Positions 1-64,000 of a DNA stretch of 64,000 bases are shown piece by piece. The position numbers and the translations under genes are program-made. The notes under the pieces are model-generated. The model did no database searches. It had not been told where the DNA came from and saw nothing but the letters and a program-made list of their open reading frames with translations. The stretch's first letter is position 1. Each line of letters opens with the position of its first letter. The DNA is taken from assembly GCF_004359215.1 (NCBI RefSeq), contig NC_090610.1:3500827-3564826 (forward strand). The letters run 5' to 3'. The stretch comes from Bremia lactucae (lineage: Eukaryota > Oomycota > Peronosporomycetes > Peronosporales > Peronosporaceae).

Positions 1-1035
1 ATATATATATATATATTATTTGCGTTAAAGCTTAAAGATATCTATGTTGCTGAGATGTTTCCGTACTTTTCGAACCGTCATTCAAAGCTTTAGAAAACAT
101 GCTGCGACTGAAACCGTCATTAAGGCGCATTACAAATCTTCATCACAAAACACCAAGTTTTAACTTCCAACATATGGTTTATGCGTCATCTTGCTCATGC
201 GATCATTAAATTCTAACTACAACATATTGTTTACATTCTGTTATGATTTGTGACTAAAACATGTTTTGCGTGTTTATATTTCCATTTTAATTTTGCAAAA
301 AAGTCAAAATTAATAATTTGGTAATATACCTCCAGTATAAGCCTTGAGTCCCTCTGTACCATAAATGCGAACCGCTTCTGTATCGTGGTTATATATGATT
401 TCAAGTTTTAAAGTAAGCATTCTCCCGAAATTCTTAGGTTATCAAGTATCAACTCACCGCAAAAGTTTGCCATCGACTCATAAAAAAGCACACATGTGTT
501 ACCGTGATGATCTTTTCGTATCTCAAAGGTGATTATATTTCTAGCAGCTACCTAGGAGATACAAGGTTACCAACGTGCTGCGCTCGACAGAGCTGCTTGC
601 TTCGGTCATATATTTGACAGGTCTCTACTGATAGCTACCAACGACCACCATTTAGACTTCTTCCTACCAAAATCGCTTTTTCATCCGCCCAAATGATCGC
701 AAATATGCGTGCGACGAAAGCTATACTATATAATATACTAAAGGATATTATATCCGAGTCACTGAAAAAAGTATCACTGCTTCGCGGATCTCCTGGATCC
801 ACACCAGTCCTTCGTATTTTTTTGGTGGACCTGTGCAAGAATTCAGTGCTTACATGCCGACGATAGCGTGAACCTCTACTTAAAATGTCGGATCAGTGAC
901 ATACAGTGATCATCGGTTTTCGGTGACGGATTTCGTCAGCGCCGTCTTTGGACCCTACTCAGTGCTCTGCCTTAAGTCTCAATAATTCCCGCGTAAAAGT
1001 TCGTGGTGAAATTACCGTGAACTTCGAGGCTCCAA
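1..1035. repeat. Repeat flank of copia copy 1, also found inverted at 53277-54310
   Basis: AT-rich sequence that begins with an (AT)n run and runs up to the 5' LTR of the first copia element. Its reverse complement reappears at 53277-54310 beside the second copia copy, with only scattered substitutions in the stretches I compared by eye. The end that touches the LTR (aacttcgaggctccaa) is the same in both places. I see no convincing gene. Short open frames exist but do not stay in the same frame in the two copies. It may be an old LTR or other repeat in which the copia element landed. Confidence 0.8.
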
Positions 1036-1250
1036 TGTTAAAAAGCAACGTGTAGTCGACCGACTTACCGACACCATTGATGAAGTTGATCTCGGCGCGG
1101 ACATACGTCAGTGACAGGAAAACGGCACAAAACAGGTAAAACCCCCAGTTAGGACTAGGTGAAGAGAAAGCAGTTTAAACAGAACAATATACTCACTTCG
1201 GTCTTTGCCACAACTATTTGTAGCAGCATCTTTTCCTCTCGTGTTTGACA
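1036..1250 (+). repeat. 5' LTR of copia copy 1
   Basis: A 215-bp repeat with TG...CA ends, matched by 5763-5963 and by the LTR of copy 2 at 53063-53276. It holds about 12 bp near position 1062 that the 3' LTR lacks. Confidence 0.92.
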
Positions 1251-1262
1251 GGTTATGAGCCC
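1251..1262 (+). other. Primer-binding site overlapping the gag start codon
   Basis: The 12 bases directly after the LTR read ggttatgagccc. This is the complement of a Met-tRNA anticodon arm (GGGCTCATAACC, anticodon CAT), not of a tRNA 3' end. Drosophila copia is known to prime from a half-molecule of initiator Met-tRNA in this way. The gag ATG at 1255 lies inside the site. The same 12 bases occur at 53051-53062 (minus strand) and 54347-54358. Confidence 0.72.
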
Positions 1263-2440
1263 AAATCCAATGGATGAGGATACTCTACATCGACCCCAAG
1301 CGCCAAGCATGCCGCACGCCGCACGCCGGAGCTAGTACAGGCTCCGACACGGGCGAGGCTGTGGCATGGCTGCTGGAGTTAATGACGGAAATGAAGGGTG
1401 ATATCGGAGCTCGCCTTAACAGGCTAGAAGCTCGACAAGGTTGGACGTGACCAAGCTTCGGTTGCGTCTGCTTGTAGTAGCACCTTCCGCACTTATGCGG
1501 AGGCGCGCACGGGAACAATTGCAGCATGACAATGGCTTCCCTTGAAGACGAAGTCACGCCAAGTCCAGCGCAACACTGTGCAGCAGGATTCAGGTAAGAG
1601 AGGGCAGGAGAGCAGTCGGAGGGGGATAGGTTTTCATCCACAGCACCCTCAAGAAGCTGCACATAGACCAACACAAGCTCCTACGTACCTTGTGGCGCCA
1701 AGGGTGCCGGGAATCAGGGACCTAAAGCTTCCGATTGAGGCCTTCGAAGGGAAGGAGGTGTATCCTGGACTTGGAGCTGGATTCGGTCCTTGAGAAAAAA
1801 AGCGATTTCTTCGTCATGTTCGTAACGCGGAAGAACTCAGTGAGTGCATGTGGACGGAAGACATTAAGCTGGACGTCCTAGGAAGATATGAGATCGGCAA
1901 AGCTGGCCAACACTTTCACAGCCAAGTGGATACCTGGTATTCCGAAAACCCACGAGTGTGGTATGCGATGGACAGGATGCAGATGAAGTTTGACCCTAGA
2001 ATATCAAGATCTCAAGCGCTCAAGCTCTTCGCGTCGAAGAAGAAAGATTCGGTGTCATGGAATGATCACATGATGTATATGATGGCTGTGAGTGATGCTG
2101 TCGGTGGAGCGCCTGACCAGGTGCTCGAGAACATCGCTAAGTACGCTTGTTTATCAAGTGCGTTTCAAGGAGTTCTACTCGCGCGTTATAATCCGCAGCG
2201 TGACGACTTTTTGGGACAAGCGGAGGAATTAGTGCACTTTGCTCAGATGAATGATCCTACGTCTATATTTAGAAGTAGGGCAACGTTGGCTGTATTCAAA
2301 GCTAAGGATGATGGCGATCGAAGACGTAAAACTTGGCGCGAGAGCAAGAAACCAGGCTTTTGTTTCCAGTGAGGAAAAGAAGGGCACTACAAGCGTGAAT
2401 GTCCAAGCAGAAAGCAGAAGAATTTTGCGCTGGCGGTTTC
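1255..2440 (+). pseudogene. copia copy 1 gag, broken
   Basis: Gag starts MSPNPMDEDTLHR at the ATG in the primer site. A short duplication near 1315 shifts the frame into a stop; copy 2 does not have it. The central gag region is open at 1848-2372 and resembles UBN2-type copia Gag. The nucleocapsid zinc knuckle (pattern CFQCGKEGHYKREC) ends early here because the second cysteine codon is TGA. In copy 2 the same codon is TGT, giving the intact CCHC knuckle. Confidence 0.85.
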
Positions 2441-5400
2441 TGATGGGGTGGATCCCACGTCCAATAAATTATTGACAGCGGGTCCAGTCGTCATTTGGTG
2501 ACAACAGCTGCACAGCTGCATGATCCAGTAGAGTGCGAAGAAGAATGCTTGCTCCCGAACGGTGAGACCATGAAGATGCAGCTTAAGGGAAGTGCTACAT
2601 TCAAGGCTTGCGTGGACGGTGAAGTTCGCCAAGTCACCCTACGTGAAGTATACTATGCACACAACCTACCATGGAATATTATTTCATATGGCAAGATAGA
2701 GGAGCTGGGATACGAGCTCTGCTATGACGGGCTAAAACGTTACGTTGGCCGTCGAAGTAACAGGTGTAAAGTGTTTGATGTGCACAAGGATGCAAGCAAC
2801 GTATTGGTTGTAAAAGTCGTCAATGCTGAGGCGAAGAAGGACGTTGATTATGTGATTATGGCTCTCGCTGACGCAGTGAATGCGTCGTGCAGCGATGTGC
2901 AGTGGGGGGGGGGGGGTCTATTGGATTTCCATCTGCGTTTTGGCCTTCTTTCATACGACACAATAGAGAGCATGGCACGTGACCCTGGAAGTGTGATATG
3001 TCTTACGGATAAGGAAAGGCCGACTTGCGTGACATGTGCTCACGGCAAAAAAAAGCGCAATAACCAATCGCGGAAAGACACAGGACGGAACGCACCCATT
3101 GATAGAGTTGGCGGTGTCATTTGCAGCGACATCAAGGGGCCGATCACTCCAGCCGACAGACTTGGAAACTGATACATGATTAATTTTGTTGATCATAAAA
3201 GCAATTACTGTCGCGTATTTCTCGCCAGGACCAAAGACAAGGCATTTAAGCAGTTCGAGCAGTTCCTCGTCTACTTTGAAAAGCGCTTTGATTGCAAAGT
3301 ACATTGCCTTCGAACAGATGGAGGAAGTGAATACAAGGTTGTGGATCCATTTTGAAGAGCAAAGGTGTACGCCGACAGATTTCGGAAGCTGACAATCAAG
3401 CATCAAACGGGATAATGGAACGTACGCACCAGACGATTATGAACATGGTGCGCTCAATGATCTTTGCTTGCCTTTAAGTTTATGGGGCGAGGCAGCGGAA
3501 TATGCGGCTTATATTCTGTACCGCAGCCCTTCTCAAGGAAATATTGGACACTCATCACCTATTAAAGTGCTGACAGGGATTAAGCCTATCCTGACTGACA
3601 TTGTCATCTTTGGCTCACCGTGTACTGCTATACGTAAACCAAAGCTGAAGGCACTCGACAGACGCGGAGAGGAGGGAATCATTATTGGTAAGAATGATGA
3701 AATTAAAGGATACCGCGTATTGTTTACGAAGGACCGGGTGGTGCATACAACCCAACACGTTCAGAATATCAAGACACTAAGCAAAGAGGCGAATAATCGG
3801 CTCATTCGATAATGCGATGTTGCAGTTGAGGCCGAGATGGGCGAAGAGAAGACCTTAAGTACTTGTGAGGTCTTCTCTTCGCCCATCAACGATATTGGAC
3901 ATAATCGGGAGGAGTCAAACGCCAGACCTCAGAAGCGGAAAAAGCGCGGTACGCGTGGAGGTCAAGGAAAACGTTTGAGTCAAGAAGCCGCTGATAGAAA
4001 GGAAGTGACTAGCCCTGGTTCGGGCATGGTAATACGATATGGTGGGAAGAAAATCCCACCACGCGAGATTATTGGGGCAGTGTATCATGAAGATCCTACT
4101 TGTTGAAAAACTGCTATGAAGAGTGATAAGCGCGTCGAATGGGAGCGTGCAGCAAAAGTTGAGACTAATTCGCTGGTCGCAAACGGAACGTGGGAGATAG
4201 TGCCCCGCACTGATGATATGCGCCCGCATCACACGAAGTGGGTATTTAAAACGAAAGAGATGCGAATGGTAACGTGGAGCAGTATAAGGCACGCATGGTG
4301 GCGTGTGGAAACGAGCAGTCGCTGGGCGAAAATTACACACTGACATTTGCCGCGGTCATGGATATGACGACGAGTAAGGTAATTTTGGCACTGTCACAAA
4401 TATGGGGCGTGCCAGCGCGACACGGTGATGTGCCCAACGCATATGTCAAGGCGTAAACGGAGCCAGAAATCGACATTTATTTGTTTGTACAACAGGGTAT
4501 GATTGTGGACGATGCGGACCTTCAGCGGCTTTGACTGCAGCATTCTGGACAAGTGGTTTTACGACATCAGCGCAGTCTGTATGGTCTGAAGCAAGCTGGC
4601 CGACTTTGGTCAGAGCTTCTTCAAAAGGAATTGCTAGGAGCAGGTTTCGCCCAATGTATGAAAACACCTGTCTCTATTTCAAAATCGACAGCAGTGGTCA
4701 TACTATTGTTGAAGTGTATGTGGAGAATTTACTGGCGACAGGGACAATAACGTGTGGATCAAGTTTTTATTTTCTTGACAACACTGCAGATCAAGAACTT
4801 GGGAGTCGTCAATAAATTCCTAGGCATGCGAATTTCTTATTCGGCTGAGAATGGGTATGACATCGATCAAGAAGCGTCTATTGATGGGACGTTAATGAAG
4901 TTTGGTTAACAAGATGCAAAATCCTATTACGACACCGATTGGACTCGATTATGATAACGATGTGCGTGACGTGGTCCAACTTCTTCCCAAGGATAGTCCA
5001 GATAGAGGCGCATCGGTGCAGAGTTTCCAGTCCATAGTTGGATCCCTATTGTGGCTAGCACGCTGCTCACGCCCCGATATTGCATTTGCAGTCCACCGAG
5101 CGACTCGCCGAGCGCTTGCGCCAACATCAACCGACTGGAAGCTGGCCAAGCGAATCGCGAAGTACCTAAAAGGAACCAAGGATGTGAAACTACGGCTCAA
5201 GTAAAACCAAGATACAAACAATTCCGTCCTGGAACTTACCAGCATAAGCGACGCGGATTTCGCCGGCGATAAGAGCAGTCGTAAATCGGTCAGCGGCGGA
5301 AGATTCTGCTTGAACGGCATGATTGTGGGCTGGACGTGTCGCAAACAGGCGGCCGTCGCGATTTCAACCATGGAAGCAGCATTTGCGTCAGCGTCACACG

Positions 5401-5672
5401 CTGGACAAGAATTATCGGGACTGCGCGAACTACTTACCGAATTGGAGTTCACTGTAGCGTTGCCAATGACCATGGAAATGGACAATCAAGCGGCAATCCG
5501 TCAGCTGGAAAATGAAGAGAGTTCGACACGCGAAAAGCACATCGATATTAAGCTCAAGTTTATCAAGGATTACGCCAAGAAAGGGATTGTGAAGCCCACC
5601 TACGGACCGACGAAGGCGATGGCAGCTGACTTGTTAACAAAAGCATTAGCGCTGTCCAGCTGCGAGAGTTGA
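2441..5672 (+). pseudogene. copia copy 1 pol (protease, integrase, RT, RNase H), broken
   Basis: The retropepsin motif DSGSSRHL lies near 2475. The frame 2495-3172 holds the GAG-pre-integrase domain with a CVTC zinc pair. A TGA after DRLGN at about 3170 stops the integrase, and copy 2 has the same stop. Further integrase and RT pieces are at 3468-3812, 3837-4106 and 4116-5204. RNase H and the copia C-terminus are at 5310-5672 (KHIDIKLKFI, ADLLTKAL). The RT catalytic box reads YVEN where YVDD is expected. This is a dead polyprotein. Confidence 0.88.
3836..3887. repeat. Perfect 20-bp inverted repeat with 12-nt loop inside copia copy 1
   Basis: The arms 3836-3855 and 3868-3887 are exact reverse complements. 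The left arm is also present in copy 2 (minus strand, about 49660-49680). The right arm is not at the matching place there, so it looks like an inverted templated copy inserted in copy 1. Confidence 0.85.
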
Positions 5673-5762
5673 TGACGCAGTGCTCAATGGATCATGGAAA
5701 GTTGAAACAAAAAAGCTGAAGTGGGGAATGTCAGACGTGCGCCCGACGCCGTGAGGGAGGAG

Positions 5763-5963
5763 TGTTAAAGAACAACGTGTAGTCGACACCATCGATGAAG
5801 TTGATCTCGGCGCGGACATACGTCAGTGACAGGAAAACGGCACAAAAAGGTAAAAACCCAGTCAGGACTAGGTGAAGAGAAAGCAGTTCAAATAGAACAA
5901 TATACTCACTTCGGTTTTTGCCACCACTCTTTGTAGCAGCATATTTTCCTCTCGTGTTTGACA
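5763..5963 (+). repeat. 3' LTR of copia copy 1
   Basis: A 201-bp repeat with TGTTA...TGACA ends, preceded by a purine-rich tract at 5751-5762 and followed by the target duplication tccaa at 5964-5968. Confidence 0.92.
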
Positions 5964-6239
5964 TCCAATCCATGCGACTTTTGATTTTGGAGAACGTCAC
6001 AAAAGTGCTGCCACTGTTGATCGGTCGCACAGCACTTGCACGGAGTACATGTCTAATATGGCTAGTTCTATGGCATAAATTAATTACGAAGTCATTATTG
6101 GAGCAGCAGAGTGTATACTTTTTACAGCTACGTTTCTTTTTCTATGTTTCTTACATTGACTTTAAAAAGCGGTGATTCAAGCCTGCCCATTTGTAAGTCA
6201 TAAAAACGAGAGTTTTGCCCTATACTTTAAGCTATCCAC

Positions 6240-7895
6240 AGTCCCTTGATGGGACACATCCTTCCTCCCTAGATAGGGGATACACACCCGCTGGATTAAT
6301 TAATTAAAAACAGAATCTTAACAGAAGTCACTTTGACACCCAGAGAAAGCACCTAAAAGCTCAGAGAAAACACCCACATCTCCCTTCACAATGGAACAGC
6401 TTTCCATTCAACTTTTATGGAAGCTGAAGCTTCTATCCAGTCCATGTCATCTCCGAAGGATTAACTATCTTAAGGAAGAGATCAATGCAAATCAAGTGCA
6501 ATGAAGTCAGAAAGGTGGGGCTGACTTGCGCCCATGGAAGAAAGTACAAGAACTCCAGGGAATATTCGACAGAGGAAACCTGAAAGCACCAGGGGAGCTC
6601 CAAGGCAATGGAATACCTTTTTTCCGCAGCAATTCAGCGCATATCTACTGTAGATGATGAGTGGAAATGGCGTGTTGTTTTTAAATGCAGTGACCTTAAT
6701 TATGACCAAAACCAAGCTTTGCTATGCTATCCCTGCTGCAAGAAAACTTAAGCCTCAAGAGTACGAGATCATCAAAGCACTTTTAGAGGTGGCAGCCACT
6801 CCAGAAGTTATTATTGCAGCACTGCGCTGAACCAATCTAAATTGTTCTCTAATTCCAAGACACATTTACAATAAAAGGGCTAAAAAATCCGCATTTTAGC
6901 ATGCTAAACCAGCTGATGTTTGGATCATATTTTCGCAAAATTGGCAGCATTTGTTGCTTCCCCAGACATTGCAACGTATGAGGCAAATTGGGATAAAATT
7001 TGCACTCAGTACCCTGAAGCAGCCTGTGCTTATATTGCTAATTTTTGGCTCCCACTTAAGGAGCGCTTTGTGAGAGCCTGAACGTACCAAGTACAGCATC
7101 TTGGCAACAATGCAACGTCCAGGGCTGAGGGAAAGCATGGAGCCATAAAGTCATGGAATTCAGTCTCCTCATGTGATGTTGCAGATGTTTATCATCGCAT
7201 CTAGCATTCAATTGACCATCAAGAAGCTGTGGTGAGGCGTGCAATTGCCTTTGACTAGACTCATACACTATTGGAGAAATATGGACACATTTGGGCTGCA
7301 ATCACTCGCAAGATTTCTGGATTTGCTCTAAAACTGGTGCATGAACAGTTGCGACAATCTCAACGCTGAAGCGACATCTAAGCAGCATGCACTGGAACAT
7401 TTGATCGCAGGCTTGGATTCCCATGTGCCCATCGCGTCCGGACCACACTTCCAATCAGTGGTCGGTTCCAGCTGAGTGACTTTTCAGAGCATTAGTTGTT
7501 GGAAAATTCAAATATTTTTATGAAAATTCTGAAAATAACTCCGCAGTCAGGATGCCATCTTCCAGTATAAAGCTCGGCACAGTGTGCTGCCTCCTCACTA
7601 ACAGAGGATTTTGGAAGACCACCTTATTGCCATGACTCAATATGTTGCAATTGAGTCTACTCAAGAGCCTGCTCCCATACGACGCGGGCGGGGAAGGCTT
7701 CCTGGATCACGAAACAAGGAGAACACAATTACACGCAGGGAGCCCTCTGCCTTGAAAGGGTGGAGGCAGACTATTGGGAGAAAAATATAGCTACTTAACT
7801 GAGATAAAAAATCTATTGATGTCAAAGTGCTTTCAATTGATAAATCCAGTGCTATCTAAGGGGGGAAAGGTGTGTACCCGTCAAAGGGGGGGAGG
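6240..7895 (+). mobile_element. MULE-type DNA transposon relic
   Basis: Imperfect terminal inverted repeats. The left end near 6243-6275 (cccttgatgggacacatcc...) matches the reverse complement of the right end near 7850-7890 (ccctttgacgggtacacacc...). Both continue into a C-rich stretch ending tagata. The interior carries degenerate transposase sequence. I could not identify a clear 8-11 bp target duplication. Length is about 1.65 kb. Confidence 0.6.
6480..7765 (+). pseudogene. Degenerate MULE/FAR1-like transposase
   Basis: No long frame survives, but conceptual reading across frames gives recognisable MULE transposase pieces. One, at about 7050-7160, reads KERFVRAW... followed by LGNNATSRAEGKHGAIKSW; MULE transposases typically have a KERFVRAWT...TSRVES-like segment here. 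Near 7680 the 3' end reads RRGRGRLPGSRNKENT then TRREPSALE, an AT-hook-like tail often seen in fungal and oomycete MULEs. Multiple stops make it inactive. Confidence 0.65.
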
Positions 7896-9289
7896 TGCCC
7901 CAATAATTCTCCTTAATAAAACTAGTTTTTATTTGCATTAGAAAGTACTGTTAAAGTAATAGCGACGGCAACTTTCAACTCCACTTTCAGGTCATTATTT
8001 AAAAACAAATTCAAACATTTTCTAATTTTGCCTAATTTGATTTGTAAAACAAATCAATTTATTCATTTGAGATAATTTGCTCGTGTAACATTCCCGTTTC
8101 ATTATAGGAATATTTTAATGACGACTGTTGATTGAAAAGACAGACGCGCCGTCGGGTGCCCCGCGACAAAATCTTTCGCGGCAGACGCGTCAAGGGCCGC
8201 CATGTCATAATAAACGGTAACTGCGCTCATAGTCATTAGCATGCACAAGCACAACGATGGATGTAAATTGTGACATCAACTTGCTATCGTTAACCATTTT
8301 TTCTGAAAGAAAAGCTCACACAATTGCCTGGTAGCATTTCGTGTAACTGCCCGATACATATTTACAAACAATACGTGATTCGGGAAATTGGTCTGAAGTG
8401 ATTAATTTTGTGTAAATACATTGCACCATAATGAATTAATATTTGCCGGACCATCTATTCTCAAATTATTCAGAGCTTGGAAAGCATCATCCAAGAAGTA
8501 TGCGACGCCTATCGATAAGAGGTAGTGCAAAATGATTTTTTTACTGTATTACGACATATCCCTGTGCTCCATAGAGACTCGCCCTGCTAAACACGTATGC
8601 AATGGCAATGGCTACATGGGTCTGTCACGTTCATTCGTCCTTCCAATTGTTGCATTACTTTCTATCAATTCAGCAGTTAGACACCTGTAAGCGTTTCCGT
8701 TAGCTTTGACCTTTCCCAACCAAAAAAAAAACGCCTAGAGACTGCGCAACATTAGACATGTTTCGATTTCGTAAAACAGTTCTTGACAATTACCGAGATG
8801 CAAGTTAGTTTGATTATGTGTCTATACTGATAAAATCGACGCAAATGGTGCGTGAAACATGAGCATGTTTTTCTCTATCGATACATGGCTTCCATGAAGA
8901 TGTCATTTTAATTTTCGAATTTTATACCCAAGGATTTCGTTTCAGTGGTGGTCGTGAATTATTTTTGGCCGCACGTTATGCACATCGAAACCCACTTTCT
9001 GGCTGAAGGCTTGCCTCGTATAACATGTTCTCACGCAAAGGCTCATCCCCAACCAGATACGAAGCGTTTCAAAATTTAAACAGTACTTCAGTATGCTTCA
9101 TTACAAAGAGATTGATCAATCTGGGTAGTGCGACGTTTCGGGGGAATGTCCTCTTAAAAATTCCTAAAACCTCCACCCTCCGTTTCGATTATAGCATTTA
9201 GTGATTAGACAGCACTTCGTATTGCACGACGAGAGTGCTTTGACTATCTGCAACGCAAGTTGGACCATTAATCAGCATTTCTAATAGCG
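7896..9289. other. Intergenic region without recognised features
   Basis: About 1.4 kb of AT-rich sequence between the MULE relic and the phosphatase gene. I found no long open frame, RNA gene or repeat that I can support. It must contain the promoter of the phosphatase gene, but I see no clear core element. Confidence 0.5.
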
Positions 9290-11219
9290 ATGGAACTTGC
9301 GCATGTGTTCATTCCGTTAAGCGCGCAACAGAGCAGCGGCGGAGATGGCTCCCATGCTAAACGAAAACTTGAAACCATACACTCAGCTCTCTTACCCTCA
9401 GAGGCACCATCCCCGACCGCCGCATCATATAGCTACAAATCTTTACGAGCCAACGTGGATGCACTTCCGCCGGTGGATATGCACCTAAAAGCTCCACGTT
9501 GTTCTACGACGAGGCCTCTATCGCTCACGCGCTGTTATTCCGACGGCAAAATGTAAAAAGTGCTGTCATTTATTGAATACTGGCTGTGCATTGGCTGGAC
9601 TAACAATGCCTTATATATGTAAAATCAAACTAGTCGGAAGGCATTTGGAGAGCTATTACATACAGAAGTAATGGGAGATGACCAGGACTTACCAACTCGT
9701 AAGATCTATTCGAGCTCACCAGATTTGATGGTGCATAGTATACCAGAGGAACGAAGCAATTGCATCGGTCCGTCACCTCGCAACCCATTTTTAAGTGAAG
9801 AGACGTCGCCACTCAGCATTCCCCGAGGTACTTAATGTAACCCTTGCATAATAGACGAGCCGTTTTGAAAATTTTAAAAGTGGATGATTACTTGCTGATG
9901 TATCCTTTCTTTTTGGATTATGCTACTATTTAGTATCGAAATCACCGGTATTTAATACCAATAGCTTCAACGACGACGGCTTAATAATTACACCACTACC
10001 AATGCCAAAAAAGCGCGTTTGTAGCCAGCAGAGCTCAACACCGAGCAAGTCGGAGATGAATCCTTTGTTATGGGCGACTTCCTTAACCAAGGTGAAAAAG
10101 CGCTCTCTCGGAGTAGTAGCTAATACTTCATCCTCGGAAAAATCAGCGTCCTTGTCAATTGATAGGAATCTACAGCGCTGCAACAACACATTTGGGAAGG
10201 CACTGTCTTCTCCTTCAGTAAAGTCGTCGCTTCCGTTAGTATCCGTGTCTCTTCGAGGCAACGTGAATGCTCCGAAGCGAATGAACTTACCACCACAGCG
10301 TCGCAGCCGCAACCCCGGCAACTTGTCGCTGGATTTATCGCAAGTAGACATTGCGACCGCTACACCGCGTACGAGTGCATTTAACAATGTAAAGCGACGA
10401 AATGACGAGGCTGCAGAATGCTCAAGACTATTGGATTTTCTGTACATTGGCGGTGCCACTGTTGCCAAGAACAAGTCGATGCTGACGCAACACGGTATTA
10501 CGCATATCATTAACTGCGCAGCGAGTGTGGCCCCCATTTCGTATCCCGACGACTTTAATTACTTTAACATAATGCTACGAGACCATTCATCGCAAGACAT
10601 TGCACGACATTTTTACAGCGTATTTGACTTTATTGAGCGTGCTCGTAAGATTCAGGGACGAGTGTTTCTTCACTGTGTTAAAGGCATCTCCCGTTCTCCC
10701 ACGATAGCAATTGCGTACTTGATGTGGTACAAGAACATTGGCATGTATAAAGCATTGGATTTGGTGCGTCAAGCTCGACCAAGTGTTGATCCAAACGTCG
10801 GGTTTGTCTTTCAACTCACCGAGTGGGAACACCTTCATCCTGAAGGCAAACTCAAGTTTCCAAAAACAATTGTGTTTCGTATGGATATCGCATACGCTGA
10901 TTCGAAAGAAAGCTGCAACCGCGACGGCCTTAAAGCAACGAAAACACCACTGTTTGAAGGCCCACTGCTGAGCGTTAGTCAAGATTACTTTCGTGATCCA
11001 ACAAAGGATATTGGAGGGCTCTGCCTGATCGTTGCATGTGCCGACTATATGTTTGTTTGGTGTGGCACTGACGTGACGAATGATCAAGTCGAGGTAGCAA
11101 AGAGCGGCGCGCAGCTTTTGCAATGCTATGAAGCCTTTCCAGTCCATTGGGAGACGGTGCGACAAGGACAAGAGCCCGTGGCGTTCTGGAATCTTGTTGG
11201 TGACGATCCTTCAAGATGA
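9290..11219 (+). CDS. Dual-specificity phosphatase with C-terminal gelsolin-like domain (MKP1-like)
   Basis: Three exons: 9290-9552, 9634-9827 and 9934-11219 (580 aa). Introns of 81 and 106 bp have GT-AG ends and keep frame (phases 2 and 1); the first has a branch-like ctaac. The dual-specificity phosphatase domain spans about residues 318-455. Its signature HCVKGISRS places the catalytic Cys at 400 and Arg at 406. Residues about 490-578 resemble a gelsolin repeat and contain ETVRQGQEPVAFW. Plant MKP1 MAP-kinase phosphatases join the same two domains, so a role in turning off MAP kinases is likely by analogy. The basic, serine-rich N-terminal 310 residues show no domain I know. Reading only 10002-11219 would lose 175 residues. 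Confidence 0.87.
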
Positions 11220-11560
11220 TTTCGAGATAGGTACGGTCGTAGGGAGAAGCAGCAAGTGGTAGTCAAACGACCTTTATCTGATGCACACAGGGGGTTACGA
11301 TATACCTATTTTATCGACAATGTTTTAATTAGGTATAAAAAAATTATGTTGCGTTTTGACTCGGGCTCTTTAATGTCGGAGCACATCCACCGATGTAGAT
11401 TCGGTTAATCAATGTAGCCAGCGCTTTATATTCATGCGGACTGGTAGTGACTAACTTAACAGACACACAAGATGATATCGAGACACTAATTGTCGCTGCG
11501 TGTTTGCACCACTTATAAAGTAACCATCGAACGCAAGCAAGTAGTGCTAGGAAAGGCGAC
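11220..11560. other. Intergenic spacer
   Basis: About 340 bp between the phosphatase stop and the next start on the same strand. No RNA gene or repeat seen. It should hold the 3' end of the former and the promoter of the latter. Confidence 0.5.
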
Positions 11561-12814
11561 ATGCCAGCAACAGCTACCACTACTCCGAGCGCCACGCTGC
11601 TACTTGTGACAGGGCTGCTCAGCGTCGGCATGGCATCGATAGGTCTGTATTACCTCCAGATGAAAAGCAAGACCGTCTTGTTGAAGAATGAGAAGAATGC
11701 TGGTATGTATACAAAGAAATACCACTCTAAAATGACCACGACAACGAGGACAGCGACCAAGAACTTGGCTACACGTGTTAAAGCAACTGAGCCAACCCAG
11801 CCCGAGGTGTTGAAGAAGGAAACGAACAATGTCAAGGCAGCAACTTCGAAAGCAGAAAAGCTTCCAATTAATCCTATTGAATTAAAGGAGCCAACTATGT
11901 TAAAAGAAGATGTTGTGGGCTCGACGACAATTGCCAAGGACGCTTTCCAAAGCGTGGTACCTTCTGTCAAATTATCAGTAACGACTGATCCTGTGACGCC
12001 CTTGTTGGTGGCAAAGGAGGTCGAGACTCTATCTGGCGAAACATTGGAGCTTCCAGTCATTCCTATTATTGTAAAGGAGCCAAGATTGTCAAAGGAGAAT
12101 CTTGTGACCGTAAAGGAGATGTCCGAGGACCTCATCGAGCCTATTGAAAACCCTGCGAAAGGTTGGAGAGCTGAGAGAACTGCTGCGCCTGCTTCAGAAG
12201 TCTTGGACGTAACTCCAGTCACCTTGGAACGAAGCGACGACTTTGGTAACACTCAGACCGTTGTGGCGAATGAACCAACAGATAACGCGCTGATAGAATC
12301 GCTCGAGCAACGTGCACTTGAGCACGAGTTCGTTCAAGTGGAATTGACACAATCCATGACGCTGCCGCAACGCGACTGTGAGCTCGAAAATACCAACGTG
12401 GCGACTGTCACGACCATCGCCGATAACAAGGTTCTTAAAGTCGAACCATTCGATGCAACGGAAGATCTACAAATGGAGCCAATAGTTGCTATAGATGCGG
12501 TGGCGTCGGCAACGGGTCCGTATGCCCACCTTTCATCGTGGGAAGCCATTGGGTTTAGCTCCGATGAAACATTTGCCATTGCGAACGAAACTGCTCCTCC
12601 AGCATCACTCGACACGTCGAACGAAAGCACAGAGCCCCTTGACTCTCTTGTAACCGACGCTGTAACCGAGAACACCGTTGCGTTGGACAAGGACGCTTCG
12701 TCACCCGTCGACCGTAACGATTTCTTATTGGGCAACCGTAACCGCCATCGCAACCGGTCAAAAAAGTCCAAGAATAAAAAGAAAAAATCCAAGAAACTAT
12801 TAAAACAACCCTAA
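11561..12814 (+). CDS. Hypothetical single-pass membrane protein with basic C-terminal tail
   Basis: An intronless frame of 417 residues starting ATG. Residues about 8-33 form one hydrophobic segment (LLLVTGLLSVGMASIGLYYL), followed by basic residues, as expected for an N-terminal membrane anchor. The middle, about residues 60-385, is low-complexity and rich in Thr, Val, Glu and Pro, with loosely repeated KEP and IPI-like blocks. The last 30 residues are strongly basic (RNRHRNRSKKSKNKKKKSKK). This recalls ER-anchored proteins with nucleic-acid-binding tails, but I do not recognise the family. The stop is followed after 14 bp by AATAAA. Confidence 0.75.
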   Translation: MPATATTTPSATLLLVTGLLSVGMASIGLYYLQMKSKTVLLKNEKNAGMYTKKYHSKMTTTTRTATKNLATRVKATEPTQPEVLKKETNNVKAATSKAEKLPINPIELKEPTMLKEDVVGSTTIAKDAFQSVVPSVKLSVTTDPVTPLLVAKEVETLSGETLELPVIPIIVKEPRLSKENLVTVKEMSEDLIEPIENPAKGWRAERTAAPASEVLDVTPVTLERSDDFGNTQTVVANEPTDNALIESLEQRALEHEFVQVELTQSMTLPQRDCELENTNVATVTTIADNKVLKVEPFDATEDLQMEPIVAIDAVASATGPYAHLSSWEAIGFSSDETFAIANETAPPASLDTSNESTEPLDSLVTDAVTENTVALDKDASSPVDRNDFLLGNRNRHRNRSKKSKNKKKKSKKLLKQP

Positions 12815-12827
12815 CACACACCGTGCA

Positions 12828-12833
12828 AATAAA
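12828..12833 (+). promoter_or_regulatory. AATAAA polyadenylation signal
   Basis: Canonical hexamer 14 bp after the stop of the 417-aa gene, followed by a T-rich stretch. Confidence 0.5.
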
Positions 12834-13074
12834 ACCCTTTTTTAAATTGGATTAGTCTTTTCGTGTTATTTCCCTTAAAACACAAAGGTTTTTTTTGAGA
12901 TGGTCCATCAACGTGAGTCGGGTTTCTGCCCAACGACAATAGTGACATTGATGCGTCAGAGCCTGCATTATGTTAACAACCAATCCTCGACTGCGATCCT
13001 GTTTTAAACCAATTGTACTTATTGTAACAGCATTTCCATCTTAATTTCCCACCTTCTTCAAAGCGCCTTTTGCC

Positions 13075-14688
13075 ATGAGCGCCTCAAACGTCCGCATTAG
13101 CCAGATCGCTAGTCATTTAAGCTCCCATGACCCCCGCGCTGAAGAGAACGAGTATATGCAGCGTATCAAGCAGACCGAGGCATTTCTTCGCAGTGAGCGC
13201 TTTCAGTACATAAAGCGCCCATACGGCGCCGCAGACGTGGTGAAACTTCAGGGTACAATTCCTGCTTCAAACGCTGGGGTTGCGATGTCGCGTAAGCTCT
13301 ACAAGATGCTGCGTGAGCTGCATGATGCGAAGAAGACGAGTCACACTTTTGGTGCGCTTGACACGATTCAAGTGACGCAAATGGCCAAACACTTGACTTC
13401 TGTCTACGTCAGCGGCTGGCAGTCGTCGTCTACAGCGTCCACGTCCAACGAGCCCGGCCCCGATGTGGCGGACTACCCCATGGACACAGTACCAAATAAG
13501 GTGGACCAACTCTTTCGTGCTCAGCTTTTTCATGACCGCAAGCAGTACGAAGCTCGTCGCCGCATGACCGCGGAGGAGCGCATCCGATGCCCACCCACGG
13601 ATTTTATGCGACCAATTGTTGCCGACGCCGACACTGGCCATGGTGGTCTCACGGCTGTTATGAAGCTGACGAAGATGTTTATTGAGCGTGGTGCCGCTGG
13701 CATTCACCTTGAAGACCAGAAACCCGGCACTAAAAAGTGTGGCCACATGGGTGGCAAGGTGCTTGTCTCGGTGCAGGAACATATTCAGCGATTAATTGCT
13801 GCTCGATTGCAGGCTGATATGATGGGAAGTCCACTGGTGATTGTTGCCCGCACGGATGCCGAGGCTGCCACACTGTTGGACAATAATATTGACGCACGTG
13901 ACCATCCTTTTATTCTTGGCGCCACGAATTGCACTGTCGAATCGTATCGTGAAGCGACGCTTAATGGACGTGGAAGCGAGTGGGATAAGCGTGCTCGTGT
14001 CATGACGTTCCCAGAGGCTGTACGTGAGGCTCTTAAAACATCTGGACCTCCTGGTGCCTTGACAAAATGGAATGCCCAGTGCTTGGAGCTGAGCTTGCCA
14101 GAGCAACAGACGTTGGCCAAGTCGCTTGGGTTGAAGATTACGTTTGACTGGGATCTTGCGCGCACTGTGGAGGGTTACTACCGCGTACGTGGTGGGGTCG
14201 AGTATTGCATTGCACGGGGTCGCGCTTATGGTGAGTATGCAGATTTGATCTGGATGGAAACGGCCAAGCCTGGAGTCGCGCTTGCACGCAGGTTTGCTGA
14301 AGGCGTTAAGGCCAAGATTCCGCACCAAATGTTGGCGTACAATTTGTCGCCATCGTTCAATTGGGATGCCGCCGGCTTGTCGGACAAGGAGATGGAGACG
14401 TTTGTGACAGACCTTGCGCGGCTGGGCTTTTGCTGGATGTTTATCACACTCGCTGGCTTCCACTGTGACTCTTTGGGCGTCACTCGCTTTGCGCGAGACT
14501 ATGCAAAGCGTGGCATGCTCGCGTATGTCGAAGGTGTGCAGCGGGCTGAGCGTCATGAGAATGTGGAGACGCTGAAACACCAGGGCTGGTCAGGCACGGA
14601 GCTGGTGGACGCCATGCAGAATACCATTACTGGTGGACTCTCGTCAACAAACACCATGGGCCATGGTGTCACCGAGTCGCAATTTTAG
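13075..14688 (+). CDS. ICL1: Isocitrate lyase
   Basis: A 537-residue intronless protein, the usual eukaryotic ICL length. It splits isocitrate into glyoxylate and succinate, the first committed step of the glyoxylate cycle, used to live on fatty acids or acetate. The signature KKCGHM carries the catalytic cysteine at about residue 222, and the metal-site motif DADTGHGG lies upstream. The extra segment of eukaryotic ICLs is present between these and the C-terminus. The C-terminus (ESQF) is not a clear PTS1, so peroxisomal targeting cannot be read from it. Two CCAAT-like motifs (aaccaat) lie within 110 bp upstream. An AATAAA occurs at 14798. Confidence 0.97.
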
Positions 14689-14797
14689 TGTACAACGCTT
14701 TACAAAAAAAAAAATATATTTTTTTTAAATTGGTGCACAAGGTTAGAAAGCCTAAAATTTTCTAAGAAGCCTTTCAGACGCATTAGATAATTGGCCC

Positions 14798-14803
14798 AAT
14801 AAA
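14798..14803 (+). promoter_or_regulatory. AATAAA polyadenylation signal
   Basis: Hexamer 110 bp after the isocitrate lyase stop, in the short spacer shared with the convergent cyclophilin gene. Confidence 0.4.
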
Positions 14804-14900
14804 TGAGGTAAGTTTGGTTCGTTTCTAAAAACAATTTACGTCACTCGCTAGTTCGACTCGATGAGCTTATCTGTGTTGACCTGGTTTTGATCGTGAAAAG

Positions 14901-15581
14901 TTACAATATGCCACAGCTAATGATCTCAATGTCCGTCAATGGCTTGTGCTTCACACAGTAGACACCTTGCATGTTCTTCAGCACATTCTTTCCATCCACA
15001 ACTTTCCCGAACGCAACGTTACGACCGTTAAGGTGCGGCAGCGGTTTAAGTGAAATAAAGAATTGCGAGGCGTTTTTGTGAAGGCCAGCGTTGGCCATGC
15101 CTAACACGCCTACCTCGGAGAATTGAAGTGCGTAGTTTTCGTCGTCAAAAAAACGTTGATTTTCTTCTAAAGCAGCGTGGCCACCCGTGCCATCGCCCTC
15201 AAGCACGTCGCCACCTACAATGTAAACACCCTTGGTGATATTGTGGAACTTGGAATTCTTGTACGAGCCTGTGCCTAGTGCTTTGGACTGAAACCCATCC
15301 GTACACATTTTCATAAAATTAGTAGCCGTTTGTGGCACAATATCCTTCGCTAGCTCGACCACAATGCGCTCGGCCGTCGCACCACCAATGCTCACATCCA
15401 TAAATGCGCGGGGCCGCGGCTGGTCAGGTGTAGGTACCATCGAATCATACGCGACGATCTCTGCTTCTGGTGCATTCATCTTCTTAAGGGAGCGATGATA
15501 CCATCCCCATCCACGAGCTCCGCCACGCGACATGGCATCGCCCGCACCACGCACAAGCTTTGACCGATTAAACGCTGACAT
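14901..15581 (-). CDS. Cyclophilin-type protein with altered PPIase active site
   Basis: 226 residues from the ATG at 15581; the open frame extends three codons further to a GTG, which I do not use. Residues about 60-226 are a cyclophilin fold (VPQTATNFMKMC, GGDVLEGDGTGGHAALEE, HKNASQFFISL, GRNVAFGKVVDG). Several residues needed for prolyl isomerase activity are changed. The usual FHRIIPGFMIQGGD reads FHNITKGVYIVGGD, so the catalytic Arg is Asn. The Trp of the cyclosporin pocket is His. The first 40 residues are rich in Arg and Ser with few acids, which suggests a mitochondrial presequence. It is probably a binding or scaffold protein rather than an enzyme. It faces the thioesterase gene head to head. 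Confidence 0.9.
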   Translation of the reverse strand: MSAFNRSKLVRGAGDAMSRGGARGWGWYHRSLKKMNAPEAEIVAYDSMVPTPDQPRPRAFMDVSIGGATAERIVVELAKDIVPQTATNFMKMCTDGFQSKALGTGSYKNSKFHNITKGVYIVGGDVLEGDGTGGHAALEENQRFFDDENYALQFSEVGVLGMANAGLHKNASQFFISLKPLPHLNGRNVAFGKVVDGKNVLKNMQGVYCVKHKPLTDIEIISCGIL

Positions 15582-15640
15582 TGTTATCACAATTTCATAA
15601 GGTCTTTTACTATCGTACTTATGCGAATTAGTTTATTGGG
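15582..15640. promoter_or_regulatory. 59-bp divergent spacer, shared promoter region
   Basis: Only 59 bp separate the start codons of the cyclophilin gene (minus) and the thioesterase gene (plus). Transcription signals for both must lie here or inside the genes. The stretch is AT-rich; I see no named motif. Confidence 0.55.
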
Positions 15641-17043
15641 ATGATTAATCTAACGGATCGAGAAAGGAAGATGCTCCTGTATGTGGCGTTCGCGACGGCA
15701 GGGCTGATACTCGTGCAATTTGCGTTTATAACTAAAGCATCAGAGAAGTATTTTCAGGATGTTGAGACATTGCAGTTAAAAGCAGTGGAGAAAAAGACGC
15801 TAGTGTTCCAGCAGATGACAGATTTGCCAGTCGTACTCATGCATGGAATGGGTGATGCTGCCGAAAATGGGGGAATGCTACGAATTCAAAAGGTTTTGCT
15901 AGCTTTATTTATAGATCAAGATAGATGACATGACGATAAATTGACGATAGGCTATCGCAGACTATCTCGGAGTTTATGTGGCAAGCGTGCAGCTTGGAGA
16001 ATCCGTTACCGAAGATGTGTATAATAGCTTCTTCGTCTCGATGAATAATCAGACTGATAGGTTTGCTAATATTGTGCGAAAGGTAAGAGACTAGAAAAAA
16101 TCGGTGTTGACGTAAAAGTCTGATTTGTCGTCACTGTGATAAAAATTGTTTTTGATAGGATCCACATTTGGCGAATGGATTTAATGCAATTGGATTCTCT
16201 CAGGTGATTGATTATAAAGTGTGAAGCAAATATGTGACGAATATGACCGTTTGTATTTTATTTAGGGCAATTTATTGATCCGCGCTTACATTGAGCGCTT
16301 TAACGACCCTCCTGTACGGAAATTTATATCTTTTCATGGTCCGCTTGCTGGCGTCGGCGGACTTCCGCGATGCTCCCCGCTTAATTTTATTTGCAAGGGA
16401 ATTGATGAGGTTACTTGCGTTTGTAGACCTTATAATAATACCATACCACTAACATAATTTGTTACGGCTGTAGCTTATTGGAGAAGCAGCTTATGCAAAA
16501 CGAGTTCAAGGTATACACTTTTACATGCATGACCGATCTGTAGTCGCTGAGCATTTCAATTGATTGCAGAGCGTCTCGCCCAAGCAAATTATTTCCGTGA
16601 CCCTCTTCGCATAAGCGCATACTTAAAGCATGGTACGTTTTGTAGAAGTGAAGAGTGATACTATATTCTAACAGCTTCTTTCTGGCATAGCGGAATTTCT
16701 CCCCGATCTCAATAATGAAAAAGCGTCTCTGAATCAGACGTATAAAGAGAATTTTATACAATTGCAAAGTCTTGTGCTCGTTCGAGCTAGTAAGGATACG
16801 CAAGTATGGCCAAAGGAATCGGAGTGGTTCGGAATGTACCGCGATGGGGACCCGTACAAGCATGTTCTCGAATTTAATGAAACGAGGTGGTACCAGGAAG
16901 ACTTGTTTGGGCTACAGACATTGGATAAGGGTGGCAAGGTGCACTTTTTGTCCACGGATGGAGATCATCTGCAATTTTCTGTCGAGTTTCTGCTTGGTGT
17001 AGTGGCTAAATACTTTCGTCTTCAAGTAAAGAGCTATAATTAG
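15641..17043 (+). CDS. PPT1: Palmitoyl-protein thioesterase
   Basis: Seven exons rebuilt from frame and splice sites: 15641-15892, 15951-16082, 16159-16203, 16266-16409, 16474-16510, 16570-16632 and 16691-17043 (341 aa). Introns are 58-76 bp. An N-terminal hydrophobic segment (about residues 11-30) is a signal peptide or anchor. The hydrolase motif VVLMHGMGD lies near residue 66. The nucleophile serine is in GFSQG, and HGPLAGVGGLPRC is typical of the family. DSEWFGFY-like (ESEWFGMY) and the catalytic His in DGDHLQFS follow in the last exon. The family removes palmitate from cysteines of proteins in lysosomes. The fourth intron uses a weak GTTACT donor, chosen because it gives an uninterrupted PPT1 alignment. 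Confidence 0.9.
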
Positions 17044-17333
17044 GAGCGGTATATCCTCGAAGGGTATACCGGTATTTTCTTCAAGTCAGAAGCTGTTTTA
17101 GCTTAAACGTTTTAACAAATCAGATCAATCGGTTTAAAAAAACAAATAAGAAGCCAGGCCCAGGGTTACATATCCGATTTAATCTACGACAGGAGGATAC
17201 TTAGCTGCGACGTTATTCGAGGGGCTGTTCCATCCATCAAGTCAAGAAAGGTAACATTCGCTGTAAGAAAGAAGGCTTTTGTGCACCTTAAGCGTTGTAA
17301 GAGCCCTTAGTTTTGCGTTGCAACTCGACAGAA

Positions 17334-18252
17334 ATGACGTCACGGGACTTAGTAGGGCGCCCACTGGTGCCATTTTTTGACAGCGATAACAATCTCAATG
17401 ACTCGCTTCAGCTGGGGAATGACGAGCGGGAAGAGATGGACATTGACGCTCGTGTGTGGGATAAAGAGCTGGGTTACTTTGTGTACCCGTCGGACCAAAA
17501 GGGATTAAAGCCAGTAAAATTGGCAAACCAAGATATAAAGACGGACGGTGGTAGCAAACTGCTGCTCACGCCTACCATGATGCTGTCCAGCAACGTGCCA
17601 GATCATTTAAATTCCATGGGGATGGAAAGTAATTCCTTACGAGGTATTTTTGCAAAATTGATTGTATTCCAGCTTCTATGTGTATCTGAATCCCGTCCCA
17701 TAAAAGCTTAATTGTGCTGTAATTTTTGCTTTAGATGGTGTGCACAGCACATTAAATAAGCGAGGATTAAAGCCAAAAAGTCAGTCGAATTCGCGACGAA
17801 AAAACAATAAAGACGAGGAAGCATCTACAACACACGGAGTATCGTCAAAGAAGGTAAAAAGTAAAAATGGGAATCCAACCACTGGCAATAGCAGCACACA
17901 ATCAAAACAAAAAGAACAGCTATCAGCTTCGGGAAAATGGGCTTGGTCAGCGTTCCAGTCGTCTCCTGATCCGGCGGAGCTGCCAATGCCACCATTTCTA
18001 ATCAATGCCGAATGTACGAACAGTAACGCCAGCTGTCTCAATCTCGTTGCCAAGGCTCCAGCAGTCCCTCTACCACTAAATCCCCTATCTTCGAATCATG
18101 CAAGTGCACCAATTGCTTGTTCTCTCCCCAAAGGGCCACCTCAGTCTCTGCCGTCAAGACTAGCAGTGCCTCCAGACGTGGCAACAGCTGCTCCAATGTC
18201 CATTGAGGTATCAATGACCCAAGATTTGCGGAGAATGCTCAATATTGGATGA
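17334..18252 (+). CDS. PNRC/EDC-like protein with a decapping-activator motif
   Basis: Two exons, 17334-17643 and 17735-18252, joined in phase 1 across a 91-bp GT-AG intron (275 aa). Start is the ATG of MTSRDLVGRPLVPFF. The protein is mostly disordered, rich in Lys, Ser and Asn, and GLKP occurs once on each side of the intron. At residues about 172-192 a conserved block contains FQSSPDPAELPMPPF. This fits the proline-rich motif of the PNRC family (human PNRC2, yeast Edc1/2, plant relatives), which binds Dcp1 and stimulates mRNA decapping. The rest has no recognised domain, so the call rests on this one motif. An AATAAA lies at 18493. Confidence 0.65.
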
Positions 18253-18890
18253 TAACCACAAGTTTTCGAGTGGATGAGACGGTATCGTTGCAGTGTTGCG
18301 AAGGAAGCAGCGATTGACAATTGTGTATAATAATCGTCGTTGGAATGTAAGAAAATGACTCAGAAATGTGCCTCACTTTTAGTTGTATCCAATTTTACAC
18401 CAATTTGTGTTGTGTAGCTTTTTTAAATTACCTTTTTTGCCTCGTATTACAATTCCTTTTTTTTTCCCTCGAGTCTCTTAAATGGGTTTTGTAATAAATG
18501 CGCGACAACGTGAGTTAGTGCATGTTGACTGTATGTAACGAATAAATAGAAGTAATAGCAACGGGGCTTGGTTCCGCTCCAAAGATAGTTTCGCATTTAA
18601 CTAGGAATTGCCACAATAATCACTCTCTACGTAATAATTATACCCCACACCTGCCGAAAGCGTGACTCAACGGGATAACCATCGCGTAAAAGTCGTCCAT
18701 GCAGTACATTCTAAAGCCTGCTCTCTAAGTGCGCAGTGCTGCTCTCCATCTGTTCGACTCCACAAGCTTTCCCCCAACCCACCTCGTTGCGATTGGCTCC
18801 TTGGTGTACCCCTGTACAGCAATAGCACGCGAGAGTCGTCCAGCTGAAGGCGTGTGGTGCTATTCCTAACACAAGAGTGCGCGCTGAACC
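18253..18890. other. Intergenic region
   Basis: 638 bp between two co-oriented genes. It contains AATAAA at 18493-18498 and T-rich tracts near 18420-18470, likely the 3' region of the PNRC-like gene. Small open frames near 18660-18950 look spurious. Confidence 0.5.
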
Positions 18891-21675
18891 ATGACAATGG
18901 GGTCCCATTGCCGCCAGAACATTGAAGTCTTCCAGCTACGGCTACGCGAGACATTAAATGAGGGTGGAGACGACGACAGCGTCGGCACGATCGGTTTAAA
19001 TGCGTTTAGTACGTCCGAGGACGCGACCGCCACGGCTCGAGAGCCCAAGTCCAGTCGGCTGCAGACTCCTATCAGTCAAAAGACAATTCCAACTGTGAAT
19101 CCACGACTTCTTATCACTCTCCTCGAGACAAAGCAAAACGACCGCGTTCAACAGAATCATGCTAACGACAGTGCCATGGAATTTGTCGAAACAAGTCAAG
19201 TGAACGAAGAAGACATTGACGGTCGAGAACCGCATGAAAAGCGTCGACCTTGTTTACTCGCATCGAAATCAGGAGATGACGGCAGCACACGGACAATGCG
19301 CTGTAGCCTCGACGCCGCTGAAGCGCCATTAATTATCACAACCGCGGATACAAGCTCCGCGACGAATACTCAAGTACCACTTGATGAACCATTTCAATCG
19401 ATTGAGTTGTCGGACGAGCCTGTAAGTACAAACGTGACGCTCCAATCCAAACCGACAGTGGATCGATCAAAGCGTGCGTCGTCAGAGCTTATGGAGAGCG
19501 TGTGTGAGTCTAGACAAGTAGTTCTCGTTACCCGTCCAAGCCAGCGGTACGCGTCAATTGTGCTATTTTTAAAAAAAAAGGATCTCAAGTCAGAGGATTC
19601 ATTGCGTGACTTGTTGTTTTAGGGACATTGAAATGTGGACAGAACGCGCGACAAGTACCATGGTCAAGTCCACAGGAAGCAGTGCTCGACCTTTGCCAAG
19701 CCAAGCACAGAGACTCTGTCAAAGTCGACGATGGGTGCTGGAATACAAGCCGGTTGTACGTCACTCGGGATGGCTCATGAAACGCGGTCACGGGCTCCGA
19801 AATTTCAAGCGTCGACTCTTTTGTATTGTTGATAATGAATTGATTTACCACGATGCTCATGACGCGACGGAAGTGCGTGGTCGACTTGATTTGACACGAA
19901 AGAGTACGGTTCAGTGTATGCTACATAGTGGCTTTAAATTTGCCCAAGGGAGCTACACAATGGTTTTGTATGCGTTGGACAATCACGACCGTGACGTTTG
20001 GATTCGAAAACTACAGGAACATAATGTGCACGTGCTTCCTCAAGGCGCGAAGACGGCAAAATTGAAAAAACAGCATAGTGACAATGCGGATAAAGGCGAA
20101 TTAATCCTTGTTTCGGGATGGTTACGAAAGCGTGGTCGAATGGTAAAATCTACCAAACGTCGGTGGTTTGAGCTCTCGAATACGACGCTTTCGTACTTTG
20201 CTCACCCTCAAAGCGGCTCTCGGAAAGGCTCGATTGATGTCTCGCAAGCTCGTGTGTCGCCTGTTGATACGCTTAAAACAGGTGAACGACATAGTTTTCA
20301 AATCTGTACACCGACTCGCATCTTGTCGTTGCATGCAGATAGTCAAGAAGAGCGGTCGCTCTGGCTTGCTGCTCTCGCTTCGGTTGGTGCAAGTCACGGT
20401 CCTACCAATGCCATAAGCGCAACAGCTCTGGATGTTCACGAATTTGCCATTCCGTTGAGAGCTTCGGACATTGGTCGGTTGTGCAAGTGTGGTGCGTTAA
20501 GTCAAGGGGGGGAAGCCATTGATGGTGTCTGTCGACGCTGTATGTCTTCTTTTATTTCCAATACTGACGATGAAATGGTGGACGTGGCACGCGAAGTGCA
20601 GCTGCTCTTGGCATCTCCTTACTCGCCAGAAGGCTCGACGTCTGCTGCTTTTTTAAAGGAACACGCGAATCATCCCGTAGCTAACACGACAGTGCGAAAG
20701 TTTATGAATGGATTGTCCAATTATCTGCTTCATACGCGTTTGAAAGAACTTCAGCTATTGGCAGGCATTGCACAACCACCGAGTGGCTCGACGAGCGAAA
20801 CAGAAGACGAAGAAGTCAAGGACATTATGAAACGCACCACGTCGTCGACGCGCAATCACGACAATGAATTGATTAGCGAAATGACGGATCAGATTCAGAC
20901 AATTGTGCACGAACAGGTCGAAGAGCGGATCTTGTTTCCGTTATATCGCGCCATTTTAACAAATGTCCGAGCCCAGACACGAGAAGATGCCAAGGTTTTG
21001 AAAGGCAAGATTGAAATTCTACGCAGTAAATCGCAAGCATTCTTTGGGATTGGACCAGGTAGTGAATCGTCGTCTCGATGGTTTTCGGCGTGTGTCAAGT
21101 TGCGCGAAGTGGATAAAGTGAGTTTGCCCTACATGAAACGGGATCAAATGTTAACGGCGTGCAAAGAGATTTACGCGATTTTTCATACCGAACACCCAAC
21201 CGAAGCACCCATGAGTGCCGATGCATTTATTCCGGCGTTTATTTACGTGCTTATTCACTCCCATTTGCGCGATCCAGTTGCATTGAAGGAATTGATTACT
21301 TATTTTGATTCCGGTGGTCTGCATGGGGAAATTGCTTACTTTGTGACGTGTCTTGAAATTGCGCTTGAATACATTCGATCGCTCTTGACGGCGTGTACCG
21401 TGGTCCTGTCTTCAAAGCGAAGACTTGGCATTGAGTTTGCAAAACACCCAGAATCGGACGTGGTGATTGTCCGTCGATTGGTGTCGGGAGAACAGGCTCA
21501 ACAGAGTGGAGCCATTACCGTTGGCGATGTCTTGGTCGCTGTGAATGGACTTCCCGTCTACGATATGGAGCTCGCGGATGTGGCGAAACTCTGGCGTGGT
21601 GTGGATGGAGAGGCCGAGTTTTGTTTCTTACCCATGAACGAGTACCAGCGAAAGTATGGTTGTTGTGCTAGGTAG
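18891..21675 (+). CDS. PH-PH-VPS9-PDZ protein, putative Rab5-family GEF
   Basis: Two exons, 18891-19546 and 19623-21675, joined in phase 2 by a 76-bp intron (GTACGC...TTTTAG); 902 aa. The N-terminal 260 residues are disordered. PH domain 1 is at about 265-357 (HSGWLMKRGHGLRNFKRR) and PH domain 2 at about 378-478 (SGWLRKRGRMVKSTKRRWF). A small Cys motif (CKC...CRRC) is near 509-528. A VPS9 domain is at about 693-803 (AFIPAFIYVLIHSHL, GEIAYFVTCLEIALEYI). A C-terminal PDZ domain is at about 813-893 (RRLVSGEQAQQSGAITVGDV). VPS9 domains activate Rab5-type GTPases on endosomes; the PH pair would bind phosphoinositides. AATAAA follows at 21768. Confidence 0.88.
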
Positions 21676-22992
21676 CCATTAGAAAAAAAGACCGTTTGCA
21701 CGAATGTGCCATCCTTATCTGGCACTCTTGGGAACGAGGGAATGCATTTTTGTGATGTATCTGTAGAAATAAAAAAAGTGGTTTGTTATGAAAACCATTA
21801 ATCTCCACTCAAATTTTGGTAAAATCCGACATGATTGGCCAATTTCCAAGAGAGACTTGAAAAATTTGTAAATATTAATTTTGTTGCCCGGAACATCGAT
21901 GTTGCCCCTCCACTGGCTTGGCTATGCGAGGTGTTGAAGAAGCGAGTGCGCATAAATCTTTAATCGGGGATGGTGTGGATTGTTTTCCGCGATGTTTTGG
22001 TTTAAACGTCAATATTCTCGAATGTCATGCAGTTCCCATTGCTGCTTAAGAGATCTACGCGGTCTAAGAGGTTTCCGACTAGTAATTGTGCCTTTATTGC
22101 TTCCAGTTTAGCATAATATTACGATTTATAGAGGATTTAAAAAAAGAGTTAGCAAAGCTGGTAATTACGGAGCAGCGAATATGGCCGGCTCCCTGAAGAC
22201 GGCTATCAGACGCTCGCGCTTTAAAAGTTCGACTGGTTTTCTAGCTCACTATGAATTTTGAATGGACAATTGGCTAAAAAAATGCTTTAAGCGCCGATTT
22301 GTCGCTGACTCTTGGCGGTAAATTACAGCTTGCTATATTACTTCAGGCCGCTTAGCAGATGTCTTTTCAAGTCTTACCTGGGCTTGCCGACCATGTCGTT
22401 CTACAAAAATATCGCCACGTTGACGATTTCGATATACATATTGATTATGCCACGATGCAGCTGTGTTACGAGGTATCGGTGGCATGCGATATTCTGCCGA
22501 ATGTACCTATGCCTGGTGTGACCCTATAATGCGCTGATTGACTTAGGTTTTAGAATAAAAATGTTCTTGTGAGTGAAATATTACGGCTAAGTTACAGAAT
22601 AGAATATTCTTGAGTTATGAACGAACCGTGTTTAATTTATTAAGAAAAGTCACAAACGAGCGAACGCGATGCTATCCTTTTACCTACCTAGGCAAAGGTT
22701 AGTACAATGCACGCATAGAATTAACCAATCATATAAAACCGAGGGGATTTTTATCAAAACCTGAAGGGTCCTTAATTGAAAAATCGGTCTATGTGCGGTT
22801 TTTATTAAATTTTTCACACGTCCGAGGCAAATCAGCTTGTAAAGTCCGAAGAAATCAGCTGGTGAGGCTGGGGAGGCTTCAAGGCCCTGTCCTCTACCTG
22901 ATTGATGTTCTCGTACCGCAAGAGGCACAAGGTGTCGACGTTGCACATGATAAATCGTCATTATCGAAAGGACCTCAACGTGTATAGTTATC
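21676..22992. other. Intergenic region, 1.3 kb
   Basis: Sequence between the VPS9 and C2 genes. AATAAA at 21768-21773 probably ends the VPS9 transcript. A 56-codon ATG frame at 22359-22529 (begins MSFQVLPGLADHVVLQ) reads like protein but matches nothing I know and has no visible partner exon; I leave it uncalled. The rest is AT-rich with no repeats I can name. Confidence 0.45.
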
Positions 22993-24150
22993 ATGAAAAG
23001 TGTCAAGAGCATGTGGCCAATACGAATCGGTCGCTCGAGAAGCTTAGGCAATCATCATGTCAATGGCCAAGAAGGTGGTCCATCCAAAAGACTTGAAAAC
23101 ATTGAAAGACCCCATTTTATTGTCGAGAAGAGCGTCACGCCTCAAACACCGACAACTGATACCGAACTTCATTGGACTTTGAACGAGCATGAAGCTGAGC
23201 TTGATGACATGAATCCATTAAAGTCGCCAACGTCTTCAGCATCTCTCACGGTCTCAAATTCGTCTTTGTTGGACTCGATGGCCCCAACTTTACCAATTAC
23301 CGTGAATACTTGTCATTCTGCTTCGTCCCAATATGTTGATTCCCCTCGAATGTTTTCGTTTCCACCTCCCATGTCCATGCCATGGAGGGCCTTACGCTCC
23401 GTTTCCGATGCCACCTCGAGTTCAAGTTCGTCGTCTTTGTTTGCTTCGGTGAATCTCATGACGACGTTTTATCCTCGTGAAGCGGCGGAGAATGCGACGA
23501 ACAATATCCACAACATGTGCACTCGACCTCGACATGGGGTGCCTCGTTATACGACATGTGGCAGCCCGTACGGTGAATTGATTGTTGTTGACATATTGGA
23601 AGCGCGAGACCTTGCCATTGAGAGTACTAGTGCCCCTTTCTTTGGTGTCACAATGCAGCTCGGTAGCATGAGTCGAAAGTCGAATTCTACTGCTCGAAGC
23701 AGCTCGATTGTGAATGAACGCTTTGTCTTCTGGGTGCCGTCGACTCCTTCAATTGACCGGCGTACACTTGATATTTTCGTCCACAGTGGCGACGAACGGG
23801 ATCTTGGGGAGGTGCATTTTAGTCTTGCCATGCCCGTGAATGAAACTTTTGACGATTGGTTTCCCCTCGTGTGTCGAGCGGATGGGCTTAAACATGGCAC
23901 GTTGAAAGTGGCCATGCGACGGTTGGTTTTAACGTCGTTGCCAATGGTCAAGGCCGCGAAAACGTTAGACGAACAAACGAGTTGTTTATCTTTACGTGAT
24001 TGCAAAGCCTACGGTGCACTTCTTCCGGAATTACAGAGTACCTTTCCTCGTAGCGAACTCGAGACATTGTCGTTTCCAAAGGAACAGAATATCAGTAGCA
24101 AAATTGTGCGCTTGATCGGCTATCAAGATGTCCAGCGAACTGTGTTTTAA
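22993..24150 (+). CDS. C2-domain protein
   Basis: A single exon of 385 residues. The first 185 residues are Ser/Thr-rich and look disordered. A C2 domain spans about residues 192-320: GELIVVDILEARDLA, then FFGVTMQLGSMSRKSNST, ERFVFWVP, LDIFVHSGDERDLGEVHFSL and GTLKVAMRRL. Few acidic residues sit at the usual calcium loops, so calcium-independent lipid or protein binding is more likely. The role is unknown. It converges with the IMP dehydrogenase gene; 232 bp separate the stops. Confidence 0.75.
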   Translation: MKSVKSMWPIRIGRSRSLGNHHVNGQEGGPSKRLENIERPHFIVEKSVTPQTPTTDTELHWTLNEHEAELDDMNPLKSPTSSASLTVSNSSLLDSMAPTLPITVNTCHSASSQYVDSPRMFSFPPPMSMPWRALRSVSDATSSSSSSSLFASVNLMTTFYPREAAENATNNIHNMCTRPRHGVPRYTTCGSPYGELIVVDILEARDLAIESTSAPFFGVTMQLGSMSRKSNSTARSSSIVNERFVFWVPSTPSIDRRTLDIFVHSGDERDLGEVHFSLAMPVNETFDDWFPLVCRADGLKHGTLKVAMRRLVLTSLPMVKAAKTLDEQTSCLSLRDCKAYGALLPELQSTFPRSELETLSFPKEQNISSKIVRLIGYQDVQRTVF

Positions 24151-24382
24151 TAAGCACGAGGAGATTGGGACGAATTACTTTTTGTAGCTTTGTTTTGTTT
24201 TGTAGTTTTAACGAGAAAAAGGAGGGTTTTAGACAAGTTTTTAAAAAAACGTACGATATCCAAAACGTCGGTCTTTATATTACCATGCAGTTTTCGGCCT
24301 TATGAGCTCAGTGACTGCACTATATATCGGTTTTTTCTTTAGATACCAGAACTTTGCATAGGCAGAATCTCTTGTATGTTCC

Positions 24383-25909
24383 TCAGAACAAACGCTTTTC
24401 GTACGTGTGGAGTGAGTGGACATTTCCTTCACGCTGAGCTGCAGGCGTACGCAACTCGAAGCGAAGGTCACCGGCGTATAAAGACGCGTGCACTGTTTCG
24501 AGACTCAGTTGGCCTAAATCCTGCAAACCGTGCTTAATGCCCTGTTGCAAGTACGGCACGTACTTCATTAGTGAGCCTTTATCGACAACGGCTCCACTCA
24601 CGCCTTGAGCAACCCTGACAGCAGCGTGGGTCGCAAAGTAGCGCTTCGAGGAGCCCGCCGTCATCGCTTCGATAGAGCCCATGCCACGGTATTTTTTAAG
24701 GCGAACACCGTCTTGGAAAAAGTATTGACCCGGAGACTCTTCGGTACCGGCAAAGAGCGAGCCACACATGACGGCCGAAGCCCCGACTGTGAGGGCCTTG
24801 ACAATGTGACCCGAGCTGGCAATTCCACCATCAGCAATCACGGGGACGCCAAATTGACGCGCGTACCGTGCAGTATTAAACACAGTGCTGGCCTGGGCAC
24901 GACCGACGGCGCACACTTCCTGTGTGGTACAAATAGAGCCCACTCCCATGCCGACTTTCAAGCCATCGGCCCCCGCATCAATGAGTCGCTTGCATTGCAT
25001 GCGCGTGACCACATTTCCACCAATCACATCAACCTGAGGATACGTGGTTTTAATCCACCGAATCAGATCAACTTGAAACGTCGAATCTCCTTGAGACGAG
25101 TCAATGACGATAAGATTGACACCTGCTTTGACGAGCTCGGCGCAGCGATCGCGGTCGTTCGGGCGTGTACCGATTGCTGCACCAACGAGTAATTGCTGGT
25201 TGGCGTCCATGGACGCGTGCGGAAAATCACGGCTTTTCACCAAGTCGCGACGCGAAATGAGCGAGACAAATTCACCATTGGTATTGATGATCGGTAGCTT
25301 GCCTTTCTTGCTCTCGCGTAGAATACTGTTGGCTTCTTTTAACGAAACGCCTTCAGGAGCAGTCACTAGATCTTTTGACATGACTTCCTTGAGCTTTGTT
25401 TTGCGGTCTTCGATAAAGTCAATATCCCGATTGCTGACAATACCGACGAGCACACTGCCGACTTTGCCGGAAAGAGTAATGGGAATCCCAGCAAAACCAA
25501 ACTCTGCTTTGATACGGTCTACGTCTTCTAGAGTGTTTTCGGGGGAGAGACACTTGGGGTTCGAAATGAAACCATTTTTAAACTTCTTGACGAGATTCAC
25601 TTCCTTGACCTGCTCCTCGATTGTCATATTGTAATGAATAATACCAATACCACCATGTAAGGCCATGCCAATGGCCATTGCGTGCTCAGTTACAGTGTCC
25701 ATGGGCGACGATACGAGTGGCAAGTGCAATGAAATGTTGCGCGAGACTTTGGTTTCGAGATTCACGGCGTCAACACCGAAACTTATGTGGCCAGGCATGA
25801 GAATAAGATCATCGTACGTGTATCCTTGGCCCTTGTTGTTTTTAACGAAAATATCAAGAGCGGTGCAGCCATCGAGAAGCTCGCGATCGGAGAGGACGGA
25901 GGAGGCCAT
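24383..25909 (-). CDS. Inosine-5'-monophosphate dehydrogenase
   Basis: 508 residues from the ATG of [11 protein letters not shown]; 11 further codons upstream begin with TTG and are ignored. It converts IMP to XMP with NAD, the rate-limiting step of guanine nucleotide synthesis. The catalytic loop is [10 protein letters not shown] with the cysteine at about residue 327. Two CBS modules sit between about residues 110 and 225 ([28 protein letters not shown]). The flap region ([21 protein letters not shown]) and the C-terminus YEKRLF are of the eukaryotic type, like human IMPDH. Intronless. Confidence 0.97.
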
Positions 25910-26285
25910 GCTAATGAACAGTTGCAGAATGCCGAAGACCAATGGTTTGAAGGAGGGCGCATAATATTAAGAACAGCCAATCAAGACGCTTGTTAGAAAT
26001 AAAAAAATGCCCGCTGCACAAAAATGTAAAATTAACGATTGTCACAATATTTTAAAAGCCGAGGTTTTTTAGCTTTCTTTCCGTTTACCCGGTCTAGCAA
26101 GTCTCACTATGGAATGTTTGCACTTAATAAATACGATGGCGCATACAATGCGAGAAACCCTGAAGATGTGTGTGACACGTAAGGTATACTCGGACTCGGT
26201 AGTGTAAATTTTCTATACGTATATCGGATTAAACGGTACTGTACGGTAAAATGAAGAAAGCAGCGTGCGTACATATTAGTATTTT
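25910..26285. other. Intergenic spacer
   Basis: 376 bp between the PPR-SMR stop and the IMP dehydrogenase start on the minus strand. AT-rich; nothing else recognised. Confidence 0.45.
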
Positions 26286-27839
26286 TCAAAAGTATCGAAT
26301 CGTTCCTCCGTTAAATAACCATTTCTGTAACGCGTTGCGACGGACAAGTAAAACACCTGGATTCGTTTCGTGCATTGTTGGCAAAAGAAGTGGACGACTC
26401 GATTTAGTGAGTAACTTGACAATTTCGTGCCGTAGTACTGGCTTCATAAAAGTCTGGCTGTGCTTGCCTATGCCTGTAATAATACGAACATCCTGTAGCA
26501 CGGCACCTTTTGCAAACGCGTGCGTGAGTTCGTCAAATGCAAAAACAACGGCACACTTTGCCATGCCACGTGAAAACCTATGCAAATCAAGCTCACATCC
26601 ATTTTTACGTCGCCAAAATGTCTCGTGAAGCAGCTTTGCGTCCAATACACGCTGAAATATCTGTCGTGCAGGGGTATAGAGATGATATTTATCAAGCGTA
26701 TCAATCAACGTCGACGCATGGTTAACGTTCTTGAGTTGCATCGTACGAAGCAACTTTAGCACATTTGCCAATTTTTGCTTAAGTTGACACGGCAAATTTT
26801 GTGAATTCGTAAAAGAAGGGAAACAAATCGAACGACTTGGCTCTTTCGCATCTGCTTTCTCTCCTTGCATGTGAAGTGCTCGGATTACTATCGAGCAAGA
26901 TAATGCATTAAATACACTTGTTGTTGATTCCATGTCTACCATCGTCTGAAACAAATCCAATACACGAGCCCACTCGCCCTCTTTTTCAAGCTCTCGCATG
27001 TACGTCGCAAACGTAAAATCATCAGGAGAAGCTCGCTCAGAATTCTGCATCCGATGGAAAATCGTTGTTGCAAGTGACACATTTACCGCTTGATCGTGCT
27101 GTTGTTGCTTTGTTTCATTCCTAACGTCTCCACTGCGTATGGCAGCAAGCAAGAATTGATTAAATAGCGCCGTTTTTCCTTTTGTATCCAGCCAGTTGCC
27201 ATCCAATTGGTTATAAATATCCATCACACGTTGATTGTCACCAACTTGCAAAAAAGCTTGGCATATATCAGTAAGCGCACGACCATCTGTCCAAATGTCC
27301 ACAAATTTGGCCATTACAAACTCCACTGTCTTTTGCAAAACATGTCTTTGTTGTGCTTTTGCAGCAATTACCATCACTCTTCGAAACGCAACAAGCGAAG
27401 GTGAGATCCCTAATTGGTGCATTTGCGTCATTGCCGCGTGAGTATTGCGCCAATCACCTTGCGATTGGAAGACCGCCAACAGAGGATCGTAGCTTTTTGA
27501 TTGGTCAAAATGACTGCTTTTTCGAAATCGGGCACAAAGTTGCGGCATCATGGCCAACGCCCGGTCTGCATGGCCCTTGCCCGCCCAGGAATAACAAACT
27601 TGAAAATGAGACTCAAAAGTTGCCACAAGGCCATGCTTTTCACCTTGGCAAATGGCATCACTTGCCTCTCGAACGCGATCGTGCTGGAGACACACGCGGA
27701 TGACGTGGTCGATATCCTCAGTCACAAGCGACGTACTCTTGTCCTTGACCTGGCGTTGAAAATTCGCCACAAGTGGCCGCCAGTCATTAGAGGAAACCCC
27801 GAACATGCGTCGCTGCAATGGCGCTAGCCATTGTTGCAT
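26286..27839 (-). CDS. PPR-SMR protein, probably organellar
   Basis: 517 residues from the ATG of MQQWLAPLQRR; the ten codons before it start at GTG. Residues about 40-400 are helical and repeat-like, with pentatricopeptide-type units (for example YDPLLAVFQSQGDWRNTHAAMTQM and TFATYMRELEKEGEWARVLDLF, seen as separate 35-residue steps). A C-terminal SMR domain at about residues 415-490 carries ELDLHRFSRGMA and IITGIGKHS, the hallmarks of PPR-SMR proteins. The N-terminus is basic and lacks acids for 20 residues, consistent with mitochondrial import. Family members act on RNA in mitochondria or plastids; the target here is unknown. Confidence 0.82.
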   Translation of the reverse strand: MQQWLAPLQRRMFGVSSNDWRPLVANFQRQVKDKSTSLVTEDIDHVIRVCLQHDRVREASDAICQGEKHGLVATFESHFQVCYSWAGKGHADRALAMMPQLCARFRKSSHFDQSKSYDPLLAVFQSQGDWRNTHAAMTQMHQLGISPSLVAFRRVMVIAAKAQQRHVLQKTVEFVMAKFVDIWTDGRALTDICQAFLQVGDNQRVMDIYNQLDGNWLDTKGKTALFNQFLLAAIRSGDVRNETKQQQHDQAVNVSLATTIFHRMQNSERASPDDFTFATYMRELEKEGEWARVLDLFQTMVDMESTTSVFNALSCSIVIRALHMQGEKADAKEPSRSICFPSFTNSQNLPCQLKQKLANVLKLLRTMQLKNVNHASTLIDTLDKYHLYTPARQIFQRVLDAKLLHETFWRRKNGCELDLHRFSRGMAKCAVVFAFDELTHAFAKGAVLQDVRIITGIGKHSQTFMKPVLRHEIVKLLTKSSRPLLLPTMHETNPGVLLVRRNALQKWLFNGGTIRYF

Positions 27840-28495
27840 GATTTTACGATATTGTCCTAAAAATAGCACACTATTCTGTTTGATAGGGGATAAGCAAATG
27901 GCTACATCGACAGGGGCGATCGCATTAAATCTTTTCTATTGTCAATGTGCGCCAAATTTGGCGAGTTTGGAGTCTTGTGGGGCTCCTCTCCACATATAGA
28001 TATCTCTTTTACTTAACAGGAATAACCGTTCGTTCCGTTGTAGTTAAGTCACTTCCTATCGACAGCCACAATTTACGCCCTTTCATCCATTGTCAACACA
28101 AATGTTAAAAGTCAAATGTTTCTTTCACTGGACACGATGCAAAAAAAAGGAGTCAGGTCGCTAGGGAAATGCCTCCAAGTGCCAAGTTGTCCGGAAAAGC
28201 TATAAATATTCAAAGGATTTAAAAAGCACGAATTAAAATAACTTTACTAGAACCACTGGCAGTGGCACTGCGCTTTTCTGCCTCGAATCCAGAACCTTTT
28301 CGATACTTTGCGTACGACAAGTAGCATCCCGTGTCCTCCATCTTTCTCTATAAATAGTGTCGGTTCCTTTGCCTCAAGTCCAGTTGATGGCTTACGAAAA
28401 AGGACAATGACGCACGTCGCAGTCTTCTTCGTCACTGGTACTTTTCCTCCCTTTTGTCCTGAAATTAGGCGCTCCAGTGTTAGTTTTAATTCCGT
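27840..28495. promoter_or_regulatory. Divergent intergenic region between PPR-SMR and PX genes
   Basis: 656 bp separating two head-to-head genes, so it contains both promoters. I see no core element I can name with confidence and no RNA gene. Confidence 0.45.
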
Positions 28496-29476
28496 ATGAG
28501 GTCGAGCGACACGTCTTGTGCGTCAAAGTCGCCCAAGCGCTCGACGGTGTCGACCATTTGTTCACAAGACGAAGGACTACGGTCTTCGCTCTTTTCATTT
28601 AACTCGTACGATTTTGAGAATCCACAGTGCGACGTTCGAACGTCGAAAACGATCCCAACGTTACTAAGGCAATGTAGTGTCTCCGCTCGCAATTTGCTCT
28701 CGCGGAGCCATTCGATCGATGCTCAAACGAGTTCACAACGGCTTCACTACGGTCTTGCAACGTCTTTGAAAGCACGAAAGCGACAAACGTCTTTGAAATA
28801 CAAAGTCGAGCCCCAATTGCATTCGATAAGCGTACGAGATAGCAGAGAAAATTTGCTTCTCTTACGGGACGACGCGGAATATTCCGACTATTTCGTGGCC
28901 CATGTCACAAACGCGCTCGACCGTCAGCATGACGGGGTCGTGTTTTATGAGATCGAAGTGCATTTAAGTAAACAACAATGGCGCGTAAATCATCGGTTTT
29001 CCGAATTTCGAGTCCTTCGCAAGCAACTTTTACAACTCCTAAGTCAACGCCACCGTCGTCAAGAGTTCCGATGCCCCATTTGCGAGAATGTATTGGCTTC
29101 CATTATTGAAAGTCCTTTTCCGTCTCGACGCATATGGAAGTCGCCTTGTGTCTCAAGTGCGTCGAGAAGGACAAGAGATGCTACGATGATTAATGACCGC
29201 AAAGTGCGATTGCAAGCGTTTGTAAGATGGTGTCTTTTTACAGTGAGAAGTCTGCGTCAACATGTTCGCATTCGAGCCGACAGGATGGGGTGTGAACTTA
29301 CCGTTGTATTGCAATGTATTGAAGAATTTTTTAGTGTCACTTTTGCACGTTATTTAGAATTTCTAGTGGAACGAGGCATTGTCGACCAAGTGGCCGAATC
29401 CTCTCTCTATGGGCGTTCACACCGCTTTAACCGAGCCATGTCGGATGGCTTCCCACGAACAGGAGACGCATACTGA
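28496..29476 (+). CDS. PX-domain protein with an inserted CxxC motif
   Basis: A single exon of 326 residues. The first 115 residues are Ser/Arg-rich. A PX (phox homology) domain spans about residues 125-270: EIEVHLSKQQWRVNHRFSEF with RFSEF as the phosphoinositide-binding strand, a loop with FPSRRIW, and VRLQAFVRWCLFTV. Between the first helix and that loop sits a CPICENV segment, half of a zinc-site pattern; other oomycete PX proteins as I recall them have a similar insertion. PX domains bind PI3P on endosomes. The stop lies only 82 bp from the stop of the convergent membrane protein gene. Confidence 0.8.
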   Translation: MRSSDTSCASKSPKRSTVSTICSQDEGLRSSLFSFNSYDFENPQCDVRTSKTIPTLLRQCSVSARNLLSRSHSIDAQTSSQRLHYGLATSLKARKRQTSLKYKVEPQLHSISVRDSRENLLLLRDDAEYSDYFVAHVTNALDRQHDGVVFYEIEVHLSKQQWRVNHRFSEFRVLRKQLLQLLSQRHRRQEFRCPICENVLASIIESPFPSRRIWKSPCVSSASRRTRDATMINDRKVRLQAFVRWCLFTVRSLRQHVRIRADRMGCELTVVLQCIEEFFSVTFARYLEFLVERGIVDQVAESSLYGRSHRFNRAMSDGFPRTGDAY

Positions 29477-29557
29477 AAATTTAGCAATATGGGGACCTTT
29501 TTGATCACCGTATTGTATGCATAACAATTATTGCACTCATTTTTCATGGAAAACATG

Positions 29558-30964
29558 TTAAGTATAACTCGAAAAGAAATCGCGTAAGGGAGCTAATCGA
29601 TCATATCGAAATTTATGTGCCGAAAAGTGGATCGACGTGGAGCCATTTGACGTCGTTGGTGGCACTTGATCAATCTTGTACATTAAGGGTACAATCTTTA
29701 GCTGTAGATTCGGGTCATTGGTAAACTCGGTTCGGTCCATCCATTCCGTGTACGAATCCGTCACTTCGACGCGATAGATCCGAGCATTTTTAGGAGCATA
29801 CGAAAAGAATGCGAATTCAACTGGTAATTCCGAATACCGGCAGTATGGACACCACGGACGTTTGTTGTTTGGAAAACGACCCGAAACCATTAGAACGAAT
29901 GTCGGCACTGGGTGGTTTTCGTTTTCAAATTGCGTCATGGTGTCTACATAGGCGTCATACCCGCGAATGGTAATCAATTGCTTGTGCTGGATTGCATTGG
30001 CGGGAAACAAGAGCTTTCGTTCATCCGTCGTTTGAAAGAGATAGCTTAAGAATGGTTCGTCGTATAACGATGTTTGGACAAGCATGCCAGATGTCCGATT
30101 CTTCTGACCTTCCCATTTTAGGATTGAAGGTACGCTTTTAATTTTTAAATTAAAATTATTGTAAAAGGCATTTTGATGGGTCCAATACTTTTCGGATCCA
30201 GCATAGATTGTTACGAGTCGATTACGACGTGAAGAGTGGGAAAAAATATTGTAGACGTGCTTTTTGCTTTGACGACACTCTTCCGACCAATCGTGCGCTT
30301 GAAAGAGGGCATCACTACATACGAAAAACAAATAGAGCGATTCGCTGGCATTAAACTGATAGGCGTTTAAGAACTCGAGTGTCGCGGTGTATCCAGAAAT
30401 GGTCTCGTTTCGTAAAGAAGAGAACTGTTCCCTTCGAGTGAATGTGGCAGGAATCGCAGTTATTGGATTGGAAAGCGATTGAATTGGAGCTGCTTGTGGC
30501 TGAAAATTAGCTTGATTCTTCGATGTGTTTGTAATTCTTTCCGCTTCTTGTACTGACAAAGTTGCATTTTTTTCTAAAGTTGACGAATGTATGAAATTCT
30601 TTGATACTCGAAGTGATTTTATTGGAACTGAAGTTATTGCGACTGGAAGAATAGGTGGCGAAGACGTAGCAATTACGGCTTTTATTGGAAGTTGGTGCGT
30701 ATGTTCTTTCCGTTGGCGCTGTATTGTATTCGTATCATCGAGGAGTAAATCGTCAGGATGGATTTGAATCGAATGCCTTGATTTTCGTAGATTATTGAAC
30801 GTCATCGACGCGTCTAGCGTCGCAAAATTACCAAAACGCCAGTACAAAAGAAACAACAAGTACACGATAAAGAAAGCGCCACCAAGGAGGGTCCAGATGC
30901 TCGTCAATTTACGTCGGGAAACGCCATAGCGACGTCGACGCGGTCGATACCGAGACACTTCCAT
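29558..30964 (-). CDS. Type II membrane protein with two TXNDC17-like domains, paralogue A
   Basis: 468 residues, ATG start, intronless. A very basic N-terminus (RYRPRRRRYGVSRRK) precedes one membrane segment at about residues 25-42, so the bulk should be lumenal or extracellular. After a spacer come two thioredoxin-like domains of the TXNDC17/DUF953 kind. Domain 2 has WCPYC at about residues 371-375, followed by YRVEVTDSYTEWMDR and a VP before the last strand. In domain 1 the matching site is WSEEC, so only the second cysteine remains. Domain 1 keeps the RLVTIYAGSEKYW and SVPSILKW blocks. It is the last of four tandem paralogues on this strand; paralogue B starts 1.4 kb away with a 114-bp spacer. 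Confidence 0.83.
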   Translation of the reverse strand: MEVSRYRPRRRRYGVSRRKLTSIWTLLGGAFFIVYLLFLLYWRFGNFATLDASMTFNNLRKSRHSIQIHPDDLLLDDTNTIQRQRKEHTHQLPIKAVIATSSPPILPVAITSVPIKSLRVSKNFIHSSTLEKNATLSVQEAERITNTSKNQANFQPQAAPIQSLSNPITAIPATFTRREQFSSLRNETISGYTATLEFLNAYQFNASESLYLFFVCSDALFQAHDWSEECRQSKKHVYNIFSHSSRRNRLVTIYAGSEKYWTHQNAFYNNFNLKIKSVPSILKWEGQKNRTSGMLVQTSLYDEPFLSYLFQTTDERKLLFPANAIQHKQLITIRGYDAYVDTMTQFENENHPVPTFVLMVSGRFPNNKRPWCPYCRYSELPVEFAFFSYAPKNARIYRVEVTDSYTEWMDRTEFTNDPNLQLKIVPLMYKIDQVPPTTSNGSTSIHFSAHKFRYDRLAPLRDFFSSYT

Positions 30965-31078
30965 TAGTAACTCGACTCTTTTACAATTTTAGTCAATGAA
31001 AAAATGAGTATAAAAAAATACACGCAACATTTTGAATAACAAACAATTACAATAAAAAACATTTGTGTTTTTATACAT

Positions 31079-32362
31079 TTAGCTCTGAAAAATGCTTCGC
31101 ATGGCTTCTGGGTGATCAAAACGCTCAATCACACGATTTAAACTCACCGTGTGCGCCAATGTATCTACCGTGGCTCGAAACATCCACGGCACGCCTCGCA
31201 ACGATACTGTTGTATCGGATTTCCACTCATTCGTAGGATTCTTCCAAATCGCGTACGAGTTGGTGGTTTCGACTTTCACAAGTCGTGATCCTGGTGGTGC
31301 AAATGCATAAAACGCATACTCGACCGAGATCTCCGAGTACCGACAATACGGACACCAATACCGGTTATTACCTTGTAAGCGGCCCGAGATGAAAAAGAAA
31401 AACAATTCTCCTTTTGGAATCGTAATTAATACATTTCGTTCAGTTGCAATGGCTTGAATGTATTCCCGATAGTGGGCATGTCCTTGAAGTACGACAATTT
31501 CTTTTGATGCAATCATTTCGGGACGAAGCAATAAATCTGGACGATCCGTGGTTTTAAACAAATACCGCACCAATGGTTCGTATAAAATCGTTTCTTCCAG
31601 CATCATATTCGATGTTGCACGTTTTGCATGAGGTCGGCCACCATGCCATTCCATAAGCGCTGGAATCATCTTGACTTTTAAATCCCCATCGTTATAAAAC
31701 GCATTCGAAGACGACCAATCAATTTGCGTCCCTGCGTAAATCGTAACCAATCGATTTGGTGCCGAAGACTTGGCAAACACGTTGTAAACTACCGTCGAGG
31801 CATCGACGCAAATCTTTCGCCACGTTGTTTCCTGTCCATGTTCATTACCGCATACAAAAAACAAAAAAAGCCGCTCATTGGAAGTTACAGGGATACTGTA
31901 ATTCGCGAGATACTTTATTGCCGCAGCGTAACCAAAGACAATATCGTGACGATTAGGAACCGAAAATGGGAATTGAGAAATTGGGTTTTTTAAATCTGCG
32001 ATTGATAACGAATTTGATGTTTCTTGTTTTTTCGGGGACCTTAAAAATGGTCCTACAGTCGATTCAGATGGCTGATTGGCCGTATTTGCCACTTTCATGG
32101 CAACTGGCGCGGGTTTCTCGGCAACAACGACGGAGGGTTTGATTTTATCCGAAGTTTTTATCGCTACTGGCTTGATTAAAGAGCGCTGAATAACGACGGT
32201 ATCTCTCTCGGCGGTGATGACGTTCGTGCGCATATCGACGACAACTGTGGAGGACCATATCCATACTTGAAAATGGATCATGTAGTATAGAGCGGCAATG
32301 CCTACGGCTACAATAAGCCATCGCTGGGGCCGAGAGATGCTAGGTTGACCTTTTGACAACAT
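31079..32362 (-). CDS. Type II membrane protein with two TXNDC17-like domains, paralogue B
   Basis: 427 residues, ATG start, intronless. The membrane segment is at about residues 15-35 after a basic head. Domain 1 has LFLFFVCGNEHG then WRKIC at the active site, so the first cysteine is lost. It keeps RLVTIYAGTQIDW and MIPALMEWHGG. Domain 2 has an intact WCPYC at about residues 336-340, followed by RYSEISVEYAFYAFAPPGSR and GVPWMF. By length and motifs it is closest to A and C. Known TXNDC17 is a small cytosolic reductase, so anchored, doubled forms are a departure from the family. Confidence 0.83.
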   Translation of the reverse strand: MLSKGQPSISRPQRWLIVAVGIAALYYMIHFQVWIWSSTVVVDMRTNVITAERDTVVIQRSLIKPVAIKTSDKIKPSVVVAEKPAPVAMKVANTANQPSESTVGPFLRSPKKQETSNSLSIADLKNPISQFPFSVPNRHDIVFGYAAAIKYLANYSIPVTSNERLFLFFVCGNEHGQETTWRKICVDASTVVYNVFAKSSAPNRLVTIYAGTQIDWSSSNAFYNDGDLKVKMIPALMEWHGGRPHAKRATSNMMLEETILYEPLVRYLFKTTDRPDLLLRPEMIASKEIVVLQGHAHYREYIQAIATERNVLITIPKGELFFFFISGRLQGNNRYWCPYCRYSEISVEYAFYAFAPPGSRLVKVETTNSYAIWKNPTNEWKSDTTVSLRGVPWMFRATVDTLAHTVSLNRVIERFDHPEAMRSIFQS

Positions 32363-32559
32363 TGTTCGTCTTCTAAAGGTGCCACGTACATATTCGATAC
32401 AAGAACAAGGTGCAATTTTGACTGCGTTTTATATTTAGGTTATTAAATTTAGATAATCGAGCACCTAAAGAAAGGTTATCAGAATTACGTCTGCACTTAA
32501 TTGGGTAGCCTCGAGCTTCCCTGCAAAACTTTATTAAAAAATCCATGCGACCTTCTTTT

Positions 32560-34149
32560 TTAATTCTTAGTCTTTACAACGAAAGTCGAATCTTGAAAAA
32601 GTTCTTGCAAATCCTCATGCACGTAAAATTTCTTCTTCACACGCTCAAATGTAAGCAATTGACCCTTTTGGCTTGGATAAATGCGATAGAACCACGGAAC
32701 GCCTTTCATTGCGAGCTGAGGGTCCACTTTAAATGGATTCTCTGGATCGTGCCACTCACTTTGTCTGTCAAACGTTTCAACTAGGACCAACTTTGCATGA
32801 GGTGGTGCAAACGCGTAAAACGCATATTCCACGGGCAATTCAGCCTGTCGACACCATGGACACCAAAGGCGATTATTGTGTGGTAATCGCCCTGAGATCA
32901 TCATTATATAAAGTGGATACATTGTTGCCTTCATAACGTAACCTTTCGTAAACGCTCGAAACGACGCGTAACCCTCCAGTGTAACAATCTCCTTCGTCGC
33001 GACTTCTGACTTCCTGAAGATACTGTCTTGAGCATTAAGGGTACGAAAAAGATAGCGCACAATCGGGTCAAACAAGATCGAAGTATCCACTAGAACCCCC
33101 CACGTCGAACGCAACGCGCCAGGGGTACCCCCATCCCAACGCAGAATTGTAGGTAGAGCCTTAAGACGAAGATCTTTGTCTTCCATAAAAGCGTTTGTAT
33201 GATTCCAATCACAATACGGGCCTGCATAGATCGTGACAAGACGATTGGTTGACGGCGATTTGGCAAAGATCGCATAGACTTTTTCACGAGCAATCCGGCA
33301 ATTGGGATTCCAATCGTTAATACTACCATTTCTATTGCTGCATGTAAAGAAGAGAAATACCTCAATAGATGAATTCACAGGCTTTGTGTACGATGCAAGA
33401 TACGCTAACGTAGCATTGTAACCAATGACTTTGTCATGTCGTTCCTCGAATGTCAATTGATTGATTCGTGTGGATACAAGTCGTGACATATCAAAGTGTC
33501 TTGACTTCAGTAAAGGAATAAATGGTAAGGTTTGATTCACAATAGTATTCGCAAAGCTACGTCTCGCATCAGGAACCTGAGTATTTAGCTGCATTCGTTT
33601 TTCGTCAGCCATCGGTAACTTCTTTGCGTCCGTGTACAAGTGATACGTGGTATTGTTAATTGTCTTTGGACTCAAAGTTGTAACTGCAGTAGTATCCATT
33701 CTTTTCAAATTCAAACGTGAAAAACTTATCAATTTGCTTTTATTCTTCTCCATAGAATCCTCCAATGCACTCCTTTTGGCAGTACTTGATCCATTCTCGA
33801 CTGGATTCTCCATCAGCAACCCTTTTAATGAATGATTCAAACGACTTCTAAAGACTTTCTTATCTCCCAAAGGCGCTTCTATCTCCGTGGCTATACGATC
33901 AAGTGCGTTTATATCATACGTCGTATCCTCGTCCACAATCATCTGCGCTGAATTTAAAAGCTGCGTTCTTTCATCGTTAATTGCTTCCTCGATTAATTTC
34001 TCCTCGGCTATAGCACGAAAGGAACGTACCCACATGGTCGTTTGAACCATAAATACACCGTAAAATAACACAAGCGTTGTAATCGCGATTGCCCATACAT
34101 GTCGACGTACCCACAGACATGGGTTACGACCGCGACGTCGATTTTGCAT
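32560..34149 (-). CDS. Type II membrane protein with two TXNDC17-like domains, paralogue C
   Basis: 529 residues from the ATG of MQNRRRGRNPC; the open frame continues 21 codons to a TTG that I do not use. The membrane segment is at about residues 20-40 (AIAITTLVLFYGVFMV). It has the longest spacer of the four, about 170 residues, between membrane and domain 1. Domain 1 reads FLFFTCSNRNG and WNPNC: the first cysteine is lost. Domain 2 has WCPWC at about residues 428-432, then RQAELPVEYAFYAFAPPHAK and GVPWFY. The spacing to paralogue D is 98 bp. Confidence 0.83.
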   Translation of the reverse strand: MQNRRRGRNPCLWVRRHVWAIAITTLVLFYGVFMVQTTMWVRSFRAIAEEKLIEEAINDERTQLLNSAQMIVDEDTTYDINALDRIATEIEAPLGDKKVFRSRLNHSLKGLLMENPVENGSSTAKRSALEDSMEKNKSKLISFSRLNLKRMDTTAVTTLSPKTINNTTYHLYTDAKKLPMADEKRMQLNTQVPDARRSFANTIVNQTLPFIPLLKSRHFDMSRLVSTRINQLTFEERHDKVIGYNATLAYLASYTKPVNSSIEVFLFFTCSNRNGSINDWNPNCRIAREKVYAIFAKSPSTNRLVTIYAGPYCDWNHTNAFMEDKDLRLKALPTILRWDGGTPGALRSTWGVLVDTSILFDPIVRYLFRTLNAQDSIFRKSEVATKEIVTLEGYASFRAFTKGYVMKATMYPLYIMMISGRLPHNNRLWCPWCRQAELPVEYAFYAFAPPHAKLVLVETFDRQSEWHDPENPFKVDPQLAMKGVPWFYRIYPSQKGQLLTFERVKKKFYVHEDLQELFQDSTFVVKTKN

Positions 34150-34247
34150 GGTTAAAATGGACGTACCCAATTTAACTGCAATGGACCCATTTCTAGTTAA
34201 AAAAAACTGCAACGATAGACTTTTTTTTTGTTACTATTATACCGGTA

Positions 34248-35303
34248 TCAACCCGAATGGGGCCGAATAAACCGTGGTTTATTCTTTAAAAACGTCTGTA
34301 GTTTCTTCGTCTCCGAGTAATCTGGCAAAAATTGATGCACAATGACCTTATTTGCAGGGACGTCCTTCTTGACAAACCCAAGAAAGGGGACACTTTGTAT
34401 CGACGCGACTTTTTCCTGAAATTCCGGTTGCTTAAACGGATTAATTTTCTTTTTCCACTTGCTAAACGACGGTGCTACGACCACGCGTACCAGTACCGCT
34501 TTGTCAGGTGCCGTGTAATTAAAATGATGCATCACCACAACATCTGCGCGATCACAATACGGACACCATAGACGTCCATTAAAGTCGTGGTATCCAGACA
34601 CAAAATACAAGAACAGCGGGTAGCTATTATCGTACGTGCTAACGTAATTAATCACGTCTCTCGGTGTATCCATCGTCAGTACCTTGTTCCGATTCGGTTT
34701 ACCAGCTAATGGCTTATTCACTCGAAACACGTAATCAAGCAAATTTGGGTCGGTACAAAATTCTTCTGTCAATAAAGTCGACGAGTTGCCACCGCCATCA
34801 TACCGCAAAAGAGTCGGTATATGATCGAGATAGAACAGCTGGTTCTGGCGAAAGTCATTCATATAATTCGCCCAATACGAATGCGAACCTACGCGAATTT
34901 CAACAAGTCGCGAACCGCGTGGCGCACGATTAAATGCGTCCATGACGGGCTTTTTCGCGCGTTCACAGTCTGGACACCAGTATTGTCCGTCCTCGTTCGC
35001 GTCACTCATGACTAGAATATACAATGGACCTTGCGTCTCGACGTCGTATTCACTGATAAACTTGTGGCCAGCTTCGAAACCCTGGAGGTGAAGCACCGAG
35101 TGGCCTAGTACGCGATTGCGCACCACGCCGCGTTCGTCTGAGTCCTCGGACGTTTTTGCCGAATGTAGCGTGATACTTATTGACACGAATTGGTACATGT
35201 ATATCATGGAAAAAACGATTGTCACGGCAAAAGCCAGTTGCATCAAGCGCACGGGGCTCAGCTTCGTACCAAGCGAGCCCTTGCGTTCCTCCTTTTCTAC
35301 CAT
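34248..35303 (-). CDS. Type II membrane protein with two intact TXNDC17-like domains, paralogue D
   Basis: 351 residues from the ATG of MVEKEERKGSL; 13 further codons upstream begin with TTG. The membrane segment is at about residues 20-40. Both thioredoxin-like domains keep CxxC: WCPDC at 109-113, exactly the TXNDC17 active site, and WCPYC at 246-250. The cis-proline blocks are HIPTLLRY near 163 and QSVPFLGF near the end. Domain 1 also keeps RLVEIRVGSHSYW, like the YWKDP region of TXNDC17. With the shortest spacer and both sites intact it probably resembles the ancestor of the cluster. Confidence 0.85.
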   Translation of the reverse strand: MVEKEERKGSLGTKLSPVRLMQLAFAVTIVFSMIYMYQFVSISITLHSAKTSEDSDERGVVRNRVLGHSVLHLQGFEAGHKFISEYDVETQGPLYILVMSDANEDGQYWCPDCERAKKPVMDAFNRAPRGSRLVEIRVGSHSYWANYMNDFRQNQLFYLDHIPTLLRYDGGGNSSTLLTEEFCTDPNLLDYVFRVNKPLAGKPNRNKVLTMDTPRDVINYVSTYDNSYPLFLYFVSGYHDFNGRLWCPYCDRADVVVMHHFNYTAPDKAVLVRVVVAPSFSKWKKKINPFKQPEFQEKVASIQSVPFLGFVKKDVPANKVIVHQFLPDYSETKKLQTFLKNKPRFIRPHSG

Positions 35304-35414
35304 CAAGTCTCTCTTTGAATACTGACGCGATTTATTGCTCAACGAATAATAACCGACGAGTATTGTTTAAATCGGTATTTTTGCTTAGCAAATGGGTATT
35401 TCTATTCAGAAGCA

Positions 35415-38400
35415 CTATTGCAACTTCACTGCTATTTGCATCCCGATGATGGCGCTGGCGTAGACAAAGCAGATGGTTAAAAGAGCAAGCTGTTCCGCTT
35501 CGCGCAATTTGATTGGCGAACGAGAGAAGCAAAACTCGTTGGCAACTGAACCGTACAACATTCCTTCCGTATAGCACTGGATCCAGTGGGTCCAGAACCG
35601 CCCCGCATATGAGCTCAGAACGTCAAGAATTGCGGCTAAAACCACGCATTGCCATTGAAGACGAACAAGCTCATTGCGCATGCGTTTTGAATGCCGCACA
35701 GCTCGAGGGAATGCTCCAGGTACGGCAAGCCACGTACATACGCATGTATACACAAATTTGAGTCCCAAGGCATAGAGAAGTGGCAGCCCATTCGACCCTT
35801 TGGCAAGTACATAGAGCAACAAATACGGCCAGATTGCAAAGTCGTCGAGATAGTCACTCCAACGATTCGCAGTAGGATTTCTATGCGTCTCAATTGACGT
35901 ATTAATTCCATTAGCACTGCGTATATTTGCCGTGTCAGTCTGCACATGGCTACATTGTGTCGCGGAAGTGTGAACTAAAGCCCTTTTCCGGCAACTGTCA
36001 CTCCCGCGAGGTACTTTCGAATTCATCGACAACATCGTTGGCAAATTCTGTTGCGCTTGCTCGTAAAAAAACCTGTCCACAATGGGTCGTAACCATGTAT
36101 AAAACCCACTTGGGTCGTTATGCATGCGGCGAATGTATTCATTTGGTTGCAAATTCGTTTGCTCCATTTCAATCTTTTCCGCTTCTTTTCGAATCAAATA
36201 GAGCAAAATCCCAGCCATTTTCTTAATTCCATAATTCAGCATGGGTTTTGGAATCGCACACTTGGGATCAATATTCGCAACAATACACGTACGAGCTTGC
36301 ATGCGTGAAAGGGGCTCAATCATTGCTCGAAAGCCTTTGATTTCCATGCGTCCAGCATTCCATCCTTGCAAAATCGGCACGGCCACAGTGCTAGTAATCG
36401 CCACTTGGTCCACCGAGCCTCCAAGTAAGAGGAAACAACCATGTTCATAGACACCATTGATTCCAAACGCGTGAAGAATCGTATCGCGCTGCAAAAACGG
36501 AGACGAAATGGATAAATACGCCGCGAGTTCGACGTGTCCCATTTCCTGCAATAACACCGAGTGCGTGCAAAACGGGGCCCATTTACTATAGAGATCCACT
36601 TCACGAATGACGGCAATGGTACTAAACACATCCACCTTATCCACAAAACCTTCGAGTTTAATCCAAACGGACCCGTCAGGATCCGGTTTCCACGACGTCG
36701 TGACGCCAAACATTGTTTGACCGAAGTTCCATTCATCGTCTTGATTCAATTCGTGAAATTCCATTAATGCTTTCACGCCCAAGTCCCGTCGTGCTTTAAT
36801 ATGATCAATTAATTCTTCATGCGCACACATCGAGTCTTTTACACGCTGGTAAACCGTTGCGTTCAAAAGAGGGGTTGTATCACTCTTCATGTCTGTGAAA
36901 AACACTTCCAATCGATCAAGTAAGAGCGCTGCTGAAAAGAGTCGCTCGGTCTTTTTCAATTGCAATACTTGTAGCCAGACCCATTCGAGATTCGTAAGTG
37001 TGACTTGAATCGACGAAAAATCGATTAATTCAGTCTCGTTGACCTTGAATCGATCCGTGTTTACTTTCGACGACTGAAGCTCGACAAAGGAAGTCGTTTG
37101 GCTCGAAAGGTTCGCATTGTTATCTCGTCGTTTTTTTCGAAACAGTCTTGTCAAGTGCCGCGAAATCCGAGATCTTTTTTTCATCGGTTGTTGTTTGCTT
37201 CGACCACTAATGGTTATCCCAGCTTTAAACGTGACGACGGACATGTCACGACTGCGTAATAAACAAAGAATCTCCTGAAATGGCAAATTGAACACCACAA
37301 CGTCGTTGATTTCGTAGATCACGGAACCAGCAGGAACAAACACTTGCTCGGTTTCAATGTGTGGTACGAATACTCGACTACTACCATTTCCACGCTCGTT
37401 TACCGACGCCGCTGGAGCAAAGAAATCGTATTTTAAGACTGCACTCACGACGCCATTGTTATCAAGCGGACAAAGTGCTTTAATCAACGTTTTGGAATCT
37501 TGAGAAAGGAGGCATCGCAAGACATTTGGAGGTTCTTGAAAGCGACGAGATTCGAAAGAAACGTCACGACTTGGATGCGTAAAACCCAACGTTAAGGGTC
37601 GATTCGCGCGTTGAATCTCACTCAAGATATCGGTAAAGTAAAAGTCTCGAACCGAGACCCCATTAATTGAAGTCACGAGGATTCCTGGAACAATGCGCTT
37701 GTTCCACGTTGCAGCAGCTTCACTATCTTTTTCACAGTCCACCACGAAAACTTGATTCGAGAATAAATCCGTTTCCAAGTGGAGTCCAATCTTTTGCTTT
37801 TGAAAATGCACGACAAAATCATCATTTACAGACGTCACGGCTTCGACTTTAAGGAGTGGCACTGTCTGAGCCGATGTGACGGAGCTTGTGTAAGAAAACG
37901 CGGTGGATGAAGGCATGACAAAAGGTGAATAAAAGCTAGTCGCCGAGGAAGAAGCTCGACAAGAACCTTCCTGAATACTATCGTCAGTAGATCTAGACGA
38001 TGATATAACAGGCACTTCTTCGTTCGAGACGGCAACAGTCGTACGAGAAATCTCGTCCGTCTTATAGTTAGTACTAGGTTGATCCATTTCTCGTCGCATC
38101 CCTTTCGACTTGCTATTAATAAAGCGTGGATTGAACGACGGGCTTTGAGGTCGCGGGCTTGTCCGCGTGGGGTTTCGTACCTCCGATGTAGTAATACCGC
38201 ACAACGGACTGACACTTTCCAAAGAAGACGCTGTACTGCGGTGACGGACGACCTCGGAAGGAATTTTCGAGGTTGCGCTGTTGTCAAGGGTTTTAATAAA
38301 GTCAGCGTACCCGTTACACGCTTTGCGTAACCCCGTCATAAACGATGGTAGCATTGTATGCAGTAGCAAATTGATGCCATAATTTGGAATACTAAAATTT

Positions 38401-39070
38401 GTATCGTCTTCGTACTCCAGATGAAAGTCACACGTATTTCTGGAACTCGCGAGATTACGTATACACAAACGGAGGGTACACGTCTCAACGCGCACAATGT
38501 TCCTAGTCGCTGGAGCGTCGGCATGATGAGCAGCTTGATATAAGACCACAAAGGTATTTTCAATGGGGTAAAATTTCACGCGACGGCGGTAGACATAGTC
38601 CCGATTCGCGAGAGGCCACGGTAATTTTAGTGCACAATACATCACGTCGCTCACATGTTGATGCTCGATTACGTGAATCTGATGCACATTCTTATCCCAC
38701 AACGTGCGGTACCGTACATCCAAAAGTGTATTAAACAGAGTATCCGCTGAAAAAGGTAACCACCCTTTGGTATAGTATACGGGTAGACTTGACCCATTTT
38801 GGGTTGGTCGAAAGACTTCTACGTCTTTTTCCGAATAAATAGGTTCCTCCAAATGAGCCCAAACAGCATTTTCACCCAAATCCACGGCATCTAGAGCCAA
38901 AAAAAAAACACAGTCGGAACATCGAACGAAGTATAAATATCCTTCTGGACAGTCGTACCGTCCATTTCAGCGTCGCTAAACTCAGGGTCAGAGCTCCGGT
39001 GCTTAAGCGACGGACGCTTGCCCTTTACCGCCACGCATGGCGCAGCTTTCGGGGTTTCAAACGAGCTCAT
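35415..39070 (-). CDS. START-PDZ-START multidomain membrane protein
   Basis: 1195 residues in two exons, 39070-38959 and 38890-35415, joined in phase 1 over a 68-bp intron (GTACGA donor, T10 tract, CTCTAG acceptor). The first ATG gives MSSFETPKAAP. A START lipid-binding domain is at about 45-245 (GWLPFSADTLFNTLLDVRYRT, LPWPLANRDYVYRR). A disordered Ser-rich part follows, then a PDZ-like fold at about 390-485 (GILVTSINGVSVRDF) and a weaker second one. A basic patch (KKRSRISRHLTRLFRKKRR) is near 615. A second START-like domain is at about 770-995 (YSKWAPFCTHSVLL). The last 125 residues hold two or three membrane segments. It probably carries or senses lipid at a membrane. Confidence 0.83.
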
Positions 39071-39980
39071 GAGAAGCGTGGATTTGCGTGTGACCTCTGA
39101 AGCGACAGTAGGACATTTACTTTTTATTAGCAAAGGCCTTTAAGGGACAAGGTCGCACTAATTTTTTAAAATGGTAAAATGGAAAGTCGGAAACACCGCA
39201 GTTTCAATAGACTTCGAGTGCGACAGTTGCGCGGCAGATTAAACATATCTTTACATTAGCGGAAACGTGTATGGTAACAGCGCCTAAATAAGGAGTTTCG
39301 TTTCAAATAAAAATGACTGCTTCCTGCTGCTACCACTCTGTGCACATAATTCCACTAAGAACGTAGTGTGTCGAATCTTTACAAAAGCAATACACCATGG
39401 GAATTGTTATGGTAGTCGTTACGCACTTCGCGCATGCAACAAAAGACTTGTATAATGTCCAAAAAATTGGTTGTAGTAAGATGGTTCCGGCAATGCAAAG
39501 AAATTGCCTTTGTGCTTTCATTAGTGTTGTAAAGCATGGCTGTGACTTCGCTTTGAGACCATGTAAGAACGTTCAGAACCACATTTTCATTGGATCATGT
39601 CCGTTACAGCGAGCCAAGTCGTCTATTGCATCGCACCCCTTCCTGTATCCTCTGTATACTGGCATTAAACTGCTGAAATTGCAGATGTAACTATTTTTCG
39701 AATTTTTTTTTCACATTTGTCTTTCAGAACGAATTTGTCAAAGCGAAGCATGATGGTGGAGCCGACACTTTCTTTTCTAAAGCCATGATCAAGGAACATC
39801 TTTCGCGATCGATGACTAAATAGTAATAATTAAACAGGCACCCAAAGCTGAAGTTAAATAACTCATTTGACATAGCAAACGTAGAGGCCACAACGCGGTG
39901 ATGCTATAACTACATGGTTCCGTGTAACAATTAGTTTAATATGCTAGTCGTCATAGTAAGATTCTGTGATGTTTCGATGC
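39071..39980. other. Intergenic boundary between gene island and repeat block
   Basis: About 900 bp. A possible last exon starts at 39728 after a strong T-rich acceptor (ctttcag) and runs 31 codons to TAG at 39821 (begins NEFVKAKHDGGADTFF). I found no upstream exon that clearly joins it, so it is not called as a gene. The frame at 39397-39690 looks spurious. Confidence 0.4.
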
Positions 39981-40405
39981 TGTTACATAAAATTAACACT
40001 AAAAGGTTGTTAATTAATATATCATCTAAAAGGAAGAGAATATTTGGAAATATTACTTTACATGGTGATATTCTAAAACGTTATCCATTGGTAGATATAG
40101 ACCATCATGTCTACTTTCTCCGCGGTCCAGTCAGCGCAGGACGCGCGCAAAGAGAGAGACAGATAAGACTTTTGTCATGTTTTGTATTAGTATATAGTTA
40201 AGTTAGAGGTAACAGATAAAAAGAAGAGATACTTAATCATATTAATACAGTTTTCATTTAACCCTCTTTTAAGCTACTTGTCTTTAAAAGAAGTCTTCCT
40301 CTGCACGTACTAGTGTACGTGAAATAACGTAAGGCACCACTCGTAACTGAAGCAGTGCGAAGTGGGCTTATACTGAAGCAATACAAGTCGTAGTGCCCCG
40401 TTACA
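39981..40405 (+). repeat. 5' LTR of gypsy family 1, copy A
   Basis: It matches 62377-62814 over its length and ends ccccgttaca. The start is less clear than in copy B. A tgttacat at 39981 corresponds to the region just inside the copy B end, and an earlier tgtaac at 39923 could be the true start. Confidence 0.72.
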
Positions 40406-40557
40406 CCTGGAAGCCCTTTGTAACACTTTGTAGTCCTTCCAAGGACCACATTTCCTCCATCAAACATAGACATATTAGATGATAGTGGGAATACGCATCA
40501 CGTTTCCCCTGAAAGCTACTCCTTTCTTAGTGACATAGAAAGAGTGCGGTCGAACGA

Positions 40558-41560
40558 ATGAGTTTGACCGTAGGAAACGATGCAATCTTGGCAATGCTGT
40601 CCAATTTGGACAGAGATGCCCTCCATTTAGCCATCGCCAAGTTCATACAACATGAACTTGACGAGGCGAAAGAGAAGATAGCCTTGCTTAATCAGCAAGA
40701 CTCTCAACAGGCAGAACTGTTGAGGTTACAACAGGTGCAGACCCCTGTACCTGGAATGACGCACACGCGTCGTCCGGAAAGCTTAAAAATTGACATCTCT
40801 AAGTATAGGAAGTCGAAGAAGACTCCCTTTTAAACGGTTCGTCGAGTTGGACGATGCCATAAGGGCTCGTCACATCTTCGACGAGCAAATGCAAGTCGCA
40901 TTTGCTCAATCAAATTTGGCAGCTCGTATTAAAACTTGAACACTAGGCCTTAAGATGCGCGATCGATATGTCTTTGGGTCGCTAGAATTTTTGAAGCCCG
41001 ACTCAAACAGACATTTGAACCACCTAGGTCTGAGTTGAGAGCTCGATCAGAGTCTCAAACTCAAGCAAGGCAAGCGTGATGTTCACGGTGCCCAGCACAT
41101 ACGACTCTTAGCGAGTTGTACCCAGTTCATGTTGATTACGGTGTTTATGCAAGGTCTTACGGATGGTCTCGTGAAGACCCACGTGTTTCGCTTGGAACTG
41201 GTTACGCTTGAAGAAGCAGTATCCGTTGTGGAACAGGAAGACTTTAGCTTCAAACAGGCTCAAGCTAGTTCTTCATCGTATCGTCCTCCAAGGCGACAGG
41301 ATCTTGGAGGTCCAGAATCTATGGACCTCTCTTATGTCGAAATCGATAAACCTCGCTTTTCGAACAATAAGCGATTGCAAAAATGCAATCGCTGCCAAAA
41401 ATTAGGACACTACGCTCATGAGTGTAGTGCTCCACGCCCAGCACCGAAAGGTACTGAGCGTAATTTTAGACTGTATGCAAAAAAGGGCAACGGTCGCGGA
41501 TCCGACGTTGTCGCGAAATCGCAACAACGAGGCGGACTGCCAAAAAACGGTCCGGGTCAG
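40558..41560 (+). pseudogene. gypsy family 1 gag, copy A, broken
   Basis: Begins MSLTVGNDAILAMLSNLDRD with a predicted coiled coil (HELDEAKEKIALLNQQ), then a TAA near 40831 where copy B differs. Downstream frames give the remaining Gag and a CCHC zinc knuckle CNRCQKLGHYAHEC at 41384-41425. Not translatable as one protein. Confidence 0.82.
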
Positions 41561-41613
41561 TAGGGGAGCAACGCCCTTCTGATCCAGCAACCTCAAGAGA
41601 ATTTGCAAACCTC

Positions 41614-42018
41614 GTGACTAAAGTTGCTCCAAACACACAGTCATTATGTGTCTCTGCACCTGGTGATGAGGTATCCTTCATCACCTTGAAGTTGAATGTG
41701 ACAAATGATTTGTCACTCAGAGCCCTAGTGGACTGCGGAGCGTCGAATAACTTTATTCGTCGCCAGTCACTAGAGGGTCGTAGGCTCAAATATGTTGAGC
41801 GCGACATCCCTCCAACGAGGATGACGGTGCGTCTAGCGACAGGCGCATCGATAACAGTAATGAATCGCGTAGTGAAATTTCACTACACGTCAAGAGATTT
41901 ACAGTATGATGATGGTTGCATCGTACTAGATTTGGATTACAAATTTGATGTCATCCTAGGTTTACCTTGGCTCAGAGAATACGAGCCAAGGATCAGCTGG
42001 CAGCATCGATCCGTTTAG
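41614..42018 (+). pseudogene. gypsy retropepsin (protease), copy A
   Basis: An open frame of 134 residues with the aspartic protease block LVDCGASNNFI (usual DSGA, here DCGA) and a downstream ILGLPWL block, the second hallmark of Ty3/gypsy proteases. It is separated from gag by a stop. Confidence 0.8.
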
Positions 42019-42678
42019 ATGCCTGCCACTTGTTCATCAGATGGCCATCTGATGAACGTCTTGGAGCGTCCACAAGCGTGTGGATGTGATACGAGTGAGT
42101 GCAATGGCCTCAATTGTGGTACGGTCGTTAGTACGACTGCACAAGATCACAGTGAGATTACTAATCACACTGTGGAGTCAGCTGCCGGCGGCTGTGCGAA
42201 TGCACAGGCAGCGCCGAAGGTCCACTACTCGAATAAGTTGAGTGGATTTAGTCATGAATGTACGCCTAGCGGGCGGCATTCAAGGAAGATACCGGTTGTC
42301 AAAAAGGGGCACCACGACGATCCTAGGTCGAGTAGAGAGTCGTCCGTGGAGGACTCGACTGTGATAGCACAATCACACTCGGAAGACGTTGAGGGAATAA
42401 GTCCCACGTTCTTGAGGAGAAAGCTGCTCAAATAGTAAATGCTGGAGTGACTAGCCTTCAGTATCCCGAGGGATTAATCCCTCGGCAGCCTGTGGATAAA
42501 TCCCAGGAAGAATTCGAGACATTGAATAAGTGGTTAATGATGGATCAAGAGTAGGCGCTTATACTCTGGGTATGTCTAAGAGTACAATCTTCTCGTTTAT
42601 GGATCTGATGGATCGATTTTATCAGATCCTCATGCGTGAACGGGACATCCCGTAAATACAGTAAGCACTCCTAGTGGG

Positions 42679-42941
42679 ATGCTCTGGGAATGGATAGTAA
42701 TGTCACAGGGGCTTAGTAACGCCCTTGCAATATTCAACAGATGCGTAACGGATCTGTTGAGACCGGTGCGAGAATTCGCACCGAGTTATTTCGACGATGT
42801 ATTCGTCCATAGCCGGGCTATAGACGGAAAGACGGAAGTGGAAGTTCATAAAACTCACGTTCGTCAGTTCTTACAATTATGCGAAAGCATAAGTTGTACG
42901 CAAATCTCAAGAAGTGAATATTCGCTGCAAGCGAAATACCA
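42679..42941 (+). pseudogene. gypsy reverse transcriptase fragment, cut by gap
   Basis: The RT core MLWEWIVMSQGLSNALAIFN is followed by the catalytic YFDD at 42787-42798. The sequence runs into the run of N. Confidence 0.85.
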
Positions 42942-43041
42942 NNNNNNNNNNNNNNNNNNNNNNNNNNNNNNNNNNNNNNNNNNNNNNNNNNNNNNNNNNN
43001 NNNNNNNNNNNNNNNNNNNNNNNNNNNNNNNNNNNNNNNNN
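42942..43041. other. Assembly gap (100 N)
   Basis: Exactly 100 N, a placeholder of unknown true size inside a gypsy RT. The sequence after it does not continue the RT frame. Confidence 0.99.
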
Positions 43042-43482
43042 TCTTTCGCAGAGAGTCACGTAGTTCTATTGAACTAATGGGTTAAACAACTCAGACAGTC
43101 GTACAAGCTATTAAAGCTTAAGGAATCCTAGTTCAAGGGATTCGGGGTTCGTAGAACCAAGTGGCAACTAGTACCCAAGAGGATATACCTTAGAAAGGCT
43201 TATATCTCTTACAGATCAATGCGCAAGCCTTAGGAAGGCACTTAACGCTTTAAGATCAAAAGAAGAACTGAACTTTATTATATTTTTAATTTTAAACCTT
43301 ACTCTAGCTTATTTAAATAAAGATTTCGGCCGCCAGATTTATATCTGGCGGCGACCACATTTGTTTCCCATAATAAATGGGATTTAAGTAATTCACTAAT
43401 TTTAAAATTAAATAGAGGGTATTTCACGCATAAAGTAAATGTACCACAACAACGGTTCTCCAACCGATGTGTGCCCCATTAC
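43042..43482 (+). repeat. Probable gypsy LTR end
   Basis: AT-rich sequence with AAGAACTGAACTTTATTATA-like content, ending ccccattaca at about 43482 and followed by a C-rich stretch and a gag-like frame. The ending resembles the other gypsy LTR ends here (gttaca). The start is not determined. Confidence 0.4.
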
Positions 43483-44200
43483 ACCCCCCCTCCCGCAAAC
43501 TCCGTAATATTTGGAAAATCAGAAACTGCGGATAGAGGTGATGTTCGTTTGGAACGGAAGATTCGCTTCGATTTTGCTAAGGTTAAAGCCAAGGGCCAGT
43601 TACGTTCGGCATTTATGCCACAAAACGAAGAGAGGCCTAGCCAATATTACAGTGATTCGGTTGACCGTAAACCAAGGATCGAAGCCGCACTGAGGCTTTA
43701 GATCCACCTTATCCCACGTTTAGTGGTGGAAAGCGTCGTTTGACGCGAGTTGACCCTGAGCTTGGCGCTCAAAAACGTCAACGGCGTACGGGCAATCTTA
43801 CCGAAGAGGTACCTCGAACTCTCAAGAGTTTTCGGAAGAGGGGTACCCTAGCCACTTCACCAGATACTGGTATTAACCCTCACGACGATGTCGCTTTAAA
43901 AGTTTCTCCACATGAAACTGAAGGTTCCCCCGCACATCAAGCAGCGAGGGAGGGGTCGAAATTTCGGCTGAAGCATTTGATGCTCTACGGCACGAGGTGC
44001 AACTTCTTCGTGAGGTCCTTGCTCGAGTTGAGAGCTCTTTTGAGGCGGTTCGGGACCGTCTTACGACGCTGGAGCGTCAGCAGCCTCGTTTAGAGGGCCA
44101 GTTGGATATCAAGGTGAGGATGCAGCAATCTGCGGCACGACCGCCTGTCTCGACGCAAGCGCCTTCAAGGCCACGTGGGAAGGGTCCCGATATGGCTTAA
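43483..44200 (+). pseudogene. Gypsy gag-like fragment with coiled coil
   Basis: Frames 43471-43701 (RKIRFDFAKVKAKGQLRSAF), 43740-44093 and 43997-44200. The last reads EVQLLREVLARVESSFEAVR, a heptad-like coiled coil seen in oomycete gypsy Gag N-termini. Broken by shifts. Confidence 0.5.
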
Positions 44201-44229
44201 GCAAGCCAACGTAGAACACTGGGTGTGTG

Positions 44230-45188
44230 CAGCTTGCTAGGAAGGTTTAGCGTATAGCTAGGTTCTTCTTGGACACGACGGTAAATGGTCCAACAAAGCG
44301 CGGGAGCAATTTGGTCTTGAAGACCGCGGAAACCAAGTTCGTAGGTTGATTTTAGTGTTTAGTAAAAGCTCGATCTCCGACCATATCAGAATTGATACAG
44401 CTCCTGCCTTTAGCATCTGCTTGTTCTTTTTGTTTGTCTTGGCTATCAGTCATCGTATCCCTTTAATGTCTTAAGACACTAAATCGCGTCGCGAGGAACT
44501 CGCTTACTTGTTTCCGAACGGTAACAGGGCTGATATCAGCATGTCTAACGCCTTATTTCTCCCCCACCAAGCCTTGAACCGCGCAGTGGTATCGTTAATG
44601 GAACGTGTGGCTGGGTGAGACCGTTGCCATAGAACAGACTACAGCTTGGAAGGCATGTTTAGATTTTTTAAACGCAAATCCCATGTTAAAAAAATTATTC
44701 TGGACCCGACTCAGTAGAAAGAAGTGGAACGGCACGTACTCCGTCGAGTGACACCCTTTGTAATAACGATTTACTGAATGGTAAAAGTATTGCTGGCCTA
44801 AGGCCGAGTCATCAAGGGTGTAGTATCCCTGAGATACGTAAAATGACACGTCTAAGTTCAACGAGTATGGTCGACCGAGGTGGCACCGTACTGAGTGTTA
44901 ATAGTGACACTATTGGCGGTTCGCCGGGGCATTTGGGTCAACCTTTTTAATACACCTAAAGCGACACGCAAGCGTTCTCCGGAGGTAAACAGATGACGGA
45001 TTGGTTTATACCACATCTTGGAATTCTAAAATCAAGGAATAAAATGGACCCGTTGGATCTTTAAGGATAGATGGTCCACTCCGCGCACTTGGCGCAGCTT
45101 CGTCCAAAAGTGACGATGAGTTTAACCCAATCGTAGGTCGAATGACCACCATCTGAGATAAGTCGCCAGCTTTTAAGGCTCGCCGCAC
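44230..45188 (-). pseudogene. Inverted gypsy pol fragment
   Basis: On the minus strand, 45188-45006 reads as the segment just before RT (DPTGPFYSLILEFQDVV). At about 44400-44230 the integrase C-terminus can be read (KTKLLPRFVGPFTVV, the GPF module). The region between is degraded. It lies opposite to the pol fragment that starts at 45488. Confidence 0.6.
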
Positions 45189-45353
45189 CCATCGATAGAC
45201 ATTTCGTCTAGCTTTAAAAGAGCATGTAACGAAAGGATTGCCGCAAGGCTTATTTCCCTCTCAATGTTACCGGTTACACCATTTACAAGCGTGTATAATT
45301 GCTCACACGTATCACTTTATGAGGGTATAAACGCTTAGCGTCTTCCCTGTCTG

Positions 45354-45463
45354 GGAGTTGAGACAATGCCCTCTTAGAGGCCGGGGCATTCACGTCTCCG
45401 AATTTCTAGGAGTAAAGACAATACCCTCTTAGAGACCGGGACATTCACGTCGCCGAATTTCCA
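45354..45463. repeat. Two-unit 55-bp tandem repeat
   Basis: Units 45354-45408 and 45409-45463 share ggag..gagacaat.ccctctta and cattcacgtc.ccgaatttc with a few substitutions. It lies between oppositely oriented gypsy fragments. Confidence 0.8.
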
Positions 45464-45487
45464 GCTTGAATTGTTTCAATACCAGAC

Positions 45488-47640
45488 ATGGTGTCTAATT
45501 CGACATCCGACAAAGAGTTAAGAAACTCAACTTCATTTACCAGCGATAGAGGAATTCGTCATGAAATAGACTTTGTTTCGGGGGCCAAATACTGCGTCAC
45601 ACGACAATGGCCTTTACCAAGGGAGCAGTGTGACGTCATTGACGATTTCTTCCGTGCTAAGCACGAGGCTGGAATGATACGAGATGGCAAATCTCCTCAT
45701 TCGATACCGACATTTTGTGTCAAAAAGCCAAATGGTAAATGGCGCATTGTACATGCTTACAATAAGCTTAGTGCTGCCACTATACCAGCACAAACCCCCA
45801 TTCCTAGAAAGGATGTTCTTCAGAACCATATGGTGGGATGTACAATATGGAGTGCATTGGACTTAGTCGATGGTTAATACCAATTGCTCATGTGAGCTAG
45901 TGATATCCCGCTTACAGCGATTAGCGCCCCAAGCGGCATGTTATGGGAGTGGCTGGTTATGCCACAAGGGCTTTTTAACGCCTCGGCAACATTTAATAGC
46001 CTAGTGACGCAACTGTTTCGCCCTCATCGAGGTTATGCACAGACTTATTCCGATGACATTTTTGTCCATAGTCGTGCGGAGCAGGGTCGGTCGGATATGG
46101 AAAATCATTGTAGACCATTTGCGAGCATTGCTCGAGTGTATGCGCACAAACAAATTGAATGCCAATGCATCGAAATGAATTTTTGGCGCAGACGACATTC
46201 CTTTTTTAGGATGCTTCATTGGAAAGCGAGGCCTTAGAGCGGATCCCGCTGAGGTAGAAGCCATAGTAGATTTGCCGGTTCCTAGAAACAAAAGGATTTG
46301 CGTAAATGGTTGGGTCTCGCCAATTATTTACACAAATGTAGCGAACATTACGCTGATATGGCTAGGCCATTATCGAATCTCCTTAAAAAGGATACAGAAT
46401 GGTGCTGGACTAGCACAGAACATAATGCTTTTGGAAAAGTTAAGGATAATTATATCCATGCCCCGATTCTGGCACTGCCATACCCCAATTGGCCTTTCAG
46501 TGTCGTATGTGACGCTTCGGAATTTGCCATTGGCAGTGCTCTGTTACAAACCGATGTTGATAGGCGTGAACGTGTTATTGCGTACAAGTCTAGACAGCTT
46601 AAAGCTGCGAGAAAGAACTACCCAATTCATGACAAAGAGTCACTTGTTATGAAGTATGCTCTCGTCAAATTCAGAGTTCATTTGCTTGGCTCTTAGCCGT
46701 TTGTGATACATACAGATCACGCGCCATTACGCACGGCTACTAAGTCGCCCCATCTCCCAGAGAATGGCCCGATAGCTGTCCTTTTTTGCGGAATACAACT
46801 TCGAGGTGAAGTATAAAACCGGCAACCAAAATGCTTTGGCCGATGCGTTATCACGCAGGCCGGATTATGAGCTCTCTCACTTAACGACTATAGTGCCTAT
46901 TACTGACTAAATACTGGGGATTTAAATTGTCGGCACGTTTGCGTGCTAGATACATCGACTTTCTATCAATAACGACCTATTGGTTTAGTGCACGGACGCT
47001 GCGGATCCTCCGGTGTCGTTGTTCCTCATGATGAGGATTTGAAGTAGCGAATACTCTATGAGGCACACGGTACTGTCCTTGGTGGGCCATCTCGGCGGAG
47101 AAAAGACCTACGGCTCTGTAAGCGAAATTTATTGGCCCAAACCTTATAAATGGGTCAGCATATATGTTCGCACATGCGAAAAGTGCCAACGGGTTAAACC
47201 CTCGGCAGATACTGCTGCGCCACTTGCGAGTCTTCCCGTCCCCATAGCATGCTGGGAGTCCATTAGTATGGATTCTGGTTTTGGGCTACCGAAAGATTCA
47301 GCCGGTAACCCCGGTGTAGTGGTCTTTGTTGACCAACGCCGGCTTACTTAGCGGCCGTGCCGGATTCCATTGATGGAGAGGGTACAGCTAAGCTGTCTAT
47401 CGATCTCGTGTTTCGACAACATGGTTTGCCAGTGGCAATGTCTCTGATCGGGATATCCGTTTCACGGGTAAATTTTAGGAATTAAATTTCCGAGTGCTTG
47501 GCACCACATTAAATATGCCCACTACGGACTATCCGCAGACCGATGGTCAAACTGAACGTGTCAATCGCGTCATTGAAGACGTTTAACGCAGCGTGTGTGC
47601 TCAGACACCAAGGGGCTGGAGCTCAATGCTTCCAGTAGTG
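45488..47640 (+). pseudogene. Gypsy pol fragment: RT, RNase H, integrase
   Basis: RT N-terminus at 45488-45877 (DRGIRHEIDFVSGAKYCVTR, CVKKPNGKWRIVHAYNKL). The RT catalytic site YSDD is at 46046-46057 in frame 45938-46237. RNase H at 46298-46696 contains FSVVCDASEFAIGSALL, and HTDHAPL and NALADALSRRPDYE follow in shifted frames to about 46870. The integrase zinc region and core are at 47058-47351 (GHLGGEKTY, CEKCQRVK) and then run through frameshifts to the gap at 47641. Several stops make it inactive. Confidence 0.88.
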
Positions 47641-47740
47641 NNNNNNNNNNNNNNNNNNNNNNNNNNNNNNNNNNNNNNNNNNNNNNNNNNNNNNNNNNNN
47701 NNNNNNNNNNNNNNNNNNNNNNNNNNNNNNNNNNNNNNNN
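47641..47740. other. Assembly gap (100 N)
   Basis: Exactly 100 N. It joins a gypsy integrase (plus strand) to the 3' end of the second copia copy (minus strand), so the join may be only a scaffold link. Confidence 0.99.
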
Positions 47741-47744
47741 GTTA

Positions 47745-49568
47745 ACAAGTCAGCTGCCATCGCCTTCGTCGGTACGTAGGTGGGCTTCACAATCCCTTTC
47801 TTGCGTAATCCTTGATAAACTTAAGCTTAATATCGATGTGCTTTGCGCGTGTCGAACTCTCTTCATTTTCCAGCTGACGGATTGCCGCTTGATAGTCCAT
47901 TTCCATGGTCATCGGCAACGCTACAGTCAACTCCAATTCGATAAGTGGTTCGCGCAGTCCCGATAATTTTTGTCCAGCGTGTGACGATGACGCAAATTCT
48001 GCTTCCATGGTAGAAATCGCGACGGCCGCCTGTTTGCGACACGTCCAGCCTACAATTATGCCGTTCAAGCAGAATATTCAGCCGCTGACCGATTTACGAC
48101 TGCTCTTATCGCCGGCGAAATCCGCGTCGCTAATGCTGGTAAGTTTCAGGACGGAATTGTTTGTATCTTGGTTTTGCTTGAGCCGTAGTTTCACATCCTT
48201 GGTTCCTTTTAGGTACCTCGCGATTCGCTTGGCCAGCTGCCAGTCGCTTGATGTTGGCGCATGCGCTCGGCGAGTCGCTCGATGGACTGCATATGCAATA
48301 TCGGGGCGTGAGCAGCGTACTAGCCACAATAGGGATCCAACTATGGACTGGAAGCTCTGCACCGATGCGCCTCTATATGGACTATCCTTGGGAAGAAGTG
48401 GGACCACGTCACGCACATCGTTATCACAATCGAGTCCAATCGGTGTAGTAATAAGATTTGCATCTTGTAAACCAAACTTCATTAACATCTAATCATTAGA
48501 CGCTTCTTGATCGATATCATACCCATTCTCAGCCGAATAAGAAATTCGCATGCCTAGGAATTTATTGATGACTCCCATGTTCTTGATCTGCAGTGTTGTC
48601 AAGAATCTAAAAACTTGATCCACACGTTCCTGCGTTGTTCCTGTCGCCAGTAAATTATCCACGTACACTTCAACAATAGTATGACCACCGCTGTCGATTT
48701 TGAAATAGAGACAGGTGTTTTTCACACATTGGACGAAATCTGCTCCTAGCAATTCCTTTTGAAGAAGCTCTGACCAAAGTCGGCCAGCTTGTTTCAGACC
48801 ATACAGACTGCGCTGAAGTCGTAAAACCACTTGTCCAGAATGCTTTAGTCAAAGCCGCTGAAGGTCCGCATCGTCCACAATCATACCCTGTGGTACAAAC
48901 AAATAAATATCGATTTCTGGCTCCGTTTACGCCTTGACATATGCGTTAGGCACATGACCGTGTCGCGCTGGCACACCCCGTATTTGTGACAGTGCCAAAA
49001 TTACCTTACTTGTCGTCATATCCATGACCGCGGCAAATGTCAGTGTGTAATTTTCGCCCAGCGACTGCTCGTTTCCACACGCCACCATGCGTGCCTTATA
49101 ACGCTCCACGTTACCATTCGCATCTCTTTCGTTTTAAATACCCACTTCGTGTGAAGCGGGCGCATATCATCAGTGCGGGGCACTATCTCCCACGTTTCGT
49201 TTGCGACCAGCGAATTAATCTCAACTTTCGCTGCACGCTCCCATTCGACGCGCTTAACACTCTTCATAGCAGCTTTCCAACTAGTAAGATCTTCATGACA
49301 CACTGCCCCAATAATCTCACGTGGTGGAATTTTCTTCCCACCATATCGTATTACCATGCCCGAACCAGGACTAATCACTTCCTTTCTATCAGCGGCTTCT
49401 TGACTCGAACGTTTTCCTTGACCTCCACGCGTACCGCGCTTTTTCCGCTTCTGAGGTCTGGCGTGTGACTTCTCCCGATGTCCAACATCGTCACAAGTAC
49501 CACGCACAATGTTTCTAGCAAAGTTTTGGAGAGTCATGAACCCACCTTTGCTAATGGCGCGGATCATT
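47745..49568 (-). pseudogene. copia copy 2 RT and RNase H
   Basis: RT pieces at 49567-49040 and 48830-48489 (RSLYGLKQAGRLWSELLQKE), then 48488-48078, and RNase H at 48068-47787 (GWTCRKQAAVAISTMEAEFA). The catalytic box reads YVDN where YVDD is expected. The frame is broken several times. Confidence 0.85.
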
Positions 49569-49685
49569 GACTGAGTCTGTCAGTGTTAGACATTGGAATG
49601 TCTGGGTTAAAAAATCCAATGTTTAAAACATTAATTTTGAGCCCGACTCAGACTTAAGGTCTTCTCTTCGCCCATCTCGGCCTCG

Positions 49686-50500
49686 CATGTGGATGCGTCA
49701 GGGAAGTCTGCAAAAAGGTGGCAAATCCTTGATTCACCCCACACCACAGACACTGCCTTCGTTTTCATGGACGCCTCTACGCCAAGTCGGATCAACAAAT
49801 TAGACGGCACCAACTTTAATCAAGCAAAGTTTGATGCAATCGCCCATATTGGCGATTGCGGATCAAGACAGACCATTCCATGTGGTCTGTGACGCCAGCG
49901 ATTTTGCAGGTAGACCGAAAGCAAAATTCTACTAATGGACTCCCAGCAACCTATGGGGACGGGAAGGCTCGCCAGTGGCGCAGCAGCATGAGGAAGGATG
50001 AAGGCGCATTATTGCCCATCCAAACTTCTCTCATGGCTTCCAACATGGAGACAGCAACATCTACGAATGCTTGCGATTGTTCTATGATGTCCAAGAGAGC
50101 GTGGGGGCAAGACAAGCGTCGTTTGACGCTGTGATGTGCGCGTTGAAGAACGAGTACCCGACAGATTAAGACGATCAAAGGCACGTCTAAACGAGTGACC
50201 TTTGGATCAATAATCGACTAGTGCGAAGCTTGTGCCATTGTTTCACGCAAATGGCCAATAATTTTCTTTTCGTTCAGGATTCCATTGCTAACGCAGTGGA
50301 CCGACAGAAACGGAATGCAGACAAACATGGAAGAGCAACTGTTCATTCATGAGGCCACTTCGCTAGTCTCAAATGGACTAGTAGAAGTAGCGTTGTGAGA
50401 AGAAACAGGGGGTACAGTACCACCCATGCGGGTCATAGCTTGGCCATCTGGATCTCTGATGACCCCGCGAGGACGCCGGCGGAGACCGCTGCTCGCGACG
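49686..50500. mobile_element. Gypsy-derived insertion inside copia copy 2
   Basis: Copy 1 has no matching sequence between the two break points. The insert contains an RNase H scrap (PFHVVCDASDF at about 49870-49905). It also has a stretch close to the antisense frame at 58397-58924 (KDEGALLPIQTS... and NMETAT, here on the plus strand at about 49990-50080). A gypsy integrase C-terminus follows (DSIANAVDRQKRNADKHGRA near 50280-50340). A block at 50349-50425 matches 58017-58095. Exact ends are approximate. Confidence 0.7.
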
Positions 50501-50519
50501 CAACATCGCATTGTCGAAT

Positions 50520-51890
50520 GAGCCGATTATTCGCCTCTTTGCTTAGTGTCTTGATATTCTGAACGTGTTGGGTGGTATGCACCACCCGGTCCTTCGAAAA
50601 CAATACGCGGTATCCTTTAACTTCATCATTCTTACCAATAAATATCCCCTCCTATCCGCGTCTGTCGAGTGCCTTCAGCTTTGGTTTACGTATAGCAGTA
50701 CACGGTGAGCCAAAGATGACAATGTCAGTCAGGATAGGCTTAATCCCTGTCAGCACTTTAATAGGTGATGAGTGTCCAATATTTCCTTGAGAAGGGCTGC
50801 GGTACAGAATATAAGCCGCATATTCCGCTGCCTCGCCCCATAAATTTAAAGGCAAGCCAGGCCCAAAGATCATTGAGCGCACCATGTTCATAATCGTCTG
50901 GTGCGTGCGTTCCGTTTTCCCGTTAGATGCTTGATTGTCAGCTTCCGAAATCTGTCGGCGTACACCTTTGCTCTTGCAAAATGGATCCACAACCTTGTAT
51001 TCACTTCCCCCATCTGTTCGAAGGCAATGTACTGCGCAATCAAAGCGCTTTTCAAAGTAGACGAGGAACTGCTCGAACTGCTTAAATGCCTTGTCTTTGG
51101 TCCTGGAGAGAAATACGCGACAGTAATTGCTTTTATGATCAACAAAATTAATCATGTATCAGTTTCCAAGTCTGTCGGCTGGAGTGATCGGTCCCTTGAT
51201 GTCGCTGCAAATGACATCGCCAACTCTATCAATGGGTGCATTCCGTCCTATGTCTTTTCGCGATTGGTTATTGCGCCTTTTTTTGCCGTAAGCACATGTC
51301 ACGCAAGTCGGCCTTTCCTTATCCGTAAGACATATCCCACTTCCAGGGTCACGTGCCATGCTCTCTATTGTGTCGTATGAAAGAAGGCCAAAACGCAGAT
51401 GGAAATCCAATAGACTCCCCGACTGCAAATCGCTGCACGGCGCATTCACTGCGTCAGCGAGAGCCATAGTCACATAATCAACGTCCTTCTTCGCCTCAGC
51501 ATTGACGACTTTTACAACCAATACGTTGCTTGCATCCTTGTGCACATCAAATACTTTACACCCGTTATTTCGACGGCCAACGTAACGTTTTAGCCCGTCA
51601 TAGCAGAGCTCGTATCCCAGCTCCTCTATCTTGCCATATGAAATAATATTCCATGGTAGGTTGTGTGCATAGTATACTTCATGTAGGGTGACTTGGCGAA
51701 CTTCACCGTCCACGCAAGCCTTGAATGTAGCACTTCCCTTAAGCTGCATCTACATGTTCTCACCGTTCGGGAGCAAGCATTCTTCTTCGCACTCCACTGG
51801 ATCATGCAGCTGTGCAGCTATTGTCACCAAATGACGACTGGACCCGCTGTCAAGAATCCATTGGACGTGGAGTTCCACCCCATCAGCAAC
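50520..51890 (-). pseudogene. copia copy 2 protease and integrase
   Basis: The retropepsin block WILDSGSSRHL lies near 51850. The pre-integrase domain is at 51749-51159 and shares the TGA stop after DRLGN with copy 1. The integrase core continues in another frame at 51155-50652 (NFVDHKSNYCRVFLSRTKDK, LRTDGGSEYK, NGKTERTHQTI). Confidence 0.88.
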
Positions 51891-53058
51891 CGCCAGCGCA
51901 AAATTCTTCTGCTTTTTGCTTGGGCATTCACGCTTGTAGTGCCCTTCTTTTCCACACTGGAAACAAAAGCCTGGTTTCTTGCTCTCGCGCCAAGTTTACC
52001 GTCTTCGATCGCCATCATCCTTAGCTTTGAATACAGCCAACGTTGCCCTACTCCCAAATATAGACGTAGGATCATTCATCTGAGCAAAGTGCACTAATTC
52101 CTCCGCTTGTCTCAAAAAGTCATCACGCTGCGGATTAGAACGCGCGAGTAGAACTCCTTGAAACGCACTTGATGAACAAGCGTACTTGGCGATGTTCTCG
52201 AGCACCTAGTCAGGCGCTCCACCGACAGCATCACTCACAGCCATCATGTGATCATTCCATGACACCGAATCTTTCTTCTTCGACGTGAAGAGCTTGAGCG
52301 CTTGAGATCTTGATATTCTAGGGTCAAACTTCATCTGCATCCTGTCCATCGCATACCACACTTGTGGGTTTTCGGAATACCAGGTATCCACTTGGCTGTG
52401 AAAGTGTTGGCCAGCTTTGCCGATCTCATATCTTCCTAGGACGTCCAGCTTAATGTCTTCCGTTCACATGCACTCACTGAGTTCTTCCGCGTTGCGAACA
52501 TGACGAAGAAATCGCTTTTTTTTACAAGGACCGAATCCAGCTCCAAGTCCAGGATACACCTCCTTCCCTTCGAAGGCCTCAATCGCAAGCTTTAGGTCAC
52601 TGATTCCCGGCACCCTTGGCGTCACAAGGTACGTAGGAGCTTGTGTCGGTCTATGTGCAGCTTCTTGAGGGTGCTGTGGATGAAAACCTATCCCCCCCCC
52701 CCGACTGCTCTCCTGCCCTCTCTTGCCTGAATCCTGCTGCATAGTGTTGCGCTGGACTTGGCGTGACTTCGTCTTCAAGGGAAGCCATTGTCATGCTGTG
52801 ATTGTTCCCATGCGCGCCTCCGCATAAGTGCGGAAGGTGCTACTACAGGCAGACGCAACCGAAGCTTGGTCACCTCCAACCTTGTCGAGCTTCTAGCCTG
52901 TTAAGGCGAGCTCCGATATCACCCTTCATTTCCGTCATTAATTCCAGCAGCCATGCCACAGCCTCGCCCGTGTCGGATCCTGTACTAGCTCCGGGGTGCG
53001 GCGTGCTTGGCGCTTGAAGTCGATGTAGAGTATCCTCATCCATTGGATTTGGGCTCAT
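51891..53058 (-). pseudogene. copia copy 2 gag, with intact zinc knuckle
   Basis: Starts at the ATG at 53058 inside the primer site (MSPNPMDEDTLHR). Frames 53058-52870, 52778-52464, 52391-52206 and 52205-51996 cover Gag. The zinc knuckle CFQCGKEGHYKREC near 51950 is intact, unlike in copy 1. A C13-like run near 52692 (G on the coding strand) disrupts the frame. Confidence 0.85.
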
Positions 53059-53062
53059 AACC

Positions 53063-53276
53063 TGTCAAACACGAGAGGAAAAGATGCTGCTACAAATAGT
53101 TGTGGCAAAGACCGAAGTGAGTATATTGTTCTGTTTAAATTGCTTTCTCTTCACCTAGTCCTAACTGGGGTTTTACCTGTTTTGTGCCGTTTTCCTGTCA
53201 CTGACGTATGTCCGCGCCGAGATCAACTTCATCGATGGTGTCGGTAAGTCGGTCGACTACACGTTGCTTTTTAACA
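53063..53276 (-). repeat. 5' LTR of copia copy 2
   Basis: 214 bp, nearly identical to 1036-1250 in reverse complement, with TG...CA ends. It is followed at 53277 by the complement of the tccaa flank found beside copy 1. Confidence 0.92.
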
Positions 53277-54346
53277 TTGGAGCCTCGAAGTTCACGGTAA
53301 TTTCACCACGAACTTTTACGCGGGCATTACTGAGACTTAAGGCAGAGCACTGAGTAGGGTCCACAGACGGCGCTGACGAAATCCGTCACCGTAAACTGAT
53401 GATCACTGTATGTCACTGATCCGACAAGTAGAGGTTCACGCTATCGTCGGCATGTAAGCACTGAATTCCTGCACAGGTCCACCAAATAAATACGAAGGAC
53501 TGGTGTGGATCCAGGAGATCCGCGAAGCATAGTGATACTTTTTTCAGTGACTCGGATATAATATCCTTTAGTATATTATATAGTATAGCTTTCGTGGCAC
53601 GCATATTTGTGATCATTTGGGCGGATGAAAAAGCGATTTTGGCAGCAAGAAGTCTAAATGGTGTTCGTTGGTAGCTATCAGTAGAGACCTGTCAAATATA
53701 TGACCGAAGCAAGCAGCTCTGTCAAGCGCAGCACGTTGGTAACCTTGTATCTCCTAAGGCAGCTGCCAGAAATATAATTACCTTTGAGATACGAAAAGAT
53801 CATCACGGTAACACATGTGTGCTTTTTTTATGAGTCGATGGCAAACTTTTGCGGTGGGTTGATACTTGATAACCTAAGAATTTCGGGAGAATGCTTACTT
53901 TAAAACTTGAAATCATATATATAACCACGATACAGAAGCGATTCGCATTTATGGTACAGAGGGACTCAAGGCTCATACTGGAGGTATATTACCAAATTAT
54001 TAATTTTGACTTTTTTGCAAATTGAAATGGAAATATAAACACGCAAAACATGTTTTAGTCACAAATCATAACAGAATATAAACAATATATTGTAGTTAGA
54101 ATTTAAGGATCGCATGAGCAAGATGACGCATAAACCACATGTCGGAAGTTAAAATTTGGTGTTTCGTGATGAAGATTTGTAATGCGACTTAATGACGGTT
54201 TTAGTTTCAACATGAGTTTTCTAAAGTTTTGAATGACGGTTCGAAAAGTACGGAAACATCACAGCAACATAGATATCTTTAAGCTTTAACGCAAATATAT
54301 ATATTTACTCTTTCATTTTCTATCTGCGTAAGTCTTGTTCTCTACA
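53277..54346. repeat. Repeat flank shared with 1-1035; may be the LTR of copia 3
   Basis: Up to about 54310 this is the reverse complement of 1-1035. The stretch then ends tctctaca directly before a copia primer site and gag start. It could therefore be (part of) a long LTR of the third copia element into which copy 2 was inserted. The LTR start is not visible, so this is an inference. Confidence 0.5.
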
Positions 54347-55830
54347 GGTTATGAGCCCAAGTCCTGCGAACTTGAAAGTGTCACAAACGTTCTCCTCAAA
54401 AATGAAACCGCTTCGCGAAAGAAAAGCGATGGAAACGAACATTTCACCACCCGATCCTAGGAGCGTTGAGAAAGCTTCTGTGCTCGCGTTGCTTCGGATG
54501 ATGAGTGCAAGGCTCGACGGTCTGGAGCGCCATTTATCGGCCAGCCCAATTATAAACTCGAGTGTTGGTCAAGCGCCGGTCCCGATAAATCCGGGCTGAC
54601 CAGCACATCAATTCAGCGACAGTGGTATTCGAGAAGTTGCCTGACAGAGTAGATTGCTCGGAGCATCCCGCTTGTCATTACAAGATATCATCAAGGCCAA
54701 CGCGTACACGCTGGGGCAAAATGTTTGCACAAGGCAGTCTCAACGGGCAGGCAACTAGGCACCAAGCGCGTCATACCAAATACAGCAAGGAATTATTGAT
54801 GAGAGACTTCAGCGTGAAATTGCAACGTTTTGTGTAGCTAGAATTTCAGCTCCTGATTGTTCGACTTCATATCGATGATATTTGCGGTTTTATTATCGAG
54901 AAGCATTACGCTGGAGTTGCTAGCGGTTTCCGCGAGTGGGCATTCACGTCTTCGCAAGCGCTGGAAATGGCGAGTTTGGCGTCTGGATTTCGGTGTGATA
55001 GTGAACAAGCTGGGGGGATTTTTGGAGAAGAAGTCTACTGCATCAGACTAATTTTAACAAAATGTGGCGACCTGGTCGTCTATTCCTCGCAATTGGACCT
55101 TTACCTCGAAGAAGTAGATATGATGACCCTTAGCCATGAGCAAGGAACACGTTTGTTCTTGAAGCCAAAGATCTCTTCGCGGACGTGTCCCCAGCACTTG
55201 CTGTACTTGGTTCATTCGCTCGGGTCAACCAGTCCAGCTAGCGCCAGGTCGTCGATAACATTGTCAAGCATGCAACTTTAAGGAACAAGCTCATAATGAT
55301 GATCCGTTTCGACCCATCTCGTCTCGACTACACAGTACAAGCAAAACAATTGCTCAATAAAGTAGAGATAATTACAAAAGTACAAGAAGTGTTGGTCACA
55401 ATGTCGTTGCAGCTTTCAACGAGCCACGAAAGTGTCACAGCTGCCGCGAAATTGGGCATCTTAAGAGAAATTACTCAGTCAGATTCAAGCGAAAAGGACA
55501 CGAACAAGAAAAAACACAATTTTGGCTCTTGCTGCAGTGTTTTCAGATACATTCTTCATGACGTGCGGTGCTGTAACTTTGTCGGGACAGTATATTTGAT
55601 GGACGCGGAAGCAATTCGTCATCTCGTCGAAGAGAAGTTTTCTTCATGATGCTATGGAATGTATCGATGACGATAGACTTACGTTGACAAACGGATCAAC
55701 CTGGTGTGTGGCTAAGGCTGGCAAATTAACCTTCGAGACATACATAGAAGACGAAGTGATATAACATTATCTGACGTCTACTATGCACGTCACCATGATA
55801 TAGATGGTGCGATCCGCTCAGCTAAGCCAT
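54347..55830 (+). pseudogene. Third copia-type element, decayed gag region
   Basis: The same primer site ggttatgagccc at 54347-54358 leads into ATG at 54351 (MSPSPANLKVSQTF), which differs from copies 1 and 2 after the first residues. Frames to 54599, 54967-55281 and 55296-55649 are Gag-like, then the sequence decays. No integrase or RT is seen before the gypsy LTR at 55878. Confidence 0.6.
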
Positions 55831-55877
55831 TTAATCGGGGCATCCCGATTTCGGTTAATGACGCTTGATGCCAGACC

Positions 55878-56390
55878 TGTAGCGGGCTAAAGTTGCCCTA
55901 TTGTCACACAGTCCCCGTTAAGTACACTTGGTGAATTTAAGGGGATGGTCAATTGCTAAATAATAGTAACTAGACCCAGCACTCGGGTGTGGTGCACATT
56001 TGTGTCCAACCCTTGTATGTGATGCACATGGGTGCATTCAGATTAGGAGGGATGACACCCAGCGTCATCCGTGATGACGGCTAGCGTCATCCGTTACGCG
56101 AGGTATCTAGAAAGATACGCTCGCAATACATATTAAGTGTTATCTATAGAGATGACACTTTAATTGGTAAAAATAGGTATTTATATTTAATTTTATTAAA
56201 TAAATCAGTCTGAAATCTACTTCCTACGTGGAAAGTGCGCACGAGGAGACGGATTACCGCTCCCGTGACGACACTTAACCAGGGTACTTAGTGTGTTGGG
56301 TGAGGTCGCTTACGCGACCACCGCAACTACCTCACTGCACGCAAGAGAAGCAGGTTAAACCGCTTCCTCGCTGTGCTTAAAGGTATACAC
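55878..56390 (+). repeat. 5' LTR of gypsy family 2
   Basis: Begins tgtagcgggctaaagttgccc and matches 59057-59540 in order, including cagtccccgttaa and gtgcgcacgaggag...accgctcccgtgacgacac. It contains a small palindromic duplication (gatgac...gtcatcc) near 56050-56095 absent from the 3' LTR. The inner end is joined almost directly to the end of gag, so part of the element is deleted. Confidence 0.82.
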
Positions 56391-56439
56391 GTTTATGAAC
56401 GGACTACGGCATGGCTAATCGCGACAGGCCCTTTTCAGA

Positions 56440-56766
56440 TTGGTGCCGTCGACGATGGAAGAGGCAATCGAAATTGCCTTAGTTGAGGAGCAATCCTACA
56501 ACAGTGCCTCGGCGACTGCTTGGTATAAGCTGTCGGCCGAGAGGACAGATGCCACTCCTATGGAGTTGGGCAATGCAGACGTGGTCTGTTATAAATGCGG
56601 CAAGCGCGGCCATATGATGGCTCGCTGCTATGCCAGGGTCCCTGCTGGGGCAAAAATGCCCAGCAAGAGGACTCCCTTCCCAAAGGGCGATGGCAAGAAC
56701 CAGCGTGCGAGACGCATGAGTTCTGCCTCGACCACTGAGGGGTCGGGAAATGCCGGAGCGCAGTAG
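56440..56766 (+). pseudogene. gypsy family 2 gag C-terminus
   Basis: 108 codons (VPSTMEEAIEIALVEEQSYN) with a CCHC zinc knuckle CYKCGKRGHMMARC, ending at TAG 56764. The N-terminal part of Gag is missing. Confidence 0.8.
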
Positions 56767-56899
56767 GGGCGGGATGCCCTACTGACGCGGACTCTGAAGC
56801 TACCCCTAAGTTCAGAGTTGTGAAAAAAATGGGTAGCATAGTCCCGGAGGTCTCGAAAATTTCGCACCTTAACCCTGCTGGTCTATAGCGCTCATGGAA

Positions 56900-57490
56900 G
56901 ATGCTATGACCAGGTGATGACCCTCCTAGTGGATTCGGGTGCATCACAAATTTTTGTGAAACTCGCGTCTCTACGAAAGAGACCGGCGATGTTTGAGTAA
57001 TTTTGCCAGGATGGCAAGCGAGAAGAGGCGACCGTTCGTTTAGCGAACGGCGCGCTCGTTAAGTCTGAGGGAGTTCAGGTAGAACTCGCCTTCAGCTTTG
57101 GTGGTTTCTCTTGTAAAGAGAAGTTCACAGTCCTAGGTATGGAAGGTCCGTATGACTTCATCATAGACATGCCATGGTTGGCAAAGTACCAACCATGGAT
57201 AGACTGGCGTACACGCACAGTTGCAAACTCTACGCAGGACACCGGAAAGGATGTGCTCCTGCGAGAGGCGTATGCAACTGATGTCGTGTCAAACGCAGTT
57301 GAGGGTGCGTTGACGGGATGTCAAACGTCACCAATTCCTATCCAGCTCGTGGAGAGTAAGGTAGTGAATAGGACGATGACAAGTAGTCATGCGTCCGAAT
57401 GTCCTGCACAGAGCCGAGAGCCTGTGGCAGTAGACGGCGAGCTGACAAGAAGTCATGCGTCGCATAAACCGGCACAGTGCCAAGAGCCTG
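56900..57490 (+). pseudogene. gypsy family 2 retropepsin, cut by gap
   Basis: LVDSGASQIF near 56926-56955, a stop, then ATVRLANGALVKSEGVQVEL and, in frame 57139 onward, FIIDMPWLAKYQPWIDW, the second protease block. It continues into the gap. Confidence 0.78.
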
Positions 57491-57590
57491 NNNNNNNNNN
57501 NNNNNNNNNNNNNNNNNNNNNNNNNNNNNNNNNNNNNNNNNNNNNNNNNNNNNNNNNNNNNNNNNNNNNNNNNNNNNNNNNNNNNNNNNN
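57491..57590. other. Assembly gap (100 N)
   Basis: Exactly 100 N between the gypsy protease and the integrase C-terminus; the missing RT and RNase H may lie here. Confidence 0.99.
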
Positions 57591-57898
57591 CACGAAAAGT
57601 CCGTGACGAGATGGCAAGCGCACAGGACAAGCAAAAAGAATATGCTGACCGAAATGGTCTCAAAATTAACGAACGCTTTAAAGTGGGTGAAAAAGTACTA
57701 TTAAGTATTGCTACCCTACCTAAAAATGCAATTTTTGTACTACCTGGAGGTACTACGAAGTTGTTGCACCGTTTCATTGGGCCCTTTAAGGTGGTAATAG
57801 AGGTTGGTGACTCAAATTATAGGCTCACCCTTCCCTCGTATATAAAGACGCGCCGTATTTTAAGTGGGTCGTCTGAAACGGTATGTAGACTCAAATGA
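57591..57898 (+). pseudogene. gypsy family 2 integrase C-terminus
   Basis: Reads DKQKEYADRNGLKINERFKV, then KLLHRFIGPFKVVIEVGDSN, the GPF module of Ty3/gypsy integrases, ending at TGA 57896. No chromodomain is visible. Confidence 0.8.
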
Positions 57899-57959
57899 GC
57901 CTCATACCCCCATTCGTCGAAGAAGACGATGGTGACGCCGACTGTGAGTCTAGCGGCGA

Positions 57960-58966
57960 TCAGATGAGGGAGACGGTGAATTTACTTGGTGACTGCCTAT
58001 GAAAAGGAGCACCAGCTGAGGCCTCTTCGCTAGTCTCAAATGGACTAGCAGAAGTAGCGTAGTGAGAAGAAACAGGGGGTACAGTACCGCCCATGATTTC
58101 TTTCACACGCAAGCGGGCGATATTAATTCGCTGCGACCGCTGTATCATCGCATCGGAATGCGGATGAATGCGGCGCAAGAATTTCGCCTCGTATTGGTCG
58201 GGCGTTTCATTTAAACGCAACACGACCGGGTCTTCCATAATTTAATGACACCATAATAGTTTTGAGCATTTAGAAAAGCGCGTTTTTTGAGCGACGCTAT
58301 TGTCCCGTTTACACGAGGCCATTCAGAGAGAGGGAGCATAAGTGATATGCCACCCGTCACACAGCCACGTTTAATACGGCTGGCTTGTGACAGCGACTAA
58401 GCACATTCACGCGTCGTCGGCGGAGCGTTACGCTCAGAATCCTCTATGTCAGAACCATTATGGATAATGGTCTGAGCAAAAGACGGTGTGGTTTTACCCA
58501 ACGGAGAAGCGGCTGCGCCTTTATGGGCAGCGCTCGCAATAACCGTCGCTGCGCTATCCAGCGCAGACGACGAGACAGCATTCGTAAGTGTTGCTGTCTC
58601 CATGTTATGAGCAATGATAGAAGTTTGGATGGGCAATAATGTGCCATCATCCTTCCTCGTGAGATCCTTGTCCGCATCATTACTTTGAGGTGACGGCAAC
58701 GGTCTCGACTCATTGTAGTCGACAATGAGCGACGGATCAACATCCTCACTGATTAAGTGGGATGAATCCTTAAGCCCCGTTAACGCGACAGCAGCAGTAG
58801 CGGTCGGCGTTTCAGCTAAGGCATTGGACGCTGCAGGGCGTGTTAACGCGGCGCGCGCGCTAAATGCAAGAGTTAGTGGGCGTCTTCGCAGACGACCCTC
58901 CAACGTTGCCCATGTAGGTGGCACCTTTGGCGCCGTGTATGAAAACAGAGGTCGCTAGAGTGAATC
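57960..58966 (-). other. Antisense open frames in gypsy family 2
   Basis: Between integrase and 3' LTR, the minus strand holds an open frame from about 58960 to 58397 (ATLEGRLRRRPLTLAFSARA, DDGTLLPIQTS; no ATG near its start) and an ATG frame 58238-57960 (MEDPVVLRLNETPDQYEAKF). A diverged copy of part of the first is present at about 49990-50080 with the same protein reading. Some LTR elements carry antisense genes here, but this could also be another Gag in reverse. Function unknown. Confidence 0.4.
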
Positions 58967-59056
58967 AGAGACTTAGCGGCGCGTCAAGCAGCATAGTTCT
59001 TCCTTCCACTTTATCGAAGTTTAAAATGTAACTTCGTTCTTTAAGGGAGTGGATAG

Positions 59057-59540
59057 TGTAACTGGCTAAAGTTGCCCTAATGTTACACAGTCCCCGTTAA
59101 ATACACTTGGTGTACTCAAGGGGATGGTCAATTTCTTAAATAAAGTAATTAGACCCACCACTTGAGTGTGGTTCACATTTGTGACCAACCCTTGTGTATG
59201 TGATGCACATAGGTGCATTCACATTAGGAGGGATGTCGCCTAGCGTCATCCGTTACGCGAGATATATAGAGATACGCTCGCAAAACATATTAGTGTAATC
59301 AATAGAGATGACAGTTCAATTTGGTAAAAATTGGAATTTATATTTAATGCGATTATATTTAAATCGGTCTCAAACTACTTTCTACTTATCAAGTGCGCAC
59401 GAGGAGTCGAATCACCGCTCCCGTGACGACACGTTTACCAGAGTACCTAGTGCGTTGGATGAGGTCGCTAAGGCGCCCACCACAATTACCTCACGGCACA
59501 CGAAATTAGACGGTCAAACAGCTTCTCCGCTGCGCTAGGG
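59057..59540 (+). repeat. 3' LTR of gypsy family 2
   Basis: Begins tgtaactggctaaagttgccc after a purine-rich tract (aagggagtggatag) and matches the 5' LTR at 55878. The outer end is blurred by the duplication that follows. Confidence 0.8.
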
Positions 59541-59800
59541 TGTGTGCTTAAGTAGAGCGTGCCCCCATAAAGACTTGCCCACCTACAACTTTCAACTTAA
59601 GAAGTGCGCACGTGAAGACGGATTACCGCTTCCGTGACGACACTTGTACTAAAGTACTTAGCTCGTTGGGTGAGGTCGCTTAGGGGCCCACCAACAATCT
59701 CACTGCACGTGTGAGAAGACGGTCAAACCGCCTTCTCACTGTGCCTAAAGGTGTGTGCGTAAGTAGAGCGTGGCTGCTATAGTAGCACCTGTCTACACCC
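59391..59800. repeat. Imperfect tandem duplication of the LTR tail, about 205-bp unit
   Basis: The segment from gtgcgcacgaggag at 59391 to gagcgtg... near 59565 is repeated from gtgcgcacgtgaag at about 59602 to near 59775, including accgct.ccgtgacgacac and the gaggtcgct block. Confidence 0.75.
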
Positions 59801-61511
59801 ACCCTTGTGTCTTAATGTGCTTTCGCATTTAAGGGGATCAAGACATCATCTGCGATTTAAAAAAGTAAGCTCGCCATGCAGGAATACACATCTACAGATG
59901 GCATCCAATCATTGGATAAAGTTTATATTTAATTACATTTGGTTTAAATATATTTCCCTAGTCGAACGTGAATAAAACAGTGTCTAGTTTTAATCTAGCC
60001 ACATCATTTGTCAAAAGGATCCAAAAAGACGAGTGAAGGTATTCTACTTTCATACTTCACTCCTACTTAGTGGCTTGCACTTCATTTGCTGCATCATTGG
60101 GGACAAAATAATACTTTTATTGTTGCCTAAATTGTTTATCGGGCATATAAATCTAAAATTCCCTTGCGGATCTCCAATATCAATGACGCTATTATAGGAT
60201 ACTTCTTGTCCTCAAAACTGCATCTCATGCTTTACGCGCAAGTAAAAATATCGTTTGCCTTGCAAAAGGATATATGGAGCTTTGATTTCTCGTGGTGAAG
60301 CGTGTGTCGACACAATATTGGTTAAAACGCAACTTTTTAAAATGGCTGTGTCATCACTCCCGGGGCTAACTATATTTTGGTGTTGTCGCATGGTGTTAAG
60401 TCATCTGGTCGCTCAATCGTCGCATGAATACCCAATTTTCTCTTCCAGATGATTTCAATTATCGATGAGCGTGATGTATATATTTGAAATTTCGTTTCTG
60501 CAGCTGGTGGTAAAAACATGGTCTTAATTAATCTGAACTTTTTTCCAGCTCAATGCTTGCGATGCGAAATAACGCATGAATGTCGCATCCATTTCCGAAC
60601 AGTCCAAGAAAGTTGCTGGAAGTTTTTTTTACGGCATCTCGATTAGTTGTCGGCTTGCTTCCGATATTGTGACCACAGCAATTGTTGAGCTTGTACAATG
60701 GTTCGATATGACATTACTTTATATCTTAATGGCGCAATGAGTCTATTAAATACCTAAGCACGTGATATTGGCTGCAAAATATTCAATATGTTGTGCTTTG
60801 TCTTATTTGTTAAGCAAACGTGTCGTTAATTTTCGTGCAAAAAGAAGCCATCATATTTATATGAATCAGATGCCGGCTCTATTTGTCGCAACGAAAAAGT
60901 CAAGATTTCCACGTGTCCTACGCTAAAAGGCTTTATCTCCGTCCAGGAACGGGAGGATGTCGTCCCGCTCACGTCTTGTCCATAAAAGTGGATTCGCGCA
61001 TGCCAGCGCATCACGTTATCCGCTCGTTCTTTTTTTAAGAAACTTCGGTTGGGGGAGGCACAAATTGCTAAACAGTGACATTCTTGTATGATAAACAGGA
61101 CTGTCATGTCTACTCTTTATCTATCATAAGATATTTATTGCCCGATAGCCACTGCAAACTAACAAAGCCTATGGTCACCGCACAGTCAGGTCCCCCATTC
61201 TATTTCAAGCAAGATAAATGGTATTGGATCTTCCACCTGATCGGAGTTTTTCGAAAGTCTCGTTATATTAGCTCATACTTGCTATTGTTAGCGTCACTAT
61301 CCCTTACAACTTGCATAAAAAATCTAATCTTTTTCGCATTAGGTCTACTGCGACAAGGCTACCACCACTTCATTGGTGGCAATCGATTGCATGACTCGTC
61401 TAATTTTAATTTTTGTTTTCAAGAGACCGCTACAGTTTTAATTGGAGCGAGTCATTATCATTTTGCTTCCGTCTCAGTAAGATCTCTTTCTTTCTTATTT
61501 CAACGAGCGAC
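59801..61511. other. Sparse region upstream of the effector-like gene
   Basis: About 1.7 kb, AT-rich. A 93-codon ATG frame on the minus strand at 61107-60826 (ends DSYKYDGFFLHEN) is the only one with a protein-like composition; I do not recognise it and give it low weight. The plus frame from 61075 includes hydrophobic stretches but has no family. No RNA gene seen. Confidence 0.4.
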
Positions 61512-61937
61512 ATGGTGCGTATGCTCCTGATTAGCAGTATTTTTGTGTCTGCGATTTCCCTCGGAGATTCGAGTGCTTTCCTCGTAGCCGCTAATATAGA
61601 GCAGGAAATGCGTGACACAATCCCAGTCGCGCCAGTTGCTAGATACCTGAAAGCTGGAGAACTGCGCAAATCTGCGAAATCTGAGGAGAGAATGTTTTCC
61701 AGCTCCAAACTATTCAAATTCTCCAAAGAAGACGAGAAGTTGTTCCAAGAAGCCGCGAAAGAGATTACTGATACAGCTTCAACCGCAAAAGGAGCTACAA
61801 GCAAATCAGAGACTGTAAAAAGAGAGATAGACCCAGTTGAAAAAACAATGGCAGCAAAAAGAAGAAAAAGAGCCGATGCAAGAAAGAGAATAGATCTTGA
61901 AAATGGCATGGAAAAGCTCAATACAGATGACAACTAA
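61512..61937 (+). CDS. Putative secreted RxLR-like effector with EER and nuclear signal
   Basis: 141 residues from the ATG of MVRMLLISS; the longer open frame upstream lacks this signal. Residues 1-22 look like a signal peptide. RYLK at 44-47 sits where RxLR is expected (RxLK variant; downy mildews are known for RxLR variants), and SEER at 57-60 matches the dEER motif. The remainder is Lys/Glu-rich and helical, without Trp, so no WY fold. KRRKRADARKR at 116-126 is a strong nuclear localisation signal. RxLR proteins of plant-pathogenic oomycetes are delivered into host cells to alter defence; this one would be expected in the nucleus. It stands alone in a repeat-rich area. Its role is not proven by sequence. 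Confidence 0.7.
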   Translation: MVRMLLISSIFVSAISLGDSSAFLVAANIEQEMRDTIPVAPVARYLKAGELRKSAKSEERMFSSSKLFKFSKEDEKLFQEAAKEITDTASTAKGATSKSETVKREIDPVEKTMAAKRRKRADARKRIDLENGMEKLNTDDN

Positions 61938-62376
61938 AAGGATAATACAAACAACAATGATGCTACGTAATTTAATGTTGATGTATTAATTAAATCTGTA
62001 AGCGTCAAATTTTACTTGACATTTAAAAGCTATTGAAGTAGTACACTCCGAATTATTTCTGGTTGTCAATTTCGTCAATTTGTTAATTGCGCTGGAGCAT
62101 ATGTTAGGTGAATACGGGGTAATTTCTTAAAGGCATTCAGGTCATATTTAAAAAGCCCTGTAAGTACATTGTAATGGTGTTTCCGTTTCATAAATATTAT
62201 TTTCGGTAAGAGGAATAATAAATACGATTTCCTTTAAGAGAAAATCAATAGATTTTTTGGTCTTTTATCAAATTCGACTTAACAGTTCCAATATTACCAA
62301 TTTTGGTAATATTGACGCGATAAGACAGTGATTCTTTTAATTGGTTGATTTTAGTTTGAATCAACCGATCTACACG
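61938..62376. other. 3' region of effector gene and spacer to gypsy LTR
   Basis: AT-rich. Two inverted repeats lie close together: 62289-62314 (arms CAATATTACC/GGTAATATTG) and 62343-62366 (arms GGTTGATT/AATCAACC). The LTR begins 10 bp after the second. Confidence 0.55.
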
Positions 62377-62814
62377 TGTAACGGGGTGTATCGTTACAAG
62401 AAAATTAACACTTTAAGGTTGTTAATTGTATATTATCTAAAAGGTAGAGAATATTTGGAGAATATATCTTTACGTGGTAATTTCCTAAAAGCTTATCTAT
62501 TGGTAGATATACACCATTATATCTACTTTCTCCGCGGTCCAGTCAGCGCTGGACGCACGCAAAAGAAAAAGACAGATAAGACTTCATTACATGTTTTGTA
62601 TTAGTTTAAAATTAATTTAGTACTTAATAGACAGAAGCAGAAGAACTTAATTATATTAAATACGGTTTTATCAACCTCTTTTAAGCAAGTGCTATAAAGA
62701 GAGTCTTCCTTTGCACGTACTAGGTGCGTGAACTGACGTGAGGCACCACTCGCACCGAGGCAGTGCGAAGTGGACTTTTATTGAAACAGTACAAGTCAGT
62801 AGTGCTCCGTTACA
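62377..62814 (+). repeat. 5' LTR of gypsy family 1, copy B
   Basis: 438 bp with inverted ends tgtaac.../...gttaca. After two bases (cc) comes tggtagcac, whose first seven bases match the complement of an initiator Met-tRNA 3' end (TGGTAGC), the usual primer of many LTR elements. Confidence 0.82.
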
Positions 62815-62896
62815 CCTGGTAGCACTTTGTAGTTCGTCCGTTTCGCGTGATAGCTACTCCTTTCTAAGTGACATAGAAAGGAGTGCGGTCAAACGA

Positions 62897-63960
62897 ATGA
62901 GTTCGACCGTAGGGAACGATGCCATCTTGGCCATGCTGTCCGATTTTGACAAAGATGCCCTCTATTTATCATCGCCAAGTTCATACACATGAACATGACG
63001 AGGCGAAGGAGAAGGTAGCCTTGCTTAATCCGCAAGGCTCTCAACAGGCAGAATTGTTGAGGTTACAACAAGTACAGAACCCTGTACCTGGGATGACGCA
63101 CACGCGTCGTCCGGAAACCTGAAAGATTGACATCTCTAAGTATAGGGGAGTCGAAGAAGACTCTCTCTTGAGATGGTTTGTCGAGTTGGACGATGCATTA
63201 AGGGCACGTCACATCGTCGACGAGCAAATGCAAGTCGCATTCGCTCAATCAGATTAGGCAGGTCGCTCCAAAACTTGGGCATTGAGCCTTACGTTGCGCG
63301 ACCCATACGTCTTTGGGTCGCTATAGGCTTTTAAAGCCCGGCTCAAACAGACGTTTGAACCGCCAAGGGCTGAGTTCAGAGCTCGTTCAGAGCTTCTGAA
63401 ACTTAAGCAAGGCAAGCGTGATGTTCACGCATATTTTCAGCACATACGACTCTTAGCGAGTTGTATAACAAATAACATAGTCCAAGAACACACGTTGATT
63501 ACGGTGTTCATGCAAGGTCTTACGGATGGTCCCGTAAAGACCCACCTGTTCCGCTTGGGACTGGATACGCTTCAAGAAGCAACATCCGTTGCGGAATAGA
63601 AGGATTTTAAGCTTGAGACAGGCTTAAGCTAGTTCGTCATCGTATCGTCCTCCATGACGACACGATTTAGGAAGTCCAGAGCACATGGACCTCTCTTACA
63701 TCGAAAGCGAGAGACCTCGCTTTTCAAACAACAAGCGATTGCAGAAAAATGCAATCGCTGTCAAAAGTTAGGACACTATGCTAATAATCGTAGTGCTTCA
63801 CGCCCAGTACCGAGAGGTACTGACCATAAATATGGACCTAATGCAAAAAGGGCAACGGTCACGGGTCCGACGTTGTTGCGAAATCACAGCAGCGAGGCGG
63901 ACCTTAAAAAAACGGTCGGGCTCAATAGGGGCGCAACGCCCTACTGATCCAGCAACATCA
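62897..63960 (+). pseudogene. gypsy family 1 gag, copy B, broken
   Basis: Begins MSSTVGNDAILAMLSDFDKD, then shifts frame near 62970. Later frames give MTHTRRPET and, at 63654-63947, a zinc-knuckle region where the CCHC reads CNRCQKLGHYANNR, so the last Cys is lost. Several stops. Confidence 0.8.
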
Positions 63961-64000
63961 AGAGAATTTGCAAATCTCTTGACTAAAGTTGCTCCAGACA

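Follow-up and report, generated by a model that had tools for sequence, protein, structure and literature searches.

The four adjacent genes described here, together with a fifth paralogue, encode proteins that would form an oomycete family of signal-anchored proteins, with an outer part built of two TRP14/TXNDC17-type thioredoxin folds in tandem. In three of the proteins (A, B, and C) the first cysteine of the CxxC motif has been lost from domain 1, and another cysteine stands upstream of the active-site Trp, at a distance of exactly 10 residues, yielding, together with the retained cysteine, a CX13C pair. This suggests that domain 1 of A–C has been rewired and not simply broken. The joint reading we prefer, to which we give about an even chance of being right, is that of a membrane-anchored double TRP14-type family, in which domain 2 is catalytic and domain 1 of A–C is a disulfide-stapled docking or regulatory module.

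The window, that is, the whole analysed stretch of 64,000 nucleotides, contains genes A (29558–30964, 468 aa), B (31079–32362, 427 aa), C (32560–34149, 529 aa), and D (34248–35303, 351 aa), all on the minus strand and all intact ATG open reading frames; the motifs given in the preliminary description are read in these frames. Proteins A and C have a predicted anchor and a long stalk, B has an anchor helix (11–39) and a mostly disordered stalk, and D has an anchor helix (17–44) and a short linker. In domain 1, the cysteines are C216 and C230 (WSEEC) in A, C171 and C185 (WRKIC) in B, C270 and C284 (WNPNC) in C, and C110/C113 (WCPDC) in D; in domain 2, they are C372/C375 (WCPYC), C337/C340 (WCPYC), C430/C433 (WCPWC), and C247/C250 (WCPYC), respectively, and the four named for A are the only cysteines of that protein. 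The fifth paralogue, E, lies outside the window, on the same contig about 64 kb past D. The three gaps of the window are at 42942, 47641, and 57491, and there are no runs of N inside the A–D cluster.

Each of A–D contains two stretches matching PF06110 (Pfam, TXD17-like) with E-values from 3.3e-20 to 5e-34 and scores of 72–117 bits against a cut-off of 23.1, and thus the proposed doubling of a TXNDC17-type domain holds. In the Pfam scan of A–D (E up to 10), PF06110 was the sole family over its cut-off and none of the PDI-type thioredoxin families reached theirs; the only other thioredoxin family listed was Thioredoxin_7 in D, with 12.8 bits against the 27 needed, and NCBIfam gave no match over cut-off. 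The structural comparison covered AlphaFold (AF2) models of B and D, with domain 2 barely included. Both models have a TRP14-type thioredoxin fold, and both comparison programs place TRP14/TXNDC17 structures at the top of the solved matches (1wou and 7xq3/7xpw being the best). Weaker Foldseek matches include QSOX1, ERp44, calsequestrin, and PDO; for the two-domain entries shown, both TM-scores stay under 0.4. A–E are PF06110 domain proteins, but in architecture they are not TRP14 orthologues.

In several oomycete species A, B, D, and E have orthologues whose locus tags are neighbours or whose contigs are of equal length, and linked relatives are found in many oomycetes. The aligned set comprises 97 sequences, namely, 59 of the A/B/C type, 20 of the D type, and 18 of the E type. 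Candidates shorter than 0.55 of the query length were left out of the protein searches, hence single-domain relatives would not be visible there, and the third search scored the 7994 candidates sharing most words. In Bremia, PF06110 (E up to 1) yields ten matches, all within A–E, and no single-domain TXNDC17 gene, of which an intron-split form could escape such a scan. In the tree, domain-1 and domain-2 sequences separate with SH-aLRT 98, which places the domain duplication before the gene duplications. The trees need two changes to account for the loss of the domain-1 nucleophile; since a single clade of nucleophile-less sequences is not rejected (p-AU 0.243), two independent losses are not claimed, and this scenario was dropped.

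The domain-1 motifs of A–C agree with the earlier suggestion that the nucleophile was lost and the fold kept, the fold being seen in the models of B and D. The accompanying statement that A–C keep just the second cysteine is not supported in that form, as there is an invariant companion 14 residues upstream. Cysteine occupies the position 10 residues before the Trp (Trp-10) in the first domains of 59 out of 59 A/B/C-type sequences, none of the 20 D-type and none of the 18 E-type ones, and in none of the 97 second domains. In domain 2 of the A/B/C type this position is Ser (37 out of 59) or Ala (22 out of 59). The position of the lost nucleophile varies (Ser in 34 sequences, Arg in 20, Lys in two, and Met, Asp, and Asn in one each), whereas both remaining cysteines of domain 1, as well as Trp226 and Pro279, are invariant in the A/B/C type. 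From domain 1 onward, 31 of these 59 sequences have four cysteines, 24 have five, two have six, and two have three, so that in about half of them there is no other possible partner. In the model of B, C171 comes right after strand 164–170, and the first turn of helix 183–197 contains C185; the loop block 171–180, starting at C171, is the least certain part of the domains (mean pLDDT 83). The trait is confined to one branch, so the 59 sequences represent one event that has been kept, not repeated gains.

Mean pairwise identity among the A/B/C-type sequences is 0.578 in domain 1 and 0.533 in domain 2, with domain 1 below domain 2 in only 294 out of 1711 pairs; the same lean is seen in the D type (0.676 and 0.628) and in the E type (0.780 and 0.760). 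Because its identity is at least that of domain 2 and Pro279 is invariant, domain 1 of A/B/C is, judged by sequence conservation, not a decaying relic.

Domain 2 has a CxxC motif (CPYC, CPFC, CPWC, CHYC, or CLYC) in 95 out of 97 sequences, and CPFS in the other two; both of these are of the A/B/C type (two out of 59), and thus the domain-2 dithiol is not universal. In A–D the motif is CPYC or CPWC, WCPDC being restricted to domain 1 of D. Domain 2, with its glutaredoxin-like CPYC, is best read as the putative catalytic unit. Its CP[Y/F/W]C motif would be the working thiol–disulfide centre in nearly all members, probably in the reductase direction; for TMX1, the available part of a review takes a Pro in second place of the motif as a sign of a reductase (PMC7563315). 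Protein D, ancestral-like in having two active sites, also keeps the TRP14-like CPDC of domain 1 as a second centre and might be a two-centre oxidoreductase. In domain 1 of A–C the exposed nucleophile has been lost, and its place would be taken by two cysteines, one where the preceding strand ends and the other the one retained in the helix. Their CX13C pair would most likely form an intradomain disulfide that fastens the active-site helix to the end of that strand, and the stapled domain could serve as a stable docking or regulatory module offering clients to domain 2. In A–C the pair of domains would sit at the tip of a long flexible stalk, probably on the lumenal side.

The relocated pair of A–C may itself be redox-active, with the former resolving cysteine and the one at the strand end forming a reversible couple that exchanges electrons with domain 2. 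This appears rather unlikely to us. It would agree with the invariance of both cysteines (59 out of 59), while the old nucleophile site varies, and with that of Trp226 and Pro279; moreover, of the four distinct TXNDC17/TRP14 proteins matched in PDB, two have an equally spaced cysteine alongside their intact CxxC, and for one of these the title of a 2022 paper reportedly mentions redox regulation. However, invariant cysteines and a kept fold are equally expected of a structural disulfide, and a buried pair, with no exposed nucleophile apparent, would probably exchange slowly. It is likewise unlikely, in our estimate, that domain 1 of A–C is a new redox centre, with a reversible CX13C coupled to the domain-2 CPYC, and that the paralogues are a graded set, in which D would have two classical centres, A–C one classical and one relocated, and E one classical centre and a blocked site.

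That domain 1 of A–C is a plain non-catalytic fold, with cysteines metal-bound or free and the strand-end one merely tolerated, is quite improbable: elsewhere in the family the Trp-10 position is indeed variable (Thr, Ser, Ala, Met, Val, Leu, or Cys), but within A/B/C the cysteine never varies, in contrast to the Ser and Ala of their own second domains. Still less probable is the earlier proposal of a lone thiol, in which the second cysteine that remains would form a mixed disulfide with domain 2. In E-type domain 1 the nucleophile position is Phe or His and the second cysteine is nonetheless retained in 17 out of 18 sequences, which fits this proposal better than A–C do, although P0074 lacks the thiol as well; in A–C, the intradomain companion cysteine argues against it. 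Thus, the "binding module" of the preliminary description survives in the docking or regulatory role that we prefer, while the lone-thiol partner is not the simplest reading for A–C. An assembly artefact, to which tandem paralogues are in general prone, or a set of recently broken copies has a negligible probability and is ruled out by the intact frames, the orthologues in several species with neighbouring locus tags or contigs of equal length, and the conservation across 59 sequences.

The anchor stands as a prediction: each of A–D has an N-terminal hydrophobic stretch (Kyte–Doolittle mean over 19 residues 1.76–2.19), and the predicted topology is type II. As to orientation, positive charge is greater ahead of the stretch than behind it, with a median difference of +5 in A/B/C, +2 in D, and +3 in E among sequences where the stretch is clear. 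A simple hydropathy rule finds no clear N-terminal anchor in seven out of 59 A/B/C, two out of 20 D, and five out of 18 E sequences, which gene-model starts or fragments may explain. N-glycosylation sequons at N173 and N262 of D are conserved (18 and 19 out of 20 D sequences, respectively, and 18 out of 18 E sequences for both), and for D and E this supports the lumenal location suggested earlier; for A–C the support is only indirect, as no sequon is conserved in A/B/C (17 out of 59 in the best column).

The likeness to TXNDC17/TRP14 lies in the PF06110 sequence and fold and in the WCPDC motif of D domain 1, which is that of TRP14, called a cytosolic oxidoreductase in the available portion of an EMBO J paper, where it is also stated to be inactive in reducing insulin (PMC11217419). 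Unlike TRP14, A–D have a predicted N-terminal anchor and two domains, the second with a glutaredoxin-like motif (CPYC, or CPWC in C), and A–C alone have the relocated cysteine pair; with the conserved sequons of D and E, the family does not fit the notion of a single-domain cytosolic protein. TMX proteins resemble it in that their thioredoxin folds are tethered to a membrane and that some, such as TMX2 (SNDC) and TMX5 (CRFS), lack one of the active-site cysteines, but they are a separate sequence family, and A–D lack a PDI-type match over cut-off; moreover, TMX1 is a type I protein whose domain belongs to the N-terminal, lumenal part, the TMX2 site faces the cytosol, and the part of the review available describes no TRP14-type tandem or CX13C pair for TMX (PMC7563315). 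Other tandem thioredoxin folds (QSOX1, ERp44, calsequestrin, protein disulfide oxidoreductase) show a weak likeness to the modelled proteins B and D and belong to separate families. Joining a catalytic and a non-catalytic thioredoxin fold is a known design, found in several tandem proteins with an inactive fold and also in AhpF.

Among the open-access matches listed, no publication is devoted by title to this family; TXNDC17 combined with oomycete gave no match in the open-access literature, and none of the DUF953/thioredoxin titles concerned oomycetes. If the pair is a disulfide, A–C would offer a clear example from nature of a thioredoxin active site being rewired through the shift of one cysteine. 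If the preferred reading is true, TRP14-type domains, cytosolic as described in the available text on TRP14 (PMC11217419), would lie across a membrane, and their reductant on that side would then call for an explanation. The intact (D), rewired (A–C), and blocked (E) forms share one stretch of a contig and have been kept across many oomycetes.

The four genes of the cluster, A (29558-30964), B (31079-32362), C (32560-34149) and D (34248-35303), are intact ORFs on a single (minus) strand, as had been described from the sequence, and their domain 1/domain 2 motifs were re-read identically: WSEEC/WCPYC in A, WRKIC/WCPYC in B, WNPNC/WCPWC in C, and WCPDC/WCPYC in D. The preliminary description of two TXNDC17-like domains per protein is confirmed by Pfam, PF06110 (TXD17-like thioredoxin) matching twice in each of A–D with 72–117 bits (cut-off 23.1). 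Local pairwise alignments give 24–42% identity among the paralogues. The contig containing the window measures 16,032,334 bases, within a 116 Mb genome; a fifth paralogue, E, is matched at C1:3600311-3601297, ~64 kb past D, to which it is 46% identical. Its 353-aa ORF (L016:3779-4840, minus strand) carries the motifs WFQPC (domain 1) and WCPFC (domain 2), its motif stretch being that of Bremia lactucae CCR75_003699 (P0076). The whole-genome profile search yielded ten PF06110 matches, two apiece in A–E, and none outside these genes.

Domain 1 of A, B, and C contains an extra cysteine that precedes the active-site Trp by exactly 10 residues (Trp-10) and the retained second cysteine of the motif by 14. 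Among 97 homologue rows, it is found in domain 1 of 59/59 A/B/C-type rows, which were sorted by this cysteine itself, 0/20 D-type rows (Met 19, Val 1), and 0/18 E-type rows (Met 10, Leu 4, Val 2, Thr 2); the corresponding domain-2 residue is Ser (37) or Ala (22) in A/B/C, Ser (19) or Val (1) in D, and Ser (18) in E. The sorting was tested by a tree with the trait columns blanked, where A/B/C form one side of a branch (support 100), and the nucleophile, the first CxxC cysteine, is absent in every row on that side. The retained cysteine is present in 59/59 A/B/C, 20/20 D, and 17/18 E rows, and the lost position in A/B/C varies freely (S 34, R 20, K 2, M 1, D 1, N 1). Thus, with the old site free and both cysteines of the pair in 59/59 rows, what selection seems to maintain is the new pair instead of the old site. 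As D and E are gapped by one residue at the Trp-10 region of the MAFFT alignment, the move may also have lengthened or shortened the strand end by one residue; measured by distance to Trp, the positions correspond. Four distinct TXNDC17 proteins were matched in the PDB; in OhTRP14 and 22fg, CxxC is intact and a cysteine likewise stands at Trp-10, which is occupied by Thr in human TRP14 and by Ser in the mouse protein. The Trp-10 cysteine may thus be long established at this position and not an innovation. The distinctive trait of A/B/C is the Trp-10 cysteine combined with the loss of the nucleophile.

Decay of domain 1 in A/B/C is argued against by its slightly higher mean pairwise identity, 0.578 vs. 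0.533 for domain 2 (lower in 294/1711 pairs), a lean not peculiar to this group, since D (0.676 vs. 0.628) and E (0.780 vs. 0.760) share it. In the separate-domain phylogeny (25 rows each, one long-branch warning), domain-1 and domain-2 rows are split by a branch with SH-aLRT 98, as expected if the domain duplication predates the gene duplications. A/B/C (25 rows) and E (nine rows) are single clades in the careful tree, both 100/100, with D-type rows surrounding E. Two losses of the nucleophile are most parsimonious (2 changes), and a single loss is not rejected (p-AU 0.243). Among the 18 E-type rows, only P0074 (Phytophthora kernoviae) has both domain-1 motif cysteines gone (F..S); the E relatives P0055 and P0057 have His for the nucleophile (WHPDC), where E has Phe.

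The relatives, 101 proteins from protein searches, all come from oomycetes where the organism is named (Phytophthora, Nothophytophthora, Plasmopara, Peronospora, Hyaloperonospora, Bremia, Pythium, Globisporangium, Lagenidium, Albugo, Aphanomyces). The first 78 proteins were typed by whichever of A–D gave the best score, the rows used by their motif and place in the tree. Gene linkage is retained in Phytophthora species: locus tags 7781 (A), 7782 (B), and 7785 (D) in P. boehmeriae, 18787 (D) and 18790 (A) in P. capsici, 1589 (B) and 1590 (A) in P. pseudosyringae, g13925 (B) and g13926 (A) in P. rubi. P0079 and P0080 are annotated as B–A fusions. The A, B, D, and E rows of Hyaloperonospora brassicae are each on a 472,386-base contig, which we take to be the same one. 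No C orthologue from Phytophthora was retrieved among the 101 relatives; paralogue C, on a long branch, joins only P0022 and P0023 (support 94/91). Aphanomyces has the D form, with CxxC in both domains.

A predicted anchor, i.e., a hydrophobic stretch reaching the threshold within the first 80 residues, is present in 52/59 A/B/C, 18/20 D, and 13/18 E rows, with positive charge greater on its N-terminal side (medians). Where the anchor is predicted, a long linker leads to domain 1 in A/B/C (median 158 residues, 100–297) and a short one in D (median 29) and E (median 42). Two in-domain N-glycosylation sequons are nearly invariant in D and E (the first in 18/20 and 18/18 rows, the second in 19/20 and 18/18), in support of a lumenal or exterior location; no A/B/C sequon is conserved to that extent (best column 17/59).

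Domain 2 carries CPYC, the motif of dithiol glutaredoxins, in 56/59 A/B/C and 16/20 D rows, and CPFC in 18/18 E rows. In the C-type relatives P0022 and P0023, it reads CPFS, the resolving cysteine being gone, and would be monothiol, with the relocated domain-1 pair retained. Pairing of catalytic and non-catalytic thioredoxin folds is a known design. Pro at the second motif place has been read as a reductase sign for TMX1 in a review (PMC7563315), and TRP14 with TrxR1 reduces cystine and cysteinylated proteins (PMC11217419). Given these data and the CPYC/CPFC motif, we propose that these proteins are anchored thiol reductases targeting small disulfides or client proteins beyond the membrane, and domain 1 of A–C would be a docking or regulatory module stapled by a disulfide; we infer the disulfide, electron donor, clients, and reaction direction alike. 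TMX2 and TMX5 are also described as membrane-tethered thioredoxin folds with a cysteine lost (PMC7563315). No title among the matches listed (best 20 for the broader topics) concerned doubled, anchored TXNDC17 proteins or a relocated cysteine pair.

The Pfam-identified neighbours of the cluster (window 10002-38642), namely, a dual-specificity phosphatase, isocitrate lyase, a PH-VPS9-PDZ protein, IMP dehydrogenase, a PX protein, and a START protein, have no evident redox tie. Farther out, ORFs of 200 aa (2570-3172, plus strand) and 196 aa (51159-51749, minus strand), very similar over the first 70 residues compared and oppositely oriented, give the impression of retrotransposon polyprotein pieces.
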